The notes under the pieces are model-generated. The model did no database searches. It was not told the DNA's origin and was given only the letters and a program-made list of their open reading frames with translations. Of a stretch of DNA of 64,000 nucleotides, positions 1-64,000 are shown in pieces (positions within the stretch are counted from its first letter, which is position 1; every line of letters starts with the position of its first letter). The translations under genes were made by a program, and so were the position numbers. This DNA comes from Halopiger aswanensis. GTDB taxonomy: Archaea > Halobacteriota > Halobacteria > Halobacteriales > Natrialbaceae. The stretch covers positions 558,001-622,000 of the forward strand of contig NZ_RAPO01000001.1 of the NCBI RefSeq assembly GCF_003610195.1. Reading direction: 5' to 3'.

Positions 1-1
1 A

Positions 2-85
2 GGTGCCGACCACGTCGACGTCTCTTTCCCCGGCTTCTTCGACATGCTCGACGAGCTGGGTGCGGACCTCGAGCACAGCGAGTAG
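2..85 (+). CDS. aroA: 3-phosphoshikimate 1-carboxyvinyltransferase (EPSP synthase), C-terminal end only
   Basis: Only the last 27 codons lie in the window. The frame reads GADHVDVSFPGFFDMLDELG and then a short acidic tail and TAG. An S-F-P-x-[FY]-F-x-x-L ending is typical of the C-terminus of AroA, which transfers enolpyruvate from PEP to shikimate 3-phosphate in the shikimate pathway. The chorismate synthase gene, the next step in the pathway, lies 2 kb downstream on the same strand, which fits. With so few residues visible the assignment is an inference. Confidence 0.6.
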   Translation, partial: GADHVDVSFPGFFDMLDELGADLEHSE

Positions 86-169
86 GATCGCGCTCGAACG
101 GCAAACCGCCGCGTTACGCAGTGACATACTCGCCGACCTTTTAGGACCGGCGGCGTCGAACCGTCGCTC

Positions 170-1414
170 ATGCTCCGGGCCGACCTCGAGGACCAGCTCC
201 GCGACCGGTACGAGCGCGACGGCTACCTCTATCCGGGGTACGACTCGTTTTGCTTCGCGAACGTCCCCCACACCGTCGCGTCGATTCTGGGCGCGGAGAC
301 AGGACGGACGCTCCCCGACGAAGCGCTTCGGGGCGTCGAGACGGACGTCGAGAACGTCCTCGTCGTCCTGCTCGACGGCCTCGGACTCAACCGCTGGCGG
401 AGCGAGCGGACCGACGTGCCGCTGCTCGAGCGCCTCACGGAACGCGGCACCGTCACGCCGCTGACCTCGGTCTACCCCTCCGAGACCGCGGCGGCGATGA
501 CGACCTACCACACCGGCGCACTGCCCGCCGACCACGGCGTGATCGGCTGGAACGTCCACGAGCCGACCGTCGGCACCTCGTTCCTGGCGCTCCCGTTCGT
601 CGACAAGGCGGGTAATCCGCCCGCCGGCCTCGAGCCCGACGATGTCGCCGACGCCGACCCGTGGGTCGCGGCCCTCGAGAGCGAGGTCGACGTCCGCTAC
701 GTCACGGGCTACCCGGAACACGAGGCGCACGCGACGAACCACGAGTACGACGCGCTCGAGAATCTCGGCGAGACGCTCGAGGACGCCCTCGCGGCCGCCG
801 CGTCGCCGTCGTACACGTTCGCGTACGTTCCCCACGTCGACGTCGCCGCCCACCAGCACGGGACGACGTCCGAGCAGTACCGCGAAACGCTCGCGCAAGC
901 GTGTGCGCAACTCGAGGACGCGCTGGCAGCCGTCGACCTCGAGACGGCCGAGGAGACGCTGGTGCTCGTCACGGCCGACCACGGCCACGTCGACACCGAC
1001 CTCGACCGGAACGTCGATCTGACCGCGTTCGACGTCCTCGAGGAGAGCCTCGAGCGCGGCCCGGACGGCGAGCCGATCCGCTACGCGGGGAGTCCGCGCA
1101 ACGTTCACCTCCATCTACGGGAGGGAACCGTCGAGCGCGTGCGTGAAGAACTGAGTTCTCGGCTCGACGCCCGTATCTTCCGGCGCGAGACCGTCCTCGA
1201 GGAGGGGCTGTTCGGCGACTGCGAGCCGTCCGCGACGTTCGAGCGGCGGCTGGGCGACCTCGTCGTTTCCCACCGCGAGTTGGGCGTCTGGTACGGCGGC
1301 GACTACGAACCCGACGAACTCGAGTTGGTCGGGATGCACGGGGGGCTCAACCCCGATGAGATGCTCGTGCCGCTGGCGGCGTGTCGGCTGTCGGCGTTGC
1401 GGTCCTCGGCGTGA
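170..1414 (+). CDS. Alkaline phosphatase superfamily protein (type I phosphodiesterase/nucleotide pyrophosphatase-like)
   Basis: This 414-residue protein is probably a cytoplasmic metal-dependent phosphodiesterase or nucleotide pyrophosphatase; the substrate is unknown. The metal sites of the superfamily are visible in order: LLDGLG with Asp69, the nucleophile loop VYPSETAAAMT (Ser104/Thr106), YVPHVDVAAHQHG with Asp224, His228 and His230, TADHGH with Asp270 and His271, and a late GMHGG with His near 388. There is no signal peptide. The ATG at 170 follows 84 bases after aroA and begins immediately before the conserved N-terminal part; no upstream in-frame alternative is better. It converges with the HIT gene, leaving only five bases between them. 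Confidence 0.85.
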   Translation: MLRADLEDQLRDRYERDGYLYPGYDSFCFANVPHTVASILGAETGRTLPDEALRGVETDVENVLVVLLDGLGLNRWRSERTDVPLLERLTERGTVTPLTSVYPSETAAAMTTYHTGALPADHGVIGWNVHEPTVGTSFLALPFVDKAGNPPAGLEPDDVADADPWVAALESEVDVRYVTGYPEHEAHATNHEYDALENLGETLEDALAAAASPSYTFAYVPHVDVAAHQHGTTSEQYRETLAQACAQLEDALAAVDLETAEETLVLVTADHGHVDTDLDRNVDLTAFDVLEESLERGPDGEPIRYAGSPRNVHLHLREGTVERVREELSSRLDARIFRRETVLEEGLFGDCEPSATFERRLGDLVVSHRELGVWYGGDYEPDELELVGMHGGLNPDEMLVPLAACRLSALRSSA

Positions 1415-1419
1415 GGAGC

Positions 1420-1830
1420 CTACAGTTCCTCGCGGATCCGATCCGTCAGTTCCCGAGCCGTCTCGTCCTCGAGGGCGGTTCGGCGCAGACTGAGCGAGAT
1501 GTCGTCGTCCTCGTACCGGGGCAGGAGGTGGACGTGCGCGTGCTCGACGCGGCCGACGATCGGCCCCGTGGAGTAGAAGACGCTGAACCCGTCGGGCTCG
1601 AGCGTCGCCTCCATCGCGGTCGAGACCTTGCGGACGGTCTCGAAGACGGCGGCGTTGGTTTCGGCGTCGGCGATGAGCAGGTCGGGCCGGTGGGCCGTCG
1701 GCACGACGAGCGTATGGCCGACGCAGGCCGGGTTCTCGTCGAAAAACGCGATCGTCCGCGCGTCCTCGTAGACGACGTGGGCGTCCTTCTCGCCCTCGAT
1801 AACTCGACAGAACGGACACTCCTCGTCCAT
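1420..1830 (-). CDS. HIT family nucleotide hydrolase/transferase
   Basis: This 136-residue protein is a histidine-triad (HIT) protein. The catalytic triad HAHVH is at residues 97-101, and an N-terminal CPFC pair (residues 5-8) suggests the zinc-binding Hint/archaeal HIT type. Family members hydrolyse nucleoside phosphoramidates or dinucleoside polyphosphates; the substrate here is not known. The size is typical of the family. Upstream of the ATG on the minus strand a GTTAAC element lies about 25 bases away, consistent with a leaderless transcript. Confidence 0.9.
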   Translation of the reverse strand: MDEECPFCRVIEGEKDAHVVYEDARTIAFFDENPACVGHTLVVPTAHRPDLLIADAETNAAVFETVRKVSTAMEATLEPDGFSVFYSTGPIVGRVEHAHVHLLPRYEDDDISLSLRRTALEDETARELTDRIREEL

Positions 1831-2173
1831 ACGCGGTGCCCGCAGCGAGGGGAGTTAACGATTCCGCCGCTTGTCTCGGTCGTGTACGGCGACGCCGTCC
1901 GCGGAGCCACCACGGTTCCGAAAGCCCTCGCGGCGTTCGACTCCCGCGGCTCGCTGCGCGCTTCGGCCGGAGTCGCGGCCTCCAGTGCTTGCTTCGCCGG
2001 GGTTCGGCGAGCGCCACTCGCCCGTTCAGTCCGCCAGGACCGCGGTTGATCGATCGGCAGTACCCGTCACGGTCGGCGCGTCGCTGATCCCGTCGGACGA
2101 AACCTCGAGCGCGAACTGCGCCCGGGCCGAGAGATTGCAAAACCTAAATGCCAGGCCCTCCCACGGAAGGGTA
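1831..2173. other. Intergenic region between the HIT gene and aroC
   Basis: This 343-base stretch separates divergent genes. Open frames through it are arginine-rich and look like shadows of GC-rich DNA. At the left end is a GTTAAC element suited to the HIT gene. At the right end GATTGCAAAACCTAAATGCC (about 2134-2153) is the most AT-rich patch and is a candidate core promoter for aroC. No other gene or RNA is recognisable. Confidence 0.5.
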
Positions 2174-3325
2174 ATGAACGGCAACTCGTTCGGTCGCCTC
2201 TTTCAGGTGACCACGTTCGGCGAGAGCCACGGGGAGGCGATGGGCTGTACCGTCTCGGGCTGCCCCGCCGGCCTCGAGCTCTCCGAGGAGGACATTCAGG
2301 CAGATCTCGATCGCCGGAAGCCGGGCCAGTCGATGATCACGACCTCTCGGGGGGAACCCGACGACGTCTCGATCAAGTCGGGGATCCAGGACGGCTACAC
2401 CACGGGCACGCCGATCGGGCTGGTCATCCAGAACAAGGACGCCCGCTCGGAGAAGTACGAGCCCTTCATCACCGCGCCCCGACCGAGCCACGGCGACTTC
2501 ACCTACTCGGCGAAGTTCGGCACGCGCAACTGGGGCGGCGGCGGCCGCTCGTCGGCCCGCGAGACCGTCAACTGGGTCGCGGCCGGCGCGATCGCGAAGA
2601 AACTGCTCGAGCGCGAGGGGATCGAACTCAAGGCTCACGTCAACCAGATCGGCGACATCGAGGCGCCCGAGGTGAGCTTCGAGCAGATCAAAGAGCACAG
2701 CGAGGAGAACGACGTCCGCTGCGCTCACCCCGAAACCGCCGAGAAGATGCAGGAGCGAATCGAGGAGTATCAGGAGGAGGGCGACTCCATCGGCGGCTCG
2801 ATCTACTTCGAGGCCCGTGGCGTCCCCGTCGGCCTCGGCGCGCCGCGGTTCGACTCGCTGTCGGCGCGACTCGGGCAGGCGATGATGGCCGTTCCGGCTA
2901 CCACGGCCTTCGAGTTCGGCCTCGGCCGCGAGGCCCGCGAGTGGACCGGCAAGGAGCGCAACGACGACTGGGAGTTCGACGACGAGGGCAACCCGACGCC
3001 CGTCGAGAACGACCACGGCGGCATCCAGGGCGGCATCTCGAGCGGCGAGCCGATCTACGGCGAGGTGACGCTGCACGCGCCGACCTCGATCCCCAAGCCC
3101 CAGCAGACGGCCGACTGGGAGACCGGCGAACTCAAGGAGGAGCAGGTCATCGGCCGCCACGACCCGGTGCTGCCGCCCCGCGGCGTGCCGGTCGTCGAGG
3201 CGATGCTCGCCCTGACGCTCGTGGACTTCATGCTGCTGTCGGGCCGGATCAACCCCGACCGCGTCGACGACCAGCCCGGCGAGTACGATACGGACTACCA
3301 CCCGAGTAACCCGCGAAACGAGTAG
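2174..3325 (+). CDS. aroC: Chorismate synthase
   Basis: The 383-residue protein catalyses the last shikimate step, 5-enolpyruvylshikimate-3-phosphate to chorismate, using reduced FMN. The N-terminus MNGNSFGRLFQVTTFGESHG is the family signature, followed by TTSRGEPDDV, RPSHGDFTY and the FMN-site motif RSSARET at residues 125-131. Length matches bacterial and archaeal AroC. The open frame extends further upstream, but the ATG at 2174 is chosen because the conserved family N-terminus starts there. It is separated from aroA by the phosphodiesterase and HIT genes, so it probably has its own promoter. Confidence 0.97.
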   Translation: MNGNSFGRLFQVTTFGESHGEAMGCTVSGCPAGLELSEEDIQADLDRRKPGQSMITTSRGEPDDVSIKSGIQDGYTTGTPIGLVIQNKDARSEKYEPFITAPRPSHGDFTYSAKFGTRNWGGGGRSSARETVNWVAAGAIAKKLLEREGIELKAHVNQIGDIEAPEVSFEQIKEHSEENDVRCAHPETAEKMQERIEEYQEEGDSIGGSIYFEARGVPVGLGAPRFDSLSARLGQAMMAVPATTAFEFGLGREAREWTGKERNDDWEFDDEGNPTPVENDHGGIQGGISSGEPIYGEVTLHAPTSIPKPQQTADWETGELKEEQVIGRHDPVLPPRGVPVVEAMLALTLVDFMLLSGRINPDRVDDQPGEYDTDYHPSNPRNE

Positions 3326-3390
3326 CGAAACCGCGGGACAGTTCCGACGGCTGCTCGAGGCGTCGAACGACGGCAACTCGTTCGAATACC

Positions 3391-3398
3391 TATATATT
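3391..3398 (+). promoter_or_regulatory. TATA box for the lipoprotein gene
   Basis: TATATATT lies 24-31 bases upstream of the ATG at 3422, the spacing expected for a leaderless haloarchaeal transcript. It stands out in a GC-rich surround. Confidence 0.65.
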
Positions 3399-3421
3399 GG
3401 TCGGCAGTCACGTTCTGAGTA

Positions 3422-3949
3422 ATGCCCTCCAGACGGACGCTTCTCGCCGCGACGGGCAGTGCCGTCGCGAGCGGAATCGCGGGTTGCCTCTCGAGAGGAG
3501 ACGTGAAGTCGGCCGAGTTACTGCAGTTGAAAGCGATCAGCGTTCGGTGGCGTTACGGTGGGACTACCTACAGCGACCAGATTCTCGACCTGCGCCATCG
3601 AGAGGGAAACAGAATAACCGGCCGCGTCGCCGCGGAGTACGCCGGTGCTATCGATTCCCTCCCCGCAGTTACCGTTTCGGACGACCACCACGAACGGCTC
3701 GAGGCCGAGTTCGAGACCGTCCGGTACGTCCTCGGCCTCTGCGGAGACGACTTCGATCGCGACGGCGAGTACGGCTGCCGGAACACGGGGACCGCTCGAG
3801 CGGATTTCAACCGCGTCCAGTTCGGCGACCGGGCCGACGTCGTACTGCGCGACGATCGGTTCGACGTTCAGGAGGTGCACGAAGGGGACGACCGGGAGTG
3901 GTCCGTCGATATCGACGAGTTCGAGTGGCGGAAAGATCGCGCCGAGTAG
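3422..3949 (+). CDS. Tat-exported lipoprotein of unknown function
   Basis: This 175-residue protein begins with a twin-arginine signal (Arg4-Arg5, RRTLLAATG), a hydrophobic stretch and a lipobox ending in Cys22 (GIAGC), so it should be folded in the cytoplasm, exported by Tat and lipid-anchored outside. The mature part is acidic with no domain I recognise. Two cysteines near the middle (LCGDDFD and YGCRN) could form a disulfide. A strong TATA element precedes the start. It appears monocistronic. Confidence 0.75.
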   Translation: MPSRRTLLAATGSAVASGIAGCLSRGDVKSAELLQLKAISVRWRYGGTTYSDQILDLRHREGNRITGRVAAEYAGAIDSLPAVTVSDDHHERLEAEFETVRYVLGLCGDDFDRDGEYGCRNTGTARADFNRVQFGDRADVVLRDDRFDVQEVHEGDDREWSVDIDEFEWRKDRAE

Positions 3950-4045
3950 CCGCCGGCGCCGGTTCGAACTCGAGATCGCAATCCCGGTCTCGGCGACCGC
4001 GACGGCGGGCCGAACTACTAACCCGTCCGCCGCCGTTGCTTCGGT

Positions 4046-4822
4046 ATGCGGGATTTTCATATCCACTCGAACTACTCCGACGGGGACTTCCTCGGCGGGA
4101 TGGTTCGCGCCGCCGAAGCCGCCGGCCTCGAGGGCGTCGGCTTCGCGGACCACTGCAACGTCGCGCCGCGGGACCACGTAGAGCGGATGCGCGGGCTCTA
4201 CGGGTTCAATCTCGATCTGACCTACGAGCGACGGCGGGAGGCGATCGAGGGGCTGCGCGAGCGGCGTTCGATCGAGATCTACGACGCGGTCGAGATGGAC
4301 TACGATCCCCGCGACGAGGACGCGATCGACGTGTTCCTCGCGGAAGCGGGCTTCGACTACGCGATCGGGAGCGTCCACGAGGTCGACGGAAAGAACGTCC
4401 AGGTCTCGTCGCACTTCACCGATCTCTCGGACGAAGCGTGCGACGCCGTCGTCGACGAGTACTTCGATCGGCTCGTCTCACTGATCGAGTCAGAGCTGTT
4501 CGACGTCGCCGCCCACATCGATCTCATCGAGCGCACGCGGCCGCTGCGCGGACGGGCGACGACCGACCACTACCGCCGCGTCGCCCGCGCGCTCGCCGAC
4601 TCGCGGACGATCCCGGAGATCAACGCCGGCCGCGCGCTGACCGACGAAGAAATCGTCCACCCCGACGAGGAGTTCCTCGAGATCCTGCGCGAGCACGACG
4701 TCGCCGTCACGATCGGCACCGACTCCCACGCACCTGACGAGGTCGGCGACCGCGCCGAGTTCCTCGAGAACTTCTTCGCGCGTGAGGGACTCGAACCGGC
4801 GACGCCGCCCGCGCTTGAGTAG
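4046..4822 (+). CDS. PHP-domain metal-dependent phosphoesterase (histidinol-phosphatase-like)
   Basis: This 258-residue protein has the full set of PHP metal ligands: FHIHSNYSDG at the N-terminus (HxH), FADHCN, GSVHEVDG, AAHIDLIERT and GTDSHAPDEV near the end. PHP proteins are trinuclear metal phosphoesterases. Histidinol phosphatases and other phosphatases share the fold, so the substrate cannot be fixed; no his genes are nearby. The start ATG at 4046 is immediately before the first metal motif. Confidence 0.82.
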   Translation: MRDFHIHSNYSDGDFLGGMVRAAEAAGLEGVGFADHCNVAPRDHVERMRGLYGFNLDLTYERRREAIEGLRERRSIEIYDAVEMDYDPRDEDAIDVFLAEAGFDYAIGSVHEVDGKNVQVSSHFTDLSDEACDAVVDEYFDRLVSLIESELFDVAAHIDLIERTRPLRGRATTDHYRRVARALADSRTIPEINAGRALTDEEIVHPDEEFLEILREHDVAVTIGTDSHAPDEVGDRAEFLENFFAREGLEPATPPALE

Positions 4823-4945
4823 CGGGGGTCACCGGCACATTTGGTTTCGTGACGGTTCCGTTCGGAGCGAGAGATACTCGGCTGGTACCACGACATGATG
4901 GGTGCTAGCACATTTATCGGATGATGTTGTACGCCAACTTGTCGC

Positions 4946-6004
4946 ATGGCAGAGTACGACCTCGAGACCGAGACGGGACGACGAGAGGCGTTGCGCCGGA
5001 TGCTGACCATCCGGGCGTTCGACGAGGAGGCGGGGGATCGATTCGCAGACGGCGAGATACCGGGGTTCGTCCACCTCTATATCGGCGAGGAGGCGGTCGG
5101 CGTCGGCACCTGCGCGGCGCTGGATCCGGACGACTACATCGCGAGCACCCATCGGGGCCACGGCCACTGCATTTCGAAGGGGCTCGATCCGAAGTACATG
5201 ATGGCCGAACTCTACGGCAAGGCCGAGGGCTACTGCAACGGCAAGGGCGGCTCGATGCACATCGCGGACGTCGACGCCGGGATGCTCGGCGCGAACGGGA
5301 TCGTCGGCGCGGGGCCGCCGCTGGCGACCGGCGCGGCGCTGTCGATCGACTACGACGACCGCGATCAGGTCGCGGTCGGCTTCCTCGGCGACGGCGCCGT
5401 CGCGCAGGGCCAGACCCACGAGGCGATCAACCTGGCCGCCACGTGGGACCTGCCGGCGATCTTCGTCGTCGAGAACAACCAGTACGGCGAGGGGACGCCG
5501 GTCGAGAACCAGCACAACGTCGACAATCTGAGCGACACGGCCCAGGCCTACGACATCCCCGGACTGACCGTCGACGGGATGGACGTCACCGCGGTCGCGG
5601 AAGCCGTCGCCGAAGCGCGCTCGAGGGCGCGGGCCGGCGAGGGGCCGGCGATCGTGGAGGCGAAGACGTACCGCTACCGCGGCCACTACGAGGGCGACGA
5701 GGAGCCGTACCGCGACGACGAGGAGATCGAGCGCTGGAAGGACCGAGATCCGATCGACTCGTTCAAGGAACGGCTGATCGAGCGCGGCGAACTGACCGCC
5801 GACGAGTTCGACGAGATGCGGGCCGACGCCGAGGAAACCATCGAGGAGGCCGTCGAGTACGCCCAGAATGCCGACCAGCCGCAGCCGGCGGACGCTTACG
5901 AAGACATGTTCGCCGAAACGCCGCCGGAGATCGAACGATTTGCGGAGGCAGCCAGGACCAGAGCCGACGGCGGTCGCGACCGCCAGGGAGGTGAGCAGCC
6001 ATGA
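4946..6004 (+). CDS. acoA: Thiamine-diphosphate-dependent dehydrogenase E1 component, alpha subunit (acetoin/pyruvate type)
   Basis: This 352-residue protein is the ThDP-binding half of an E1 heterotetramer that decarboxylates a 2-oxo acid or cleaves acetoin. The ThDP motif starts at GDGAVAQGQ (residues 148-156) and ends at ENNQYG (176-181). THRGHGH (68-74) and the substrate/phosphorylation-loop region TYRYRGHYEGD are also typical. The stop overlaps the E1 beta start (ATGA at 6001), showing translational coupling. The AcoX-like gene after the beta subunit favours acetoin over pyruvate as substrate, but that is inference. AT-rich CACATTTATCGG lies about 35 bases upstream of the start. Confidence 0.85.
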   Translation: MAEYDLETETGRREALRRMLTIRAFDEEAGDRFADGEIPGFVHLYIGEEAVGVGTCAALDPDDYIASTHRGHGHCISKGLDPKYMMAELYGKAEGYCNGKGGSMHIADVDAGMLGANGIVGAGPPLATGAALSIDYDDRDQVAVGFLGDGAVAQGQTHEAINLAATWDLPAIFVVENNQYGEGTPVENQHNVDNLSDTAQAYDIPGLTVDGMDVTAVAEAVAEARSRARAGEGPAIVEAKTYRYRGHYEGDEEPYRDDEEIERWKDRDPIDSFKERLIERGELTADEFDEMRADAEETIEEAVEYAQNADQPQPADAYEDMFAETPPEIERFAEAARTRADGGRDRQGGEQP

Positions 6005-7014
6005 CCGCACACGCGGAACCCGAGCGCGAACTCGATCTCGAGACCGAGACGATGACCGTCCGGGAGGCCATCCGCCAGGGCCTCCGCGAAGAGCTCGAGC
6101 GCGACGAGGACGTCTACCTCATGGGCGAGGACGTCGGCCGGTTCGGCGGCGTGCTCGAGGTAACCGGCGGCCTGTGGGAGGAGTTCGGCGACGAACGGGT
6201 CCGCGACACGCCGATCAGCGAGGCGGGCTTCATGGGCGCCGCGACGGGCGCGGCGGCGACCGGGACCCGCCCCGTGGTTGAACTCATGTTCTCGGACTTC
6301 GCGGGCGTCGCGATGGAACAGATCATGAACCAGATGGCGAAGATGCGCTACATGTTCGGCGGGAAAGCCGAGATGCCGGTCACCGTCCGAACGACCGAGG
6401 GCGGCGGGATGGGCGCCGCCAGCCAGCACTCGGGGACGATCCACTCCTGGATTGCGCACTTCCCGGGGCTGAAGGCGGTCGCCCCCGGTACCGCCGCGAG
6501 CGCCAAGGGGCTGACGAAGGCCGCGATCCGCTCGAACGACCCGGTCTTCGTCTTCGAGAACAAGATGATCTACGAGCAGGAGGGCGAAGTGCCGGTCGAC
6601 GACGAGTTTACCGTGCCGATCGGCGAAGCCGCCGTCGAGCGCGAGGGCGAGGACGTCACCGTCGTCGCGACCCAGCGGCTCGTCGGCGAGTCGCTCCAGA
6701 CCGCCGAGAGCCTGGCCGGCGACGTGAGCGTCGAGGTGATCGACGCCCGCTCGCTGTACCCGCTCGACGTCGAGACGATCGCCGAGAGCGTCCGGAAGAC
6801 CGGCCGCCTCATCGTCGCCGACGAGAGCCCGCTCTCGTACGGCACTCACGCCGAAATCGTCGCCCGCGTCCAGGAGGAGGCGTTCTTCAGCCTCGACGCG
6901 CCGATCCAGCGGATCGGCACGCCGGACACGCACATCCCGTTCAGCCCGCCCCTCGAGCAGGAAGTCCTGCCCTCGGGCGACGACGTCCGCGAGGCCATCG
7001 AGCGGGTGGCGTGA
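6001..7014 (+). CDS. acoB: Dehydrogenase E1 component, beta subunit (acetoin/pyruvate type)
   Basis: This 337-residue protein is the transketolase-like beta subunit of the E1 enzyme. It shows the beta-subunit N-terminus MTVREAIRQGLREEL, GEDVGRFGGV, RDTPISEAGFMGAATGAA, the EQIMNQMAKMRYMFGG region, and a C-terminal transketolase domain ending in the lipoyl-enzyme contact region PDTHIPFSPPLEQEVLPS. Length is normal. It overlaps the alpha subunit by four bases and precedes the AcoX-like gene by four bases, so the three are one operon. Confidence 0.92.
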   Translation: MTAHAEPERELDLETETMTVREAIRQGLREELERDEDVYLMGEDVGRFGGVLEVTGGLWEEFGDERVRDTPISEAGFMGAATGAAATGTRPVVELMFSDFAGVAMEQIMNQMAKMRYMFGGKAEMPVTVRTTEGGGMGAASQHSGTIHSWIAHFPGLKAVAPGTAASAKGLTKAAIRSNDPVFVFENKMIYEQEGEVPVDDEFTVPIGEAAVEREGEDVTVVATQRLVGESLQTAESLAGDVSVEVIDARSLYPLDVETIAESVRKTGRLIVADESPLSYGTHAEIVARVQEEAFFSLDAPIQRIGTPDTHIPFSPPLEQEVLPSGDDVREAIERVA

Positions 7015-7018
7015 TCGA

Positions 7019-8098
7019 ATGGGGTCGGCCGTACCGAGCGTCGGCCTGATCGTCAACCCGGCCGCCGGCCGCGACGTCCGCCGCCTCACCGGCGGCGCGA
7101 GCGTCGTGGACAACCACGCGAAGCGGCGGGTCGCCGCGTGCGTCCTCGACGGGCTGACCGCGGTCGCGCACGACGACGACCGGGACCGAGACCGCACCCT
7201 CGAGGTGCGCGTCATGCCCGACCGCGCGGGGATCGCGGACCGCGCGATCGAGGACGCGGCGGACGCGGAGGGCCTCGAGGCGCGAACGCTCGAGATGCCG
7301 ATCGAGGGGACGGCGGCCGACACCCGCCGCGCGGCGGCCCGGTTTCGCGACGCGGTCGACGCGGCGGTCGTCCTCGGCGGCGACGGGACGACGCGGGACG
7401 CCGCCGCCGAACTCGGGGACGTGCCGCTCGTGGCGGTGTCGACCGGAACGAACAACGTCGTCCCGTCGGCCGTGGACGGGACGATCGCCGGCGCCGCGGC
7501 GGCGCTGGTCGCGACCGGCGCGATTCCGGGAGACGAGGTGACGACGCGCCACGGCATCGTCGAAGCGCGGGCCGAGACGCCGATCGGCGAGCGCCGGCTG
7601 ACGGGACTGGCCGCCGCGGAGGTGTCGGCCCAGTCGTTCGTCGGCACGCGCGCGCTCGTCGATCCCGCCGACCTCCGGGGCGGCGTCGTCTCGCGGGCCC
7701 ACCCCGGCGACATCGGGCTGCCGGCCGTCGCGGGCGCGCTCGAGCCCGTCGCACCGGACGAGCCGGGCGGCGTCGCCGTCCGACTCGCCGATCCCGAAAC
7801 TGCGCCCCGAACCGTCCGCGCGGTGCTGGCGCCCGGCGTCACGACGACCGTCGGCGTCGAATCGGTCGAGCGGCTCGAGCCCGGCGAACCGGTTCGGTTC
7901 GACGTTTCCGACGGCGTCGTCGGCGCGGACGGCGAGCGCGAACTCGAGGTGACGGACGCGACGGTCGACCTGCGCCCGACGGCTGCGGCGGCGGGGCCAC
8001 GGCTCGTCGACGTGCGCGCGGCGCTCGAGGCCGGAACGCGAGTCGGGGCCTTCGCCGGGGATGGCAGGGTCGACTCGAGCGCCGCGAAAAAGAAGTGA
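7019..8098 (+). CDS. acoX: ATP-NAD kinase family protein, AcoX-like
   Basis: This 359-residue protein has the NAD-kinase/diacylglycerol-kinase fold: an early IVNPAAGRDVRR, the GGDGT signature at residues 120-124, and STGTNNVVPS at 141-150. Proteins of this subfamily (AcoX) are encoded in bacterial acetoin catabolism operons beside the E1 genes; their exact reaction is not settled. The gene follows E1 beta by four bases on the same strand. The family and synteny are clear, while a true NAD kinase role is less likely because the C-terminal half differs. Confidence 0.75.
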   Translation: MGSAVPSVGLIVNPAAGRDVRRLTGGASVVDNHAKRRVAACVLDGLTAVAHDDDRDRDRTLEVRVMPDRAGIADRAIEDAADAEGLEARTLEMPIEGTAADTRRAAARFRDAVDAAVVLGGDGTTRDAAAELGDVPLVAVSTGTNNVVPSAVDGTIAGAAAALVATGAIPGDEVTTRHGIVEARAETPIGERRLTGLAAAEVSAQSFVGTRALVDPADLRGGVVSRAHPGDIGLPAVAGALEPVAPDEPGGVAVRLADPETAPRTVRAVLAPGVTTTVGVESVERLEPGEPVRFDVSDGVVGADGERELEVTDATVDLRPTAAAAGPRLVDVRAALEAGTRVGAFAGDGRVDSSAAKKK

Positions 8099-8122
8099 GT
8101 CGACCGCGTCCGAGCGGTCGGC

Positions 8123-10063
8123 TCAGATCCGATCCCAGGACAGGTCCAGTTCCAGGTCCTCGCGGAGCAGTTGCGAGACGTGACAGCCCCGCTCGGCGAG
8201 GGTGACGATACGCTCGACGGTGTCGTCGTCCGCGTCGGACGCTATGTGAATCGTCGCCTCGATGCGCTCGACCGAGCCGGTCTCGGGGGTCGCGTCCGTC
8301 GTGACCGAGATCTCGCCGACCGACACGTCGCGCTTTTCGGCCTGAAACCGAGTACTCAGGGAGAGACACGAGGCCAGGCCGCCGAGGAAGACGTCGACCG
8401 GCGTCGGTCCGGTTTCGGTGCCGCCTTCCGCGGCGGGTTCGTCGTAGCTCCACTCGAACGACCCCGCCTCGATGCGGCCCCGCAGTTCGTCGGGATTCGT
8501 CGCCGTGACGGTCCGTCCGGGCATCTCCGTGTCGGCGGGAGCGTCGGTCGGATCGCTTGCGGTCCCCGCTCCCGTCCGGGTCGCCGCCCCGCGGTCGGCC
8601 GCGTCCCGAACCTCGTCCGGCAGCAGCGGCCACGGGTCTTCGACGTGCTCGACGAGCGTCTCGAGGAAGCGCGCGGCGTCGGCGCCGTCGACGACGCGGT
8701 GGTCGAACGAGAGGTCGAACGGGAGGTAGCGGCGCCACTCGAGGTCGGGGGCGTCGCCGTCGTCGCTGCTGCCGCCGGCGCGAACCGGCTGCTCCTCGAT
8801 CGCGTCGACGCCGAGGATCGCGACCTGGGGCGGGTTGATGATCGGATCGAACGACTCGACGCCGAGGACGCCGAGGTTCGTCACCGTGAACGTCCCGCCC
8901 CGCAGGTCGTCCATCGTGTAGTCGCCGCCCGTCGCGCGCTCGACCAGCGTCCGGCGGTCGTCGGCGATCTCGGCCAGCGACTTCGAGCCGACGTCCGACA
9001 GCACCGGCGCGATGAGCCCCTGCTCGACGTCGACGGCGATGCCGACGTTGTGCTCCTCCCACAGCTCGTGGACGTCGTCCTCGAACGTCGCGTTGAACGC
9101 CGGGTGTTCCTCGAGCGTCGCCGAGACGGCCCGGAGGAGCACGTCTTGCACGGAGACGTCCGTCTCGAGGGAATCGTCGGCGGCCGCGGCGGCGGACAGC
9201 AGCGCCTCGGCGTCGGCCTCCCGGTGGACGGTGACGTGGACGGCCTCGCGGTAGCTCTCGCCGAGCCGCGAGGCGATGGTTCGGCGCATGCCGTCGAAGG
9301 GACGCTCTTCAGCGAGGGTGCGCGACGCGCCGCCACCAGCTTCGTCCGCCGCGGCAGCGGCGGCCTCGACGTCGGCCTCGGTGACGGCGCCCTGATAGCC
9401 CGTTCCCTCGACCGTCGCGAGGTCCACGCCGAGTTCCTCGGCCCGGCGACGGGCGCGGGGCGAGGCGTCGACGTCGGCGGCCGATGTCGCTCCCCCGGCG
9501 GTTTCGCCGTCGGCCGTCTCGGCGGCCCGCTCGACGTCGTTTTCGGTGATCGACCCCTGATACCCGGTTCCGTCGACGGTTGCGAGGTCCACGCCGAGTT
9601 CCTCGGCGCGCTCGCGTGCCCGCGGCGACGCCTTGATTTCGTTGCCCGCCTCGGTACCGCTGCGTCCGCCGGTAGCGTGTCCGGTACTCGCCCCAGCCCC
9701 GGCGCCGTTCGCCGTTGCTTCGGGCTCGGCGCCGCCTCCCGCGTCGGCCTCGGCGGCGTCGGCCTCGGCGGCGTCACCCTCGAGATCGGCTTTCGCCTCG
9801 GCCTCGAGGTCGCCGATGTCGGCCTCTGACGGGGCGACGATGCCGATGGGCGTCCCCGGCGGAACGCTCTCCCCCGCCGAGAGGTAGGTCCGTCTGAGGA
9901 CGCCGTCTTCGCGGGCGTCGACCTCGCCGATGCTCTTTTCGGACTCGACTTCGGCGACGAGGTCGCCCTCCGAGACCGATGCTCCCTCGTCGACGTGCCA
10001 CTCGAGTAGCTCTCCCGACTCCATCTCGAGCCCGAGCTTCGGCATCCTGACGATGTATCCCAT
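8123..10063 (-). CDS. Dihydrolipoamide acyltransferase (E2) fused to a C-terminal OsmC-like domain
   Basis: I place the start at the ATG at 10063 (646 residues), because MGYIVRMPKLGLEMESGELL is the canonical lipoyl-domain start; the frame opens five codons earlier. Domains in order are a lipoyl domain (lipoylated Lys44 in EVESEKS), an acidic Ala-rich linker, two E3-binding domains (about 143-179 and 198-235), the catalytic core (about 252-480, with SFDHRVVDG His455 and Asp459), a short linker, and an OsmC/Ohr-like domain (514-646). That domain keeps both redox cysteines: LASCLSL near 566 and ERGCHVSQLL near 627. It converges with the E1-acoX operon, with 24 bases between them. No E3 gene is in the window. 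Confidence 0.88.
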   Translation of the reverse strand: MGYIVRMPKLGLEMESGELLEWHVDEGASVSEGDLVAEVESEKSIGEVDAREDGVLRRTYLSAGESVPPGTPIGIVAPSEADIGDLEAEAKADLEGDAAEADAAEADAGGGAEPEATANGAGAGASTGHATGGRSGTEAGNEIKASPRARERAEELGVDLATVDGTGYQGSITENDVERAAETADGETAGGATSAADVDASPRARRRAEELGVDLATVEGTGYQGAVTEADVEAAAAAADEAGGGASRTLAEERPFDGMRRTIASRLGESYREAVHVTVHREADAEALLSAAAAADDSLETDVSVQDVLLRAVSATLEEHPAFNATFEDDVHELWEEHNVGIAVDVEQGLIAPVLSDVGSKSLAEIADDRRTLVERATGGDYTMDDLRGGTFTVTNLGVLGVESFDPIINPPQVAILGVDAIEEQPVRAGGSSDDGDAPDLEWRRYLPFDLSFDHRVVDGADAARFLETLVEHVEDPWPLLPDEVRDAADRGAATRTGAGTASDPTDAPADTEMPGRTVTATNPDELRGRIEAGSFEWSYDEPAAEGGTETGPTPVDVFLGGLASCLSLSTRFQAEKRDVSVGEISVTTDATPETGSVERIEATIHIASDADDDTVERIVTLAERGCHVSQLLREDLELDLSWDRI

Positions 10064-10194
10064 GGGACAGGGTATCACAACCCGCGTGTAAAAGCTATCG
10101 TCGCCGATCTCGTTCGTAACCGCCGCACGCGAGTATGTTCGATGGGTTCCGATCGTAGGGAAGCGAACTCATGTTGACCCATAGACCTGTTTGA

Positions 10195-10240
10195 ACACTA
10201 TCAAAATTATTTATCATGGCGTTATTTTACACTACTGTCA
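10195..10240 (+). promoter_or_regulatory. AT-rich promoter/regulatory patch between the E2 gene and porA
   Basis: The 274-base divergent spacer between E2 and the oxidoreductase operon contains a marked AT-rich patch (CAAAATTATTTATCATGG and GTTATTTTACAC). A second, weaker AT patch (GGCAAAATC at about 10295) lies nearer the porA start. The first could serve either gene or hold an upstream activator site. No transcript start can be assigned from sequence alone. Confidence 0.4.
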
Positions 10241-10337
10241 ATCCTTCACGAAAGATCCTTGGTAATCTATAGCAAAGGCTTTAGGTTCGGTACGGCAAAA
10301 TCTGGGTACGGTTGGCCCACCGGCCACTGATTTACCT

Positions 10338-12239
10338 ATGAGCGACGACGAACTCATCTGGCGAATCGCAGGCGGTTCCGGCGACGGGATCGACTCGACG
10401 AGCCAGAACTTCGCGAAGGCGCTGATGCGCTCGGGGCTCGACGTATTTACGCACCGTCACTATCCGTCGCGGATCCGTGGCGGCCACACCTACGTCGAAA
10501 TCCGGGCCGCAGACCGAGAGGTACAGTCACGAGGGGACGGCTACAACTTCCTGCTCGCACTGGGTGACTCGTTCGCCCGGAACCCGCAGGAAGAGGCCTT
10601 CTACGGCAACGAGGAGCTCAAGCCGCTCTCGGAGAACCTGGACGACCTCCGCGAGGGTGGCGTCATCGTCTACGACGAGGGCCTCATCAGCGACGAGGAC
10701 GTCGAGGAACTCAACCTCGAGGAGCGTGCCGAGGAGAACGGCTGGCACGTCTACCCGATCGACCTCCGCGGACTCGCCAAGGAGCACGGCCGCGAGGTCA
10801 TGCGGAACACGGCTGGCGTCGGGATCACCGCCGCCTTGCTCGAGATGGATCTCGAGCACATCGAGGACCTGATGGAGGACGCCATGGGCGGCGACATCCT
10901 CGAGTCCAACCTCGAGATCCTCCACGAAGCCTACGAGATGGGGCAGGACCTCGAGTTCGAGCACGACCTGCGCATCCCCGAGGGCGAACACGAGAGCGAG
11001 CAGGCGCTGCTCTCGGGATCGAACGCGATCGCCTACGGTGCCATCGACGCCGGCTGTCGGTTCATCGCCGGCTACCCGATGACGCCGTGGACGGACGTGT
11101 TCACCATCCTCAGCCAGAACTTCCCCGACATGGGCGGGATCTCCGAACAGGTCGAGGACGAGATCGCCGCGGCGGCGCTCGCCGTGGGTGCGAGCCACGC
11201 CGGCGTCAAGGCCATGTCCGGCTCCTCCGGCGGCGGGTTCGCCCTGATGAGCGAACCGCTCGGTCTCGCCGAGATGACCGAGACGCCGCTGGTGCTGGTC
11301 GAAGCGATGCGCGCCGGTCCCTCGACCGGGATGCCGACCAAGCCCGAGCAGGGCGACCTGGAACACGTCCTGTACACGAGCCAGGGCGACTCCCAGCGCG
11401 TCGTCTTCGCGCCGGGCAACATCGAGGAAGCCTACGAGCAGACCCGGCTGGCGTTCGACATCGCGTGGGACTACCAGATTCCGGTCATGCTCATCTACGA
11501 CCAGAAGCTCTCCGGCGAGAACACCAACGTCGACGTCGAGTTCTTCGACCGCGAACCCTCGCCGGATCTGGGTTCGACGCTGACCGAGGAAGAACTGAAG
11601 GAGGCCGCACACGACAACTCCGGGAAGTTCAAGCGCTTCGACTACGAGAACGCCGAGGACGGCGTCGCGCCGCGCTCCCTGCCCGGCCAGAAGGGCGGCC
11701 GTTACCTCGCCACGGGTAACGAACACAGCCCCGTCGGTCACATCAGCGAGGACCCGGACAACCGCGTCTACCAGATGGACCGCCGCCTCGAGAAGCTCGA
11801 GGCGATCCGCGAGGAACTCAACGAGGAACGCGAGTCCACCCAAACCTACTTCGGCGACGAGGACGCCGAGTACGGCATCATCACCTGGGGTTCCTCCCAG
11901 GGTGCCGTCGAGGAAGCCGTCGAACGCCTGAACAACAGCGGCTACTCCGTCAAGGGCCTGAGCGTCTCCGACATGATGCCGTTCCCGGAGCAGGAAGTAA
12001 CCGAATTCCTCGAGAGCGTCGACGAGGCGATGGTCGTCGAGATGAACGCGACCGCGCAGTTCCGCGGGCTCCTCCAGAAGGAGCTCGGTCGCTTCGGCGA
12101 GAAGCTCACCAGCCTGCTCAAGTACAACGGCAACCCCTTCGAGCCCGCCGAGATCGTCGAGGGCTACGAGGTCAACATCGCCGAGGAGGACCGCGAACCG
12201 ACCGCACAGGTACGAATCGAACCTGCTGCAGGTGACTAA
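10338..12239 (+). CDS. porA: 2-oxoacid:ferredoxin oxidoreductase, fused gamma-alpha subunit (pyruvate synthase type)
   Basis: This 633-residue protein fuses the gamma domain (about 1-200; GGSGDGIDSTSQNFA and YPSRIRGGHTY) to the alpha/ThDP-pyrimidine domain (from about 215; SGSNAIAYGAIDAGCRFIAGYPMTPWTD). A pyruvate:ferredoxin-type C-terminal domain follows (EYGIITWGSSQGAVEEA). Together with the beta subunit it oxidises a 2-oxo acid and CoA to acyl-CoA, reducing ferredoxin. The size and strong similarity to what I remember of Halobacterium PorA favour pyruvate over 2-oxoglutarate, but this is not provable here. It is followed two bases later by the beta subunit gene. Confidence 0.88.
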   Translation: MSDDELIWRIAGGSGDGIDSTSQNFAKALMRSGLDVFTHRHYPSRIRGGHTYVEIRAADREVQSRGDGYNFLLALGDSFARNPQEEAFYGNEELKPLSENLDDLREGGVIVYDEGLISDEDVEELNLEERAEENGWHVYPIDLRGLAKEHGREVMRNTAGVGITAALLEMDLEHIEDLMEDAMGGDILESNLEILHEAYEMGQDLEFEHDLRIPEGEHESEQALLSGSNAIAYGAIDAGCRFIAGYPMTPWTDVFTILSQNFPDMGGISEQVEDEIAAAALAVGASHAGVKAMSGSSGGGFALMSEPLGLAEMTETPLVLVEAMRAGPSTGMPTKPEQGDLEHVLYTSQGDSQRVVFAPGNIEEAYEQTRLAFDIAWDYQIPVMLIYDQKLSGENTNVDVEFFDREPSPDLGSTLTEEELKEAAHDNSGKFKRFDYENAEDGVAPRSLPGQKGGRYLATGNEHSPVGHISEDPDNRVYQMDRRLEKLEAIREELNEERESTQTYFGDEDAEYGIITWGSSQGAVEEAVERLNNSGYSVKGLSVSDMMPFPEQEVTEFLESVDEAMVVEMNATAQFRGLLQKELGRFGEKLTSLLKYNGNPFEPAEIVEGYEVNIAEEDREPTAQVRIEPAAGD

Positions 12240-12241
12240 CA

Positions 12242-13177
12242 ATGAGTGCATTCAACGCAATCGGTGAGGAGCGAGAGATCGACCGGGACGAGTTCACCCC
12301 CGGTGTCGAACCGCAGCCGACCTGGTGTCCGGGCTGTGGCGACTTCGGCGTGCTGAAGTCGCTGAAGCAGGCCCTCCCCGAGGCCGGCAAGACCCCCGAG
12401 GAGGTCCTGACCGTCACCGGGATCGGCTGTTCGGGCAAGCTAAACAGCTACCTAGACACCTACGGGTTCCACACGATCCACGGCCGTTCGCTGCCCGTGG
12501 CTCGCGCCGCGAAGCTGGCCAACCCCGACCTCGAGGTCATCGCCGCCGGCGGTGACGGTGACGGCTACGGGATCGGTGGCAACCACTTCATCCACACGGC
12601 CCGCGAGAACCACGATATGACCTATATCGTGTTCAACAACGAGATCTTCGGGCTGACGAAGGGCCAGACGTCGCCGACGAGTCCGAAGGGCCACAAGTCC
12701 AAGACCCAGCCCTCGGGCAGCGCGAAGACGCCGATCCGGCCGCTCTCGCAGTCGCTGACCGCCGGTGCGAGCTACATCGCCCGCACCGCCGCGGTCAACC
12801 CGAACCAGGCCAAGGAGATCATCAAGGAAGCCATCGAGCACGACGGCTTCGCCCACGTCGACTTCCTGACCCAGTGTCCGACCTGGAACAAGGACGCCCG
12901 ACAGTACGTCCCCTACATCGACATCCAGGAGTCGGACGACTACGAGCACGACATCCACGACCGGCAGGAAGCCGCCGAGATGATGCGCGAGACCGAGGAC
13001 GTCCTCAACGAGGGGACCGTCCTGACCGGTCGCTACTACGTCGACGAGGATCGCCCGTCCTACACCCAGGAGAAGCAGGCCGTCGGCGAGATGCCCGACG
13101 AGCCGCTGGCCGAGCGGTACTTCGACGACGACGCCGAGTGGGAGCGTAGCTACGACCTGCTCGACCGCCACAAGTAA
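12242..13177 (+). CDS. porB: 2-oxoacid:ferredoxin oxidoreductase, beta subunit
   Basis: This 311-residue protein carries the ThDP and Fe-S site of the oxidoreductase. PTWCPGCGDFGVL supplies the first CxxC of the 4Fe-4S cluster, TGIGCSGK a further Cys, and GGDGDGYGIGGNHF with VFNNEIFGLTKGQTSPTS the ThDP-Mg motif. TQCPTWN gives the fourth cluster Cys. It lies two bases downstream of the alpha gene, so the two are co-transcribed and translated in step. Substrate assignment (pyruvate or 2-oxoglutarate) shares the uncertainty of the partner. Confidence 0.9.
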   Translation: MSAFNAIGEEREIDRDEFTPGVEPQPTWCPGCGDFGVLKSLKQALPEAGKTPEEVLTVTGIGCSGKLNSYLDTYGFHTIHGRSLPVARAAKLANPDLEVIAAGGDGDGYGIGGNHFIHTARENHDMTYIVFNNEIFGLTKGQTSPTSPKGHKSKTQPSGSAKTPIRPLSQSLTAGASYIARTAAVNPNQAKEIIKEAIEHDGFAHVDFLTQCPTWNKDARQYVPYIDIQESDDYEHDIHDRQEAAEMMRETEDVLNEGTVLTGRYYVDEDRPSYTQEKQAVGEMPDEPLAERYFDDDAEWERSYDLLDRHK

Positions 13178-13226
13178 CGCCGCAACGGCGCCGGTCTCTT
13201 CCGAGACTCGAGGCCGCTGCGTGACG

Positions 13227-13231
13227 TTTTT
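13227..13231 (+). terminator. Possible oligo-T terminator after porB
   Basis: A TTTTT run (GACGTTTTTCTCG) lies about 50 bases after the porB stop. Archaeal transcription often stops at short T runs, and this is the first one after the operon. There is no strong hairpin. Confidence 0.35.
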
Positions 13232-13346
13232 CTCGCCGTAACTACACGAGCCGGCACGGACGACCACGTCTCTCCCCGGCACTGCTCGAGTCAGACCACT
13301 CCGCGAACCGGATACTACTAAATGATAGCGGAGTGAACGTTTCGGC

Positions 13347-14456
13347 GTGCCCCCTGGAAACTCGTCGGCATCGGGTCGGCGCCCGTGTCCCGACTGCGAA
13401 GCGACTGTGCCGGTCGACGCGAACTTCTGTCTCCACTGCGGGGCGGAACTGAGGAAGGTGGAGCCGGCGTACTGTTCGTCGTGTGGGGACGCCTTCGATC
13501 GCGACGACGAGTTCTGCTCGAACTGCGGGACGCCGCGGAACGGCGTCGAAAGTGACGCGACACGTTCATCCCGGCAGTCGAGACCACACTCGGACTCGAG
13601 CCGGCAGCGACGGGCACGCCGAGCGTTCGAGCGACGCATTCAGCGGCACCTCGACGCGGGGTGGGAGCTCCAGCACGATTACGGAGACCGTGTCGTCCTC
13701 GTCGATCGCGATATCGGGTCGATCCCCGTCCACGTCGTCCTACTGCTTACCACGGGCGGCGTCGGGAATCTCCTGTACGGCTGGTATCACTACTCGGAGC
13801 GTGCCGAGCAGCGCCACCTCTCCATCGACGACCAGCACGCGCCGCCCGTGAACGGTCCGGGTCGGGGACGCGATTCGCCGGCGGCTGCCTCCGAGCGGCT
13901 ATCGACGGGGTCGGCGTACGTGACGGCGGCGATGTTCCTGTTCGTCGGCGCCGTGTTGTCGCTCGTGGCGCTTCTCAACGGTGCGATCGTCCCCGGGCTG
14001 ATCGGGCTCGCATTCGCCGCCGTCGGCCTCTACGTTGCCCCGGCGTTCAGACGACGGTTCAAACGCCGCCACGGGAGCACCGATTTCGGACGGAAACGAA
14101 CCGTGGATCACCGAGTCGTCGGGCCCGACGAAGCCAGCGAAGCCGACGCCGAACGCTGCGTCGTCTGCAACGAGCCGTTCGACGGCGGTCTCGTTCGCCG
14201 TCGCCGGGACGAGACGGTCGTCGCGGGATTTCCCGTCCGGACCCACGCGATGGAGCACAATTATTACTGCAGCGAGTGTGCCAGAACGGATCTCTTCGGA
14301 CCCGGCTCCGATTCCCGCCTCACATCCGGGTCGGACGTCACATCGGACCTCGAGAGCGACGATTCCGGTGGCGCGGCGATCGACGAGGATGCGGGCGCAA
14401 ATACGGAGACGGCGACAGATGCGGCTGCGGATATGATGACCGATGATCGCGAGTGA
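13347..14456 (+). CDS. Zinc-ribbon membrane protein of unknown function
   Basis: This 369-residue protein starts at GTG. Residues 14-60 contain three CxxC-type pairs (CPDC, CLHCG, CSSCG, CSNCG), i.e. tandem zinc ribbons. A hydrophobic segment at about 128-150 and a stronger pair at about 190-235 (AAMFLFVGAVLSLVALL onward) suggest membrane insertion. A further possible metal site, CVVC with CSEC, lies at about 271-310, and the tail is acidic and Asp-rich. Zinc ribbons plus membrane helices are common in haloarchaeal proteins of unknown role. I do not recognise a catalytic domain. Confidence 0.72.
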   Translation: MPPGNSSASGRRPCPDCEATVPVDANFCLHCGAELRKVEPAYCSSCGDAFDRDDEFCSNCGTPRNGVESDATRSSRQSRPHSDSSRQRRARRAFERRIQRHLDAGWELQHDYGDRVVLVDRDIGSIPVHVVLLLTTGGVGNLLYGWYHYSERAEQRHLSIDDQHAPPVNGPGRGRDSPAAASERLSTGSAYVTAAMFLFVGAVLSLVALLNGAIVPGLIGLAFAAVGLYVAPAFRRRFKRRHGSTDFGRKRTVDHRVVGPDEASEADAERCVVCNEPFDGGLVRRRRDETVVAGFPVRTHAMEHNYYCSECARTDLFGPGSDSRLTSGSDVTSDLESDDSGGAAIDEDAGANTETATDAAADMMTDDRE

Positions 14457-14548
14457 AACCGGACTCGAGCGAACACGTGCCGGGAAACCGACGCTGGAGG
14501 CCGTCGTCTCGAGCGACGCGGCGGACCGAGAAGCGCTCGGGCTCTGCA

Positions 14549-14872
14549 CTAGGACTCGCGAGAGCCGACGCCGCGCGCGATCAGTTTCGTGACGTAGCTC
14601 AACACGAGTAGTGCAACGAGGAGCCCACCGAGCGCGACGGGCTGAAAGCCGTAGATGACCTCACGGATCGCGTACAGGACGACCAGCGTCCCCATCAGCA
14701 GCGCCGTTGCGCCGACCCATCGCGAGACGTAGGCCGGATCGACGCCGCTGGACTCGTCGTAGTCCGCGTGCAACTCGGCTCGGCCGCGGACCCCGATCAG
14801 GTAGCCGAGATAGAGGATCGCGACCCCGCAGACGAACCAGACGGCGCCACTGACGTAACTCGGATCGACCAT
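14549..14872 (-). CDS. Small integral membrane protein
   Basis: This 107-residue protein has three predicted membrane spans: VSGAVWFVCGVAILYLGYLI near the N-terminus, VGATALLMGTLVVLYAIREV in the middle, and LGGLLVALLVLSYVTKLI at the end. A short acidic loop (HADYDESSG) separates the first two. Codon use is like its neighbours. It converges with the zinc-ribbon gene. No function can be inferred; it resembles small haloarchaeal membrane proteins of unknown role. Confidence 0.7.
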   Translation of the reverse strand: MVDPSYVSGAVWFVCGVAILYLGYLIGVRGRAELHADYDESSGVDPAYVSRWVGATALLMGTLVVLYAIREVIYGFQPVALGGLLVALLVLSYVTKLIARGVGSRES

Positions 14873-15000
14873 TCGGAACGTGCCGACCTGCGAGCAGCGG
14901 GCGAATAAGTCCGGCGATTACGCGGCCAGCCGTCGTATCGAGGCCCTTTATCGCCGATCTCGAGTCGACTTCCGTTCGGAGAGCCGACGTTTTCGTATAC

Positions 15001-15013
15001 AAAAGATATTTTT
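15001..15013 (+). promoter_or_regulatory. TATA element for the Lrp/AsnC gene
   Basis: AAAAGATATTTTT ends 24 bases before the ATG at 15037, at leaderless-promoter distance. It is preceded by GTATAC, and the gene may bind its own upstream region, as Lrp proteins often do. Confidence 0.55.
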
Positions 15014-15036
15014 CCGCCGGAGCAAAAGAGACTACC

Positions 15037-15465
15037 ATGAGTACCCAGGCTACGGAAGATCGCATCCTCGAGGTCCTCGAAGAGGATGCACAGGCCTCGT
15101 ACGCCGAAATCGCCGATCGGGCGGGGGTGTCGAAGCCGACGGTCCGCAAGTACATCAACCAACTCGAAGAGGAGGGCGTCATCGTCGGCTACTCCGCCGA
15201 CATCGATCCGAAGAAGCTCTCGAGCAAGACCATCGCGATGGTCGGGATCGACGTCTCGAGCGAACGCTACGTCGAGGCGACGAAGGCGTTGAAGGACCTA
15301 GACCAGATCGAAGCGCTGTACAGTTCCAGCGGCGACCACATGCTGATGGCCGAGGTGCGCGCCGAAGACGGCGACTCGCTGGGCGAGATCATCTCCGAGG
15401 ACCTAATGGAGATCGAGGGCGTCACCGCCGCACATCCGTCGTTTTTGCAGGAACGACTGAAGTAA
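15037..15465 (+). CDS. Lrp/AsnC family transcriptional regulator
   Basis: This 142-residue protein has an N-terminal winged helix-turn-helix (about residues 6-55, with AEIADRAGVSKPTVRKYINQ as recognition region). A C-terminal RAM/AsnC ligand-binding domain (about 66-142, with SSSGDHMLMAEV and EGVTAAHPSFL) follows. Family members form octamers and respond to amino acids or other small ligands. It stands alone between small genes, so its targets are unknown. Confidence 0.92.
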   Translation: MSTQATEDRILEVLEEDAQASYAEIADRAGVSKPTVRKYINQLEEEGVIVGYSADIDPKKLSSKTIAMVGIDVSSERYVEATKALKDLDQIEALYSSSGDHMLMAEVRAEDGDSLGEIISEDLMEIEGVTAAHPSFLQERLK

Positions 15466-15637
15466 GCGATCGCGGTTTCGACGTCGACCGCTCGCGTTCG
15501 CCTCGCAATTCGGAGCGACGTACAACCGCCCGGATGCTCCTCGATCGCGACGCGTCACTGCCGGGCAACTGCGCGGCGCCGATCCAATCGGGCCCGCTCG
15601 GACGGCCGCTTTCTATCGCGACGAGCGTCGGATTCGA

Positions 15638-15907
15638 CTAGCGTCGCTGCTCGAGTTCGACGAACGCGTCGATGTCCGCCGAGAGCCAGGTCGTGAGCCG
15701 TTCCGAATCGGGACACTCCCGGGGCGTGATCGTACACCGATCGGTGCGGTCCTCGTACCGGACGACGATGGACTCGAGGTCGATCGACTGCGATCGAGGC
15801 GGGTACCGAGCCGCCGTCTGCAGTCGCTGTCGGACGCTGTCGGATTCGTATGTGCTCGTTGAGTCCGTCATGGCTTTCGAAACGTCGACGTCGAAGACGC
15901 CGTACAT
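15638..15907 (-). CDS. Small conserved-looking haloarchaeal protein
   Basis: This 89-residue protein contains a compact region IDLESIVVRYEDRTDRCTI followed by TPRECPDSERLTTWLSADIDAF. Several haloarchaeal small proteins of unknown function have this character (an 'RYED..DRCTI.PR' strand pair and a 'TTWLSAD' helix). The first Met is used here; an alternative ATG at 15871 starts at MTDSTSTYES, just before an unstructured lead. TACAATTAG about 35-45 bases upstream could be the promoter. Confidence 0.6.
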   Translation of the reverse strand: MYGVFDVDVSKAMTDSTSTYESDSVRQRLQTAARYPPRSQSIDLESIVVRYEDRTDRCTITPRECPDSERLTTWLSADIDAFVELEQRR

Positions 15908-16178
15908 CGACCCACACCAGAAGCCTACAAAGCCGCTGCTAATTGTAGTATTGAGAGCTACTGCTCACTGCCGTCGCGTCCGTACGGGCTGTGAGTCGAC
16001 ACGCGCCCTACACGCGCCTCTCGTCGCCGGATTTGGGAGGGCCGCGGTCGATCCAGTCCCGACGGCCGGCGGACGCAGTTCGCGTTCGTGAATCTATAGT
16101 CGGCTACGGTCCCGAACGTAGACGACACGAATCCTACTAGATGGCTTTACGGTGGTTAGCCCGCGAGCACCGCATACC

Positions 16179-17153
16179 GTGTCCCCGACACCGACTACCG
16201 ACTGCGACCGCGCTCCCGATCCCGATTCCGATCGCGACCGTGGTCGCGGAGCGACCGAGTCGCCCGGGACGCTCGAGGCACCGGCGGTCCCCGAAGTACG
16301 CGAGCCGCTCACGACGGCGCGCGAGGTCCTCGAGCGAGAAGACCGACAGCTGACCGTCGAACAACGCGCGTTCGAGCGGTTCCAGCGGCGCGTGGCAGCC
16401 CTCGATCCGGTAGCGCCGCAAGCGACCGTCGCCGGTGCAGGGGTCGGGTCCGGAATCGGCACCGGAACCGCCGGTGCCGGCGGCGTCGGAACCGGAACGA
16501 CGAGCACTGCGATGCACGGTCGCCCGTCCGAGGGACTCTCGCAGGTCCGGGCGGCGTACGTCGAGACGGTGATGAGCGTCCCCCACTACGACGACCTGTA
16601 CGACGACACCTGGCTCGAGAGCATCGCCGAGGAGTTCAGCGAGGAGCAGGCGGCGGCCCTCGAACAGCACACGCAGCTACACCCGCAGTTGCAGCAGTCG
16701 CTCGTGACCGCGGCGGAACAGGCCGTCACCAATCGGACGCAACTCCTCGAGCACGTCGAAACCGAACGCGAGGCCGTCGCTGCTGCCGATCAGGAACTGT
16801 GCGACATTCGCGACGAGTTACAGTCGCTGCTCGCGCAGCCGCTGGCGCAACTGGAGTTCAACGCGCTCCGGCTGACGCGGAATCGCCTGGAAACCCTTCG
16901 CGAGCGATGTGACGTCCTCGCAACTGAGCGCCAGACCGTGTTGCAACGGCGGCGTCAGGAGTTCGTGATCGGCAATGCGGGGACGCTCGAGGACTACTTC
17001 TACGGTGACTGCGAGCACACGTATCCGATTCTGGCCGCGGTCGCCGATCTCGGAACGAGCATCGAACGCGGGGCCGCTGCCGTCGATCGGTCGCTCGAGC
17101 AGTTGCTCGAGCGCGAATCGAAGGCACATCCGTTCGGTCGGGCAGAATCGTAG
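16179..17153 (+). CDS. Coiled-coil protein with glycine-rich linker, unknown function
   Basis: I choose the GTG at 16179 (324 residues) because CTTTACGG sits about 30 bases upstream; a GTG at 16152 would add nine residues. After a Pro/Asp-rich N-terminus come a helical segment (EVREPLTTAREVLEREDRQL), a Gly/Thr/Ala-rich linker with near-repeats of GTGTAGAG, and a long helical half (about 110-300). The helical half is rich in Glu, Gln, Leu and Arg and ends in a HTYPILAAVADLG segment. No catalytic motif is visible. It resembles haloarchaeal coiled-coil proteins often found beside zinc-finger small genes, as here. Confidence 0.65.
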   Translation: MSPTPTTDCDRAPDPDSDRDRGRGATESPGTLEAPAVPEVREPLTTAREVLEREDRQLTVEQRAFERFQRRVAALDPVAPQATVAGAGVGSGIGTGTAGAGGVGTGTTSTAMHGRPSEGLSQVRAAYVETVMSVPHYDDLYDDTWLESIAEEFSEEQAAALEQHTQLHPQLQQSLVTAAEQAVTNRTQLLEHVETEREAVAAADQELCDIRDELQSLLAQPLAQLEFNALRLTRNRLETLRERCDVLATERQTVLQRRRQEFVIGNAGTLEDYFYGDCEHTYPILAAVADLGTSIERGAAAVDRSLEQLLERESKAHPFGRAES

Positions 17154-17230
17154 CGGGTCGAGTCTGGTGGGGACGCAGTCGGCAGACGCGCGGGCTACCG
17201 TCGCGTCAGCGGGGAATACAGTCGCAATCG

Positions 17231-17527
17231 TTACTCGTGGCCGGGAGCACCAGCACCAGCACCAGCACCGGCGCCGGCGCTCGCGTGCGCCTCGAGAAGG
17301 GCGCTGCTGATCGCTCGTTTTCGGTGGCTGAGTTGGAGGTGCGTGAACACGCTGTCTCTGGTGTCGTCGGTGTAGCCACACAGCGGACAGGCGTGGGTCC
17401 CCTCGAACGACTCGCGCTGTGCGACGGGGGCGGACCGGGCGTCACGCGGGCCCTCGTCGGGTGCGTCCTCTCGGTCAGCGGTCGTCTCGGAACTGTGGAC
17501 CGGCGCGGAGATGGAGTCGGGAGCCAT
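17231..17527 (-). CDS. Small C2H2-type zinc-finger protein with Gly-Ala tail
   Basis: From the ATG at 17527 this is a 98-residue protein (a GTG nine codons earlier is possible). An unstructured acidic N-terminus is followed by HACPLCGYTDDTRDSVFTHL and QLSHRK, i.e. C-x2-C-x12-H-x4-H, a plausible zinc finger. The C-terminus is a repetitive (GA)n tract encoded by a six-base repeat, then APGHE. Small single zinc-finger proteins are common in haloarchaea and some affect growth or biofilm behaviour; this one's role is unknown. It converges with the coiled-coil gene. Confidence 0.68.
   Translation of the reverse strand: MAPDSISAPVHSSETTADREDAPDEGPRDARSAPVAQRESFEGTHACPLCGYTDDTRDSVFTHLQLSHRKRAISSALLEAHASAGAGAGAGAGAPGHE
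17246..17275. repeat. Short tandem hexamer repeat (AGCACC units)
   Basis: Four AGCACC/AGCACCG-type units in a row code for the alternating Gly-Ala tail of the zinc-finger protein on the minus strand. Such short repeats can change copy number by slippage, altering the tail by two residues per unit. Confidence 0.6.
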
Positions 17528-17835
17528 TCGAGTGGAGCCACGACGACTCACCACAAGTCAGTTGCTAGGAGCGCTACGAGTCGCCAAGTCCCGCTCGTAC
17601 CGATACGTATCCCTCAATCGAACTCCGTGGCGCTCCGTCCCGGTTCGTAGTCGGCGCGACGCCCGTACTCGAGTACGGCCCGCCACGTACACCTCATATA
17701 AATTTTATTTTTAAACGCGGTCGTGAACCGCGGTATGTATCGACGATCCCCCAGTGCGTTTCGGTGCCCGAACCGACGACGGCGCGGTTCTGCCTCCGTT
17801 GCCGATCGACCGTCGACCGATCGGGGCGCGGGACG
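17528..17835. promoter_or_regulatory. Intergenic region with strong TATA for the metallophosphoesterase gene
   Basis: This 308-base divergent spacer contains CATATAAATTTTATTTTTAAA at about 17695-17715, the most AT-rich element nearby and a strong TATA candidate for the + strand gene. A transcript from it would start near 17735-17745 and give a leader of about 90-100 bases to the ATG at 17836, or about 25 bases to an in-frame GTG at 17764. No other gene is seen here. Confidence 0.5.
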
Positions 17836-18819
17836 ATGACGGGCGACGAGTACGGCCTCGCCGACGTCGGGGACCGGGTGCTCCTCGGCCGGCTCGAGGA
17901 ACCGCGGACCGAGCAGGAAGCGGCGCTCGCAGTCGTCGGCGACCCTCATATCGCGACCCGGTCGCAGGGGACCTACCGCGTCTTCCACCGGACCGAACAG
18001 CGGCTCCGGGCCGTCATCGACGACGTCAACGAGCGCGCGGTCGACCTCGTGCTCTTCCCCGGCGACCTCACGAAGGACGGCGAACCCTGGAACTACGACC
18101 GCGTCGACGCCCTGCTCGAGGAACTCGAGCGGCCGTTCCTCGCGACGCCGGGGAACCACGACCTCCAGAAGTGCGACGACGACCACCGCTGTCCGTCGGC
18201 GACGGCGTTCGCGAACCGGTACGACTGCGAGTCGTTCCCGTTCCACCGCGAGGTCGGCGGGATCGACCTCTTCGTGCTCAACAGCGCCGCCGGCCCGGAC
18301 GGCCCGTACGCCGAAACCCACCGCGGGCGCATCTCCTCGGCCCAACTCGAGTGGCTCGACGACCGACTCGCGGACGCGTCGGTGCCGATCGTCACCTGCC
18401 ACCACAATCCGCTCCCGGTCGTGACAGACCCCCTCTGTCGGACGAACCCCTGGCGCGCGTTCACGATGCGCGAGCGGAGTCGCACTCGATCGATCCTCGA
18501 GCGCCACGGCGTCTCGCTCGTCGTCACCGGCCACCACCACCTGCCGTCGCTGGTCAAACGCAACGGGCTGCGACAGCTCATCGCGCCGGCGATCGCGTCG
18601 TTCCCGCAGGCGTACTGCCTTCTCGAGATCGACGAGACGGGGACGAACGTTTGGTTGGTCTCGCACGCGACGGAGACCGGCCGGGCGGAGGCGTACGACC
18701 TGGCCGCAGACGGACCGCCGTTCTGGCGGGCGGTCCTCGGGATCACCGAGAACACGCTGACGGACCTGCCGCTGCTCTACGAGCCGACGCAGTTGGACGA
18801 CGCCGCGCTGGCCGACTGA
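17836..18819 (+). CDS. Calcineurin-like metallophosphoesterase
   Basis: This 327-residue protein has the standard metallophosphoesterase metal motifs: VVGDPHIA (DxH), FPGDLTKDG (GDxx), TPGNHDLQK (GNHD), TCHHNP and VTGHHHLPS (GHxH). It probably hydrolyses phosphodiesters or phosphomonoesters in the cytoplasm with two metal ions; the substrate is unknown. I start it at the ATG (MTGDEYGLAD) because the 24 residues gained from the GTG at 17764 look like untranslated sequence, though they include a CLRC pair. It lies next to the phosphate uptake genes but is oriented toward them. Confidence 0.85.
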   Translation: MTGDEYGLADVGDRVLLGRLEEPRTEQEAALAVVGDPHIATRSQGTYRVFHRTEQRLRAVIDDVNERAVDLVLFPGDLTKDGEPWNYDRVDALLEELERPFLATPGNHDLQKCDDDHRCPSATAFANRYDCESFPFHREVGGIDLFVLNSAAGPDGPYAETHRGRISSAQLEWLDDRLADASVPIVTCHHNPLPVVTDPLCRTNPWRAFTMRERSRTRSILERHGVSLVVTGHHHLPSLVKRNGLRQLIAPAIASFPQAYCLLEIDETGTNVWLVSHATETGRAEAYDLAADGPPFWRAVLGITENTLTDLPLLYEPTQLDDAALAD

Positions 18820-18947
18820 CGTCGGCGAAGGGCGAGTCCGCGACGCCGATCACAGCCAGAAACGCGCCACTTCAGACGTGCCACCCTGTTTTCGGCGCGG
18901 CGAGCCACTCGCCGTGCAAAAGCAGTCCTGTTCGCACCGTCTTCCGC

Positions 18948-19952
18948 TCAGTCGGCGATCTGCGATTCGGTCGTCGCGTGGGCGATATTAACGCCGATCG
19001 CCGCAGTCCGGCGGATATGCTGGAGGAACCGTCCGTAGAGGTACGCGTTCGGATCGCCGCGATCGTACAGTTGCCGATCGAGTTCGGCGACGGTCTCGGA
19101 GACGGCGGCACTCGTCTCGAGCGCACGGTCCGTCTCGCCGGACAGCGCACGCTCGACGACGGTTCGCGCGTCGGTGCCGACCGTCTCGAGCCGGTCCCCG
19201 AACGCCGCGTCCGGCGGGCCGGACTGGCGCGTAGCGACCGTCGCGATCCCTTCGGCGTGGTCCGCGATCCGCTCGAGTTGGCGGGCGATCCGGTAGTTGC
19301 GAAACGCGGCGGTCCGGTCCGTTCCGAGGCGATTGATCTCGTGGACGTCCTCGAGGCCGCGGTGGAAGCCGCGAGCGACGAACGCGAACAGCCGGTCGAC
19401 GTCGTCGTCGCGATCGATCACCTGTTCGGCGAGGTCCGCGTCGCCCTCGATAACGGCCGTAATCGCGTCCGCGTGCATCTCGAGGGCGAGTTGTCGGGCC
19501 TGGGCGATCGTCTGCGGAAGCGAGACGTCACTGACGTCGAGCAGGTTCGTCGCGGTCAGCCGCTCGGCCGTCGCGTCGGCGATCTCGATCCCGATGAGGC
19601 GGCCGATTAGCCGCTCGAGGTCGCGGCGCGTGCGGTTCTCGAGGGCGTCGACGTTGGCGACCGACAGGCGGTCGACGCCGGCCAAGTAGGCGGCGCGGGT
19701 TCGGCGCAGTACCGTCTCGTCGTCGATCGCAGCCGCGTCGATCGTGACGGATCGATTCCCGTCGGCGACGCTGTTCGGGGCGGCGATCAGCCGGTCCTCG
19801 TGGGGGTAGAGGTACATCGACATGCCGGCCTCGAGCCCCTGGTCGGTCGCCCACTCCTTGGGGAGCGAGACGACGAACGTCGAGTTGCCCGCCAGCTGTA
19901 CCGTCCGTTCGACGGGATCCCAGCCGTCCGGCGGCGATCGGTTCTCGGCCAT
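18948..19952 (-). CDS. PhoU-like phosphate regulator with N-terminal AbrB domain
   Basis: This 334-residue protein combines an AbrB/SpoVT-type DNA-binding beta domain (about 12-58: VERTVQLAGNSTFVVSLPKE and the following strands) with two PhoU-type helical bundles (about 90-330). PhoU signatures include AIDDDVDRLF-like DRDDDVDRLFAFV and RQLERIADHAEGIA. Proteins of this design are linked to control of phosphate uptake in haloarchaea. It follows phoU by one base and is the last gene of the pst operon; the DNA-binding half suggests it can act directly on promoters. Confidence 0.85.
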   Translation of the reverse strand: MAENRSPPDGWDPVERTVQLAGNSTFVVSLPKEWATDQGLEAGMSMYLYPHEDRLIAAPNSVADGNRSVTIDAAAIDDETVLRRTRAAYLAGVDRLSVANVDALENRTRRDLERLIGRLIGIEIADATAERLTATNLLDVSDVSLPQTIAQARQLALEMHADAITAVIEGDADLAEQVIDRDDDVDRLFAFVARGFHRGLEDVHEINRLGTDRTAAFRNYRIARQLERIADHAEGIATVATRQSGPPDAAFGDRLETVGTDARTVVERALSGETDRALETSAAVSETVAELDRQLYDRGDPNAYLYGRFLQHIRRTAAIGVNIAHATTESQIAD

Positions 19953-19953
19953 A

Positions 19954-20613
19954 TCAGTAGATCAACTCGGCGTCGTTGTCGACCATATGCAGTACTCGTG
20001 CCGCGATGTTCACGGCGTGGTCGCCGATCCGTTCCAGGTCGCGGATCGTCAGCAGCATTCGCGAGACGTCGTCGAACAGCGCGTCGTCGGCGATTTCCGT
20101 CTCGAGGAGGTCCTGGACGACGATCTCGCTGGCGTGCTCGCAGCGGTCGTCGATCTCGTCGTCCATCGCTGCGATCTCGCGCGTCGTCGACGCGTCGTCC
20201 GCGGCGTAGGCGTCCATGGCTACCGACACCATCTCGAGGGTCCGCTCGCCGATGGCGGTGATATCGATGTGCGGGTAGCGGTCGCGCGCAGCCTGCTTGG
20301 CGTACTCGGCCAGATTCACCGCGAGGTCGGCGATTCGCTCGAGGTCGGTGATGATCTTGAACGACGCGGCGATAAAGCGCAGATCGCCGGCCACCGGCTG
20401 CTGGAGGGCGAGCAGTTCGATGCAGTCGCCCTCGATATCGAGGTACAGTTCGTTGATCTCGTGGTCGCCCTCGATGACGCGGTCGGCGAGGGTCTCGTCC
20501 GTGTCCTCGAGGGCCGTCAGTGCCGCCTCGAGGCGGTCGCAGACGAGGTCGCTCATCGACCGGACGTCCGTGCGAAGTTGCTCGAGTTGCCGTTGGTATT
20601 CGTTTCGTGACAT
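19954..20613 (-). CDS. phoU: Phosphate signalling protein PhoU
   Basis: This 219-residue protein consists of two PhoU three-helix repeats, each with the metal-binding E/DxxxD pattern: ADRVIEGDHEINELYLDIE in the first, with DLERIADLAVNLAEYA, and AMDDEIDDRCEH with DLERIGDHAVNIAAR in the second. PhoU restrains the Pst transporter and the phosphate response when phosphate is plentiful. It follows pstA by 41 bases; no pstB ATPase gene lies between them, where it is usually found. Confidence 0.93.
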   Translation of the reverse strand: MSRNEYQRQLEQLRTDVRSMSDLVCDRLEAALTALEDTDETLADRVIEGDHEINELYLDIEGDCIELLALQQPVAGDLRFIAASFKIITDLERIADLAVNLAEYAKQAARDRYPHIDITAIGERTLEMVSVAMDAYAADDASTTREIAAMDDEIDDRCEHASEIVVQDLLETEIADDALFDDVSRMLLTIRDLERIGDHAVNIAARVLHMVDNDAELIY

Positions 20614-20654
20614 GGATGGGGGTCGAAGGTGGCGGTGACGCTAGACTCGTTGCG

Positions 20655-22445
20655 TCAGGCGCGTTCGGAGCGGTTCCGCATGATGATCGCCGTCGCGTTC
20701 ATCCCGATCAGGACGATCAGCAGCGTGACGACGCCGGCCGCGACGACGCCGTACCGGAACTCCTCCTGTGGGAAGCTCGACCAGGCGAAGATCTGCATCG
20801 GCATCGCGGCGGCGCTGCCCCAGATGCCCTGCGGGGGACTGAACGTGATCGTCGGGGCACCGATCATGATCAGCGGGGCCGTTTCGCCGATGGCGCGTCC
20901 GAGCGAGAGGATAGTTCCCGTCAGGATCCCGGATAGCGACTCGGGGAGCACGACGTTTTTCGTCGTCTGCCACCGCGTCGCGCCCATCGCGTAGGACCCC
21001 TGCCGGACCGTACTCGGGACCGATCGAATCGCCTCCTGTGCCGAAATGATCGTCACGGGGAGGATCAACAGCGACAGCGTCGCCGCGCCGGTGATGACGG
21101 TGCCGAACCCGAGCCCGAGCAGTTGGGCGAACAACCCGAGCCCGAGCATCCCGTAGACCACCGACGGGACGGCCGCGAGATTCGCGATGTTGATCTGGAT
21201 GATCCGGGTGATCGTCCCGAGCACCCCCTCGTTCGGCGCGTACTCCTCGAGGAAGACGGCGGTGCCGACGCCGAAAACGAACGAGAAGACCGCGACGAGC
21301 GCGAGGAGGAAGACCGAGCCGACGATCGCCGGATAGAGGCCGGCCCGCGAGGGATCTCTCGAGGCCGGACTGGTCACGTAGGAGACGTCGAGCCACGGAT
21401 CGGGCGCCGGGATGCCGACGGTCTCGACGATGAACGCACCGAGGAGCACGCCCGCAGCGAGCAGGACCGGCAATACCAGTCCGAGCTGTCCCTCACTCTC
21501 GAGCGCTTGTCGGATGTACGCGCCGACGGGCACGACGATCATCAACAGGACCAGCACCGCGTTCGCCTGCGAGAGTCCGACCGTGCCCGCGACGAAGCTC
21601 CCGCCGACCGGCAGCGCGAACGTGAGCGCGCCGACGAGCAGCGCCCGATTGGCCTCGCTGGTCCGGCGATACTCCAGCCCGGCGATACCGGCAGCAACGG
21701 GGACGACGAACGTCCAACTGTAGATCAACCACGTCGTCGGATACACCGTGATCGTTCCGTCGGCCACGATCGCCGCACCGCTGCCGACGAGTGCGACCGG
21801 GGCTGCGAGTATCGTCAGGGGTCGCGTCTCGGTGACCTGCCCGTAGGCGAACAGGACCGCTGCCGGCAGGAATCCGGCGGTGTAGACCAGGAACCAGAGC
21901 CGCTGATCGACGGCGATAAAGAGGAGGATCAGCGCCAGCCCAAGAGCCGTCCCGATCAGGAATCGGCCGACCAGTCCGAAGCCGACTCTGCCCACCGGCT
22001 CGCGACTTCCGGCGAAGACGACGTAGGCCGTCACCGGCGTAACGACGACGAACAGGTACGCGAGCTGCCAGGTGAGCCGCGGAATCGGTCGGACGAGCGC
22101 TTCGAACGCCTGAAAGACGACGGCCGTACCGACCAGTCCGCCGCCGAGCGCGAGGACGATCCTGCGCGTCAGGTCGGCGTCGTTCGCGCTGTAGAGGCAG
22201 AATCCGATCAGCGGGAGCACCAGCGTCGCGAAGTAGGTCAACAGCCACTCGGGGCTCGCGTTGGCGAGGTCGAAGGCGTCGATGGCGACGTAGATCAGCA
22301 ACACCGCGAGCGCGGCGATCCCGGTCAGTGAGGCGCCGAACGAAAGCGCCTCGAAGACGACTCCCTTGAGCCGGCTGACCTGTCCGAACCCGTGGTCCGC
22401 ACCGGCACCGTGCTCCGCCGGGGGTTGTGGTTGTTCGGCCGCCAT
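20655..22445 (-). CDS. pstA: Phosphate ABC transporter permease PstA with long N-terminal membrane extension
   Basis: I use the ATG at 22445 (596 residues); the frame opens 13 codons earlier inside pstC. The C-terminal about 270 residues are a normal PstA permease with EEYAPNEGVLGTITRIIQIN and the cytoplasmic EAA loop (EAIRSVPSTVRQGSYAMGAT...SLGRAIGETAPLIM). The first about 310 residues add roughly eight to ten extra hydrophobic segments not found in the ~280-300-residue bacterial PstA. The start is one base after the pstC stop region, so the two are tightly coupled. The missing ATPase must come from elsewhere. Confidence 0.9.
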   Translation of the reverse strand: MAAEQPQPPAEHGAGADHGFGQVSRLKGVVFEALSFGASLTGIAALAVLLIYVAIDAFDLANASPEWLLTYFATLVLPLIGFCLYSANDADLTRRIVLALGGGLVGTAVVFQAFEALVRPIPRLTWQLAYLFVVVTPVTAYVVFAGSREPVGRVGFGLVGRFLIGTALGLALILLFIAVDQRLWFLVYTAGFLPAAVLFAYGQVTETRPLTILAAPVALVGSGAAIVADGTITVYPTTWLIYSWTFVVPVAAGIAGLEYRRTSEANRALLVGALTFALPVGGSFVAGTVGLSQANAVLVLLMIVVPVGAYIRQALESEGQLGLVLPVLLAAGVLLGAFIVETVGIPAPDPWLDVSYVTSPASRDPSRAGLYPAIVGSVFLLALVAVFSFVFGVGTAVFLEEYAPNEGVLGTITRIIQINIANLAAVPSVVYGMLGLGLFAQLLGLGFGTVITGAATLSLLILPVTIISAQEAIRSVPSTVRQGSYAMGATRWQTTKNVVLPESLSGILTGTILSLGRAIGETAPLIMIGAPTITFSPPQGIWGSAAAMPMQIFAWSSFPQEEFRYGVVAAGVVTLLIVLIGMNATAIIMRNRSERA

Positions 22446-22446
22446 G

Positions 22447-23421
22447 TTAGTACTCCTCCCGATACCGCTGAGCGATCTGGTCACTGATGACGTTCATGGT
22501 GAGCGTGACGATGAACAGGGTCAGTCCGAGTGCGAACATCGCGTCGTACGGCAGCGAGCCGCCGGTCAGGTCCCCGTTGGCGATCTGGACCATCGCGACG
22601 GTGATCGTCTGTCCCGGATCGAGGAGCACGTCGCCCGGATGCACGTAGGGGATCCCGAGCAGTCCGTTACGGACGCTCGGCATGCTCGCCTGTGCACCCA
22701 TCGCGACGACGACGATCATCGTCTCGCCGATGGCGCGCGAGATCGCCAGAATGTACGAGGAAACGATCCCGGAGATCGCCGCGGGGACGACGACGTCGGT
22801 CGAAACCTCGTACTTCGTCGCGCCGAGCCCGTAGCCGGCCTGCCGGAGTTCGTCCGGGACGGCGCTCATGGCGTCTTCGCTGATCGAGGACACCATCGGG
22901 ATGATCATGATCCCGACCATCAGGGACGCCGACAGCGCGTTGAACGTGCTCATCGAGGGGAACAGCGTCGCCTTCAGCGCCGGCGTCACGTACACGAGCG
23001 CGAAGTACCCGTAGACGACCGTCGGAATCCCCGACAGGATCTCGAGCAGCGGTTTGATGATCGACCGCGTTCGCGGCGTCGCGTACTCGCTGAGAAAGAT
23101 CGCCGTAAGCGTCCCGATCGGGAGCGCGACGAACGCAGCCGTCAGCGTGACGACGATCGTCCCGGCCAGCAACGGCAGGATCCCGAAGGCCGAACCGCCG
23201 CCGGACGGGTTCGGACTCCAGTGGGTCCCGGTCAGGAACTCGACGATCGGATACTCGCTGAAAAACGTCAGCGCGTCCGAGAGGAGCGTCACGAAAATCG
23301 CGACCGTCGTCAGCAGCGTCACCGCTGCACAGGCGACGAAAAAGGTCCCGAACGACCGTTCCGTCAGTTTCTCGAGCCCGCCCGACCGCTGTAGGTCCGG
23401 CTGAGCCGACGCGTCACTCAC
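22447..23421 (-). CDS. pstC: Phosphate ABC transporter permease PstC
   Basis: This 324-residue protein has six predicted membrane spans, a large external loop (FFSEYPIVEFLTGTHWSPN), FLSEYATPRTRSIIKPLLEI and the EAA loop DAMSAVPDELRQAGYGLGAT with SRAIGETMIVV. It forms the phosphate channel with PstA. Length is normal for the family. It is separated from pstS by 218 bases, more than between the other genes of the set, so some transcription may end or restart there. Confidence 0.95.
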   Translation of the reverse strand: MSDASAQPDLQRSGGLEKLTERSFGTFFVACAAVTLLTTVAIFVTLLSDALTFFSEYPIVEFLTGTHWSPNPSGGGSAFGILPLLAGTIVVTLTAAFVALPIGTLTAIFLSEYATPRTRSIIKPLLEILSGIPTVVYGYFALVYVTPALKATLFPSMSTFNALSASLMVGIMIIPMVSSISEDAMSAVPDELRQAGYGLGATKYEVSTDVVVPAAISGIVSSYILAISRAIGETMIVVVAMGAQASMPSVRNGLLGIPYVHPGDVLLDPGQTITVAMVQIANGDLTGGSLPYDAMFALGLTLFIVTLTMNVISDQIAQRYREEY

Positions 23422-23639
23422 GAGCGATCACCTCCCGTCGTCCTCCCCGATCCTTGGTTGACAGAGCCATCGGCGTCGATATCGAAAGCATCAGTTGTAA
23501 TCCCCAGTTGAATAGTCGCAAATCGGTTCCCGACCGGCACCTCCAACAGCGTGCCGGAGCGGGGTCGTCTCGAGGCGGCGCCCTCGTCGCGGTGACGCTG
23601 CCGCCTCGGACTGTACGAGACAACCGCCCATCGTCTCGG

Positions 23640-24674
23640 TTACCCCTGTGCCTCTTCGATCGCGTCCTCGAGTTTCGACATCTGCTCCGACTGCTGCTCG
23701 TCGGTGAGCGGGACGTAGCCGACGTCGTCGGCGACGAGTTCCCGGTTGGTCGTCTGCTCGACGAAGTATCGCGCGAACTCGGCGACGTGCTCCTCGCCGA
23801 GCGAGGAGACCGAGGGGTACGTGTACAGCGAGCGGGACAGCGGGGTGTACTCGCCGGCCGAGGCGGTCTCGAGGCTCGGTTCGACGGGACCGTTGCCGTC
23901 GTCGATCGCGACTGCCGTCAACTGATCGGAGTTCTGGTAGTAGTAGGCGAACCCGAAGTAGCCGATGGCGTACTCGCTCCCCTGGACACCCTGGGCGATG
24001 GTGTTGTCCTGTTCGGTCGCCTGGTAGTCGTCGGTGTGGCCGCGGTCCTCGCCCATGATGTTCTCGATGAAGTAGTCGTAGGTACCGGAGGTGTCGTCGG
24101 CCCCGTAGCGTTCGATCTCCTCGTCGGGCCAGTCGCTGTTGACGTCGCTCCAGGTCTCGGCGGCGTCGGACTCCCAGATCTGTGCGATTTCCTCGACGGT
24201 CATCTCGGTCGCCCAGTCGTTGTCGTTGTTGATGACGACCGTGAGCGCGTCCGTTGCGGCGATAAGTTCGATCCACTCGACGCCGCTGTCCGCACACATC
24301 TGTTCCTCTTCTTCCTTGATCGCGCGGCTCGCGTTGTTGAAGTCGGTGTTGCCGGGACAGAAGTGGTTCTCGAAGCCGCCACCGGAACCGGTCGAACTGA
24401 TATCGATATTGACCTCGGAGTGGTCGCGCTGGAAGTCCTCGGCAACCGCGGACATCAGCGGGAACACGGTGCTCGAGCCCGCGATCTGAATGTCGCCCGA
24501 GAGGCTACTCTGGCCGTTGCCGTTGCCGCTCCCGTTGCCATCCCCGTTGCCGTTCCCCTCACCCGTTTCCTCAGTACAGCCAGCAAGCGCAACGGCGCCG
24601 GCACCGCCGGCCGCTGCGATGAACTTGCGCCGCGATACTGCATCAACCGGACGTCCAGCCTGATTGTCCGTCAT
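23640..24674 (-). CDS. pstS: Phosphate ABC transporter substrate-binding lipoprotein PstS
   Basis: From the ATG at 24674 this is a 344-residue protein; the frame opens eight codons earlier. It has a twin-arginine signal (SRRKFIAAAGGAG) and a lipobox LAGC, then a Gly-Asn-rich linker (GNGNGDGNGSGNGNG) that tethers the domain to the membrane. The phosphate-binding fold begins with IQIAGSSTVFPL and continues with SSTGSGGGFENHF and DDTSGTYDYF, typical PstS ligand loops. It captures external phosphate for PstC/PstA and is the first gene of the operon. Confidence 0.95.
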   Translation of the reverse strand: MTDNQAGRPVDAVSRRKFIAAAGGAGAVALAGCTEETGEGNGNGDGNGSGNGNGQSSLSGDIQIAGSSTVFPLMSAVAEDFQRDHSEVNIDISSTGSGGGFENHFCPGNTDFNNASRAIKEEEEQMCADSGVEWIELIAATDALTVVINNDNDWATEMTVEEIAQIWESDAAETWSDVNSDWPDEEIERYGADDTSGTYDYFIENIMGEDRGHTDDYQATEQDNTIAQGVQGSEYAIGYFGFAYYYQNSDQLTAVAIDDGNGPVEPSLETASAGEYTPLSRSLYTYPSVSSLGEEHVAEFARYFVEQTTNRELVADDVGYVPLTDEQQSEQMSKLEDAIEEAQG

Positions 24675-25093
24675 CACGTAGAGAGAGAAACAGCCCATAA
24701 AAAAGCGATGCTATGACTAATATATACTCGTACATATCTATATATCTGGATACTGTCCCGTCTACAGCGGCCGTCACGCGGCCGAATTTAGATTCCCTCG
24801 CCAGTTCGTCAGGGGACTTAACTGCCGTTTGAGTCGAGTCACGACGACCGAATCCGACGTTTCGGTCGAATTGTAGGCGTCACCGGCTATTGAATCCGGG
24901 GCTTGCGAGGGATGCGGGGGAAAATAGAGCCATATTTATTCCTATGTACTTCTACGTTGTACAGTATATAGCTACGTTTTACTACGAGCAGTATTGTGCC
25001 GGATATAGCGGATAGACCACGACAAGATCGTAGAAATCGGATCACTCTATAGATCCAGGTAGATTTATGTTCCATCCGTATCAACCGCGGTAC
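24675..25093. promoter_or_regulatory. Divergent control region between pstS and the phoU-AbrB gene
   Basis: This 419-base spacer has no gene. Near pstS it carries CCCATAAAAAAG (24694-24705) and a longer AT tract ACTAATATATACTCGTACATATCTATATATC (24717-24748), with TATA-like cores on the minus strand. Near the other end it has TACAGTATATAGC (24961-24973), GGATATAGCGG (25003-25013) and CTCTATAG (25044-25051) as candidates for the + strand gene. Several direct near-repeats of TATATAGAT/TATCTATATATC suggest more than one binding site, as expected for phosphate-controlled promoters. Confidence 0.55.
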
Positions 25094-26089
25094 ATGGAGA
25101 CACGCAAGGTCCAGGTGACCGGTGGGTCGACGTACACCGTCTCGTTGCCGAAGGACTGGGCGACCGACAACGACATCAGCAGCGGTACCATCGTCGAGAT
25201 CTTTTCCGAGGACGACACGCTCCTCGTCACGCCGAAAAGCGACACGAACCATCAGGAGGGTACGCTCGACGTCTCCACGCTCGCGAACGAACAACTCGTT
25301 CGCGCCGTCCTCACGATGTACGTCAGCGGTTTCGACGTCATCCGCCTCGAGGCGAACCGGATTACGACCGAACAACGACGGGCGATCCGCAGTGCGATTC
25401 AGGGACTCATCGGCGTCGAGGTCGTCGAGGAACAGACCGACTGCGTCGTCGTGCAGGACCTCCTCGATTCGTCGGAGCTGTCGATCGTCAACGCCGTCAC
25501 GCGCATGCGACTGATCGCGACCTCGATGCTCGCCGACGCCGTCACCGCCTTAGTCGAAAACGACGACGACATCGCTCACGACGTTATCGACCGCGACGAC
25601 GACGTCGACCGGCTCTTCCTCGTCGTCTCGCGGATCTTCCGGGCGACGCTGCGCTCACCGCGAGCCGCCGAGGAACTCGGGCTCCCCCGCGAGGACTGCT
25701 TCGACTACCACTCGAGCGCCCGCCAACTCGAGCGCGTCGCGGACCACGCCGTCAAGATTAGCAACCTCGCGCTCAAACTCGAGGAGATCCCCGAAGACGT
25801 CGCCGATCCGCTCCTGGAACTGCACGCTGACGTCGAGAACATCCTCGAGACGTCGATGGACGCGCTGTTCGCCGAAGACGGCGACGAGGCGACCGCACAG
25901 AGCCACGACGCCCTCGAGGCCGTGCCGGAGATCGACGAACACACCCGCCGAATCGACGATATCCTCCGCGATCTCGATCCGGTGTTAGCCCAGTCGCTCG
26001 GCTTGATCCTCGACTCGCTGTCCCGGAGCGCCGACTACGGCGGGAACGTCGCCGAGACGGCGCTGCAGAAGGCCGCGCCGCGGCCCTAA
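25094..26089 (+). CDS. Second PhoU-like phosphate regulator with N-terminal AbrB domain
   Basis: From the ATG at 25094 this is a 331-residue protein starting METRKVQVTGGSTYTVSLPK, the usual AbrB-type start of this family; an ATG nine codons earlier is in frame and could be used by the CTCTATAG promoter. PhoU bundles follow, with DRDDDVDRLFLVVSRIF and ARQLERVADHAVKISNLAL. It is a paralogue of the gene ending the pst operon, with the same domain order but clear divergence, and is transcribed away from pstS. It likely regulates phosphate uptake genes. Confidence 0.85.
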   Translation: METRKVQVTGGSTYTVSLPKDWATDNDISSGTIVEIFSEDDTLLVTPKSDTNHQEGTLDVSTLANEQLVRAVLTMYVSGFDVIRLEANRITTEQRRAIRSAIQGLIGVEVVEEQTDCVVVQDLLDSSELSIVNAVTRMRLIATSMLADAVTALVENDDDIAHDVIDRDDDVDRLFLVVSRIFRATLRSPRAAEELGLPREDCFDYHSSARQLERVADHAVKISNLALKLEEIPEDVADPLLELHADVENILETSMDALFAEDGDEATAQSHDALEAVPEIDEHTRRIDDILRDLDPVLAQSLGLILDSLSRSADYGGNVAETALQKAAPRP

Positions 26090-26144
26090 CTCGAGTCAGC
26101 CGGACTCGTCGCATCGTCCTCGAACCCGTCTCCTACGACGGCTC

Positions 26145-26224
26145 CGTATCCTGTCCTCGTCTCCATCGCCAACGGTATCCCGTCCTGCGCACCACCGACG
26201 CACCGTAGCCCGTCTTGGTCTCCA
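26145..26224. repeat. Three imperfect 20-base repeats in an intergenic spacer
   Basis: Copies at about 26145-26164 (CGTATCCTGTCCTCGTCTCC), 26174-26193 (GGTATCCCGTCCTGCGCACC) and 26205-26224 (CGTAGCCCGTCTTGGTCTCC) recur at 29-31-base intervals. A looser relative follows at about 26233. They lie in the 224-base gap between the second phoU-AbrB gene and the SRPBCC gene. Confidence 0.5.
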
Positions 26225-26313
26225 CCAACGCACCGTTCTCCGGACCGTCCCGTGTCCCGCCCATCACCTGACCGACGCGGCCGCTTTTCACGATCGCGGC
26301 CGTATCGACTGCT

Positions 26314-26802
26314 ATGCCCACCTACGAACGACGAACTCGAGTCGACGCGCCGCTCGAGGACGTCTGGGATTTCCACTCGCAGGTCTCCGGCCTCGAGGCA
26401 CTGACGCCGGACTGGATGCGACTTCGCGTCGAATCCGTCGTCGGCCCCGACGGCAGCCCCGACCCCGACGTGCTCGAGGCCGGCTCGGAAGTGACGCTCT
26501 CGGTTCGGCCGTGCGGGATGGGACCGCGCCAACGGTGGATCTCGGTCATCACGGAGCGCGAACGGGACGACGGGACGGCCTACTTCCGCGACGAGATGGT
26601 CGACGGGCCGTTCGAGGAGTGGACCCATACGCACGCGTTCTACGCCGACGGCGAGGCGACGATCGTCCGGGACCGCGTCGAGTACGAACTCCCGCTGGGC
26701 CCGCTCGGTCCGCTCGGCGCGGCCGCGACGCCGTTCTCGTCGCTCGGCTTCGAAGCGATGTTTCGGGATCGCCACCGGCGGACGCGAGCCCTGCTCGAGT
26801 AG
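26314..26802 (+). CDS. SRPBCC (START-like) family protein
   Basis: This 162-residue protein has the START/polyketide-cyclase-like fold pattern: YERRTRVDAPLEDVWDFHSQ at the start, then LTPDWMRLRVESV, a central strand pair (GPRQRWISVITERE) and WTHTHAFYADGEATIVRDRV near the end. The family binds small hydrophobic ligands in a deep cavity; no enzymatic role can be assigned. Haloarchaeal genomes carry many paralogues. It appears to be monocistronic. Confidence 0.82.
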   Translation: MPTYERRTRVDAPLEDVWDFHSQVSGLEALTPDWMRLRVESVVGPDGSPDPDVLEAGSEVTLSVRPCGMGPRQRWISVITERERDDGTAYFRDEMVDGPFEEWTHTHAFYADGEATIVRDRVEYELPLGPLGPLGAAATPFSSLGFEAMFRDRHRRTRALLE

Positions 26803-26887
26803 CCGCCAGCTACCGTCCCGAGCGATCGAGGCGCGGTTTCGGGAACCGAACCACGCTCGTTTTGCCGTCCAAGCCGCTACTGTGCGT

Positions 26888-27529
26888 ATGACTCGACTCG
26901 AGGGAGCGGGTGAAAGCGAGGACGGCCCCATTACGCGGCGACGACTCCTCGGCGCAGCGGGCGCCGGAACGGCGCTCGTTGCGGGTTGTCTCGGCGGCGG
27001 AACCGAAGAAGACTCGGGAGTCGAGGGACACAGCGACGACGCGGCGGCCGACGGGGGCGAAAACCGCTACGGGGAGAGCCTCGTCGACCACCCCGGCGAC
27101 GAGCCGATCGCGTTCGTCGACGGCCAGCAGTGTCCGGTCTGTCGCATGACGCCCGCCTCGTATGGGGGCTGGCACTGCCAACTCGCCCACGAAAACGGCG
27201 AGGGCGCCGTCTTCGACACGCCGGGCTGTCTGTTCGCGTACTACGCCTACCAACCGGTCGAGGCACCCGTCACCGCCGGCTGGGTGATGGGCATCGAAGC
27301 GGGCGACCTGATCGACGCCACCGAGGCCCACTACGTGCTCGTCACCGACAAGCGAGCGACCGCCGACGAACCGATGGGCCCCAACCCGCGCCCGTTCGCC
27401 GACCGCGAGGACGCCGTCGCCTACCTCGAGGACTGGGACGCGGAGGAGTTGACCGAGGACGACGTGATCTCCCTTTCCGACGTCGGTCAGGAGCACGCCG
27501 AAATCTACCGCGGAAACCGGCTGCCGTAG
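26888..27529 (+). CDS. NosL-like Tat lipoprotein
   Basis: From the ATG at 26888 (213 residues) the protein begins with a twin-arginine signal (RRRLLGAAGAG) and lipobox VAGC, then an Asp-rich linker. The conserved part has the NosL core: VDGQQCPVCRMTPASYGGWH, FDTPGCLFAYY and a late PFADREDAVAYLEDW. NosL-type proteins bind Cu(I) and help mature copper sites of nitrous oxide reductase, but no nosZ or nosDFY is nearby, so this copy may serve another cuproprotein. A GTG two codons earlier is also possible. Confidence 0.82.
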   Translation: MTRLEGAGESEDGPITRRRLLGAAGAGTALVAGCLGGGTEEDSGVEGHSDDAAADGGENRYGESLVDHPGDEPIAFVDGQQCPVCRMTPASYGGWHCQLAHENGEGAVFDTPGCLFAYYAYQPVEAPVTAGWVMGIEAGDLIDATEAHYVLVTDKRATADEPMGPNPRPFADREDAVAYLEDWDAEELTEDDVISLSDVGQEHAEIYRGNRLP

Positions 27530-27604
27530 GCTCTTCGTTTTCCGTCCCGGCCGTCCGGAACCCGGAACGGAACTCGTTTCCCGTTCCGATCGCATTCTCG
27601 AGCC

Positions 27605-28528
27605 GTGTCCGGAATCGACCGCGAGGTGGCGCCCTACGCCGCGCTCGCCGTCGCCGTGTTCGCCGCGAGTACGAGCGCGATCCTCGTCCGGTGGAGCGAG
27701 GCGCCGAGTTCGGTCGCGGCGTTCTACCGGGTGCTGTTTACGACGGCGATCGTCGCGCCGGTCGCCCTCCTGCGACACCGCGGGGAGTTCGCACGACTTT
27801 CGCGATCCGATCTCGCCGGGGCCGTCGTCGCCGGCGTGGCACTGGCCGTTCACTTCGCGGCCTGGTTCGAGAGCCTCAACTACACGAGCGTCGCCGCCAG
27901 CGTGACTCTCGTCCAGACCCAGCCGATCTTCGTCGCGCTCGGCGCCGGACTCGTTCTCGGCGAACGGATCAGCCGCGAGACGGTGCTGGGGATCGCCGTC
28001 GCCGTCGTCGGCGCCGCCGCGATGTCGTTCGGCGACGCCGGGCAGGCGCCGCTGGCCGACGCGACGGCGCTCGGCAACGCGCTGGCGCTGCTCGGCGCGG
28101 TCACCGTCGCGGGCTACGTCCTCGCCGGCCGGTCGATCCGCCAGCGCGTCTCGCTGTTTCCCTACGTGACCGTCGTCTACACCGCCTGTGCGGCAACCCT
28201 GTTCCTCGTCGTCGGCGCGCAGGGCCACGACTACGTCGCTTACCCCGCTCGCGAGTGGCTGCTCTTCCTCGGGATGGCCGTCGGCCCCGGCGTCTTCGGC
28301 CACACGGTCGTCAACTGGACGCTGAAGCACCTCGAGTCGGTCGTCGTCAGCGTCGCCTGGCTGGGCGAGCCACTCGGGTCGGCGCTGCTGGCGGCCCTCC
28401 TGCTGGCTGAGATTCCTGACGGGATCACGGTCGTCGGTGGCCTCGTCGTCCTCGCAGGGATCTACGTCACGACGATCGAACGGGAGCGGGAGCGGGACGG
28501 ACCCAAGACGGAGTCGCCGACTGACTGA
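27605..28528 (+). CDS. DMT-superfamily (EamA) transporter
   Basis: This 307-residue protein starts at GTG and consists of two EamA repeats of five membrane spans each (about 10-140 and 150-290). Typical features are SAILVRWSEAPSSVAAFYR near the start, the repeat-ending LGERISRETVLGIAVAVVG and, in the second repeat, WLGEPLGSALLAALLLAE. Such proteins export or import metabolites such as amino acids; the substrate is not predictable. It follows the NosL-like gene by 75 bases on the same strand and may share its transcript. Confidence 0.88.
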   Translation: MSGIDREVAPYAALAVAVFAASTSAILVRWSEAPSSVAAFYRVLFTTAIVAPVALLRHRGEFARLSRSDLAGAVVAGVALAVHFAAWFESLNYTSVAASVTLVQTQPIFVALGAGLVLGERISRETVLGIAVAVVGAAAMSFGDAGQAPLADATALGNALALLGAVTVAGYVLAGRSIRQRVSLFPYVTVVYTACAATLFLVVGAQGHDYVAYPAREWLLFLGMAVGPGVFGHTVVNWTLKHLESVVVSVAWLGEPLGSALLAALLLAEIPDGITVVGGLVVLAGIYVTTIERERERDGPKTESPTD

Positions 28529-28557
28529 CCGGACCGTCGCCGCGCTCTGGATCGCGG

Positions 28558-29418
28558 TTACGACGGGTCCGTCGCCTCGAGAAACTCCTGCACGCGCGAG
28601 TCGAAGGTGGCCTTCCGCTCGTGGAAGGCGCCGTGTTTGGCGCCCGGAATCAACTCGAGGTCGCCGTTCGGGAGCCGTTCGACCGTCGCTCGAGTTCGTT
28701 CGGGCGGGAAGACCGGGTCGCGGTCGCCGCCGACGAGGAGCACCGGCGGTTCGACCGTCGACAAGAGATCCCGGCCGTCGAACTCGAGGACGAACTGCAG
28801 CGAGCGGCGGACGTCGGACGGATCGGCGGGTCGCGGCTGGAGGGGACGCCCGACCGTCCTGAGGAACAGGGGGTACGCGACCGCCCGGCCGTCGGTGAAC
28901 ATCGCCGTCGCGAGCCCGGATCGGATCGACGCCCAGTCGCGGTTGCGGGCCGCGACCTGGAACTCCCGGACCGTCTCCCGCGCGCCGTCGCCGATCCGGT
29001 GGGCGCTGTTCGCGAGAACGAGCCGGTCGACCAGTTCCGGCTGTTGGGCGGCCAGCGCCTGCCCGATCTGGCCGCCCATCGACACGCCGAGCACGTCGAT
29101 GCCGACGTGCGAGTCGGCGATCGCCTCGAGAGCACGGGCGTGCGATTCGACGGCGTCGGCCGCGTCGTAGCCCGCCGGGAGTCCGCGCGGACGGCTGAGA
29201 ACGTAGACCGTGTGCTCCCGGAGATAGCGGGCAAAGTACGGCGCGATCGCCCACCCAGTAAACGGCGGATAGGTGCCGGGAAACATCGAATCGCCGACGC
29301 CCGGCAGGACGACGAGCGCTCTCGAGCCGTCCCCGACGCTGGCGTAGGGGTGGTCGTCGGGGAGCGTGCCGGTATCACTGCGGAGCGCCGGCGGCGCGGC
29401 GGTTTGTATCGACAGCAT
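28558..29418 (-). CDS. Alpha/beta hydrolase
   Basis: This 286-residue protein has a complete alpha/beta hydrolase catalytic set: nucleophile elbow GVSMGG with Ser113, an acidic residue in LLVGGDRDPVFPPE near residue 230, and His in PGAKHGAFHE near 260. The oxyanion region is VVLPGVGDSMF. There is no signal peptide, so it acts in the cytoplasm. The substrate (ester, lactone or C-C bond) cannot be inferred. It precedes the acidic PRC-barrel-type gene's 3' end by eight bases on the same strand and is probably its downstream partner. Confidence 0.87.
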   Translation of the reverse strand: MLSIQTAAPPALRSDTGTLPDDHPYASVGDGSRALVVLPGVGDSMFPGTYPPFTGWAIAPYFARYLREHTVYVLSRPRGLPAGYDAADAVESHARALEAIADSHVGIDVLGVSMGGQIGQALAAQQPELVDRLVLANSAHRIGDGARETVREFQVAARNRDWASIRSGLATAMFTDGRAVAYPLFLRTVGRPLQPRPADPSDVRRSLQFVLEFDGRDLLSTVEPPVLLVGGDRDPVFPPERTRATVERLPNGDLELIPGAKHGAFHERKATFDSRVQEFLEATDPS

Positions 29419-29426
29419 AGGAGTAC

Positions 29427-30215
29427 CTATTGCTCCTCGTCGGCATCCGTCCGATCGCCGACGTCCTCGCGCGATCGGATCTCGGCTTCCGGTTCGCCGT
29501 CGGTGAGTTCGGTCGGATCGACCTCGAGGTTCCGTCCCGCCTCCTCCTCGACGGACTCGAGGTCGTCGGCGTCGACGTGCTCGCCGCTGCCGCCGGTTTC
29601 GTCGATGGGATCCCGAGTTTCGGGATCGACCGCGTCGCCGTCTTCCATCTCCCCCATCGGATCGACTTCGTCGGTCGGCTCCGCCTGCTCGGGCGAGTGG
29701 TGTTCCGCGTCAGCCTCGGGTTCCGTTCGAGTTCGCGTTTCCGCGTCCGTCTCCACGGCCGGCTCGTCGGGTGCCGGTTCCGCACCCGTCTCGGGAGTCG
29801 ATTCGGTTCGGCGCTCCGTTCCGAGCGTGGGATCGCTCTGGTCGGTTCCCGGTTCAGTGACGGACGACTCCACCGACGTGCCGGGGGAGTAGCTGTCGTC
29901 CGATTCGCTGGAGTCCGCGTTCGCAGCAGCGTCGGCGTCGGCTGCATCCGCATCGACGTTCGATTCGATGCTTTCAGCCGGTAGCTCCGCCTCGAGTCGA
30001 ACCGCCTCCGCCGTAATCTCGCTCACGGCGTCGTCCGCGAGCGGAACGGTATCGGCGCCCCCGTCCCAGTCGAGGACGGCTTTGATCGAGTCGACGGCGT
30101 CGCCCGTCGGATCGACGTAGGCGGTCTCCCGGTCGACGTTCGCGACGGTCCCGACCCGCTCGCCGGTCGCGCTTTCGACGCGCTTGCCGATGTCGTCGTC
30201 CGTAAAGGTCGTCAT
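29427..30215 (-). CDS. PRC-barrel-like protein with long acidic disordered tail
   Basis: This 262-residue protein starts with a small beta domain of PRC-barrel type (about 1-75: TDDDIGKRVESATGERVG, then VANVDRETAYVDP). The remaining about 190 residues are low-complexity and rich in Glu, Asp, Ser, Thr and Pro, with a short amphipathic end. PRC barrels occur in RNA-processing and photosynthetic or regulatory proteins and are frequent in haloarchaeal small proteins of unknown role. Probably co-transcribed with the hydrolase. Confidence 0.75.
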   Translation of the reverse strand: MTTFTDDDIGKRVESATGERVGTVANVDRETAYVDPTGDAVDSIKAVLDWDGGADTVPLADDAVSEITAEAVRLEAELPAESIESNVDADAADADAAANADSSESDDSYSPGTSVESSVTEPGTDQSDPTLGTERRTESTPETGAEPAPDEPAVETDAETRTRTEPEADAEHHSPEQAEPTDEVDPMGEMEDGDAVDPETRDPIDETGGSGEHVDADDLESVEEEAGRNLEVDPTELTDGEPEAEIRSREDVGDRTDADEEQ

Positions 30216-30345
30216 ACCCGGAGTCTAGCCGCGTCGGCGGGAAGGTTCTCAGCCTGCACAGGACGGGAAATCGATCCGGGCGGCCGTCGACCCGTCCCTC
30301 GACAGCGGACGGTGATTTCTTTGCGCCGGCCCGCCCAGCACGGGT

Positions 30346-31014
30346 ATGCACGTCGTCGTCAACGCCGCCATGAGCGCGGACGGGAAGCTCTCCTCGAGAC
30401 GCCGGGAACAGATCGCGATCAGCGGCGAGGCCGATTTCGAGCGCGTCGACCGACTCCGGGCCGACAGCGACGCCGTCGTCGTCGGCGTCGGCACCGTCCT
30501 CGCGGACGATCCGCGCCTCACCGTCAAGGACGACGACCTGCGCGCGCAGCGAGTCGAAGACGGCGAACCCGCGAATCCGGCCCGCGTCGTCGTCGACTCG
30601 AAGGCGCGAACGCCGGCGGATGCCGAACTCCTCGAGGACGACGCCGAAACCTACGTCTGTGTCAGCGAAGCCGCGCCCGTCGACCGGCGGATGGATCTGG
30701 CGAACCGCGGCGCCGAACTCGTCACCGCGGGCGACGACCGCGTCGACCTCCTGCGCGCGTTCGCGACGCTGCAGGAAGCCGGCCTCGAGCGCATCATGGT
30801 CGAGGGCGGCGGCGAACTCATCTTCTCGCTGTTCGAGGCCGGCTTGGTCGACGAGTTGCGGGTATTCGTCGGACCGAAGGTGATCGGCGGCCGCGACGCC
30901 CCCACGCTGGCCGACGGCGAGGGCTTCGTCGCGGACTTCCCGACGCTCGAACTCGAGAGCGTCGAGCGGCTCGACGACGGCGTCCTGTTGACGTGGCTGG
31001 CCGGCGGCCAGTAG
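30346..31014 (+). CDS. arfC: 2,5-diamino-6-(ribosylamino)-4(3H)-pyrimidinone 5'-phosphate reductase
   Basis: This 222-residue protein is the archaeal stand-alone RibD reductase domain, which reduces the ribosyl side chain of the diaminopyrimidinone phosphate to ribityl with NAD(P)H in riboflavin/F420 precursor synthesis. Motifs are VVNAAMSADGKLSSR at the start, DAVVVGVGTVLADDPRLTV, RVVVDSKARTP and IMVEGGGELIFSLFEAGLVDEL. Length matches archaeal homologues, which lack the N-terminal deaminase. No other riboflavin gene is in the window. The symbol follows usage I recall from Haloferax. Confidence 0.92.
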   Translation: MHVVVNAAMSADGKLSSRRREQIAISGEADFERVDRLRADSDAVVVGVGTVLADDPRLTVKDDDLRAQRVEDGEPANPARVVVDSKARTPADAELLEDDAETYVCVSEAAPVDRRMDLANRGAELVTAGDDRVDLLRAFATLQEAGLERIMVEGGGELIFSLFEAGLVDELRVFVGPKVIGGRDAPTLADGEGFVADFPTLELESVERLDDGVLLTWLAGGQ

Positions 31015-31073
31015 CCCGAGGCCGGCGACCGCGCCCCGTCACATCTTTCCTCGCGCAACGCCTACGAGGCGGT

Positions 31074-31607
31074 ATGGAACGAGCAACGTTCGGCGGCGGC
31101 TGTTTCTGGTGCGTCGAAGCGGCCTTCAAGGAACTGGACGGCGTCGAATCGGTGACCTCCGGCTACGCGGGCGGCCATACGGAGAACCCCACCTACGAGG
31201 CGGTCTGTTCGGGCGAAACCGGCCACGCCGAGGTCGTCCAGATCGAGTACGACCCCGACGCGATCGCCTACGAGGACCTGCTCGAGGTCTTCTTCACGAT
31301 CCACGACCCGACGACGAAGGACCGCGAGGGCCCCGACGTCGGCTCGCAGTACCGGTCGGCGATCTACGCCCACGACGAGGAGCAACTCGAGACGGCCGAG
31401 CGGTTCGCCGCGGAACTCGAGAACGAAGGGCTCTACGAGGGGATCGTGACCGAGATCGAACCGCTCGAGACGTTCTACGAGGCCGAGGAGTACCACCAGG
31501 ACTACTTCGAGAAGAACCCCAACGACGCGTACTGTACGATGCACGCGGCGCCGAAGGTCGAGAAGGTTCGCGAGAAGTTCGCCGACGACGTCGCCGCGAC
31601 GCAGTAA
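31074..31607 (+). CDS. msrA: Peptide methionine sulfoxide reductase A
   Basis: This 177-residue protein repairs methionine-S-sulfoxide. The active-site motif GGGCFWC is at residues 7-13 with catalytic Cys10. The signature continues with GYAGGHTENPTYEAVCSGET, HAEVVQIEYDP, FFTIHDPTTKDREGPDVGSQ and YHQDYFEKNP. The chosen ATG at 31074 puts the active site at the normal N-terminal position; the open frame extends far upstream through riboflavin-gene antisense-like sequence. Confidence 0.97.
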   Translation: MERATFGGGCFWCVEAAFKELDGVESVTSGYAGGHTENPTYEAVCSGETGHAEVVQIEYDPDAIAYEDLLEVFFTIHDPTTKDREGPDVGSQYRSAIYAHDEEQLETAERFAAELENEGLYEGIVTEIEPLETFYEAEEYHQDYFEKNPNDAYCTMHAAPKVEKVREKFADDVAATQ

Positions 31608-31715
31608 CCCGCGACGCAGTAACTGCTCAGTAACTCGACCTCTCGTTTCGATCGACAGCGGCGGCCGGCACACGAACGGCTGACGCCTATCCCGAACGCC
31701 GGTAAACGGCTCCGT

Positions 31716-31901
31716 ATGTTCGACGATCGCCCGCCGGCCGAAACCGTCCGGTCGACGTCCGAGGCCGCTCCTGCTCCCGGCCGCGACGACAGCTCGAGAT
31801 CGGCGCTCCTCGCGGGGGCGCTTGTCCTTGCGCTGCTCCTCGTCGGAATCGTCCTCGGTGTCCGCCGACGGGAGGAGCCGGGCCTCGAGCCACCGTTCTG
31901 A
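31716..31901 (+). CDS. Small single-span membrane protein
   Basis: This 61-residue open frame encodes an acidic, Pro/Ala-rich N-terminus and one hydrophobic segment (SALLAGALVLALLLVGIVLG) followed by a basic stop-transfer RRREE. The ATG at 31716 is followed by haloarchaeal-like codon use. The size and single-span design are plausible for a real gene, but no homologue is recalled. Confidence 0.45.
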   Translation: MFDDRPPAETVRSTSEAAPAPGRDDSSRSALLAGALVLALLLVGIVLGVRRREEPGLEPPF

Positions 31902-32010
31902 CAACCGATTCGATCGCCCGCGACGCGGAGCGAAATGCGGCGACGAACGCGTCCCCGACGCGCCGAGTACCTCCCGACTCAGTTTTCAAGCCGTGCCTTT
32001 TCGGACGGGG

Positions 32011-33702
32011 GTGTCGGAGTCCGAGCCGATGGACGAACGGAGCGAGCCGACCGGCGACGACGCGCCCGTGATCCGCGTCGCCGGCGGTTCCAGAAGCCGG
32101 CGACGGACGCACCGCGCGCTCGAGGAGATTCGGTCGGCGGCCGCGGACGGCGATACGACGGTCCTCGAGACGGGACCGACCGGACTCCGACGCGACGAAC
32201 CCCTGATTCTTCTCACCCGCGACGGTCGGACGGCGTTTCACTCGGCGCCGGTGACCGGTCGCCTCGAGTCGCTGGTCGAAACGCTCGAGCGGGGCGGCCT
32301 CCCGACCGACGACGCGATCGCCGTCGTCGACCACGAGTCTGAGCCGTCGTCGCTGCCGGCGCCGGACGAGGGAGCGCTCTCGGTGGGTCGACGCCGCGTT
32401 CTCGGCCGCTGCGGCTGGATCGAGTCCGCGTCGGTTCCGAAGCCCGACGCCGACGCGTCGGCGGCCGAACTGGCCAGCGACGAGCCCGAGACGGCCCTCT
32501 CGCGCGTCCGCGAGGTCGGCCTGCTGGGTCGCGGCCGCGGCGACTGGTGCGCCGACGAACCGGTCCACGAGGAGTGGGAGGTGGCCCGCGAGGCGGCTGC
32601 AGAGGGCGGCGAGGACCGCGAACCCGTTGTCGTCGTCAACGCCAACGAGAGCGACGACCGCAACGAGACCGACCGGACCCTGCTCGAGGGCGCGGCGGGC
32701 GAGGTGCTCGACGGCGCGCTCGCGGTCGCCGAACTCGTCGGTGCCGCGGACGTCGTCGTCTACTGCAACGAGAACGACGACGCGGCTCGCGAGCGCGTCC
32801 GCGACGCCGCCCGGAACGCGGCGGAGGCGCTCACCGACCGACTCGGCCGGGACGAGGGCCCCGAAGTCGTCGTCGGCCCCGACCGCTACATCGCCACCGA
32901 GCCGACGATGGCCCTCGAGGCGATGGAAGGAAACGACCGGCTCGAGGCGCGTCTGCGCCCACCCTCGCCCGCGGAACACGGCCTCTACGGCCGGCCGACC
33001 GTCGTCCACACGCCGCGGACGGTGGCGCAGGTTCGTCAGGCGATGCTCGAGCCGGACGCGTTCGACGCCGACGACGCCGATCCCGGGACGCGACTCGTGA
33101 CCGTCACCGGCGACGTGGACGCGACGGCGACCGTGGAACTGCCGACCGGCGGGACGCTCGAGGCCGTCCGCGAGGCGGTCGACCTCGAGGGCCGGTTCAA
33201 GATGGCCTGCGTGGGCGGGCAGTTCGGCGGCTTCGCGCGGTCGCTTTCTCACTCGCCGTCGGCGCCGGCGCTCGAGGGCGCCGGTCTCGGAACGGCGGGC
33301 GTCGTCGAACTGCTGAACGAGGACACCTGCGTCCTCGCGGCGGCCGGGCGCCGGTCGAATTTCGCGGTGGAGGAAAACTGCGGCCGGTGTGTCACCTGCC
33401 GCGAGGGATCGCAGCAACTCACGGGGATGCTCCGGGACGTCTACGCCGGCGAGTACCGGGACGCGAAGATCCGTGAACTGACTCGCGTGATGGGTGAGAC
33501 GAGCATCTGCCAGTTCGGCCGAACGGCGATCCGGCCGGCGGTCACGGCGATGCGCGAGTTCGAGCGCGAGGTCGCCGCCCACGCCGAGGGGCGCTGTCCG
33601 AGCGGGGAGTGTGCGCCCGGGAACGGCGGCTCCGGCTCCGGCTCCGGAAGCGGCTCGAGTACCGACACCGGCGTCAGTACGGACGGGGGACGAGCGCGAT
33701 GA
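32011..33702 (+). CDS. NuoF/HoxF-like NADH-binding subunit of formate dehydrogenase-type complex
   Basis: I start at the GTG at 32011 (563 residues), since TTTTCAAG lies about 26 bases upstream; an ATG at 32029 is also possible. The middle holds a degenerate flavin/NADH region (GLLGRGRGDW, then VVVNANESDDRNETDRTLLEGA) like the NuoF consensus. The C-terminal part has the cluster motif ENCGRCVTCREGSQQLTGML and the fourth ligand in ETSICQFG, then a Gly-Ser linker. It should pass electrons between NAD(H) and the catalytic subunit. The stop overlaps fdhA by ATGA. The usual GxGxxG region is weak, so NADH binding needs proof. Confidence 0.82.
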   Translation: MSESEPMDERSEPTGDDAPVIRVAGGSRSRRRTHRALEEIRSAAADGDTTVLETGPTGLRRDEPLILLTRDGRTAFHSAPVTGRLESLVETLERGGLPTDDAIAVVDHESEPSSLPAPDEGALSVGRRRVLGRCGWIESASVPKPDADASAAELASDEPETALSRVREVGLLGRGRGDWCADEPVHEEWEVAREAAAEGGEDREPVVVVNANESDDRNETDRTLLEGAAGEVLDGALAVAELVGAADVVVYCNENDDAARERVRDAARNAAEALTDRLGRDEGPEVVVGPDRYIATEPTMALEAMEGNDRLEARLRPPSPAEHGLYGRPTVVHTPRTVAQVRQAMLEPDAFDADDADPGTRLVTVTGDVDATATVELPTGGTLEAVREAVDLEGRFKMACVGGQFGGFARSLSHSPSAPALEGAGLGTAGVVELLNEDTCVLAAAGRRSNFAVEENCGRCVTCREGSQQLTGMLRDVYAGEYRDAKIRELTRVMGETSICQFGRTAIRPAVTAMREFEREVAAHAEGRCPSGECAPGNGGSGSGSGSGSSTDTGVSTDGGRAR

Positions 33703-36700
33703 GTAGCGAGGATCCGGCGAGTCACGTCGACGACGTCGAAACCGAGCGGCGATCGACACCGGTCGAGCGACTGCCGTCGGTGCCCGAGGTAACCGATCCG
33801 CGGCCGAGCACGCCGCTGACCGAGCAGTTCGAGACCGGGACGGCGAACGATCCCGACGTGAGATCGGCCGGTACCGATCCCACTGCGCTGGACGCGGCCG
33901 ACGCGTCCGACGACGGGGACTCGACGACGCTCGAGATCGACGGGACGCCGGTCACGGTCCCGCCTGGATCGACGATTATCGACGCCATCGAAGCAGCGGA
34001 GCCGGCCGACGAAATCGCCGCACTCTGCTACTACGATCGGGATACCGAGCAGGCCGACGCGATCGGGCCCCGCGGCGAGTGCCGGACCTGTACCGTCCAC
34101 ACCGAGGGACACGGGCTCGTGCCGGCCTGCTCGTTCCCGGCCGAGGACGGGCTCACGGTCCGGACCGATCAGGACGATGCGGCCGAAGCGCGGGAGGTCA
34201 ATCTGGACCTCCAGCTATCCGACCACAACCTCCGCTGTACGACCTGCGGGCAGAACGGCCGCTGCGAACTGCAGGACACCTCGATCGAGCAGGGCGTCGA
34301 GGAGCCCCGCTGGGGCGTCTTCGAGGACCGCGACGAGTACGAACCGCTGGACGATACCTCGCCGGCCATCCAGATCGACCGCAACAAGTGCATCCTCTGT
34401 AACCGCTGCGTCGAGGCCTGCAACGACGTGCAGGTCGAGGGCGTCCTCCGCATGGAGGGCAACGGCCAGGACACTCGCATCGCCTTCCAGAACGGCGAGG
34501 AAACCTTCGACGAGTCCACCTGCGTCTCCTGCGGCCACTGTGCGACCGTCTGTCCGACCGGCGCCCTCGTCGAGCAGGGGCTGACCGACATCGCGACGAT
34601 CCCGCTCCCCGGCTTCACCCAAGAAAATTCGATCGGGAAGGTACTCGAGAGCCCGAAAGCCGAGACGGCCGACGTGACGGAAGCGCCGAACCGCGACCTG
34701 CCGTACGACACGGGCGGAAGAACGGGTGCCACGGCCGCGACCGAAGACGAGGACCTGTCCGGCGTCGCCCGCTACATGTCCGTCGCGAGGGCTCGAGCCG
34801 GAAACGCCAAGCGCCACGCGAGCGACACCGTTCGGCGGGCCGGCGACCGCGCGCTCGAGGAGTTCGAACACGTCTCCGAGGAAATCGCCAGCGAGGCGAT
34901 GCCGGTCGGTCGCCTGTTCGACGTCGCGACGACGATCGGCGATGTCCGTCTCTCGCGGGTCACGAAGGCCGAGACGACCTGCAACTACTGCGCCGTCGGC
35001 TGTCGGTTCGAACTCTACGGGAAGGACGGCGAGGTCGTCGGTGTCCGGCCCGTCGAGCCAGATTCGGCGCCGGCGAACGACTTCTCGACCTGCGTCAAAG
35101 GCAAGTTCGGCTACGACTACGTCGACGCCGACGACCGCCTCGAGACGCCCCTGATCCGCAAGGACGACGCACCGGACGGCCCGGTTGGTCGCGACGGGTT
35201 CCGCGAAGCGTCGTGGGAAGAAGCGCTCGAGCGGGTCTACGAGGGGCTCTCCGCAATCAAGGACGAACACGGCCCCGAATCCCTCTCGGTCATCTCCTCC
35301 TCGAAGACGACCAACGAGGAGAACTTCCTCAACCAGAAGTTCGCCCGGCAGGTGCTGGGCACGCCCCACGTCGACAACTGCGCGCGGCTCTGTCACTCTT
35401 CGACGGTGGCCGCGCTGAAACAGACCGTCGGCTACGGCGCGATGACCAACCGAATCAACGAGGACGTCGGGAAGACCGACTGCTACCTCGTCACCGGCTC
35501 CAATACGACCGAATCCCATCCCGTCCTCGCGACCCGCATCAAGCAGAACGTCCGCGACGGCGCGGACCTGATCGTCTTCGACCCGCGCGAGATCGGCCTG
35601 GCCGAGCACGCCGACCAGTACGTCCGGACGACGCCCGGCGAGGACGTCGCCTGGATCAACGGAATGATTCGGTACATCGTCGAGAACGACCTCCACGACG
35701 AGGAATTCGTCGAGAAGCGAACGAAACATTTCGACAACTTAAAAGAGAAAGTCGAGCCGTTCACGCCCGAGCAGGTCGAGGAGCTGACGGCCGTTCCCGC
35801 CGAGGAACTGACGAAAGCCGCCGAGACGATCGCCACCGCGGACACCTGCATCTTCGGCTGGGCGATGGGGCTGACCCAGCACACCACAGGGACGCGCAAC
35901 GTGCTGGCCATCGCCGATCTCGCGCTGGTGACCGGCAACCTCGGCAAACCCCGCGCCGGTCTCTCGCCGTTCCGCGGCCAGAACAACGTCCAGGGCGGCG
36001 GGGGCGACATGGGTCCGGCGCCGCACAACCTGCCGGGCTACCAGGATCTGGGCGACGAGGACGTGCTCGACAAATTCAAAGCGGAGTGGGGCGAGCGCCC
36101 GCCGAACGACGTCGGGCTCCGGCTCCCCGAACAGTTCCACGCCATCACCGACGGCGACCTTCGCGGCACCTTCATCATGGGCGAGAACCCCGTCCTCTCG
36201 GAGCCCGACATCGACAACGCCCGGCGGGCGCTCGAGGAACTCGAGTTTCTCGCGGTTCAGGACATCTTCCTGACCGAGTCGGCCGAGTACGCCGACGTCG
36301 TCCTGCCGGCCGCCTCCGCCGCCGAGAAGTCGGGAACCTTCACCAACACGGAGCGGCGCATCCAGCGGGTCCGGCCCGCGGTCGAGCCGCCGGGCGAGGC
36401 GAAGGCCGACCGAAAGATCCTCGAGCAACTCGCCCGCCGGTTCGGTTACGACTGGGACTACGACGGCCCGGCCGACGTGATGGAGGAGATCAACCAGCTA
36501 GTGCCGATCTACGGCGGCGTCACCTACGAGCGCCTCGAAGAGCAAACGAAGGGGATCCAGTGGCCCTGCTTCGACGCGGACGATCCCGGCACGCCGTACC
36601 TCTACGAGGACGAGTTCAATTTCGAGGACGGGAAGGCGCGGTTCGTCCCCGCAGACTACGCGAATCCGCCGGAGATGCCCGACGAGGAGTACCCGCTCAC

Positions 36701-37142
36701 CCTCTCTTCGGGTCGCGTGCTCTACCACTGGCACACGGGCACGATGACCCGCCGCGTCGGGACGCTGATGAACCACGTCCCCGAGAGCTTCGTGACGATC
36801 CACCCCGAGATGGCCGAGCCGTTGGGTATCGAGGATCAGGAGTACGTCCGCGTCCAGTCCCGCCAGGGGGAGATCGTCGTGAAGGCGAACGTCGAGGGGA
36901 CGTCCGATCCCGGCGTCGTCTTCATCCCGATGCACTTCCCGCAGGGCGCGATCAACGAACTCACCGAGCACGAACTCGACCCGACATCGTTCATCCCGCA
37001 GTACAAGGTGACGAGCGTCCGCGTCACGCCGCTGGACGTTCCGCCCGAGGAGGCGGCCAACGTGGTTTCGCCGACGCCGGGCCAACTCGAGGGCCAGGGT
37101 GGCGACCCCGAAGACGTCGGCGGACGGCAGGCCGACGACTGA
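33699..37142 (+). CDS. fdhA: Formate dehydrogenase-type molybdopterin oxidoreductase, catalytic subunit
   Basis: This 1147-residue protein starts at the ATG overlapping the preceding stop. After an acidic disordered lead of about 80 residues come a 2Fe-2S domain (ECRTCTVH, CTTCGQNGRCELQ), a ferredoxin-like pair of 4Fe-4S sites (CILCNRCVEAC and CVSCGHCATVCP), an unusual linker of about 100 residues, and the Mo/W-bisMGD domain. That domain has TTCNYCAVGC as cluster motif and CARLCHSST, where Cys sits at the metal-ligand position filled by Sec in some enzymes. It likely oxidises formate to CO2 or runs in reverse; the NuoF-like partner suggests NAD as acceptor. Confidence 0.9.
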   Translation: MSSEDPASHVDDVETERRSTPVERLPSVPEVTDPRPSTPLTEQFETGTANDPDVRSAGTDPTALDAADASDDGDSTTLEIDGTPVTVPPGSTIIDAIEAAEPADEIAALCYYDRDTEQADAIGPRGECRTCTVHTEGHGLVPACSFPAEDGLTVRTDQDDAAEAREVNLDLQLSDHNLRCTTCGQNGRCELQDTSIEQGVEEPRWGVFEDRDEYEPLDDTSPAIQIDRNKCILCNRCVEACNDVQVEGVLRMEGNGQDTRIAFQNGEETFDESTCVSCGHCATVCPTGALVEQGLTDIATIPLPGFTQENSIGKVLESPKAETADVTEAPNRDLPYDTGGRTGATAATEDEDLSGVARYMSVARARAGNAKRHASDTVRRAGDRALEEFEHVSEEIASEAMPVGRLFDVATTIGDVRLSRVTKAETTCNYCAVGCRFELYGKDGEVVGVRPVEPDSAPANDFSTCVKGKFGYDYVDADDRLETPLIRKDDAPDGPVGRDGFREASWEEALERVYEGLSAIKDEHGPESLSVISSSKTTNEENFLNQKFARQVLGTPHVDNCARLCHSSTVAALKQTVGYGAMTNRINEDVGKTDCYLVTGSNTTESHPVLATRIKQNVRDGADLIVFDPREIGLAEHADQYVRTTPGEDVAWINGMIRYIVENDLHDEEFVEKRTKHFDNLKEKVEPFTPEQVEELTAVPAEELTKAAETIATADTCIFGWAMGLTQHTTGTRNVLAIADLALVTGNLGKPRAGLSPFRGQNNVQGGGGDMGPAPHNLPGYQDLGDEDVLDKFKAEWGERPPNDVGLRLPEQFHAITDGDLRGTFIMGENPVLSEPDIDNARRALEELEFLAVQDIFLTESAEYADVVLPAASAAEKSGTFTNTERRIQRVRPAVEPPGEAKADRKILEQLARRFGYDWDYDGPADVMEEINQLVPIYGGVTYERLEEQTKGIQWPCFDADDPGTPYLYEDEFNFEDGKARFVPADYANPPEMPDEEYPLTLSSGRVLYHWHTGTMTRRVGTLMNHVPESFVTIHPEMAEPLGIEDQEYVRVQSRQGEIVVKANVEGTSDPGVVFIPMHFPQGAINELTEHELDPTSFIPQYKVTSVRVTPLDVPPEEAANVVSPTPGQLEGQGGDPEDVGGRQADD

Positions 37143-37418
37143 TCGATCGGAGGATGCCCGTGTGCGTCGGCTTGGGTTCAGTCGAAAGCTCCACCTCGAA
37201 TCCGCTTCCTAGTCGATTTCACTGGCGCTGTCCGTCGGCGGATTCGGTTGCCCAGACGTGGTAACAGCGGACCGGATACCGGCCTCGAGGAAGTCGAGAT
37301 GACCGATACTCTCGTGACGACGCTCGGCGAGCAACTCAACAACGTCACCGAGGCGATCGAAGCCCAGTCGCTGGCGTCCAGTCCCTGATCAACCGCCGAC
37401 TCGATCGGACCCGAACAA
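37143..37418. other. Gene-free gap with possible decayed coding pieces
   Basis: This 276-base gap holds no intact gene. On the minus strand one frame reads RCYHVWATESADGQRQ, an in-frame stop, then NRLGSGFEVELSTEPKPTH, resembling a broken protein. On the + strand a 29-codon frame (ATG at 37298) reads MTDTLVTTLGEQLNNVTEAI and then stops. GC is lower than the neighbours. Confidence 0.35.
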
Positions 37419-37619
37419 TCAGTAGCCGCCCGAATCCTCGAAACACCGCCCGCAGCGCTCGAGTTCGGCTTCGACCGCTTGCTCGATTTCTGCTTCCGAG
37501 GTTTCCCGAATGCGCTCCGTCGGCACGTGGCGCAACGCGCCGCAGTCGGCCGGTTGGTTTCGCGTGCTGCGCGCAGGCTTGTGAGCCGTCTTCGTCGATT
37601 CGTTGAGAACGATTCGCAT
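37419..37619 (-). CDS. Small cysteine-containing haloarchaeal protein
   Basis: This 66-residue protein reads MRIVLNESTKTAHKPAR, a central DCGALRHVP and a C-terminal ELERCGRCFEDSG. The C-GAL and CGRCF elements could bind a metal, and small proteins with this pattern recur in haloarchaea. A TATA element (CCATTATACCA on the minus strand, 37641-37650) is 22-31 bases upstream, strongly supporting this start. Function unknown. Confidence 0.68.
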   Translation of the reverse strand: MRIVLNESTKTAHKPARSTRNQPADCGALRHVPTERIRETSEAEIEQAVEAELERCGRCFEDSGGY

Positions 37620-37640
37620 GTGTGACTCACCGCCGGACGG

Positions 37641-37650
37641 TGGTATAATG
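37641..37650 (-). promoter_or_regulatory. TATA box for the small cysteine protein gene
   Basis: CATTATACCA on the minus strand lies 22-31 bases before the ATG at 37619, ideal spacing for leaderless transcription. Confidence 0.6.
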
Positions 37651-37774
37651 GATTTCCGTGGTAGTGCCGTACAGGCGCCCTGGATAGTCGATTTTGATTT
37701 GATGACCCGTTGTCGAGAGCGGCGGTGATCCGTAGAGATAAGCCATTTGTATTATCCGGTAGTATTCCTCACCG

Positions 37775-38455
37775 ATGGCATTCAGCGACCGACTACTCGA
37801 GGAGGGCGAACAGCTCTGGGCGGCTCAGAAGGACCACCCGTTCGTGCGGGAACTCGCGGCGGGCACGCTCGAGGAGGACGCGTTCCTCCACTGGGTGCGC
37901 CAGGACTATCGCTACTTGCTGGACTACGCTCGCGTGTTCGCGATCGCCGGGACGAAGGCTCGCGACGAGGAGACGATGACCCACCTGCTGGGCGTCGCCC
38001 ACGAGATCCTCGACTTCGAGATGGACCTCCACCGCGAGTTCGCCGCCGACTACGGTATCGACCTCGCCGATCTCGAGGCCGTCGAGAAGGCGCCCACCTG
38101 CGTCGCTTACACGAACTTCCTCGTCCGAACGGCTCACGAGGGATCGCTCGCTGAGATCGCGGCGGCGATCTACCCCTGCGGCCAGGGCTATCTCGACATC
38201 GCCGAACACATGGCCGAGATCGCGACCGACGGAGAGAATCCCTACCAGCCGTTCATCGAGAAGTACACCAGCGACGAGTTCCGCGAGGCCGTCGACTGGA
38301 TGCGGACGTTCGTCGACCGCTGCGGCGAGCGCTACCCCGGCGAGCACGACGCCATGCGCGAGGCGTTCCGCACGAGCGCCAAACTCGAGCACCAGTTCTG
38401 GGAGATGGCCTACACGCAGGAAGGGTGGGAGACGGCGACGGCGATCGACGTCTAA
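37775..38455 (+). CDS. tenA: TenA/thiaminase II family protein
   Basis: This 226-residue protein belongs to the TenA family, which hydrolyses amino-aminomethyl-methylpyrimidine (or thiamine) in thiamine salvage. Markers are LWAAQKDHPFVRELAAGTL near the start, WVRQDYRYLLDYARVFAIAG, LGVAHEILDFEMDLHREF, the catalytic Cys region AIYPCGQGYLDIAE and a C-terminal SAKLEHQFWEMAY. Length is normal. GTATTATCC about 25 bases upstream is a likely TATA box. No thiamine genes adjoin it and no TPP riboswitch is seen. Confidence 0.93.
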   Translation: MAFSDRLLEEGEQLWAAQKDHPFVRELAAGTLEEDAFLHWVRQDYRYLLDYARVFAIAGTKARDEETMTHLLGVAHEILDFEMDLHREFAADYGIDLADLEAVEKAPTCVAYTNFLVRTAHEGSLAEIAAAIYPCGQGYLDIAEHMAEIATDGENPYQPFIEKYTSDEFREAVDWMRTFVDRCGERYPGEHDAMREAFRTSAKLEHQFWEMAYTQEGWETATAIDV

Positions 38456-38491
38456 CCCGCTGCGATCGGTCGCCGTCGAACCGAACGGCCG

Positions 38492-39466
38492 CTAGTCGTG
38501 ACCCGACACCGGCACCGGTTCGTACGGCTCCTCGAGGTAGGCGATATCCGACGCCGACAGCGAGATCTCGAGCGCCTCGACGGCCTGCTCTAAGTGCTCG
38601 ACGCTCGTGGTGCCGACGATCGGCGCGTCGACCCAGTCCTTGTGGAGCAACCACGAGAGGGCGATCTGGGCCATCGTGACGCCCTTCTCGGCGGCCAGTT
38701 CCGCCACGCGCTCGTTGATCTCTTGGCCGCCGCCCTCGCGGTAGGGGTGGTCGTACAGGTGCTCTTCCGTCTCGCCGCGCGTCGTCGCGTCGATCTCCTC
38801 GTGGGGCCGCGTGAGATACCCCCGCGCCAGCGGCGACCACGGCATGACGCCGACGTTTTCCTTCTCGCACAGCGGGAGCATCTCCCGTTCCTCCTCGCGA
38901 TAGACGAGGTTGTAGTGGTTCTGCATCGTCGCGAACCGCTCGAGGCCGAGCCGGTCGCTCGCGTGCAGCGACTCGGCGAACTGGTGTGCCCACATCGACG
39001 AGGCGCCGACGTAGCGCACCTGCCCGCGGCGGACGGCGTCGTCCAACGCCTGCAGCGTCGTCTCGATCGGCGTGTCGTCGTCCCAGCGGTGGATCTGGTA
39101 GAGGTCGACGGTGTCCATCCCCAGTCGATCGAGGCTCGCCTCGAGTTCCTGTTCGATGGCCTTCCGCGAGAGTCCGCCCGAGTTCGGGTCGTCCTCGCGC
39201 ATCTGGAAGTACCCCTTCGTCGCGACGACGGACTCCTCGCGGTAGCCCTCGAGGGCCTCGCCGAGGATCCGCTCGGACTCGCCCGTCGAGTACATGTTCG
39301 CGGTGTCGAAGAAGTTGATCCCGAGGTCGATCGCCCGGTCGATGATCTCCGTGCTCTCCTCGTCGTCTAAGACCCACTCGCGCCAGTCGGGATCGCCGAA
39401 ACTCATGCAGCCCAGGCAGATCCTGCTGACTTCCATGCCGGTGTCGCCGAGGGTCGTGTACTCCAT
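38492..39466 (-). CDS. Aldo/keto reductase
   Basis: This 324-residue protein is an NADPH-dependent aldo/keto reductase of the voltage-channel beta-subunit-like branch. The catalytic tetrad is visible: Asp and Tyr in FFDTANMYSTGESERILG, Lys in VVATKGYF and His in LYQIHRWDDDT. The TIM-barrel end shows ALSWLLHKDWVDAPIVGT and the cofactor-contact TTSVEHLEQ. It reduces carbonyls of unknown identity. It stands alone, with the terminator of the preceding operon just upstream. Confidence 0.92.
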   Translation of the reverse strand: MEYTTLGDTGMEVSRICLGCMSFGDPDWREWVLDDEESTEIIDRAIDLGINFFDTANMYSTGESERILGEALEGYREESVVATKGYFQMREDDPNSGGLSRKAIEQELEASLDRLGMDTVDLYQIHRWDDDTPIETTLQALDDAVRRGQVRYVGASSMWAHQFAESLHASDRLGLERFATMQNHYNLVYREEEREMLPLCEKENVGVMPWSPLARGYLTRPHEEIDATTRGETEEHLYDHPYREGGGQEINERVAELAAEKGVTMAQIALSWLLHKDWVDAPIVGTTSVEHLEQAVEALEISLSASDIAYLEEPYEPVPVSGHD

Positions 39467-39489
39467 GCACGGGCGTACGCGGGCCGGCG

Positions 39490-39495
39490 AAAAAA
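39490..39495 (-). terminator. Oligo-T terminator after the five-gene MinD/TrkA-C operon
   Basis: On the minus strand a TTTTTT run lies about 95 bases past the stop of the last operon gene and 24 bases before the aldo/keto reductase start. It follows a GC-rich CCCCCTC tract. This is the likely end of the operon transcript, although it is also close enough to the next start to contribute to its promoter. Confidence 0.45.
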
Positions 39496-39587
39496 GAGGG
39501 GGCGATTCACGACACGCACGAATCGACGACGCGATCCCGGCTCGCGCCGCCCCCGTCTCTCGTCTCTCCTCCGGATCGAGAACGTAG

Positions 39588-40271
39588 TCACGACGTCTCG
39601 CTCGCGCGCTCGAGTCGATCGGCGACTGCCCGGTAGGCGTCGACCGCCTGCGCGTCCGGTCGGTGGTCGCGAACGGGTCGCCATCGTGCCTGTGCGTCGG
39701 CGACCGCAGTCTGCGCAGCGACGAGCGTCACGTCGACGCCGAGCCGCCGGCCGAGCCGGTCGGCGAGGTCGGCGTGGGTACCGCGGTCCGCTTTGTTGAG
39801 AACCGCCGCCCCGAGCGGTGTCTCCAGCGAAGCCACGAGGTCGCTGGTCCGGACTGCATCGACCAGCGCCGCTCGCGAGGGCGTCGTCACGAGCACCGCG
39901 AGGTCGGCACACCGCAGTTCGATACCGACGTCGCGCGCGAGCCCCGCGGGACAGTCGACGACGACGTGCCCCCGCCGTCGTTCGAGCCGGTCGAGTACCG
40001 ACGGGAGTGACTCGAGCGTCGACGCGCGGGCCCCCGAGAGCGTTCGGCCACAGGGGAGAACCGAGACGGAGCCGGCGTCCGCGACCGCCTCGAGCGGATC
40101 CGCGTGGCCGGCGAGCACGTCGTGGAGATCCGGGCCCGCATCGGCTCCGGACGGAAGATCCGGGACCGCGAGGTCGCCGTCGACGACGACGGCGTCGAGT
40201 TCGCGGCCGAGGTTCCACGCCGTCGTCGACTTGCCGACGCCGCCCTTCCCGCCGGCGACGGCGACGATCAT
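39588..40271 (-). CDS. MinD/ParA-family P-loop ATPase (last gene of five-gene operon)
   Basis: This 227-residue protein has the deviant Walker A motif GGKGGVGKSTTAWNLG at residues 7-22, the switch/Walker B region HVVVDCPAGL, and GAAVLNKADRG as a base-specificity-like loop. MinD/ParA ATPases dimerise on ATP and often sit on membranes or bind partner proteins for positioning. Its C-terminus lacks an obvious membrane-targeting helix. It overlaps the small gene upstream by four bases and is the second MinD-like ATPase of this operon, the first being fused to a RecA-like domain. Confidence 0.85.
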   Translation of the reverse strand: MIVAVAGGKGGVGKSTTAWNLGRELDAVVVDGDLAVPDLPSGADAGPDLHDVLAGHADPLEAVADAGSVSVLPCGRTLSGARASTLESLPSVLDRLERRRGHVVVDCPAGLARDVGIELRCADLAVLVTTPSRAALVDAVRTSDLVASLETPLGAAVLNKADRGTHADLADRLGRRLGVDVTLVAAQTAVADAQARWRPVRDHRPDAQAVDAYRAVADRLERASETS

Positions 40272-40675
40272 GGTGTCCGTTCGTCGCCGTCGTACGCCCG
40301 TTCACGCTCGCGCTCGAGACCCAGCACCGCGCTCGTCGGCCGCCAGTCCTCGAGTTCGGCGAGCGTGATGTCCGCCGAGGGCCCCACCGCGTCGGCTTCA
40401 CAGCGCTCGCTCGAGACGACCTCGACGAGCGGCTCCGTCGGCGGCGCCGGACTCGCAACACCGATCCCGCGGCGACGGTTCGGTCGGATCGTCCCGCTCC
40501 AACAGTCCCCGTCCCAGCGCGGATCGGGGACGCCGTTACGCTGCGGGAGCCAGAGAGGACCCTCGAGCCGGCAGCGGAGCCGAACGCGCTGGGGTGTCTC
40601 ACGCGTGTTCGCGACGACGATTTGGACGCGCGTGATCCCATCGCTCCGCTCGCTGCTCGCGTCGATCGTTACCAC
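40268..40675 (-). CDS. Small protein of unknown function in the MinD/TrkA-C operon
   Basis: This 135-residue protein starts MVTIDASSERSDGITRVQIVV and shows an immunoglobulin-like beta pattern: VVANTRETPQRVRLRCRLEG, LWLPQRNGVPDP and a WSGTIRPNRRRGIG edge. It ends with an acidic tail. I do not recognise a domain. It overlaps the preceding gene by seven bases and the following gene by four, so it is made in step with them and is probably a partner of the two MinD-like ATPases or the membrane proteins. Confidence 0.8.
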   Translation of the reverse strand: MVTIDASSERSDGITRVQIVVANTRETPQRVRLRCRLEGPLWLPQRNGVPDPRWDGDCWSGTIRPNRRRGIGVASPAPPTEPLVEVVSSERCEADAVGPSADITLAELEDWRPTSAVLGLERERERAYDGDERTP

Positions 40676-41901
40676 GCTCTCTCACCCGTTTCCGATTCCA
40701 CGCTCGTTGCAGTATCGCCTGTCTCGGCCTCGAGCGCGGCCAACCCGGCCGGCGACGCGAGCAGCCAGCATTCGTCCCCTGCCTCGAGCGTCCGTCGATC
40801 CGGGGGTAGCGGCTGCCGATCGCCGTCGCGCTCGAGGACGAGCACCCGACCGGGGAGCCAGCCGACGAACTCGCCGACGAGCGGGTCGTCGGGTTCGACG
40901 GTTATCGTCGTGACCGTCTGGTCGGCCGTCCGAACCGCGGCGGCGAACTCGTAGCCGTCGGTCGTCTCGTCGGGATGGGCCACGAGTCGGTACCGTTCGT
41001 CGGCCGCGAGGTCGCGAGCGCGATCGGCATCGACGAGAACGGTGGCGACGGACCCGGTCGACGCTCGGAGCGTCCCTGTAGCGACGAGTCGCTCTCGATG
41101 CCGGTCCCACTGGCCTTCTCGCTCGCGTTCGTCAGCCGCCGTTCGCCCGTGTTCTTGCGGTTTCGAGGTCCAGATTTCGACCGGATCGCCGACGCTCGCG
41201 TCCGGCAGTGGGTCCGTCCGAATCGCAACGGCGACGGTCGACGGCGGCAGCAACGATCCGAGTCCGGGCTGGCGTTGCCCGACGCGAACCCGTTCGATGC
41301 TGCCGTCGGACGCCATCGTTACGGCCGCGTAATCGAGGTCGTAGTCGCGCTCGAGGTGGCGCTCGAGCCGATCCCGCCGCTCGGAGATCGACGAGTCGTG
41401 GGGCACCCGAACGGCTGTCCCGGCGAGTTCCTGTCGAACGGCGGGGTCGACCGCTCGGTAGCCGTCCGCGTCGTCGATCGTCTCGGGCAACTCGAGGGCG
41501 ACGGCGAGCCGAGCGGCCCGAACGACCGACGCGGGCTCGCCGTTCGCGTCGATTCGATCGATATCCAGCACCTGTCGAGCGATCCGGTCGCCGAATCGCC
41601 CGCCGGCGGTGCCAACGACACCGGCGACCGCAAACGTCGCGAGCAGATACCCCGCGCTCGCGGGGTGCTCGAGAGGGAGACCCTCGAACACCGTGCCCGT
41701 AGCGAAGACAGCGTACGAGAGGTAGCCGGCGACCGACGATAGCCCCAGGCCGACCGCGACGCCGGCGGGCGCTCCTCGAGTCGTCACCCGCCGGTAACCT
41801 GCCGCGAGAAGGCCGGCAACGACGGCCGACAGCAGCCCGAGTCCTACGATTCCGACCGACGCCTGTCGCAGCAACTCGGCGTAGACCGCGGCGTCGATCA
41901 T
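40669..41901 (-). CDS. Membrane protein with TrkA-C-like cytoplasmic domains (second copy)
   Basis: This 410-residue protein has about three membrane spans in the first 105 residues: QASVGIVGLGLLSAVVAGLL, GVAVGLGLSSVAGYLSYAVF and GYLLATFAVAGVVGTAGG. The rest is a cytoplasmic region with RCK/TrkA-C-like repeats: GSLLPPSTVAVAIRTDPLP and LVGEFVGWLPGRVLVLERDG, ending LEAGDECWLLASPAGL. There is no TrkA-N nucleotide-binding Rossmann motif. It is a diverged relative of the next upstream gene and overlaps it by four bases. Automatic annotation may call such proteins potassium transporters; a regulatory or sensor role is equally possible. Confidence 0.78.
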   Translation of the reverse strand: MIDAAVYAELLRQASVGIVGLGLLSAVVAGLLAAGYRRVTTRGAPAGVAVGLGLSSVAGYLSYAVFATGTVFEGLPLEHPASAGYLLATFAVAGVVGTAGGRFGDRIARQVLDIDRIDANGEPASVVRAARLAVALELPETIDDADGYRAVDPAVRQELAGTAVRVPHDSSISERRDRLERHLERDYDLDYAAVTMASDGSIERVRVGQRQPGLGSLLPPSTVAVAIRTDPLPDASVGDPVEIWTSKPQEHGRTAADEREREGQWDRHRERLVATGTLRASTGSVATVLVDADRARDLAADERYRLVAHPDETTDGYEFAAAVRTADQTVTTITVEPDDPLVGEFVGWLPGRVLVLERDGDRQPLPPDRRTLEAGDECWLLASPAGLAALEAETGDTATSVESETGERAW

Positions 41902-43178
41902 CCGTCGGTCACCTCGCGTTCTCGAGAAGGCGGTGTGGCGACGAACGCGCGGGTCGGCGTCGCCGTCGTCGGCGCAATGCGATCAGTATCGGTGTCGGTC
42001 GCTCCGCTGGTATCGACGGTGTCGACGGTCCCGTCCCGGTTCTCGCTCCCGTTCCCATCGACAAACGCCCACTCGTCCCCGCTGTGAACGCCCAGTACCT
42101 CGTCCGCAGTGAGACCGATATCGCCGTCCTCGAGTACCTCACGGCCCTCGAGTGCGGTGATCGGTCGCCCGGCCGCCTCGAGAAGCGCCGCGGCCTCGAA
42201 CGCGGGCGCGTCGCCGCTCGGGAGAACGGCGATCCGACAGCGATCGGCACCGAGTAATCGGCCGGCGTCGCTCGCTGCGACACGCACTGTGAGCCGTCCC
42301 GGACCGCCCTCGAACCCGGCATCCGCAGCGCGGAAGCCGATCGGCCGGGACGGAGAACGGGCGTCCGACTCGCCTTCCTCTGACGAAGCCGCACTACAAA
42401 CCGCGAGGACGTCGGCCTCGAGGGTTGCGGTGACGGCGGACTCGTCACCGTCGCTGTCACCAGCGACCCCGATCGCGACGCGGTCGCCCGGTTCGATCCC
42501 CGTCGGAAGCAACCCGGTGACCGTGACGGCTCGCGTGCCGCCGGCGAGCGACGTCGCGATAGCTCTCGTCGGCGGTGCGGCGGTGATCGTCGCGCGGCCC
42601 CGGCCGTCGATCGCGACGGCTACCTTCGACAGGTCGTGCGTCGACCGGAGCCGTTGCTCGAGTCGTCGCTCCAGTTCCGAGAGTTGCAAGTCCGCAGGGA
42701 ACCGCCAGGAACCATCTGCGAGGGCCGTCCGCAGGTCCGGTGACAGCCCCGGATAGCCGTCGAACTCGCGGATCGAACCGGCCGAGCGGACCGTCACCTG
42801 CCCTATTGCGTCGACAGCATCGATCGCGTCCGCGGACAGGGCCGTACCGCGCACGAGCGGCACCGCCCGATCCCGCGGGAGTTCGGTCGCAATCCGGTTC
42901 CCCTGCGCGACCGCGATGATTCCAAACGTCCCAGCGACAGTCGCCGCCAGCACGACTCGAGGACCGTGCTCGAGGCCGGCACTCGGGTCGAAAATCCCGA
43001 CGACGATGCCCGCACCGATCGCGACCGGAACTGTGGCAAGCCCGGCGGCAAGAGGGAGGGTTCGATCGGCGCCGATCCCGACAGCGAGTACACCGAGACC
43101 GGCGAGCAGCGCCGGTCCGAAGCCGAGCAGTAACCCGTACGCGATGCCGAGCAGCGACTCGTACGGTAGATCGGTCAT
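41898..43178 (-). CDS. Membrane protein with TrkA-C-like cytoplasmic domains (first copy)
   Basis: From the ATG at 43178 (426 residues; the frame opens 21 codons earlier) the protein has three to four membrane spans in the first about 110 residues (SLLGIAYGLLLGFGPALLAG, LPLAAGLATVPVAIGAGIVV, VVLAATVAGTFGIIAVA). A cytoplasmic region follows with TrkA-C-like beta-rich units (GLLPTGIEPGDRVAIGV, GPGRLTVRVAASDAGRLLG and LTADEVLGVHSGDEWAFV). No TrkA-N domain or channel selectivity filter is visible. It starts four bases after the MinD-RecA gene stop. Shares architecture with the next gene. Confidence 0.78.
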   Translation of the reverse strand: MTDLPYESLLGIAYGLLLGFGPALLAGLGVLAVGIGADRTLPLAAGLATVPVAIGAGIVVGIFDPSAGLEHGPRVVLAATVAGTFGIIAVAQGNRIATELPRDRAVPLVRGTALSADAIDAVDAIGQVTVRSAGSIREFDGYPGLSPDLRTALADGSWRFPADLQLSELERRLEQRLRSTHDLSKVAVAIDGRGRATITAAPPTRAIATSLAGGTRAVTVTGLLPTGIEPGDRVAIGVAGDSDGDESAVTATLEADVLAVCSAASSEEGESDARSPSRPIGFRAADAGFEGGPGRLTVRVAASDAGRLLGADRCRIAVLPSGDAPAFEAAALLEAAGRPITALEGREVLEDGDIGLTADEVLGVHSGDEWAFVDGNGSENRDGTVDTVDTSGATDTDTDRIAPTTATPTRAFVATPPSREREVTDG

Positions 43179-43182
43179 CGGC

Positions 43183-44493
43183 TCACCTCTGGTCACCGCG
43201 GTCGGCGTTCGATGGCGACTCGATCGGGTCCGTACCCGCATTCACGGCGTCGAAATCGATCGGAACCGTGCCGATCGCGCCGGCGTCCGGTCGGTACTTA
43301 GTCACCGAAACGGCGTGGCCGACACCCGCCTCGAGGCCGGAACCGACGGTCTCGAGTTCGAACACGGCGTCGGCCACTCGAAGCGTCGCCGACCGATTGG
43401 CGGGGTCATCGAGGCAGTGGAGGATCGCGAGGCCGCCGGTTTCGGTCACCCGCTCGGACAGCGTATCGAGGAACGAGACGTACGCCGAGCGATCCCGTCG
43501 CTCGAGTTCGTCGACCGGATCGACGATTAACGTGGCCGCGTCCGGGAGGTTCTCGACGAGCGTCGTCGCCTCCTCGAGGGCGTCGGCGCCGGCGACGCGT
43601 CTGATCGTCGGTTCGCCGGCGGCGACCGTAGCCGTCTCGATGGCACGCCGAACCGTGTCCCGCGACTGTTCTGTCGAGAGATAGAGTGTCCCGCGGAGTT
43701 CGGTCGCTCGGTAGAGGAGCCGCTCGGCCTGACTCGCGGGATCGGCGACGAGCGCGACGATAGAGCCCGCGGGGAGCCCGTCGTCGAGGTGCCGATCGAG
43801 GGCGTCCGCGCCGATGGGGAGCCGATCGCCGTCGGTCGTCGGCGGCGCCCGTTCGCGCGGGGACTGTGCGCGCAACCGCTCGACGATCTCGTCGAACGCC
43901 GCCGCGACCTCCTCGTTCGCCAGCGGCGAGGGGCGGTCGGGGACGCAGCCCAGTATCGGCACGCCGCGCCACTCGGCCGCGCGGTCGGGCACCTCGGATC
44001 GACGGTTCATGACGGCGCCGTAGATCGGGACGCCGAGTCGCCGCGCCACGTCGATCGTCGTCTCCGCGGCCTCGAGGCTCCGCTCGGAATCGCCGGCGAC
44101 GACGATCACGCCGTCGGCGCTCCGAAGCGGTTCGACGAGGTCGGGGCCGGCGCCGGCGGGGCAGTCGAGCAGTACCTGCGTGCCCTGGAGGTCGCCCCGA
44201 TCGGCGAGGGCGTCGAACTCGAAGGCGTCCGCCGGTTTCGGTGCAGGAACGATCCCGACGGCCGATTCGCGTGGATGTTCCTGTGCGATCTCTTTCAGCG
44301 TCGAGTCCCGCTTGAGGGCGGCGAGCGTCGGCTCCCGGTCCCGATCGGTCACGACGTGCAGGTTCGGTAGCTGTCGGTCGGCGTCGATCGCGATCGCCGG
44401 GGTTGGAGGATCTGCCCTGGCGAACGCGGTCGCGAGACCCATCGTGACCGTGGATTTGCCACAGCCGCCTTTCGAGCCAGCGATGGCGATCAT
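43183..44493 (-). CDS. MinD-like ATPase fused to a degenerate RecA/KaiC-like domain
   Basis: This 436-residue protein is the first gene of the operon. Residues about 1-225 are a MinD/ParA ATPase with deviant Walker A AGSKGGCGKSTVTMGLA and a Walker B-type VLLDCPAGAG. Residues about 230-410 follow the KaiC/RadA pattern: LPIGADALDRHLDDGLPAGS, then VALVADPASQAERLLYRATE where the P-loop should be, and ATLIVDPVDELE as Walker B. The expected GxxxxGK[ST] is missing from the second domain, so it probably does not hydrolyse ATP. A GTTCATAAG element 23-31 bases upstream is a promoter candidate. Confidence 0.85.
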   Translation of the reverse strand: MIAIAGSKGGCGKSTVTMGLATAFARADPPTPAIAIDADRQLPNLHVVTDRDREPTLAALKRDSTLKEIAQEHPRESAVGIVPAPKPADAFEFDALADRGDLQGTQVLLDCPAGAGPDLVEPLRSADGVIVVAGDSERSLEAAETTIDVARRLGVPIYGAVMNRRSEVPDRAAEWRGVPILGCVPDRPSPLANEEVAAAFDEIVERLRAQSPRERAPPTTDGDRLPIGADALDRHLDDGLPAGSIVALVADPASQAERLLYRATELRGTLYLSTEQSRDTVRRAIETATVAAGEPTIRRVAGADALEEATTLVENLPDAATLIVDPVDELERRDRSAYVSFLDTLSERVTETGGLAILHCLDDPANRSATLRVADAVFELETVGSGLEAGVGHAVSVTKYRPDAGAIGTVPIDFDAVNAGTDPIESPSNADRGDQR

Positions 44494-44568
44494 ACCCGCT
44501 CTGGCCGCGCCATCCCTTATGAACTCCCGCTTGCGCGGGTCGGCCGGAAAAATAGAACGACGGGCTGC

Positions 44569-45522
44569 TCAGTCCGACGACGCCTCGCTCCCGTCGGCCG
44601 ACTCGTCGGACGCAGTCCCGGACTCGGACTCGGACTCGCTCGAGTCCGCGCCCGAACTCGACCCCCGATTCGCCCAGTCGCCGTAGAGGTACGACCGTTC
44701 GTAGCCCGCGCCGGTCACGGCGTCGCCGATGACGACCAGCGCGGAGGCGCGGTAGCCGGCCTCCTCGACCTTGTCGGCGATGTCGGCGATCGAACCGACG
44801 AGCACGTCCTCGTCCGGCCAGGAGGCGTGGTAGATCACCGCGACCGGCGTCTCGGGGTCCGCGCCGTCTTCGAGCAGGCGATCCATCGTGTCCCGGACGG
44901 CGTGGGTCCCGAGGTAGATACAGGTCGTCACGTCACCCATCTCCACGAATTCGGCAATGTGGTCCTCCTCGGGCTCGAGCGTCTTGCCCTGCGGGCGGGT
45001 GAATGCGACGTGGTTCGACACCTCGTTGAGCGTCAGTTGTGTCCGCAGCGTCGCGCTCGCGGCGAAGGCGGAGGTGACGCCGGGGACGAAGTACGTCGGC
45101 ACGCCCTCGTGTTCCAGCGCGTCCATCTGCTCGAGAGCGGCCCCGTAAATTGCCGGATCACCGCTGTGGAGTCGGACGACGTTGCGCCCCTCCTCGTAGG
45201 CGTCCCGCATCAGCGGGATGAGCTCCTCGAGGTCCTTGCCGACCGAGTTCACGAGTTCGGCGTGCCCGCAGTATTCGTCGAGCAGTTCGCTGTTGACCAG
45301 CGAGCCCGCGTGGACCACGAGGTCCGCGTCCTCGAGCAGTTCCTTCCCGGCGACGGTCAGCAGGCGCGGGTTGCCGGGCCCGGCGCCGACGAACGGGATG
45401 CCCTCCTGCTCGTCGCCGGCGCTGTGCTCGAAGACGCGGTCGTCGAGTTGCTCGCGCCGGCGGTCGGACTGGGAGTCGATCGCCGTCTGCGGGTCGTTCG
45501 CGTCCGAGGTGTCGTCGCTCAT
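44569..45522 (-). CDS. cbiF: Cobalt-precorrin-4 C11-methyltransferase
   Basis: This 317-residue protein is a SAM-dependent tetrapyrrole methylase. After an acidic lead of about 40 residues, IPFVGAGPGNPRLLTV opens the fold, with VHAGSLVN, LHSGDPAIYGA, YFVPGVTSAFAASATL and LTLNEVSNHVAF following, all CbiF/CobM-type. It methylates C11 of the corrin precursor. The C-terminus is Ser/Glu/Asp-rich and disordered. It overlaps cbiL by four bases, making cbiT-cbiL-cbiF one coupled set. Confidence 0.93.
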   Translation of the reverse strand: MSDDTSDANDPQTAIDSQSDRRREQLDDRVFEHSAGDEQEGIPFVGAGPGNPRLLTVAGKELLEDADLVVHAGSLVNSELLDEYCGHAELVNSVGKDLEELIPLMRDAYEEGRNVVRLHSGDPAIYGAALEQMDALEHEGVPTYFVPGVTSAFAASATLRTQLTLNEVSNHVAFTRPQGKTLEPEEDHIAEFVEMGDVTTCIYLGTHAVRDTMDRLLEDGADPETPVAVIYHASWPDEDVLVGSIADIADKVEEAGYRASALVVIGDAVTGAGYERSYLYGDWANRGSSSGADSSESESESGTASDESADGSEASSD

Positions 45523-46370
45523 CGGTCGCCTCCGCGCCGGCGTCGCTCGCGGTCCTCGACGGGTCCGTAGTCGCCGCTTTCGTATCCCTCCGCGCGCTCG
45601 AGCGCGACGAGTTCTTCGCTAGTTAGTTCGCGTCCGCCGTCCGCGACCGGCTCGCTATCGGTCGTCGCGTCGTCCGACTCCTCACCCGTCTCGAACGCCG
45701 CCGTCGCCGGTTCCACCTCGAGATCGCTCTTTTCGGCGTAGGCGAGCGTGTAGTAGTCGCGCTCGTCGATCTCTTCAGGGTCGTCGGTGACGATCGTCTC
45801 GCCCTGCTCCATGAACAGCCGGCGGCCGTAGGTCACGTCGTAGCCGGCCTCGAGGAGCCCTTCGTGGGTCGCGGGCGCGTCGGTAACCTTGAACAGGATC
45901 ATCCGATCCGGTCCCGTCGGGCTCGCGCCGCTTGCGGCTTCCCGCAGCGCGAGGCCCGCGCCGGCCTCGATCTCGATCCCCATCGCGGTCGCGAACGCGG
46001 TGACGGCGCTGACGCCGGGGACGATCTCGAGGTCCATGTCGGGGTGGAAGGCGTCGATCGTCCGGCGCAGGTGGCCGAAGGTCGAGTAGACGTTCGGATC
46101 GCCCAGCGTAACGAAGGCGACGTCGCCCTCGCGAGCCTTCGGGGCGACCTCCGCGGCGGCCTCCTTCCAGGCTCGCCGGAGCTTCTCCTCGTCTTTCGTC
46201 ATCGGGAAATCCAGGTCGCCGATCTTGCCTTCATCGACGTGCTCGAGCGCGACGCTCCGAGAGAGGCGGCCCGGTGAGTAGACCACGTCTGCGCTCTCGA
46301 GCACGTCCTTCCCGCGGACGGTGACGAGATCGGCTTCACCGGGGCCGAGGCCGACGCCGTAGAGGGTCAT
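45519..46370 (-). CDS. cbiL: Cobalt-factor II C20-methyltransferase
   Basis: This 283-residue protein has the tetrapyrrole methylase fold in the CbiL/CobI form: LYGVGLGPGEADLVTVRGKD, VYSPGRLS, DFPMTKDEEKLRRAW, VTLGDPNVYSTFGHLRR and EIVPGVSAVTAFATAMGIE. It adds the methyl group at C20 that is later lost with ring contraction. The normal fold ends near residue 215; a further acidic extension follows. It starts within the cbiT stop (four-base overlap) and its own stop overlaps cbiF. Confidence 0.93.
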   Translation of the reverse strand: MTLYGVGLGPGEADLVTVRGKDVLESADVVYSPGRLSRSVALEHVDEGKIGDLDFPMTKDEEKLRRAWKEAAAEVAPKAREGDVAFVTLGDPNVYSTFGHLRRTIDAFHPDMDLEIVPGVSAVTAFATAMGIEIEAGAGLALREAASGASPTGPDRMILFKVTDAPATHEGLLEAGYDVTYGRRLFMEQGETIVTDDPEEIDERDYYTLAYAEKSDLEVEPATAAFETGEESDDATTDSEPVADGGRELTSEELVALERAEGYESGDYGPVEDRERRRRGGDR

Positions 46371-46948
46371 CGGCTCACCTCGCCGTCCGAATCCGAATCG
46401 GGCGTCGCGCTCCCGACCAGCATGTAGACCGGGTTATCCGAGTCGAAACTCGTCGCCCCGGCGAGTTCGTAGCCGTGGCTCACCTGGAACTGGACGACCT
46501 CCTCGAGAATATCGCGCTCGCGGAAGGCCTCGGTCGCCTTCCCGGCGACCTCGAGCCGCGAGACGTTCATCACGATGCGGTCGACCTCGGTCGCGACGGC
46601 GTGATCGAGGACGGCCTCGAAGTTGCGGCTCCCGCCCAGAAAGAGCGCGTCGGCGTCGTCGGGCAGTCCCTCGGGGGCTTCCGCGTTTCGAAGCTCGACG
46701 TCTGCGCGGATCGAGTCCTCGTTCGCGGCGAGGTTCTTTTCGGTGGTCTCGAGGCGTTCGGCCTTCCGCTCGAGGGCGGTCACCCGCCCGGCCCGCTGTG
46801 CGGCTTCGATCGTGACGGCCCCCGTGCAGGAGCCGACCTCGGCGAAGTGGTCGTCCGGCTCGAGGGCGAGTTTCGAGCGGACGACGGCTCGGACCTCCGA
46901 TTTCGTCGGTCCGGCCTTCGCATCGTATGGCAGCGCGATGGGTGGCAT
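46367..46948 (-). CDS. cbiT: Cobalt-precorrin-6B C15-methyltransferase (decarboxylating)
   Basis: This 193-residue protein (ATG at 46948; a GTG directly before it is possible) is a Rossmann-type SAM methyltransferase: ALPYDAKAGPTKSEVRAVVR at the start is typical of CbiT, followed by the SAM loop AEVGSCTGAVTIEAA, TALERKAERL and ALFLGGSRNF. It methylates C15 and decarboxylates the C12 acetate. It heads the cbiTLF set and has its own promoter with a dyad operator candidate. Confidence 0.92.
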   Translation of the reverse strand: MPPIALPYDAKAGPTKSEVRAVVRSKLALEPDDHFAEVGSCTGAVTIEAAQRAGRVTALERKAERLETTEKNLAANEDSIRADVELRNAEAPEGLPDDADALFLGGSRNFEAVLDHAVATEVDRIVMNVSRLEVAGKATEAFRERDILEEVVQFQVSHGYELAGATSFDSDNPVYMLVGSATPDSDSDGEVSR

Positions 46949-46975
46949 CACGCGTGGAATCAGCGGCCGGGCCTA

Positions 46976-46989
46976 AAACAATTTTGTTT
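46976..46989. promoter_or_regulatory. Dyad AAACAA-TT-TTGTTT over the cbiT promoter
   Basis: A perfect six-base inverted repeat with a two-base spacer lies 28-41 bases upstream of the cbiT ATG, overlapping the position of the TATA/BRE elements. It is an obvious operator candidate in an otherwise GC-rich gap of about 100 bases between cbiA and cbiT. Confidence 0.5.
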
Positions 46990-47054
46990 GGTGTAGCGCA
47001 ACTACGGTTGCTTACTCGACGGTGGCCCGAGCCGTAGCCGACGCGCGCCGTTCG

Positions 47055-48371
47055 TTATCTGCTCCCCGACGCGATGCGCTCGAGGAACCGATCGAACGCG
47101 CCGCTCTCGGGGTGGACGTGGACGTACGTTCCCAGCGACTCGTACTCGGTGAGCCCGTCGTGTTCGCCGTCGATACCGTCGCCGCGGACCGTCTCGAACG
47201 CGAAGCGCGCGTCGGCATCGACGTCGGCGCTCGAGTAGTGGAACTCGTGGCCGCGGATCGACTCGCCGGCGTCGGCGGTCAGCGTCCCGTCGAGGGCCTC
47301 GAGTTCGACGTGATCGAGCGCCTGGTAGCGGTCGTGCATCGCGACGTCGGCGGGGAGGATGCCGGCCATCTCGTGGCGATCCCCGTCGGCCGTCGTCAGC
47401 GATCGACTCATCGCCATCAGTCCGCCACACTCCCCGAGGACGGGCAGTCCCTCGCTCGCCAGTTCCCCCAGTTGCGAGAGCGTGTCGGTCGACTCGAGTT
47501 CCGCGGCGTGGAGTTCGGGGTAGCCGCCGGGGAGGTAGACGCCGTCGCAGTCCGGGACGGGATCGCCTGCCAGCGGCGAGAACGTCACCACGTCGGCGCG
47601 CTCGCGGAACCGCTCGAGCGTGGCCGGATAGCGGAAGCAGAAGGCGGCGTCGCTGGCGACGGCGACGGTGGCCTCGACCGAGTCTGCGGGCTGGCCGGGT
47701 TCCTCGGGCGCCGGCGGTTCCCTCGCAACCGCGGCCAGCCGTTCAGCCTCGAGCGATTCGGCGGCCTCCCGAAGCGCCTCGGTCGGCGGCGCCGCCTCGT
47801 CGCCCATCTCGAGGCCCAGGTGCCGGTCCGGAATCTCGAGGTCGCCGTTCGGCGGGATCCGGCCGAAGTACTCGAGATCGTCGGGCAGCGCGTCCCGGAT
47901 ACCCTGCTCGTGGCGGCCGCCGTGGGCGCGCTGGGCGACGACGCCGGCGACCTCGATATCGCGCCCGATCGTGTCGGCGTACTCGCGGAATCCCAGCGCC
48001 GTCGCCGCGACGCTCTCCATCCCCGCTTTGGCGTCGACGACGAGGACGACCGGCAACTCGAGGGCTTCGGCGACCATCGCCGTGCTCGAGCCGTCGCCGT
48101 CGTACAGTCCCATCACGCCCTCGACGACGCAAATGTCGCCCTCGCCGCGGCGGTAGTTTCGGCGGAGCCCGCCCTCGCCCTCGAGCCACAAGTCGAGGGT
48201 TCGCGAGGGTCGGCCCGCGACGGCCTTGTGGTGGCTCGGATCGATGAAGTCCGGCCCCGCCTTCGCGGGCTGAACGTCGTAGCCGGCGTCCTCGAGCGCC
48301 TGCACGATCGCCAGCGTCGCAACCGTCTTCCCGACGCCGGAACTGACGCCGCCGAGGACGAATCCGTTCAT
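47055..48371 (-). CDS. cbiA: Cobyrinate a,c-diamide synthase
   Basis: From the ATG at 48371 (438 residues) the protein starts MNGFVLGGVSSGVGKTVATL, the P-loop start of CbiA/CobB, followed by VVEGVMGLYDG and VVLVVDAKAGMESVAATALG. The C-terminal glutamine amidotransferase half has DGVYLPGGYPELHAAEL, the nucleophile LGECGGLMAMS and a late RGHEFHYSS. It amidates the a and c side chains using glutamine and ATP. Length is normal. It is upstream of cbiT on the same strand with a gap of about 100 bases. Confidence 0.95.
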   Translation of the reverse strand: MNGFVLGGVSSGVGKTVATLAIVQALEDAGYDVQPAKAGPDFIDPSHHKAVAGRPSRTLDLWLEGEGGLRRNYRRGEGDICVVEGVMGLYDGDGSSTAMVAEALELPVVLVVDAKAGMESVAATALGFREYADTIGRDIEVAGVVAQRAHGGRHEQGIRDALPDDLEYFGRIPPNGDLEIPDRHLGLEMGDEAAPPTEALREAAESLEAERLAAVAREPPAPEEPGQPADSVEATVAVASDAAFCFRYPATLERFRERADVVTFSPLAGDPVPDCDGVYLPGGYPELHAAELESTDTLSQLGELASEGLPVLGECGGLMAMSRSLTTADGDRHEMAGILPADVAMHDRYQALDHVELEALDGTLTADAGESIRGHEFHYSSADVDADARFAFETVRGDGIDGEHDGLTEYESLGTYVHVHPESGAFDRFLERIASGSR

Positions 48372-48479
48372 CGGTCGTCCACCGAGCACCGACCGAGTCC
48401 ATCTGTCCGACCGGCACCGTCGATCGTGCGGGACGTAGCCATTGTAGTTGGGTTAGAACAAGTGAACTTGAATCCGTCG

Positions 48480-48750
48480 GTGAGACCGAGGACGGACCAC
48501 TCGTCGGCGAGCGAGCGCATCGCGGTGGCGGAGACGGTTGCACCGGCGACGCAGTGCTCCGACGCGGTGTGCCTCGCCTCGCTGTGGATTCGGCCGTCGT
48601 CCGATGGCACGAAGAGCATCACCGTCGGCGCGACATCGCTGACGTATTCCGCGTCGCGCCGGCGTGCATCGACGTCGACCCGGCGTGGTCGGACTCCCCG
48701 CTGACCGTCGCGCGCAGCCGGGTGCTCCCGTATATCCCGTCGGTTTCCGT
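48480..48750 (-). pseudogene. Decayed M20-family amidohydrolase (N-carbamoyl-amino acid hydrolase/allantoate amidohydrolase type)
   Basis: In one minus-strand frame (about 48670-48740) the sequence reads GIYGSTRLRATVSGESDHAG and then STSMHAG. This matches the M20/HyuC pattern GxxxxRLxVTVxGEADHAGTTPM. Just downstream, in another frame, it reads DAEYVSDVAPTVMLFVPSDD, then GRIHSEARHTASEHCVAGAT, matching the C-terminal HDAxxVxxVAPTxMxFVPSxxGxSHSxxE signature. The two signature blocks are in the right order but nearly adjacent and in different frames. So the middle of the gene has been deleted with a frameshift and the N-terminal catalytic part is gone. A start for a residual 84-codon frame exists at 48622 but is unlikely to matter. 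Confidence 0.65.
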
Positions 48751-48857
48751 GGGTAGCCTCCCGTCCGAAATAGACGGCCGGTGTCGATACGACCGGCCCG
48801 ATTCGTCAGGAAGAAACAACGACAAGATTTTTGGCAGCCAGCGGTGATTCATCTTCC
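48751..48857. promoter_or_regulatory. Promoter region of the small membrane protein gene
   Basis: The right part of the 486-base gap between cbiA and the next gene contains AACAACGACAAGATTTTTGGC (48817-48837), with the AT-rich core about 25-35 bases before the ATG at 48858. The rest of the gap is the M20 remnant and a cbiA-proximal stretch (48372-48479) with no clear feature. Confidence 0.4.
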
Positions 48858-49073
48858 ATGTCCGCAGCGATCGAGAGGGCGCGCGCATTTCGAGGATCAC
48901 GACGTGCGAACGCAGTCGCGTCGGTACTCCTTCTCGTCGCCGGTCTCTACAACCTGCTGCTCGAAGAGGGAACGATCTTCTACGGGCTCGGGGCCTTCTT
49001 CCTCGTCGTCGGTCTGTTAGGACTCTACAAGCTCTTCGCTGGTGAGAGTTTAACCGAGACGGTCGCCTCGTAA
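48858..49073 (+). CDS. Small membrane protein
   Basis: This 71-residue protein starts MSAAIERARAFRGSRRANAV and then has two predicted membrane spans: ASVLLLVAGLYNLLLEEG and YGLGAFFLVVGLLGLYKLF, with a short loop. The end is acidic (ESLTETVAS). The ATG at 48858 is preferred to one nine codons earlier because an AT-rich core lies about 25-35 bases before it. No function can be assigned. Confidence 0.65.
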   Translation: MSAAIERARAFRGSRRANAVASVLLLVAGLYNLLLEEGTIFYGLGAFFLVVGLLGLYKLFAGESLTETVAS

Positions 49074-49319
49074 CGTCGCGGAAACCGCGCTAGCAACGAC
49101 CGTTCCCCGCGGCCCACCGAGGAACGCGGAACGCCGGAACTGTCACACCCGGATCGACCGGGAAGCCGATGTCGAGGTCGACCGGAAGGCAACGACGCGA
49201 CGGGTGCCGAACGGCGAGCGGCGGCCCGGAACGCCCTCGAGCGAGCGTCTCGAGATTGTGCCACCCAGACCACCGACGAACTTAACCGCTCGAGTCGGCT
49301 ACGACCGTCGGATCGAATT

Positions 49320-49502
49320 ATGACTGGGAACCAAGAGCGCGGGGACGACGGACTCGAGACCGACCAGCACCTCCGCCGAGCGCTGCAGCACCTGAGCGAG
49401 GCGCGAGACGACGAGGACCTCAGGAAGACGAACGCCGTCGCGCTCGAGGAGGTCGAGAGCACCGTTTCGACGGTGCTGCGGGAGTACGAACAGGACGAGT
49501 GA
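49320..49502 (+). CDS. Small acidic helical protein
   Basis: This 60-residue protein (MTGNQERGDDGLETDQHLRR, then a helix ALQHLSEARDDEDLRKTNAV and ALEEVESTVSTVLREYEQDE) is predicted almost entirely helical and highly charged. The length, acidic bias and codon use look genuine. It may bind another protein; nothing more can be said. It lies between gaps of about 220-250 bases that hold no recognisable features. Confidence 0.55.
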   Translation: MTGNQERGDDGLETDQHLRRALQHLSEARDDEDLRKTNAVALEEVESTVSTVLREYEQDE

Positions 49503-49728
49503 GGCGACGACGATCGGCGGGTCGTCTCGCGAGGGCACCCGATCGCGAACCGAGAGCGGAGCACCGATCGACACGGTCCCTCGACGGTGCGCGTAGATAT
49601 TACCGATTCGCGAACCGACTTGTTCTATTCAACTGAGGTACAGATACACCGATGATATTCGCGAGCGCCGTCCTCGAGCCAAACCGATCGCAGGTCGAAC
49701 CGAACCCGGAGATCGGGGGTGAACGGTA

Positions 49729-50415
49729 GTGGGCGATCCGGACGCCGAGACCGTCAAAGCGCGCGTCCAGCAGTACTGGAACGACCGCGCGGAGTCGTAC
49801 GACGGCGATAGTCACCACGCCGTTCAGGACGAGGCCCAACGCGACGCGTGGCTCTCGGTCCTCCAGGAGTGGACCGGCGACGGGACCGAGACGCCGCCGC
49901 GGCGAGTGCTCGACGTCGGCTGCGGAACGGGCGTCATCTCGCTGCTACTCGCTGAAATCGGCCACGACGTCACCGGCGTCGACCTCTCGACGGACATGCT
50001 CGAGCGCGCGCGAGCGAAAGCCGGCGAGCGCGACCTATCGGTCGCGTTCCGAGCGGAGGACGCGGAATCGATCGCGGATCCGGAGAACGCGTACGACCTG
50101 GTGACGGCCCGACACCTCATCTGGACGCTGCCGAACCCGACGGCGGCGCTTCGGGAGTGGCAACGAGTCGTCCGTCCGGGCGGCCGAATCGTCCTGATCG
50201 AAGGCCACTGGGACTTCGACGAGGCGTTCGACGGCTATCAGGAGATTCACGACGAATTACCGCTGTACGATGGCCGTCCGCCCGAAGAACTGGTAACGGT
50301 ACTCGAGGAACACGGCCTCGAGCGGGTCGAGTACGAGCCGCTGATGGAGTCGGTGCTCTGGGGCGACGAACCGGAGTACGAGCAGTACGTCGTCGCCGGC
50401 GACGTTCCGGAGTGA
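49729..50415 (+). CDS. Class I SAM-dependent methyltransferase
   Basis: This 228-residue protein starts at GTG and has a standard methyltransferase domain: motif I VLDVGCGTGVISLLLAE (about 60-76), acidic loop VTGVDLSTDML, motif II-like DLVTARHLIWTLPNP and motif III RVVRPGGRIVLIEGHW. The target is unknown. It lies between corrinoid genes, but its sequence is the ubiquinone/small-molecule methyltransferase type, not a corrin methylase. TATTCAACTGAGGTACAG about 100 bases upstream is AT-richer than the surround. Confidence 0.88.
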   Translation: MGDPDAETVKARVQQYWNDRAESYDGDSHHAVQDEAQRDAWLSVLQEWTGDGTETPPRRVLDVGCGTGVISLLLAEIGHDVTGVDLSTDMLERARAKAGERDLSVAFRAEDAESIADPENAYDLVTARHLIWTLPNPTAALREWQRVVRPGGRIVLIEGHWDFDEAFDGYQEIHDELPLYDGRPPEELVTVLEEHGLERVEYEPLMESVLWGDEPEYEQYVVAGDVPE

Positions 50416-50495
50416 GCCACGCCACGCAGGCTAAGTCCACGCCCGAGTGGCGATCACCAGTGAGCGCCGCCGTGGCACCCGCACCGACCGTTCGA

Positions 50496-51290
50496 TTAAG
50501 GTACTGCCTGCCGAACCGCGAGCACCACCAGATCCGAGAACGGCGTGTCATCCCGACCGGTTCCGCCGGCGTGTTCGGCCAGTTCAGCGAGCGTGAACCG
50601 ATGGATCTGCTCGTCCTCGTGGGTCAACTTCTCGAGCACGAGCGTCTCAAGGTCGGGACCGGTGCCCCGCTCGAGCAGAAACTGGGCGATGTCGCCGGGC
50701 ATCCGGTCGTAGGGTCGAGGGAGTGCGAGCAGATGTCGCTCGTCGTCCACGACTGCGGCGGCGAGCCGCTGCATGTCGGCCTCGAGATCGCCGCTCTTGT
50801 GCAGCGTGACGAACTCGGTGTCCTCCATCGGCGTGCGGGCGCGGCTGGCGGCCACCTGGAGCGACGAGATTCCGGGAACGATTCGGACCGAGACGTCAGG
50901 GCCCTCCCGCTCGACGGCGTCCTGGACTTTCCCGACGAACTGGTACCCCGAGTGGTTCGGATCGCCCATCGCGACGGCCGTTCCCGACTCGCCGGCCGCG
51001 ACGCGCTCGCCGAACTCCTCGAGCGCATCGGCTTCGTCCTTGTAACCGCAGGTCAGCAGGTCGGCGTCGTCCGCTACGTCTTCGACGAACTCGACGACCG
51101 TCGTGAAGCCGACGATCACGTCCGCCTCGCGGATCGCTCGCTCGCCGCGCGGCGTGAGGTACTCGAGGTTGCCGGGGCCGATGCCGACGGCGTAGACGGG
51201 CTCGTCGCCCGCTTCGTTGATGTCGCCCTCCGGTGCAGCGGCCGCGAACGTCGCCGGATCCGGCCCCGCCTCGAGGTCGTAGTCACTCAT
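50496..51290 (-). CDS. cbiE: Cobalt-precorrin-7 C5-methyltransferase
   Basis: This 264-residue protein has the tetrapyrrole methylase fold: VYAVGIGPGNLEYLTPRGER, ADVIVGFTTVVEF, AMGDPNHSGYQFVGKVQ, RIVPGISSLQVAASRA and FVTLHKSGDLEADM. The LHKSGD region and late PRPYDRMPGDIAQFLLERG with EQIHRFTLAEL favour CbiE over CbiH. It methylates C5 of the corrin. An acidic N-terminal lead of about 30 residues is present. It overlaps cbiC by four bases (cobN-cbiC-cbiE operon). Confidence 0.88.
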   Translation of the reverse strand: MSDYDLEAGPDPATFAAAAPEGDINEAGDEPVYAVGIGPGNLEYLTPRGERAIREADVIVGFTTVVEFVEDVADDADLLTCGYKDEADALEEFGERVAAGESGTAVAMGDPNHSGYQFVGKVQDAVEREGPDVSVRIVPGISSLQVAASRARTPMEDTEFVTLHKSGDLEADMQRLAAAVVDDERHLLALPRPYDRMPGDIAQFLLERGTGPDLETLVLEKLTHEDEQIHRFTLAELAEHAGGTGRDDTPFSDLVVLAVRQAVP

Positions 51291-52060
51291 TCGTCGGATG
51301 GATCCTCGCTCGTTTCGGCGACTCGTGCCGCTCGTTCGTCGGCCGTCAGTTCGAGCTCGAGTTCGTCTGTCCGCACGTCCTTCGCGACGTGGATCAATTC
51401 GTTCGTCAGCGCGGCGGCCAGCCCGCTCCCGCCGCGGCGGCCGACGTTCGTGATCGCGGGGACGCCGTACTCTTCGCTGACCTCGCGGATCCGCTGGCGG
51501 CTCTCCTCGGCCTTGACGAAACCGACCGGCGTCGCGACGACGACGGCGGGACGGGTACCGTTCTCGATGCAGTCGGCCAGGGCGAAGGCGGCCGTCGGCG
51601 CGTTGCCGACCGTCGCGATCGCGCCGTCGTAGGCGCCCTGCTTGTCCAACTCGAGTACCGAGGCTGCGGTCCGGGTCATCCCGGTCTCCTTCGCGAGTTC
51701 GGCGCCGTTGCCGATCGCCTTGCGCTTCTCGCAGTTGTGCCCGCGAGAGGTGATACCGGCCTTGGGCATCGTGATGTCGGTCACGATGTCGGCCTCCTCG
51801 AGGACCGCTCGAGCGCCGGCGCGGACGGGCGCGTCTTCGTCGTCACCGAGGTCGTCCGCGCCCGTGAATTCGATCAGGTGCTGGAACTCGATGTCGCCCA
51901 TCGAGTGGACGGACTTCTGGCGGACTCGATCCGCGAGCGTCTCGTCGGGGACGAACTGCCGGACGATGTCCATGCTCGTCTCGGCGATGTCCATCGCGTT
52001 CTGCGTGGTCGCGCCGAGGTCGGCGTACTCCTCCTCGAACTCCTGGCTGCCGTCAGTCAT
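51287..52060 (-). CDS. cbiC: Cobalt-precorrin-8 methylmutase
   Basis: This 257-residue protein moves the C11 methyl to C12 to give cobyrinate. The catalytic His52 lies in RQKSVHSMGDIEFQHLIEF. Other typical parts are ADIVTDITMPKAGI, NGAELAKETGMTRTAAS and GNAPTAAFALADCIENG with the family ending PVGFVKAEESRQRI and AITNVGRRGGSGLAAAL. It starts within the stop of cobN (eight-base overlap) and its stop overlaps cbiE. Confidence 0.95.
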   Translation of the reverse strand: MTDGSQEFEEEYADLGATTQNAMDIAETSMDIVRQFVPDETLADRVRQKSVHSMGDIEFQHLIEFTGADDLGDDEDAPVRAGARAVLEEADIVTDITMPKAGITSRGHNCEKRKAIGNGAELAKETGMTRTAASVLELDKQGAYDGAIATVGNAPTAAFALADCIENGTRPAVVVATPVGFVKAEESRQRIREVSEEYGVPAITNVGRRGGSGLAAALTNELIHVAKDVRTDELELELTADERAARVAETSEDPSDE

Positions 52061-55000
52061 CCGTCGACACCTCCGCGTCGGCGCCGACGGCCTCGTTCGT
52101 CGTCCGCGCCTCGAGATCGCCTTCGACCTCGAGATTGAGGTCGCGCAGGCGGTCGACCGTTTCGTCGTCGGCGTCCCACAGGTCGCGCTCGATCGCCTCG
52201 AGCAGCGTGTCCGTGATCGACTCGAGGGCCCACGGATTGACGTCGCGCAGCCAGTCCTGGCGGTCCTCGTCGAAGGCGTACTTCTCCGCGACTTCCTCCC
52301 AGAGCGTATCGGAGACGACGCCGGTCGTCGCGTCCCAGCCGAGGGTCACGTCGACCGTCGTCGAGAGGTCGCCCGCGCCCTTGTAGCCGTGCTCCTCCAT
52401 GGACTCGAGCCAGTCGGGATTGAGCACGCGCGAGCGCATCGCCTTGCGGACCTTCTCCTCGTTCGTGTAGACTGAGACGTTGTCGGGGTCCGAGGAGTCG
52501 CCGACGTAGGAGGCGGGTTCCTCGCCCGCAATTTCCGAGACCGCCGAAATGAAGCCGCCGTGGAAGGCGTACCAGTCCGAGGAGTCGAACTCGTCTTGCT
52601 CCATCGTGTCCTCGAGCTTCACGGTGGCGTCGACGCTCGAGAGGCGTCGCTCGAAGGCGTCGTGGGCGTCCGAGACGCGGCCTCTCGAGCCCATGGCGTA
52701 GCCGCCCCACTGGACGTAGACGTTCGCGAGGTCCGAGCGGTCGTTCCAGTTGCCCTCGTCGACGGCCTTGTTCGTTCCGGCGCCGTAGCCGCCGGGTTTG
52801 GTCGTGAAGACGCGGTGTTTGGCGGCCTTTCGGGCGTCGGATTCGTCGAGGTCCTCGGCCTCCTGCAGTTCTTCGGCCTCCTCCTCGACGTGTTTCTTCA
52901 CGTAGTTCATGTCGTGCGGCTCGTCGAGGTCGACGACCGCGTCCACCGCGTCGTGGATGACCCCCGCCGCGGCCGGGAACGCGTCGCGGAACAGGCCCGA
53001 GACGCGCGTCGTCACGTCGATACGGGGCCGGTCGAGTTCCTCGAGCGGAATCGGCTCGACGTCGTCGATCCGGCCGGCGTCGGTCCACTGCGGCTCGACA
53101 CCCATCATGGCGAGCACCTGGGCGATGGTCTCACCGCGGGTGCGGACCGTCGGGGTACCCCAGGCGACGACACCGATCTCCTCGGGATACTCCCCCTCTT
53201 CAGAGTGATGGCGCTCGAGCACACCTTCAGCAACTTCCTTCCCGACCTGCCAGGCGGGCTTGGCCGGGACCTTCCGCGGATCGAGCGTGTAGAAGTTCCG
53301 CGCCGTCGGCAGCAGATCGACGCCCCCGCGGGTCGGCGCGCCGGAGCCGCCCGGCGGGACGTACTCGCCCGATAAAGCGTCCGCCGTTCTCGGGATTTCG
53401 TCCTCGGCGCCCTGCACGCGAGGCTGAGCCTCCTCGCAGATGTAAGCCAACACCTCGCGCAGGTCGTCGTGGGCGCCCGACTGCGCCCGCGCGTCGCCGA
53501 TCGTCTCGAGGTCGACGACGAGGAGATTCATGTTGACCTCGTCGTCAGGACCGGCTTCCCGCTCCGACTCGGGCACGTCGAAATCGTGCTCGGCGAGCGT
53601 CTCGACCAACTCGAGGCTCGTCTCGTGAACCACGTCTGCGGCCTCGGCGTAGGTCATCCCGAGATCCTCGTCGTACTCTCCGGGCGCGTTCAGCATCTTC
53701 TCGTAGTCGACGCCGAGCGCGCCGGCGACGCTCTCGCGCAGGCTCGGCGCGCCGGGGTTCTCGAGGCGGGTGAGCGCGACGAGGTACTCCACGAGGCGCT
53801 CGTCGGCCGGCGGCTCGGACATGGTGTGCAGCCCCAGCCGGATCTGGGTGGTCTTGACGTCGGTGAGGTACTCGTGGACCCGCTCGACGAGTTCGTCGAC
53901 GTCGACCTCGTCGCCCTCGACCTCACCTTCAGCCAGGCTCGAGCCGGCCTCGTCCGGACCGCGGACGTCGGCCTTCTCGTCGATCGTACCCGCGATGCCG
54001 AGTTCGACGGCGAGATCCAGTTCCTCGACCTTTTCACGGATGAGCGTTTCGAGGTGCTCGCCGTCGTCCGCGCGGGCGTCTTCCATCCCGGCCTCGCGGT
54101 ACTGGTTCGCGAGTTCCTCGAGTTCGGAGAGTTCGTCGTACGTTCCGGCCGACCGCATCACGGGCGTCAGGTAGTCGACGATCGCGGCGTAGGACCGGCG
54201 CTTGGCCTGGGTCCCTTCGCCGGGGTTGTTGACGATGTACGGGTAGACGTTCGGGATGTCGTCGATCAGTTGATCGGGCGCGCTCTCGCCGTTCAGCCCG
54301 ACCGTCTTGCCGGGGAGCCACTCGAGGCTGCCGTGCGTGCCCAGGTGAACCACGGCGTCGGCCTCGAACGAGTTGCGCAGCCAGCCGTAGAAGGCGTAGT
54401 AGTCGTGGGGCGGCTGCAGGTCCGAGTCGTGGTAGACCTTCGAGGGGTCCATCCCGAACCCGCGCGGGGGCTGGACGGTGACGAGCACGTTGCCGAACTC
54501 GACGCCCGGGATGGCGAACGGCCGATCCGGAGCCTCGCCCCACTCCTCGACGACGTTCTCCCGGAATCGCTCGTCGGCCTCGCTGAACCAGTCTTCGTAG
54601 GTATCGGGCGAGACCACGTCGACCGAGAGATCGCGGACGTCTTCGGGGGCGACCCAGCGGTCCTCGAGGGTCAACTGCGAGGTCAGCGTCTCGACCAGCG
54701 TCTGCCCGTCGTCGGGCGTCTCGCCGTTCAAGTCGTAGCCGCGGGCCTCGAGTTCCTCGAGCAGGTTCACCGTCGATTCGGGCGAGTCGAGGCCGAACGC
54801 GGTGCCGATCCCGTCGTCGCTCGGCGGGTAGTTGTGGAGGACGACGGCGACGTTCTTCTCCTCGTTCGGAGTGTGGCGCAGTTCGGCCCAGTTGACCGCC
54901 AGCCGCGTGGCGTGGTCGATGCGGTCCTCGATCGGGAAGTGGTGTTTCGGCGCCGAGCCGATGCCGGCCTCGTCGTCGGTGCGCTCCTTCCCCGAGATGG

Positions 55001-55955
55001 GGTGGGTGATGACGTTGCCGTCGAACTCCGGCAGCGCCACGGAGAGGGCGAGTTCGAAGCCCATCACGCCCGTGTCGCTGGACTCGTAGCGCGACCGGGA
55101 GCGCATCGTGGTGATCGTCTGGAGGACCGGCACGCCGAGCCGATCGAGGAAGACGTCCTCGGCCGACTCGCCCTCGTCGCTGGCCGACCGACCGCGCTCG
55201 TCCATCGAGAGCGAGAACATGAAGGAGGAGAGGACGGCGTCGACGATCGGCTCGCCGTCGGCGTCCAGCAGCCAGTTGTCCGTTACCCACTCCGCGTCCT
55301 CCTGCTCGTCGGTGTCCGTGGCGGGGTTACAGAAAATCGGCAGGGCGTTCGCCCCCTGCTCCTCGAGCGCGCGGACCTGCGCGTCGACGTAGCGGGTGTT
55401 CTCGTGGGTCCAGTGGGATTCGTAGAACCAGACCGCCACGGTGGGTCTGTCGGGGTCGTGGGTCTCGAGCAGTTCTTCGTACCCGATTCCCGGATAGTCT
55501 GGGTGGTAGACGCCCTCGGTGGGGAGTTCGGCGGGGTCGTCGTACTCGAGATCTCGACCCTCGTACTCCGAGACGAGGAACCGACACAGGTTCTCGACGT
55601 TGATCGTGCCGCCCTTCTCGAGATAGTCGTAGACGCGATCGCGGTGGGCCTCGCTCACCGTCGTGTCCTCGAAGGCGAAGGCGTCGCCGGTCGCCTTGAC
55701 GATCAGCGGGACGCCCGCCGCCTCGAGCTCGCTCGTCGCGTAGTCGTAGCCGGGCATGCTGTCCTCGGCGCCGTGCAGCCAGAAGATCGCCGCCGCGGCG
55801 TCGCGCAGTTCCTCGACGAACGACTCGACGTCGGCCTCGTCCTCGAGGTCGCTCTCCGAGCGCACGACCAGTTCGACGTCCTCGAGGCGCTGTGCGGCCT
55901 GCCCGATCGAGCCGAGTTCGTTCTCCGTCGCGGTGTAGATCCCGATCCGTGTCAT
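52053..55955 (-). CDS. cobN: Cobaltochelatase large subunit CobN
   Basis: This 1300-residue protein is the substrate-binding H-type subunit of the ATP-dependent cobalt chelatase. It has MTRIGIYTATENELGSIGQA at the start, YHPDYPGIGYEEL, FYESHWTHEN, GVPVLQTITTMRSR, IVNNPGEGTQAKRRSYAAIV and WGTPTVRTRGETIAQVLAMMG, all CobN/BchH-like. The C-terminal part ends in an acidic tail. Length is normal for CobN. It reads divergently from the fused AAA-VWA ATPase subunit gene with only 34 bases between starts. CobN is usually paired with the late aerobic route, whereas the other genes here are of the early-cobalt (Cbi) type. Confidence 0.95.
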   Translation of the reverse strand: MTRIGIYTATENELGSIGQAAQRLEDVELVVRSESDLEDEADVESFVEELRDAAAAIFWLHGAEDSMPGYDYATSELEAAGVPLIVKATGDAFAFEDTTVSEAHRDRVYDYLEKGGTINVENLCRFLVSEYEGRDLEYDDPAELPTEGVYHPDYPGIGYEELLETHDPDRPTVAVWFYESHWTHENTRYVDAQVRALEEQGANALPIFCNPATDTDEQEDAEWVTDNWLLDADGEPIVDAVLSSFMFSLSMDERGRSASDEGESAEDVFLDRLGVPVLQTITTMRSRSRYESSDTGVMGFELALSVALPEFDGNVITHPISGKERTDDEAGIGSAPKHHFPIEDRIDHATRLAVNWAELRHTPNEEKNVAVVLHNYPPSDDGIGTAFGLDSPESTVNLLEELEARGYDLNGETPDDGQTLVETLTSQLTLEDRWVAPEDVRDLSVDVVSPDTYEDWFSEADERFRENVVEEWGEAPDRPFAIPGVEFGNVLVTVQPPRGFGMDPSKVYHDSDLQPPHDYYAFYGWLRNSFEADAVVHLGTHGSLEWLPGKTVGLNGESAPDQLIDDIPNVYPYIVNNPGEGTQAKRRSYAAIVDYLTPVMRSAGTYDELSELEELANQYREAGMEDARADDGEHLETLIREKVEELDLAVELGIAGTIDEKADVRGPDEAGSSLAEGEVEGDEVDVDELVERVHEYLTDVKTTQIRLGLHTMSEPPADERLVEYLVALTRLENPGAPSLRESVAGALGVDYEKMLNAPGEYDEDLGMTYAEAADVVHETSLELVETLAEHDFDVPESEREAGPDDEVNMNLLVVDLETIGDARAQSGAHDDLREVLAYICEEAQPRVQGAEDEIPRTADALSGEYVPPGGSGAPTRGGVDLLPTARNFYTLDPRKVPAKPAWQVGKEVAEGVLERHHSEEGEYPEEIGVVAWGTPTVRTRGETIAQVLAMMGVEPQWTDAGRIDDVEPIPLEELDRPRIDVTTRVSGLFRDAFPAAAGVIHDAVDAVVDLDEPHDMNYVKKHVEEEAEELQEAEDLDESDARKAAKHRVFTTKPGGYGAGTNKAVDEGNWNDRSDLANVYVQWGGYAMGSRGRVSDAHDAFERRLSSVDATVKLEDTMEQDEFDSSDWYAFHGGFISAVSEIAGEEPASYVGDSSDPDNVSVYTNEEKVRKAMRSRVLNPDWLESMEEHGYKGAGDLSTTVDVTLGWDATTGVVSDTLWEEVAEKYAFDEDRQDWLRDVNPWALESITDTLLEAIERDLWDADDETVDRLRDLNLEVEGDLEARTTNEAVGADAEVSTDD

Positions 55956-55989
55956 CGATTTTTTAAACCTCTATTGTATTAGCGCAAGC
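55956..55989. promoter_or_regulatory. 34-base divergent promoter between cobN and the chelatase ATPase gene
   Basis: The gap contains TTTTTTAAACCTCTATTGTATTAGC. TTTTTTAAA is about 20-28 bases before the + start at 55990, and TAATACAATAG on the minus strand is about 20-28 bases before the cobN start at 55955. Both cores therefore overlap within a single short region, so the two transcripts should be leaderless and jointly controlled. Confidence 0.65.
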
Positions 55990-58191
55990 ATGGTTGTAAA
56001 CGCCGGGGGTAAAAAATCTTCGTCGCTTCCCTTTCCGGCGATCGTTGGACAGGCGGACCTGAAGCGCGTCCTGTTGTGCGTCGCGGCCAACGACGACATA
56101 GACGGCGCCTTGATCGCCGGCGAGAAGGGGACTGCAAAGTCGACGGCGGTGCGCGGATTGGTCGATCTGCTTCCCGAGCAGCGAGCCGTCGCGGACTGTC
56201 CGTACGGCTGCGCGCCCGACGACCCCGCACTGCAGTGCGAGGAGTGCCGCGAGCGCGATCCGGCGGAGATGCCCGTCGAAACTCGTCCCGTCCCGCTCGT
56301 AACCCTGCCGCTCGGCGCGACCCGCGACCGCGTCCTCGGCACCCTCTCGGTCGAGGACGCGCTGGCGGGCGCGGCCGACTTCGATCCCGGCCTGCTAGCT
56401 CGCGCCCACCGCGGCATCCTCTACGTCGACGAGGTGAACCTGCTGGACGACCACCTCGTGGACGTCCTCTTGGACGCCGCAGCCAGCGGCGTGAACCGCG
56501 TCGAGCGCGACGGGATCAGCGTCTCCCACCCCGCCGAGTTCACGCTGATCGGGACGATGAACCCCGAGGAGGGCGATCTGCGCCCCCAACTGCGCGACCG
56601 GTTCGCCCTGCAGGCCACCGTCGAGGGCGCCCAAGATGTCGACGAGCGCGTCGAGATCATGGACCGCGTGCTCGAGGACGAGAGCGGCGACGGCACTCCG
56701 ACCCCTGAGGAGCGGTACGCCGACGACGTTGCGGCCCTCCGAGAGACGCTGCTCGAGACCCGAGACCGGATTCCGGACGTCGACCTCCCGCGCGAGTTCA
56801 AAGAAGAGATCGCCGATCTCTGCCTCGAGGCCGGCGTCGACGGCCACCGCGGCGACGTGGCGATCGCCCGCACCGCGATGACGATCGCCGCGCTCGAGGG
56901 CCGAACGACGGTGATCGAACCGGACGTCCACGAGGCCGCGAGCTACGCGCTGCCCCACCGCCTCCGGAGCACGCCCTTCGAGGACGAACCGGAGCTGGAC
57001 GATTTGCTCGAGGACCGGTTCGACGACGGGACTGATGAGGGGGACGGCGAAGACGACGGATCCGACGAGAGCGAGCGTGACGAGCGCGGCGACGACGAGC
57101 GGGGCGCCGAAAGCCAGGACGATTCTAGCGAATCAGACTCCGACAGGGACGAGCCCGGTGGCCCTGACGCCGAGTCGGGCGATAACGACTCGAGTTCGGG
57201 ACCCGACCGGGGAGAGCGGCCGGAAAGCGGCGACGAACCCGCCGCGGAGCAGTCGGCCGCAGATACCGGTGGCGCAAGTCCGGACGACTCGAGCGATAGC
57301 GACGACGACTCAGATTCGAACGCGGACGACTCGAACTCGAGTTCAAACGATAGCGACGAGGACGCGGACGAAACCGCGCAACCGCTCGTGCCCGGACAGC
57401 AGCGGGCCGATATCGGCGATGCCTCGGCACCGGACCTCGAGACGCCCGACGCCGAGCGCGGTGACGAGACCGCGACCGGCGGCTCGCGGGCCGCTACCGC
57501 GCCGAGCGTCGACAACCGCGGCGCCCGCGTTCGGACCGAACCCGCCGACGGAGACGGGCCGATCGACGCCGCCGCGTCCGTGCGATCGGCGGCAGCGCGC
57601 GGCGAGTCGCGGGTCGAAAAGCGCGACCTCCGGCAATCCGTCCGTACGGGCGATACGTCGGTAACCATCGTCTTCGCCGTCGACGCCAGCGCCTCGATGC
57701 GGCCGGCGATGCGGACCGCGAAGGGCGTCGTCCTCGAGTTGCTGCGCGACAGCTACGAGCACCGCGACGAGGTCGCGTTCGTCGCCTTCGCCGGCGAGGA
57801 CGCCGACGTTCTGTTGCCGCCGACCGACAGCGTCTCGCTGGCCGCGCGCCACCTCAAGGAGCTTCCCTCCGGCGACCGAACGCCGCTGCCCGCGGGCCTC
57901 GAGACGACCGCGGAGACCCTCGAGCGAGCCGACACCGACGCATCGGTGGTCGTGCTCGTGACTGACGGTCGCGCGAACGTCGCCGAAGGGGGTCCAACCG
58001 AGTCGACTCGTCGCGCCGCGCGGCAACTCGCACGTCAAGGCGCACACGTCCTCGTGGTCGACGCCGGCGACGACGCGCGAGCCGGCCTCTCGGGGCTGGT
58101 CGCCGACGAAACCGACGGCGACCTGATCGACCTCGAAGCGCTGTCGCCGGAAGCGGTGCGAACGGCGGCCGATCGTGCTGCATCCGAGTAG
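55990..58191 (+). CDS. Chelatase ATPase subunit, fused AAA+ (ChlI-like) and VWA (ChlD-like) domains
   Basis: This 733-residue protein joins an AAA+ motor (about 15-340; Walker A GEKGTAKS at 44-51, Walker B GILYVDEVNLLDDH, sensor RFALQATVEG) to a VWA domain. The linker is long, acidic and Asp/Ser-rich (about 345-530). The VWA domain has the MIDAS motif DASASMRP near 563, with TDSVSLAARHLKELPSGDRT and VTDGRAN following. It most likely drives metal insertion by CobN, taking the place of CobS and CobT (or BchI and BchD). It is divergently coupled to cobN. Confidence 0.9.
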   Translation: MVVNAGGKKSSSLPFPAIVGQADLKRVLLCVAANDDIDGALIAGEKGTAKSTAVRGLVDLLPEQRAVADCPYGCAPDDPALQCEECRERDPAEMPVETRPVPLVTLPLGATRDRVLGTLSVEDALAGAADFDPGLLARAHRGILYVDEVNLLDDHLVDVLLDAAASGVNRVERDGISVSHPAEFTLIGTMNPEEGDLRPQLRDRFALQATVEGAQDVDERVEIMDRVLEDESGDGTPTPEERYADDVAALRETLLETRDRIPDVDLPREFKEEIADLCLEAGVDGHRGDVAIARTAMTIAALEGRTTVIEPDVHEAASYALPHRLRSTPFEDEPELDDLLEDRFDDGTDEGDGEDDGSDESERDERGDDERGAESQDDSSESDSDRDEPGGPDAESGDNDSSSGPDRGERPESGDEPAAEQSAADTGGASPDDSSDSDDDSDSNADDSNSSSNDSDEDADETAQPLVPGQQRADIGDASAPDLETPDAERGDETATGGSRAATAPSVDNRGARVRTEPADGDGPIDAAASVRSAAARGESRVEKRDLRQSVRTGDTSVTIVFAVDASASMRPAMRTAKGVVLELLRDSYEHRDEVAFVAFAGEDADVLLPPTDSVSLAARHLKELPSGDRTPLPAGLETTAETLERADTDASVVVLVTDGRANVAEGGPTESTRRAARQLARQGAHVLVVDAGDDARAGLSGLVADETDGDLIDLEALSPEAVRTAADRAASE

Positions 58192-58209
58192 CGGCGGCAG
58201 CGACGCACT

Positions 58210-58226
58210 CCCAAAGTGTGTTGGAG
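58210..58226. promoter_or_regulatory. Dyad-containing upstream element, copy 1
   Basis: CCCAAAGTGTGTTGGAG lies 53 bases before the GTG start of the small zinc-ribbon gene. It contains the inverted repeat CCAA-N6-TTGG and matches an element at the same distance from another small zinc-ribbon gene at 61206. Confidence 0.6.
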
Positions 58227-58262
58227 TTTGGTTTACCCTGCCGCGTCCCGATTGCGAGGACA

Positions 58263-58394
58263 GTGAGTACGATCGACTGTCCGAGTTGCCTCACTGACTC
58301 GGGAACCGAAACGGATCGAACCGCACTCGAGTACGGTCTCGAGAAGACGTTCGAGTGCGACCGCTGTGGATACGTCTGGAACGTCGTATTCTGA
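58263..58394 (+). CDS. Small zinc-ribbon protein (43 residues)
   Basis: The GTG at 58263 begins MSTIDCPSCLTDSG and, after 43 codons, ends LEKTFECDRCGYVWNVVF. The CPSC and CDRC pairs are the four ligands of a classical zinc ribbon. Its GTGAGT start, coding bias, and conserved upstream element support a real gene despite its size. Function unknown; it may bind nucleic acid or a partner. Confidence 0.65.
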   Translation: MSTIDCPSCLTDSGTETDRTALEYGLEKTFECDRCGYVWNVVF

Positions 58395-58592
58395 CGCGCA
58401 GCGACCCGTGGCGTATCGAACGTCGACCTCGAGACGCTCGAACCGACCAGCAGCGGCTTTTGGTTCAGGATCGTCGAGAGAGTAACCGTCGTCTACAGAT
58501 ATCTCAGGACGGTGCACTGTCCGGTTGTGACGGCCGTCGCGGATCAATACGCCTTTTGACTTGCCGCTCCGTGATCCGACGAGCACCTATCC

Positions 58593-60164
58593 ATGACGGG
58601 GGACGACGCGGCCGGCGATGGGGCCGCCAGGGACGATATCGAGTACGGGATCGACGACCGGCCGCCGCTGGGCGAATCGTTCGTCCTCGGCGTGCAACAC
58701 TACCTGACGATGGTCGGGGCGAACATCGCCGTCCCGCTGATTCTGGCGGCGGCGATGGGGATGCCGGACGACGTCACCGCGCAGTTTATCGGCACCTTCT
58801 TCGTCGTTTCGGGGATCGCGACGCTGGCCCAGACGACGTTCGGGAACCGCTACCCGATCGTGCAGGGCGCGCCGTTCTCGATGCTCGCGCCGGCGCTGGC
58901 GATCATCACCGTCGTGACCGTGGGCGGCGTCGGCGGCGGGGACTGGCAGACCGCCTTAGTCCAGTTGCAGGGCGCGATCATCGTCGCCGCGACGGTCGAA
59001 GTACTGATGGGGTATCTCGGCCTCGTCGGCAAACTCCGGCGGTTCCTCTCGCCGGTCGTCATCGCCCCGACGATCATGCTCATCGGTCTCTCGCTGTTTA
59101 GCGCGCCACAGATCACCGCACAGGAACAGAGTTGGTGGCTTCTGGCACTGACGCTCGGGCTGATCCTGCTGTTCTCGCAGTACCTCGACGTCAAACACCG
59201 GGCGTTCAAACTGTATCCGGTTATCCTGGCGCTCGTGATCGCCTGGGCCGTCGCCGCGGCGCTGTCGGCGACCGGCGTGATCGTCGACGGGCACCCGGCC
59301 TACGTCCCGCTCGGTGACGTCACCGACACGCAGCGGTTCCTGCCGATCTACCCGTTCCAGTGGGGCGCACCGCAGTTTACGACCGCGTTCATCGTCGGGA
59401 TGTTCGCCGGCGTCCTCGCCTCGATCGTCGAGAGCATCGGCGACTACTACGCGGTCGCGAACCTGACCGGGTCCGGCGCGCCGAGCGAACGGCGGATCAA
59501 CCACGGCATCGGCATGGAGGGGCTAATGAACGTCTTCGCGGGCATCATGGGCACCGCCGGCTCGACCTCCTACTCCGAGAACATCGGCGCGATCGGGCTC
59601 ACCGGCGTCGCCTCCCGCTACGTCGTCCAGTTGGGCGCGCTCGTCATGCTGTTCGTCGGGTTCATCGGCTACTTCGGGCAACTGATCGCGACGATTCCCG
59701 ACCCCATCGTCGGCGGCCTCTTCATCGCCATGTTCGGCCAGATCGTCGCCGTCGGCGTCTCCAACCTGCGCCACGTCGACCTCGAGTCCTCGCGGAACAC
59801 GTTCATCGTCGGCTTCGCCCTGTTCGTCGGGCTGGCGATCCCCGCCTACATGGGCAACTTCGAGAGCACGATCGCGTTCCGCGAGGCCATCGGCCTCGAG
59901 GCCACGCTCGCCTCGCTGCCGATCTGGGCCGAGGCGGTCGTTCAGGTGGCCGTCGACACCGTCTACATCATCGGCTCGACCGGGATGGCCGTCGGCGGGC
60001 TCGCCGCACTGATTCTCGACAACACGATCGCCGGCTCGCGCGAGGAACGCGGCCTCGCACACTGGGACCGGATCACCGAAGACGAATCCGAGTTCGACTC
60101 CTTCTGGGACCGCTGGCTCGGCACCGGCAGTGCCTCGAGCGTCGACTCCGGGCGAAGCGACTGA
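58593..60164 (+). CDS. Uracil/xanthine permease (NCS2 family)
   Basis: This 523-residue protein is a nucleobase:cation symporter-2. After an acidic N-terminus it shows LGVQHYLTMVGANIAVPLIL, then a span pattern of 12-14 helices with TTFGNRYPIVQGAPFSMLAP, RRFLSPVVIAPTIMLIGL, the substrate-site ESIGDYYAVANLTG and the family signature region of helix 10 (GGLFIAMFGQIVAVGVSNL). The exact base (uracil or xanthine/hypoxanthine) cannot be fixed. The C-terminus is acidic and cytoplasmic. Confidence 0.93.
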   Translation: MTGDDAAGDGAARDDIEYGIDDRPPLGESFVLGVQHYLTMVGANIAVPLILAAAMGMPDDVTAQFIGTFFVVSGIATLAQTTFGNRYPIVQGAPFSMLAPALAIITVVTVGGVGGGDWQTALVQLQGAIIVAATVEVLMGYLGLVGKLRRFLSPVVIAPTIMLIGLSLFSAPQITAQEQSWWLLALTLGLILLFSQYLDVKHRAFKLYPVILALVIAWAVAAALSATGVIVDGHPAYVPLGDVTDTQRFLPIYPFQWGAPQFTTAFIVGMFAGVLASIVESIGDYYAVANLTGSGAPSERRINHGIGMEGLMNVFAGIMGTAGSTSYSENIGAIGLTGVASRYVVQLGALVMLFVGFIGYFGQLIATIPDPIVGGLFIAMFGQIVAVGVSNLRHVDLESSRNTFIVGFALFVGLAIPAYMGNFESTIAFREAIGLEATLASLPIWAEAVVQVAVDTVYIIGSTGMAVGGLAALILDNTIAGSREERGLAHWDRITEDESEFDSFWDRWLGTGSASSVDSGRSD

Positions 60165-60190
60165 GCGGCCCGTTCCCCGAAGCGGCCGAT

Positions 60191-60199
60191 AGTATATAC
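60191..60199 (+). promoter_or_regulatory. TATA box for the alpha/beta hydrolase gene
   Basis: AGTATATAC is 25-33 bases before the ATG at 60224, the spacing of a leaderless haloarchaeal promoter. Confidence 0.6.
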
Positions 60200-60223
60200 G
60201 TCCGCGACGCGGACATCGGACCG

Positions 60224-61129
60224 ATGGCGGAACTTACGCTCGAGGACGGACGGCTCTGGTACGAAACGCACGACCCGAGCCGGACCCGCGGACAACCCCT
60301 CGTCTTCGTGCACGGCGGCTGGCTGAACGGCACCGCTTGGAACCCGCAGGTCGAGCACTTCGCAGACGACTACCGCATCGTGACGCTGGACGTCCGCGGC
60401 CACGGCCAAACGGGCGCGACCGACGCCGACCGGTATTCGATCGAGTTGTTCACGGACGATCTCGAGGCGCTGCTGTCCCACCTCGAGATCGAGCGTCCAG
60501 TCCTCTGTGGCCTTTCGCTCGGTTCGATGGTCGTCCAGGAGTATCTCCACCGTCACGCAGGCGCGGGGACGGTCCCGGATTCGAGTTCCGGCGCCGACGC
60601 TACGTCGAACGGCACCGCTCCGGCGGGTGCGATCCTCGGCGGGGCGGTTCGCTCGATGCCGCCCGTCGACCTCCCGTCGGGAGTTAAACCGTTCGTCTCG
60701 CCCGGACCAGCGCTCGGGACCGCGCTATCGCTGACGGGGCCGAAGACGACGTTCCGATCGCTGCTCCAGTCGATCCGCGCGACGACCGGCCAGCAGTGGC
60801 TGTCGGTCGATCCCGAGGTCCGCGCGGCGGCGATGGACGCCGTCGGCGAGGTCTCCCGCGCGGAGTTCCGGAAGGTCTTCGACGCGCTCGTGCGGTACGA
60901 TCCGCCGGAACTGACCGGCGTCGACGTCCCGACGCTCGTCGTCCACGGCGAGCAGGAAGCCCCGCAGGTCAAGCGCCAGGGTGCACAGATCGCGTCGGCC
61001 GTCGCCGACGGCCGTCAGGTGACGCTCGAGAAGGCCGGGCACCTCGTCAATCAGGACCGGCCGACTGCGTTCAACGCGGTGAGCGAGGACTTTCTGCACG
61101 GCCTCGCCGACGGGCTGGCCGCCCGTTGA
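60224..61129 (+). CDS. Alpha/beta hydrolase
   Basis: This 301-residue protein has the hydrolase fold: oxyanion motif FVHGGWLNG, LDVRGHGQTG, nucleophile elbow CGLSLGSM, an acidic residue in LVVHGEQEAP and His in KAGHLVNQDRP. A variable, Ser/Gly/Ala-rich loop follows the elbow (AGTVPDSSSGADATSNGT). The open frame extends far upstream into the permease gene, but the ATG at 60224 is supported by the TATA box 25-33 bases upstream. Substrate unknown. Confidence 0.88.
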   Translation: MAELTLEDGRLWYETHDPSRTRGQPLVFVHGGWLNGTAWNPQVEHFADDYRIVTLDVRGHGQTGATDADRYSIELFTDDLEALLSHLEIERPVLCGLSLGSMVVQEYLHRHAGAGTVPDSSSGADATSNGTAPAGAILGGAVRSMPPVDLPSGVKPFVSPGPALGTALSLTGPKTTFRSLLQSIRATTGQQWLSVDPEVRAAAMDAVGEVSRAEFRKVFDALVRYDPPELTGVDVPTLVVHGEQEAPQVKRQGAQIASAVADGRQVTLEKAGHLVNQDRPTAFNAVSEDFLHGLADGLAAR

Positions 61130-61205
61130 CTCGAGGGAGAGTGCGATCACTCAACGGGCCCTGAACGGTCGAACACGTCGCATTTCGACCGTTTAGTCGG
61201 ATTTA

Positions 61206-61222
61206 CCCAAAGTACGTTGGAG
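61206..61222. promoter_or_regulatory. Dyad-containing upstream element, copy 2
   Basis: CCCAAAGTACGTTGGAG matches the element at 58210 in 15 of 17 bases, has the same CCAA-N6-TTGG dyad and lies at the same distance (53 bases) before a GTGAGT start. Confidence 0.6.
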
Positions 61223-61258
61223 GAATGGTGATAGGGGAGTGACGTGTATTCTGTTCTT

Positions 61259-61432
61259 GTGAGTCAATCAAAATCGAGTACGAAGACCGTCGTCGTGTGT
61301 CAGTCCTGCGAGTCGGTCTTCGTCTCCGAAGTCAAACCCGACGGGACGATCCGACCGATCGGCGTTTCCGCGGACTGCACCTGCGGCGACGGCGATTTCC
61401 GTCGAATTTCGGGGACGGCCGACCTCGAGTAA
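61259..61432 (+). CDS. Small zinc-ribbon-like protein (57 residues)
   Basis: From the GTG at 61259 the protein reads MSQSKSSTKTVVVCQSCESV, then a 23-residue loop, and DCTCGDGDFRRISGTADLE. The CQSC and CTC cysteines could bind one zinc. A GTG five codons earlier (61244) is in frame, but the later start gives the same distance to the upstream element as in the sister gene at 58263. Function unknown. Confidence 0.6.
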   Translation: MSQSKSSTKTVVVCQSCESVFVSEVKPDGTIRPIGVSADCTCGDGDFRRISGTADLE

Positions 61433-61676
61433 GGTCGATCGAGTAACGCGGTCGTTCGGCGTTCAGTTCGATTCAACTGAGATTCATTCTTCGTGCCTCT
61501 CGGGACACCGAATTCGAGGACGCACAGCGACGGCTCTCCGGTCAAAGTCCGGTGTCTCCTCGGTCGATGGGAAATACCCGCACGTCGTGACGATTGAATC
61601 ACACGACCGGTTGAACTAATTGAATTCGGTTGAATCCGGCGGAAATCGACAGACACGCGTCAGACGCCTCCACAAC

Positions 61677-61687
61677 GCTTATTCGCG
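61677..61687 (+). promoter_or_regulatory. TATA-like element for dacZ
   Basis: GCTTATTCGCG is about 22-32 bases before the ATG at 61709. The gene-free stretch 61433-61708 before it has lower GC than its neighbours and no other recognised feature. Confidence 0.5.
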
Positions 61688-61708
61688 CGGACACGACTTG
61701 TATGAGCA

Positions 61709-62521
61709 ATGGCCGGGTTAGACGACGTGTTCGGGGAGCTCTTCTCCGGTGCCGACGCGATTTTGCTGTTCGCACCGAGCGGATCGTTCTACGAACGGTT
61801 TCGGGAGATCGACGACCTCGACGTCGTCGTTGTCGGCACGGAGAACGATGTCAACGCCGATACGTTCGTCGAACTCCCCCTCGAGTTCGAGAACGTCTCC
61901 GAACGGATCCGGTTCGCCCTCGAGGGCGCGTTAGAAGAGAACGTCGTCGACGACGGCGACGAACTCATCTGCGCGACGGGGGTCTTCGACGACGAGATCG
62001 ATACCGTCTCCCGCGTGCGTGCGGACGCCGACTCCCACACCGGCATCTACGATCTGTTCGCCCAGTCTCGGGCCGAACCCGAGGTCATCAAGTCCGTCCT
62101 CGAGGTGGCGATCGAACTCGGACAGAAGGGCCAGAAGGGCAAACCCGTCGGCGCCTTGTTCGTCGTCGGCGACGCCGGCAAGGTGATGAACAAGTCCCGG
62201 CCCCTTTCTTACAACCCCTTCGAGAAGTCCCACGTCCACGTCGGCGACCCGATCGTGAACGTGATGCTCAAAGAGTTCTCGCGGCTGGACGGCGCGTTCG
62301 TCATCTCCGACGCCGGCAAGATCGTCTCGGCCTACCGCTACCTCGAGCCGTCCGCCGAGGGGATCGACATTCCGAAGGGTCTGGGCGCGCGGCACATGTC
62401 CGGCGCGGCGATTACGCGGGATACGAACGCGGTCTCGATCGTGCTCTCCGAGAGCGACGGGCTCGTCCGGGCGTTCAAGGCCGGCGAGCTTATTCTGGAG
62501 GTCGATCCGGAGGCGTACTGA
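61709..62521 (+). CDS. dacZ: Diadenylate cyclase DacZ (c-di-AMP synthase)
   Basis: This 270-residue protein makes c-di-AMP from two ATP. The DisA_N-type catalytic motifs are RLDGAFVISDAGKI (DGA near residue 196) and GLGARHMSGAAITRDT (RHxSA region near 226). The N-terminal half is the archaeal DacZ extension (GLDDVFGELFSGADAILLFA), with GQKGQKGKPVGALFVVGD leading into the catalytic domain. c-di-AMP is linked to osmotic and potassium control, and the next gene, one base after the stop, is a mechanosensitive-type channel. Confidence 0.93.
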   Translation: MAGLDDVFGELFSGADAILLFAPSGSFYERFREIDDLDVVVVGTENDVNADTFVELPLEFENVSERIRFALEGALEENVVDDGDELICATGVFDDEIDTVSRVRADADSHTGIYDLFAQSRAEPEVIKSVLEVAIELGQKGQKGKPVGALFVVGDAGKVMNKSRPLSYNPFEKSHVHVGDPIVNVMLKEFSRLDGAFVISDAGKIVSAYRYLEPSAEGIDIPKGLGARHMSGAAITRDTNAVSIVLSESDGLVRAFKAGELILEVDPEAY

Positions 62522-62522
62522 T

Positions 62523-63287
62523 ATGAACTGGCAGACGTTTCTCGACGAGCCGGCGGTGATCGCAGCCGCGGTGTTGGCGCTCGGATTCGTCGTCGGCTAC
62601 CTCGTCGGGCGGCTCAACAAGGAACTGTTGGCGGCGTCGGGCGTGCCCGATGCCGTCGAGGGGACGCCCTTCGAGCGGACGGCCCAGTCGCTGGGCACGT
62701 CGACGGTCGAGATCGTCGCCCGCCTCAGTTCGTGGTTCATCTACGGGATCGCGGTCCTGACGGCGATCCACATCGCCCAGCTGCTGGACACGGAGGCCTT
62801 CTGGTTTCAGGTCACGCAGTACATCCCACAGGTCTTCATCGCGGTGCTCGTCCTGATCCTCGGGTTCATCGTCGCGGACAAGGCGGAACTCGTCGTCAGC
62901 GAGTACCTCCGGAGCGTCAAACTGCCGGAGGTCTCGATCATCCCGCGGCTGGTCAAGTACTCCGTCCTCTACGTGGCCTTTCTCATCGCGCTGGGCCAGA
63001 TCGGCGTCTACATCTACCCGCTGTTGATCCTGCTCGCCGTCTACGCGGCCGGGATCGTCGTCGTCGGTGCGGTCACCTTCAAGGACTTCCTCGTCTCGAG
63101 TGCGGCGGGGATCTACCTGCTGTTGAACCAGCCCTACGGTATCGGCGACGAGATCCGGATCGGCGACCAGGCCGGAATCGTCCAGGAGGTCGATCTGTTC
63201 GTGACGAAGATCGAGGACGACTCGGAGGAGTACATCGTGCCGAACCGCAAGGTGTTCGAGGAAGAAATCGTCCGCGTTCGCGACTAG
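62523..63287 (+). CDS. MscS-like mechanosensitive channel protein
   Basis: This 254-residue protein has four to five membrane spans (LDEPAVIAAAVLALGFVVGYL first; then LSSWFIYGIAVLTAIHIAQL, QVFIAVLVLILGFIV, SVLYVAFLIALGQIGVYIYP and the Ala/Gly-rich VYAAGIVVVGAVTFKDFLVS). A short MscS beta domain (QPYGIGDEIRIGDQAGIVQE, then VDLFVTKI) and PNRKVFEEEIV follow. It ends where bigger MscS proteins continue, so it is a short form. The start lies one base after the dacZ stop, so the two are co-translated. Confidence 0.88.
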   Translation: MNWQTFLDEPAVIAAAVLALGFVVGYLVGRLNKELLAASGVPDAVEGTPFERTAQSLGTSTVEIVARLSSWFIYGIAVLTAIHIAQLLDTEAFWFQVTQYIPQVFIAVLVLILGFIVADKAELVVSEYLRSVKLPEVSIIPRLVKYSVLYVAFLIALGQIGVYIYPLLILLAVYAAGIVVVGAVTFKDFLVSSAAGIYLLLNQPYGIGDEIRIGDQAGIVQEVDLFVTKIEDDSEEYIVPNRKVFEEEIVRVRD

Positions 63288-63359
63288 CGATTCACCGCGT
63301 GCCGTCGGCGGTCTGCAGGCCGCTGCTCTCAGTCCTACGCCGTCCGCAGCCCTCAGTCC

Positions 63360-64000
63360 TCACTCCTCGAGATCGAGCGAGAGGCCCGGATGCCAGCGGT
63401 CCGCGCCGGCCTCGCGCTTGGCTGCGTCCATCTTCGCGAGCAGGTGCGTCGCGAGGGTGGCGGTTTCGGCGGCGCGAGATTCGCCCTCCGTGCGGAACTC
63501 GCCGGTCTCGCGGTTGGCGTAGACGGTACAGACGGCGCCGGCGCGCAGCCCGTAGATGTTCGCCAGCGTCATGATCGCGCTGGCCTCCATCTCGATGTTC
63601 TTGACGTTCGCTTCTTTGAGTTGCGCGACCAGGTCGTCGGCGCCGGCCGCCTCGAACCCCTCGAAGCCGGGCCGGCCCTGGCCCGCGTAGAAGGAGTCCG
63701 CGCTCATCGTGACCCCGGTGTGGTAGTCGTAGCCCAGCCGTTCGGCCGCGGCGACGAGCGCGCTGACGACCTCGTAATCCGCAGCAGCGGGGTAATCCTC
63801 CCGGACGTACTCGGCGCTGGTCCCCTCCTGGCGCACGCCGCCGGTGGTGATCACCAGATCGCCGACGTCCATCTCGGGCTGGATCGCACCGCAGGAACCG
63901 ACGCGAATGAACGTCTCGACGCCGACCCGGGCGAGTTCCTCGACGGCGATCGCGGCCGAGGGGCTGCCGATCCCCGTCGACGTGACCGAGATCGGCGTCC
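63360..64000 (-). CDS. udp: Uridine phosphorylase (N-terminal part outside window)
   Basis: The visible frame runs to the right edge without a start. It reads SVTSTGIGSPSAAIAVEEL, TFIRVGSCGAIQPEMDVGDL, GGVRQEGTSAEYVREDYPA and a late EASAIMTLANIYGLRAGAVC, the nucleoside phosphorylase family pattern. The phosphate-site Arg region is RVGSCG and the substrate-site Glu region is NIEMEASA. It cleaves uridine with phosphate to uracil and ribose 1-phosphate in salvage. The N-terminus is beyond 64000. Confidence 0.92.
   Translation of the reverse strand, partial: TPISVTSTGIGSPSAAIAVEELARVGVETFIRVGSCGAIQPEMDVGDLVITTGGVRQEGTSAEYVREDYPAAADYEVVSALVAAAERLGYDYHTGVTMSADSFYAGQGRPGFEGFEAAGADDLVAQLKEANVKNIEMEASAIMTLANIYGLRAGAVCTVYANRETGEFRTEGESRAAETATLATHLLAKMDAAKREAGADRWHPGLSLDLEE

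Follow-up and report, generated by a model that had tools for sequence, protein, structure and literature searches.

The window analyzed here, a 64-kb stretch of the Halopiger aswanensis genome, contains five closely packed minus-strand genes, designated A to E and lying in the order A-B-C-D-E. Gene A (43183..44493, 436 aa) encodes a MinD/ParA-type ATPase domain (residues ~1-190) followed by DUF7125 (residues 224-401), as assigned from matches to Pfam CbiA/ParA and DUF7125 (1e-37), while gene B (41898..43178, 426 aa) encodes a membrane protein with N-terminal TM helices, recognized by hydropathy, and a divergent RCK_C-like C-terminus. The product of gene C (40669..41901, 410 aa) combines three TM helices with alpha/beta and beta-rich parts, and carries an RCK_C domain at its C-terminus (AlphaFold2 pLDDT 84.5). 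Gene D (40268..40675, 135 aa), which begins with GTG, matched DUF7857 (Pfam 1.4e-21) and was modelled as an Ig-like beta-sandwich with two C-terminal helices (AlphaFold2 pLDDT 87.7), and gene E (39588..40271, 227 aa) encodes a MinD-type ATPase of the MinD1 (HVO_0225) lineage. A and B are separated by a gap of 4 bases (43179-43182) and the remaining junctions overlap, by 4 bases (B/C), 7 bases (C/D) and 4 bases (D/E), in exact agreement with the first-pass annotation of five minus-strand genes with one short gap and overlaps of 4-7 bases. Both the set and its linkage are found again in many genera, which is more than chance would give.

A TATA-like element, TTCATAA, is located on the minus strand at 44517..44523, 24-30 bases before the start codon (ATG) of A, and TTCAAAA/TTCAAGA or TTTATA precedes A at about this spacing in 11 of the 12 other carriers inspected, the sole exception (L155) being a mis-called start. 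Judged from sequence, the element is likely a leaderless promoter, and its kept spacing across carriers indicates that the operon transcript is probably leaderless and begins with A. Cobalamin-type genes, including a tetrapyrrole methylase gene at 44569-45522, lie upstream of A on the same strand, and A-E are probably transcribed separately from them.

The proteins encoded at the two ends of the operon had been identified as MinD-type ATPases in the first-pass annotation, and both matched ParA/MinD families, began at the P-loop and carried a deviant Walker A motif, KGGCGKS in A and KGGVGKS in E. With respect to cell-division MinD (TIGR01969), both scores (E 111.6, A 60.9) fell short of the NCBIfam cut-off of 201.75. 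Gene A had been described as a MinD-RecA fusion; the MinD half of this description held, while the supposed RecA half is DUF7125, a KaiC-like fold in which the P-loop is replaced by ADPASQ. Sequence of this type, in place of the intact P-loop of KaiC/FlaH, was also present in the other DUF7125 proteins inspected. As the P-loop is missing, ATP-dependent state sensing by this half of A is unlikely. DUF7125 thus resembles FlaH/ArlH and the other KaiC-like ATPases of archaeal pili in fold, and differs from them in the loss of the P-loop and, in A, in its fusion to MinD. DUF7125 was present in 113/116 Halobacteria, including genomes with no pilus. In many genomes unfused MinD and DUF7125 genes form a neighbouring two-gene unit at a locus of their own, and in two genomes that have no operon-type B-C (G057 and G087) the two genes are fused at this usual place.

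The two middle membrane proteins are related to each other, as had been noted earlier (hhalign probability 99.9%, E 1.5e-34). Their description as TrkA-C-like was borne out for C both by profile, through a weak Pfam TrkA_C match, and by fold using Foldseek; B itself gave no Pfam TrkA_C match, and its RCK_C assignment is at family level only, resting on a commoner B orthologue which matched TrkA_C at 6e-12. In the AlphaFold2 model of C, helices at 4-39, 48-68 and 80-111 precede the alpha/beta and beta-rich parts, with RCK_C at ~304-394, in a domain arrangement which is unsure given a pTM of 0.48. The closest solved folds to C were BusR, MthK and KhtT, some with c-di-AMP bound, and Haloferax volcanii produces c-di-AMP, for which an osmoregulatory role has been proposed (PMC6741144); that B or C might bind it is a guess. 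TrkA_N and pore domains were not matched in any of A-E, and neither B nor C had a pore family match or selectivity filter motif, which rules out an ordinary Trk system and agrees with the earlier view that these proteins are not a potassium transporter. Like TrkA/Ktr/MthK proteins, C and the family of B possess a C-terminal RCK_C, but B and C carry their own TM helices and lack the TrkA_N Rossmann domain and the pore. Operon-type B and C each split from the commoner pairs with tree support of 0.995 and 1.0, respectively, and the rows scored as misplaced in these trees (L109 and L102) are carriers absent from the preset carrier list. C-like proteins occurred in 96/116 Halobacteria, again including genomes with no pilus.

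The model of D consisted of a six-stranded beta-sandwich and two helices, for which Foldseek returned generic beta-sandwiches only and none at E <= 0.001. DUF7857 was found in 85/116 Halobacteria and also in Haloferax volcanii, which alone among 14 control genomes contained DUF7857 or DUF7311. Of the first 40 extended loci inspected, nearly all had a same-strand MinD gene downstream of DUF7857, and no such gene was seen in two (L049 and L056). Outside Natrialbaceae, most genomes have the pair within the block MCM - DUF7854 - (DUF7504) - DUF7855 - DUF7856 - DUF7857 - MinD, which is followed by TFB, DUF7858, a ParA-like gene and HIT. Compared with the five-gene set, the D-E pair is both older and more widespread. 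In H. volcanii, MCM is HVO_0220 (PMC3972481), MinD1 is HVO_0225 (PMC11621097) and HVO_0226 is a TFB (PMC13286277), and the gene order between HVO_0220 and HVO_0226 places E in the MinD1 lineage and makes D the counterpart of HVO_0224, an assignment drawn from gene order and published locus tags and not from the H. volcanii sequence. E also has an adjacent DUF7857 gene and groups with mcm-locus MinD proteins in a tree whose outgroups were poor; as these were badly framed ORFs, the ingroup split alone was used. Operon-type E formed one clade (97/96), which included the D-E pair of G069, a genome in which the other genes are dispersed, and its sister was the mcm-locus E of G057 and G087. While E and D share the lineage of MinD1 and HVO_0224, operon-type E differs in forming its own clade and in being joined to A, B and C. 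The MinD2 (HVO_0595)-HVO_0596 pair of H. volcanii likewise has a MinD adjoining a small conserved protein, but it occupies another locus, HVO_0596 lies downstream of its MinD whereas D lies upstream, and E belongs to the mcm-locus lineage. This pair was ruled out as the D-E counterpart, as synteny indicates the mcm locus and HVO_0225.

Co-occurrence of the set was defined as the presence of the MinD-DUF7125 fusion, the operon-type B-C pair and D-E in one genome, and was found in approximately 15 of 116 Halobacteria (G000, G005, G025, G045 as a remnant, G046, G050, G052, G058, G069, G077, G079, G085, G089, G091 and G107), with operon-type B, C and E each forming one clade. A scan of named genomes using C as query returned 13 loci, and carriers of operon-type C comprised Natrialba, Halopiger, Haloarcula rara, Natrinema (two species), Halorientalis, Natronorubrum, Salinadaptatus, Halobiforma, Natronosalvus, Halapricum and a Natrialbaceae MAG. 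The synteny check suggested by the first-pass annotation thus identified A-E as a conserved haloarchaeal unit, with operon-type C in 11 named genera and the MAG. The window shares its order A-B-C-D-E with G005, G077 and Salinadaptatus; other orders were B-C-D-E-A (Haloarcula rara), a convergent A (Halorientalis and G058) and B-C-A facing E-D (G050, G079 and G089). In the remaining carriers the genes are in split groups, and G025, G091, G107, G052, G085 and G069 retain all five. Separate and older homes of the modules are the mcm locus for D-E, the two-gene unit for MinD and DUF7125, and the vicinity of a K+ channel gene for B-C.

In most carriers part or all of the set adjoins a type IV pilus operon which encodes a HerA-like ATPase, DUF7310, DUF7311, PilB (T2SSE), PilC, DUF7283, DUF7285, DUF7284 and DUF7286, with PilC, which had no Pfam match, named by position and length. 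Haloarchaeal T4P subclade 4F is marked by a PilB whose N-terminus is Cys-rich, a TadC-like protein and a cytoplasmic coiled-coil protein; at the linked pilus a coiled coil was seen in DUF7310 and, at one locus (L096), a Cys-rich PilB start, and both subclade 4F and H. volcanii PilB4 are candidate assignments. Linkage of A-E genes to the pilus operon was observed in G005, G046, G052, G058, G077, G079, Halorientalis, Natrialba, Natronosalvus and others. In the genome of the window, the pilus operon is at ~454-466 kb of contig C1 and the five genes at 597.6-602.5 kb, ~130 kb apart.

DUF7311 was present in 85/116 genomes. When compared with D, both were present in 84 of the 116 genomes, neither in 30, and only 2 genomes were discordant (Fisher p 1.8e-25, relatedness ignored); shuffling within genera produced a mean of 13.75 discordant genomes against the 2 observed (p = 5e-5). 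Five genera hold both states and are concordant apart from G100, in which the pilus was kept and D is absent, and the 30 double negatives fall in 20 genera. DUF7286 was also absent from most of the double negatives, with fragments only in G012, G056 and G067, so that the pattern does not reflect low sensitivity of a single model. E-type MinD was mostly lost together with D, as the best E matches in pilus-less genomes were for the most part MinD paralogues of other kinds, with 31-39% identity. At the pilus locus, the gene for the HerA-like ATPase gave a like pattern (both 81, neither 30), and G045, which has no DUF7311, contained only a remnant in which HerA and A fragments are joined and B was not found. 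A pilus association as strict as that of D-E was ruled out for A, B and C, whose paralogues are nearly universal. DUF7856 and the five-gene set were nearly exclusive of each other, both occurring only in G058, a genome with two D-E pairs (one of mcm type and one of operon type) and two DUF7311 loci, which suggests two alternative partner sets for one pilus kind.

TadZ/CpaE proteins of Tad pili have an atypical N-terminal REC domain and act as a polar hub recruiting pilus parts. We know of no counterpart of D in these systems. The haloarchaeal set resembles them in possessing a ParA/MinD ATPase with a deviant Walker A, here both A and E, tied to one T4P-like motor; it differs in having two MinD proteins, one of them fused to DUF7125, and two RCK_C membrane proteins. 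Genes of the set lie beside those of the motor in many carriers, though not in the window itself. No REC domain was matched in A or E, and the module was for this reason not classed as TadZ. CpaE, a ParA/MinD ATPase, has been modelled as a ring round the motor CpaF (PMC13170226), TadZ resembles archaeal arCOG00589 (PMC6668835), and a FleN/MinD ATPase of arCOG00589 was predicted for euryarchaeal T4P (Makarova 2016, PMC4858521). Involvement of MinD in archaeal T4P in general was foreseen there, in text that does not name a particular haloarchaeal paralogue, D, DUF7125 or the RCK_C pair. Supplementary tables aside, the literature searched yielded no mention of the specific MinD paralogue or its partner D, of the KaiC-like fusion or of the RCK_C pair, and no report on adhesion or piliation of a minD1 mutant.

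The reading that we favor, at a probability of roughly 0.6, is that A-E serve one haloarchaeal type IV pilus as a module for its positioning and control, in the manner of TadZ/CpaE, as this jointly accounts for co-loss, linkage, copy number and domain content. An association of the module with the pilus is probable and well supported; a TadZ-like role in positioning or assembly is about as likely as not. The membrane-bound positioning or sensor machine proposed in the first-pass annotation remains the best inference as to role, with its cargo, the T4P operon which the set tracks and often abuts, having been missed. The gene set, its domain content and its inheritance together with the pilus were observed directly; for physical contacts, ATP cycling, ligand sensing and direction of control we infer the following scheme. 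The operon would supply the cytoplasmic and membrane control module of the pilus PilB-PilC with DUF7283-7286, DUF7310 and DUF7311. E, as a MinD1-type ATPase, would alternately bind and leave the membrane and, together with its partner or adaptor D, would mark the assembly site of the PilB-PilC motor, as TadZ/CpaE do in Tad pili. A would contribute a second MinD ATPase, whose KaiC/FlaH-like pseudo-ATPase could dock on PilB as FlaH does on FlaI. B and C may form a membrane complex with RCK_C domains responsive to a small ligand (K+ status or c-di-AMP), and this complex would recruit or release the MinD proteins such that pili would be made in the right osmotic or surface conditions; this ligand-gated step is doubtful. 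Counting against a pilus module are the distance of the window's own operon from the pilus, the commoner paralogues of A and B-C which occur without a pilus, and the pilus of G100 without D. E has no obvious C-terminal membrane-targeting helix, which, with the missing REC domain, counts against a TadZ-like role.

An alternative is that B and C regulate a K+ channel or transporter encoded elsewhere as a K+/osmotic control unit, with the MinD ATPases merely localising them. RCK_C domains gate K+ systems, and in most loci inspected the commoner B-C pair has a USP/HPP gene nearby and a divergent K+ channel gene that encodes Ion_trans_2 and TrkA_N but no TrkA_C. Operon-type B-C, however, is a separate clade, linked in inspected loci to pilus genes and not adjoined by that channel gene, and A-E include neither pore nor TrkA_N, which makes this explanation unlikely. 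Equally hard to sustain is a general spatial organiser (of chromosome, archaellum, chemoreceptors or cell shape) for which the pilus is a mere neighbour. While H. volcanii MinD2 and MinD4 do affect motility, CetZ1 and the machinery of chemotaxis (PMC11588486, PMC11621097), D-E loss accompanies pilus loss in many genera, and deletion of MinD1/2/3/4 was no worse than minD2/4 in motility (PMC11621097). A more novel reading, also improbable, is that A-E form a hitherto undescribed type of ligand-gated (c-di-AMP/K+) spatial switch. Here the two MinD ATPases and the KaiC-like pseudo-ATPase would couple RCK_C membrane sensors to a pilus whose HerA-like ATPase transports DNA or protein, such as a machine for DNA exchange among haloarchaea that would parallel the crenarchaeal Ups/Ced pair. 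A co-transferred genomic island, in which pilus and A-E share history alone, is very improbable: the operon genes do cluster with the pilus in several genomes, and the occurrence of the operon type in two families makes its transfer possible, but D-E tracks the pilus even from the mcm locus, far from it, and the split copies retain all five genes.

The pilus positioning and control module offers a testable role for MinD1, a conserved archaeal MinD of undescribed function, and names HVO_0224 (DUF7857) as its probable partner. Modules found at three distinct places in other haloarchaea are united by the operon in a single predicted transcript, which suggests that these dispersed loci cooperate. 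If true, TadZ-like pilus positioning would be common to archaea and bacteria, with an extra RCK_C sensor layer in the archaeal case.

The gene for a HerA/DUF87-like ATPase (in one extended locus, L096:5760-6815) was found to track the haloarchaeal type IV pilus operon, with both present in 81 and neither in 30 of the sampled Halobacteria genomes. In other haloarchaea this gene is frequently distant from the pilus operon, and one genus (g28) is an exception in having the pilus without the ATPase. A genome without the pilus marker DUF7311 (G045, loci L102 and L033) still carries a decayed locus in which HerA and DUF7125 fragments are joined; a search of G045 for gene B did not find it.

At L111:4567-9943 a K+ channel gene is oriented divergently from the genes of two TrkA_C membrane proteins. 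The channel has TrkA_N and lacks TrkA_C, which may be provided in trans. Upstream of gene A, a small inverted repeat (CCCGC-GCAA-GCGGG, window 44523-44570) lies past the stop codon of the methylase gene and ahead of A's TATA-like box.

Haloferacaceae-like genomes encode a D (DUF7857) of about 240-310 aa with a C-terminal extension (for example L061:6488-7261), which is absent from operon-type D. MCM-DUF7854-DUF7855-DUF7856-DUF7857-MinD1 forms a conserved block in loci L031-L070, as at L061:6488-11593. In one genome which retains the pilus (G100), no profile match to DUF7857 was found and a DUF7856 match ends halfway along (G100:C1:2610802-2611221); its mcm locus has probably undergone a recent deletion. 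Outside Natrialbaceae, pilus presence was mostly matched by DUF7856 too, and therefore DUF7855 and DUF7856 may be pilus genes as well.
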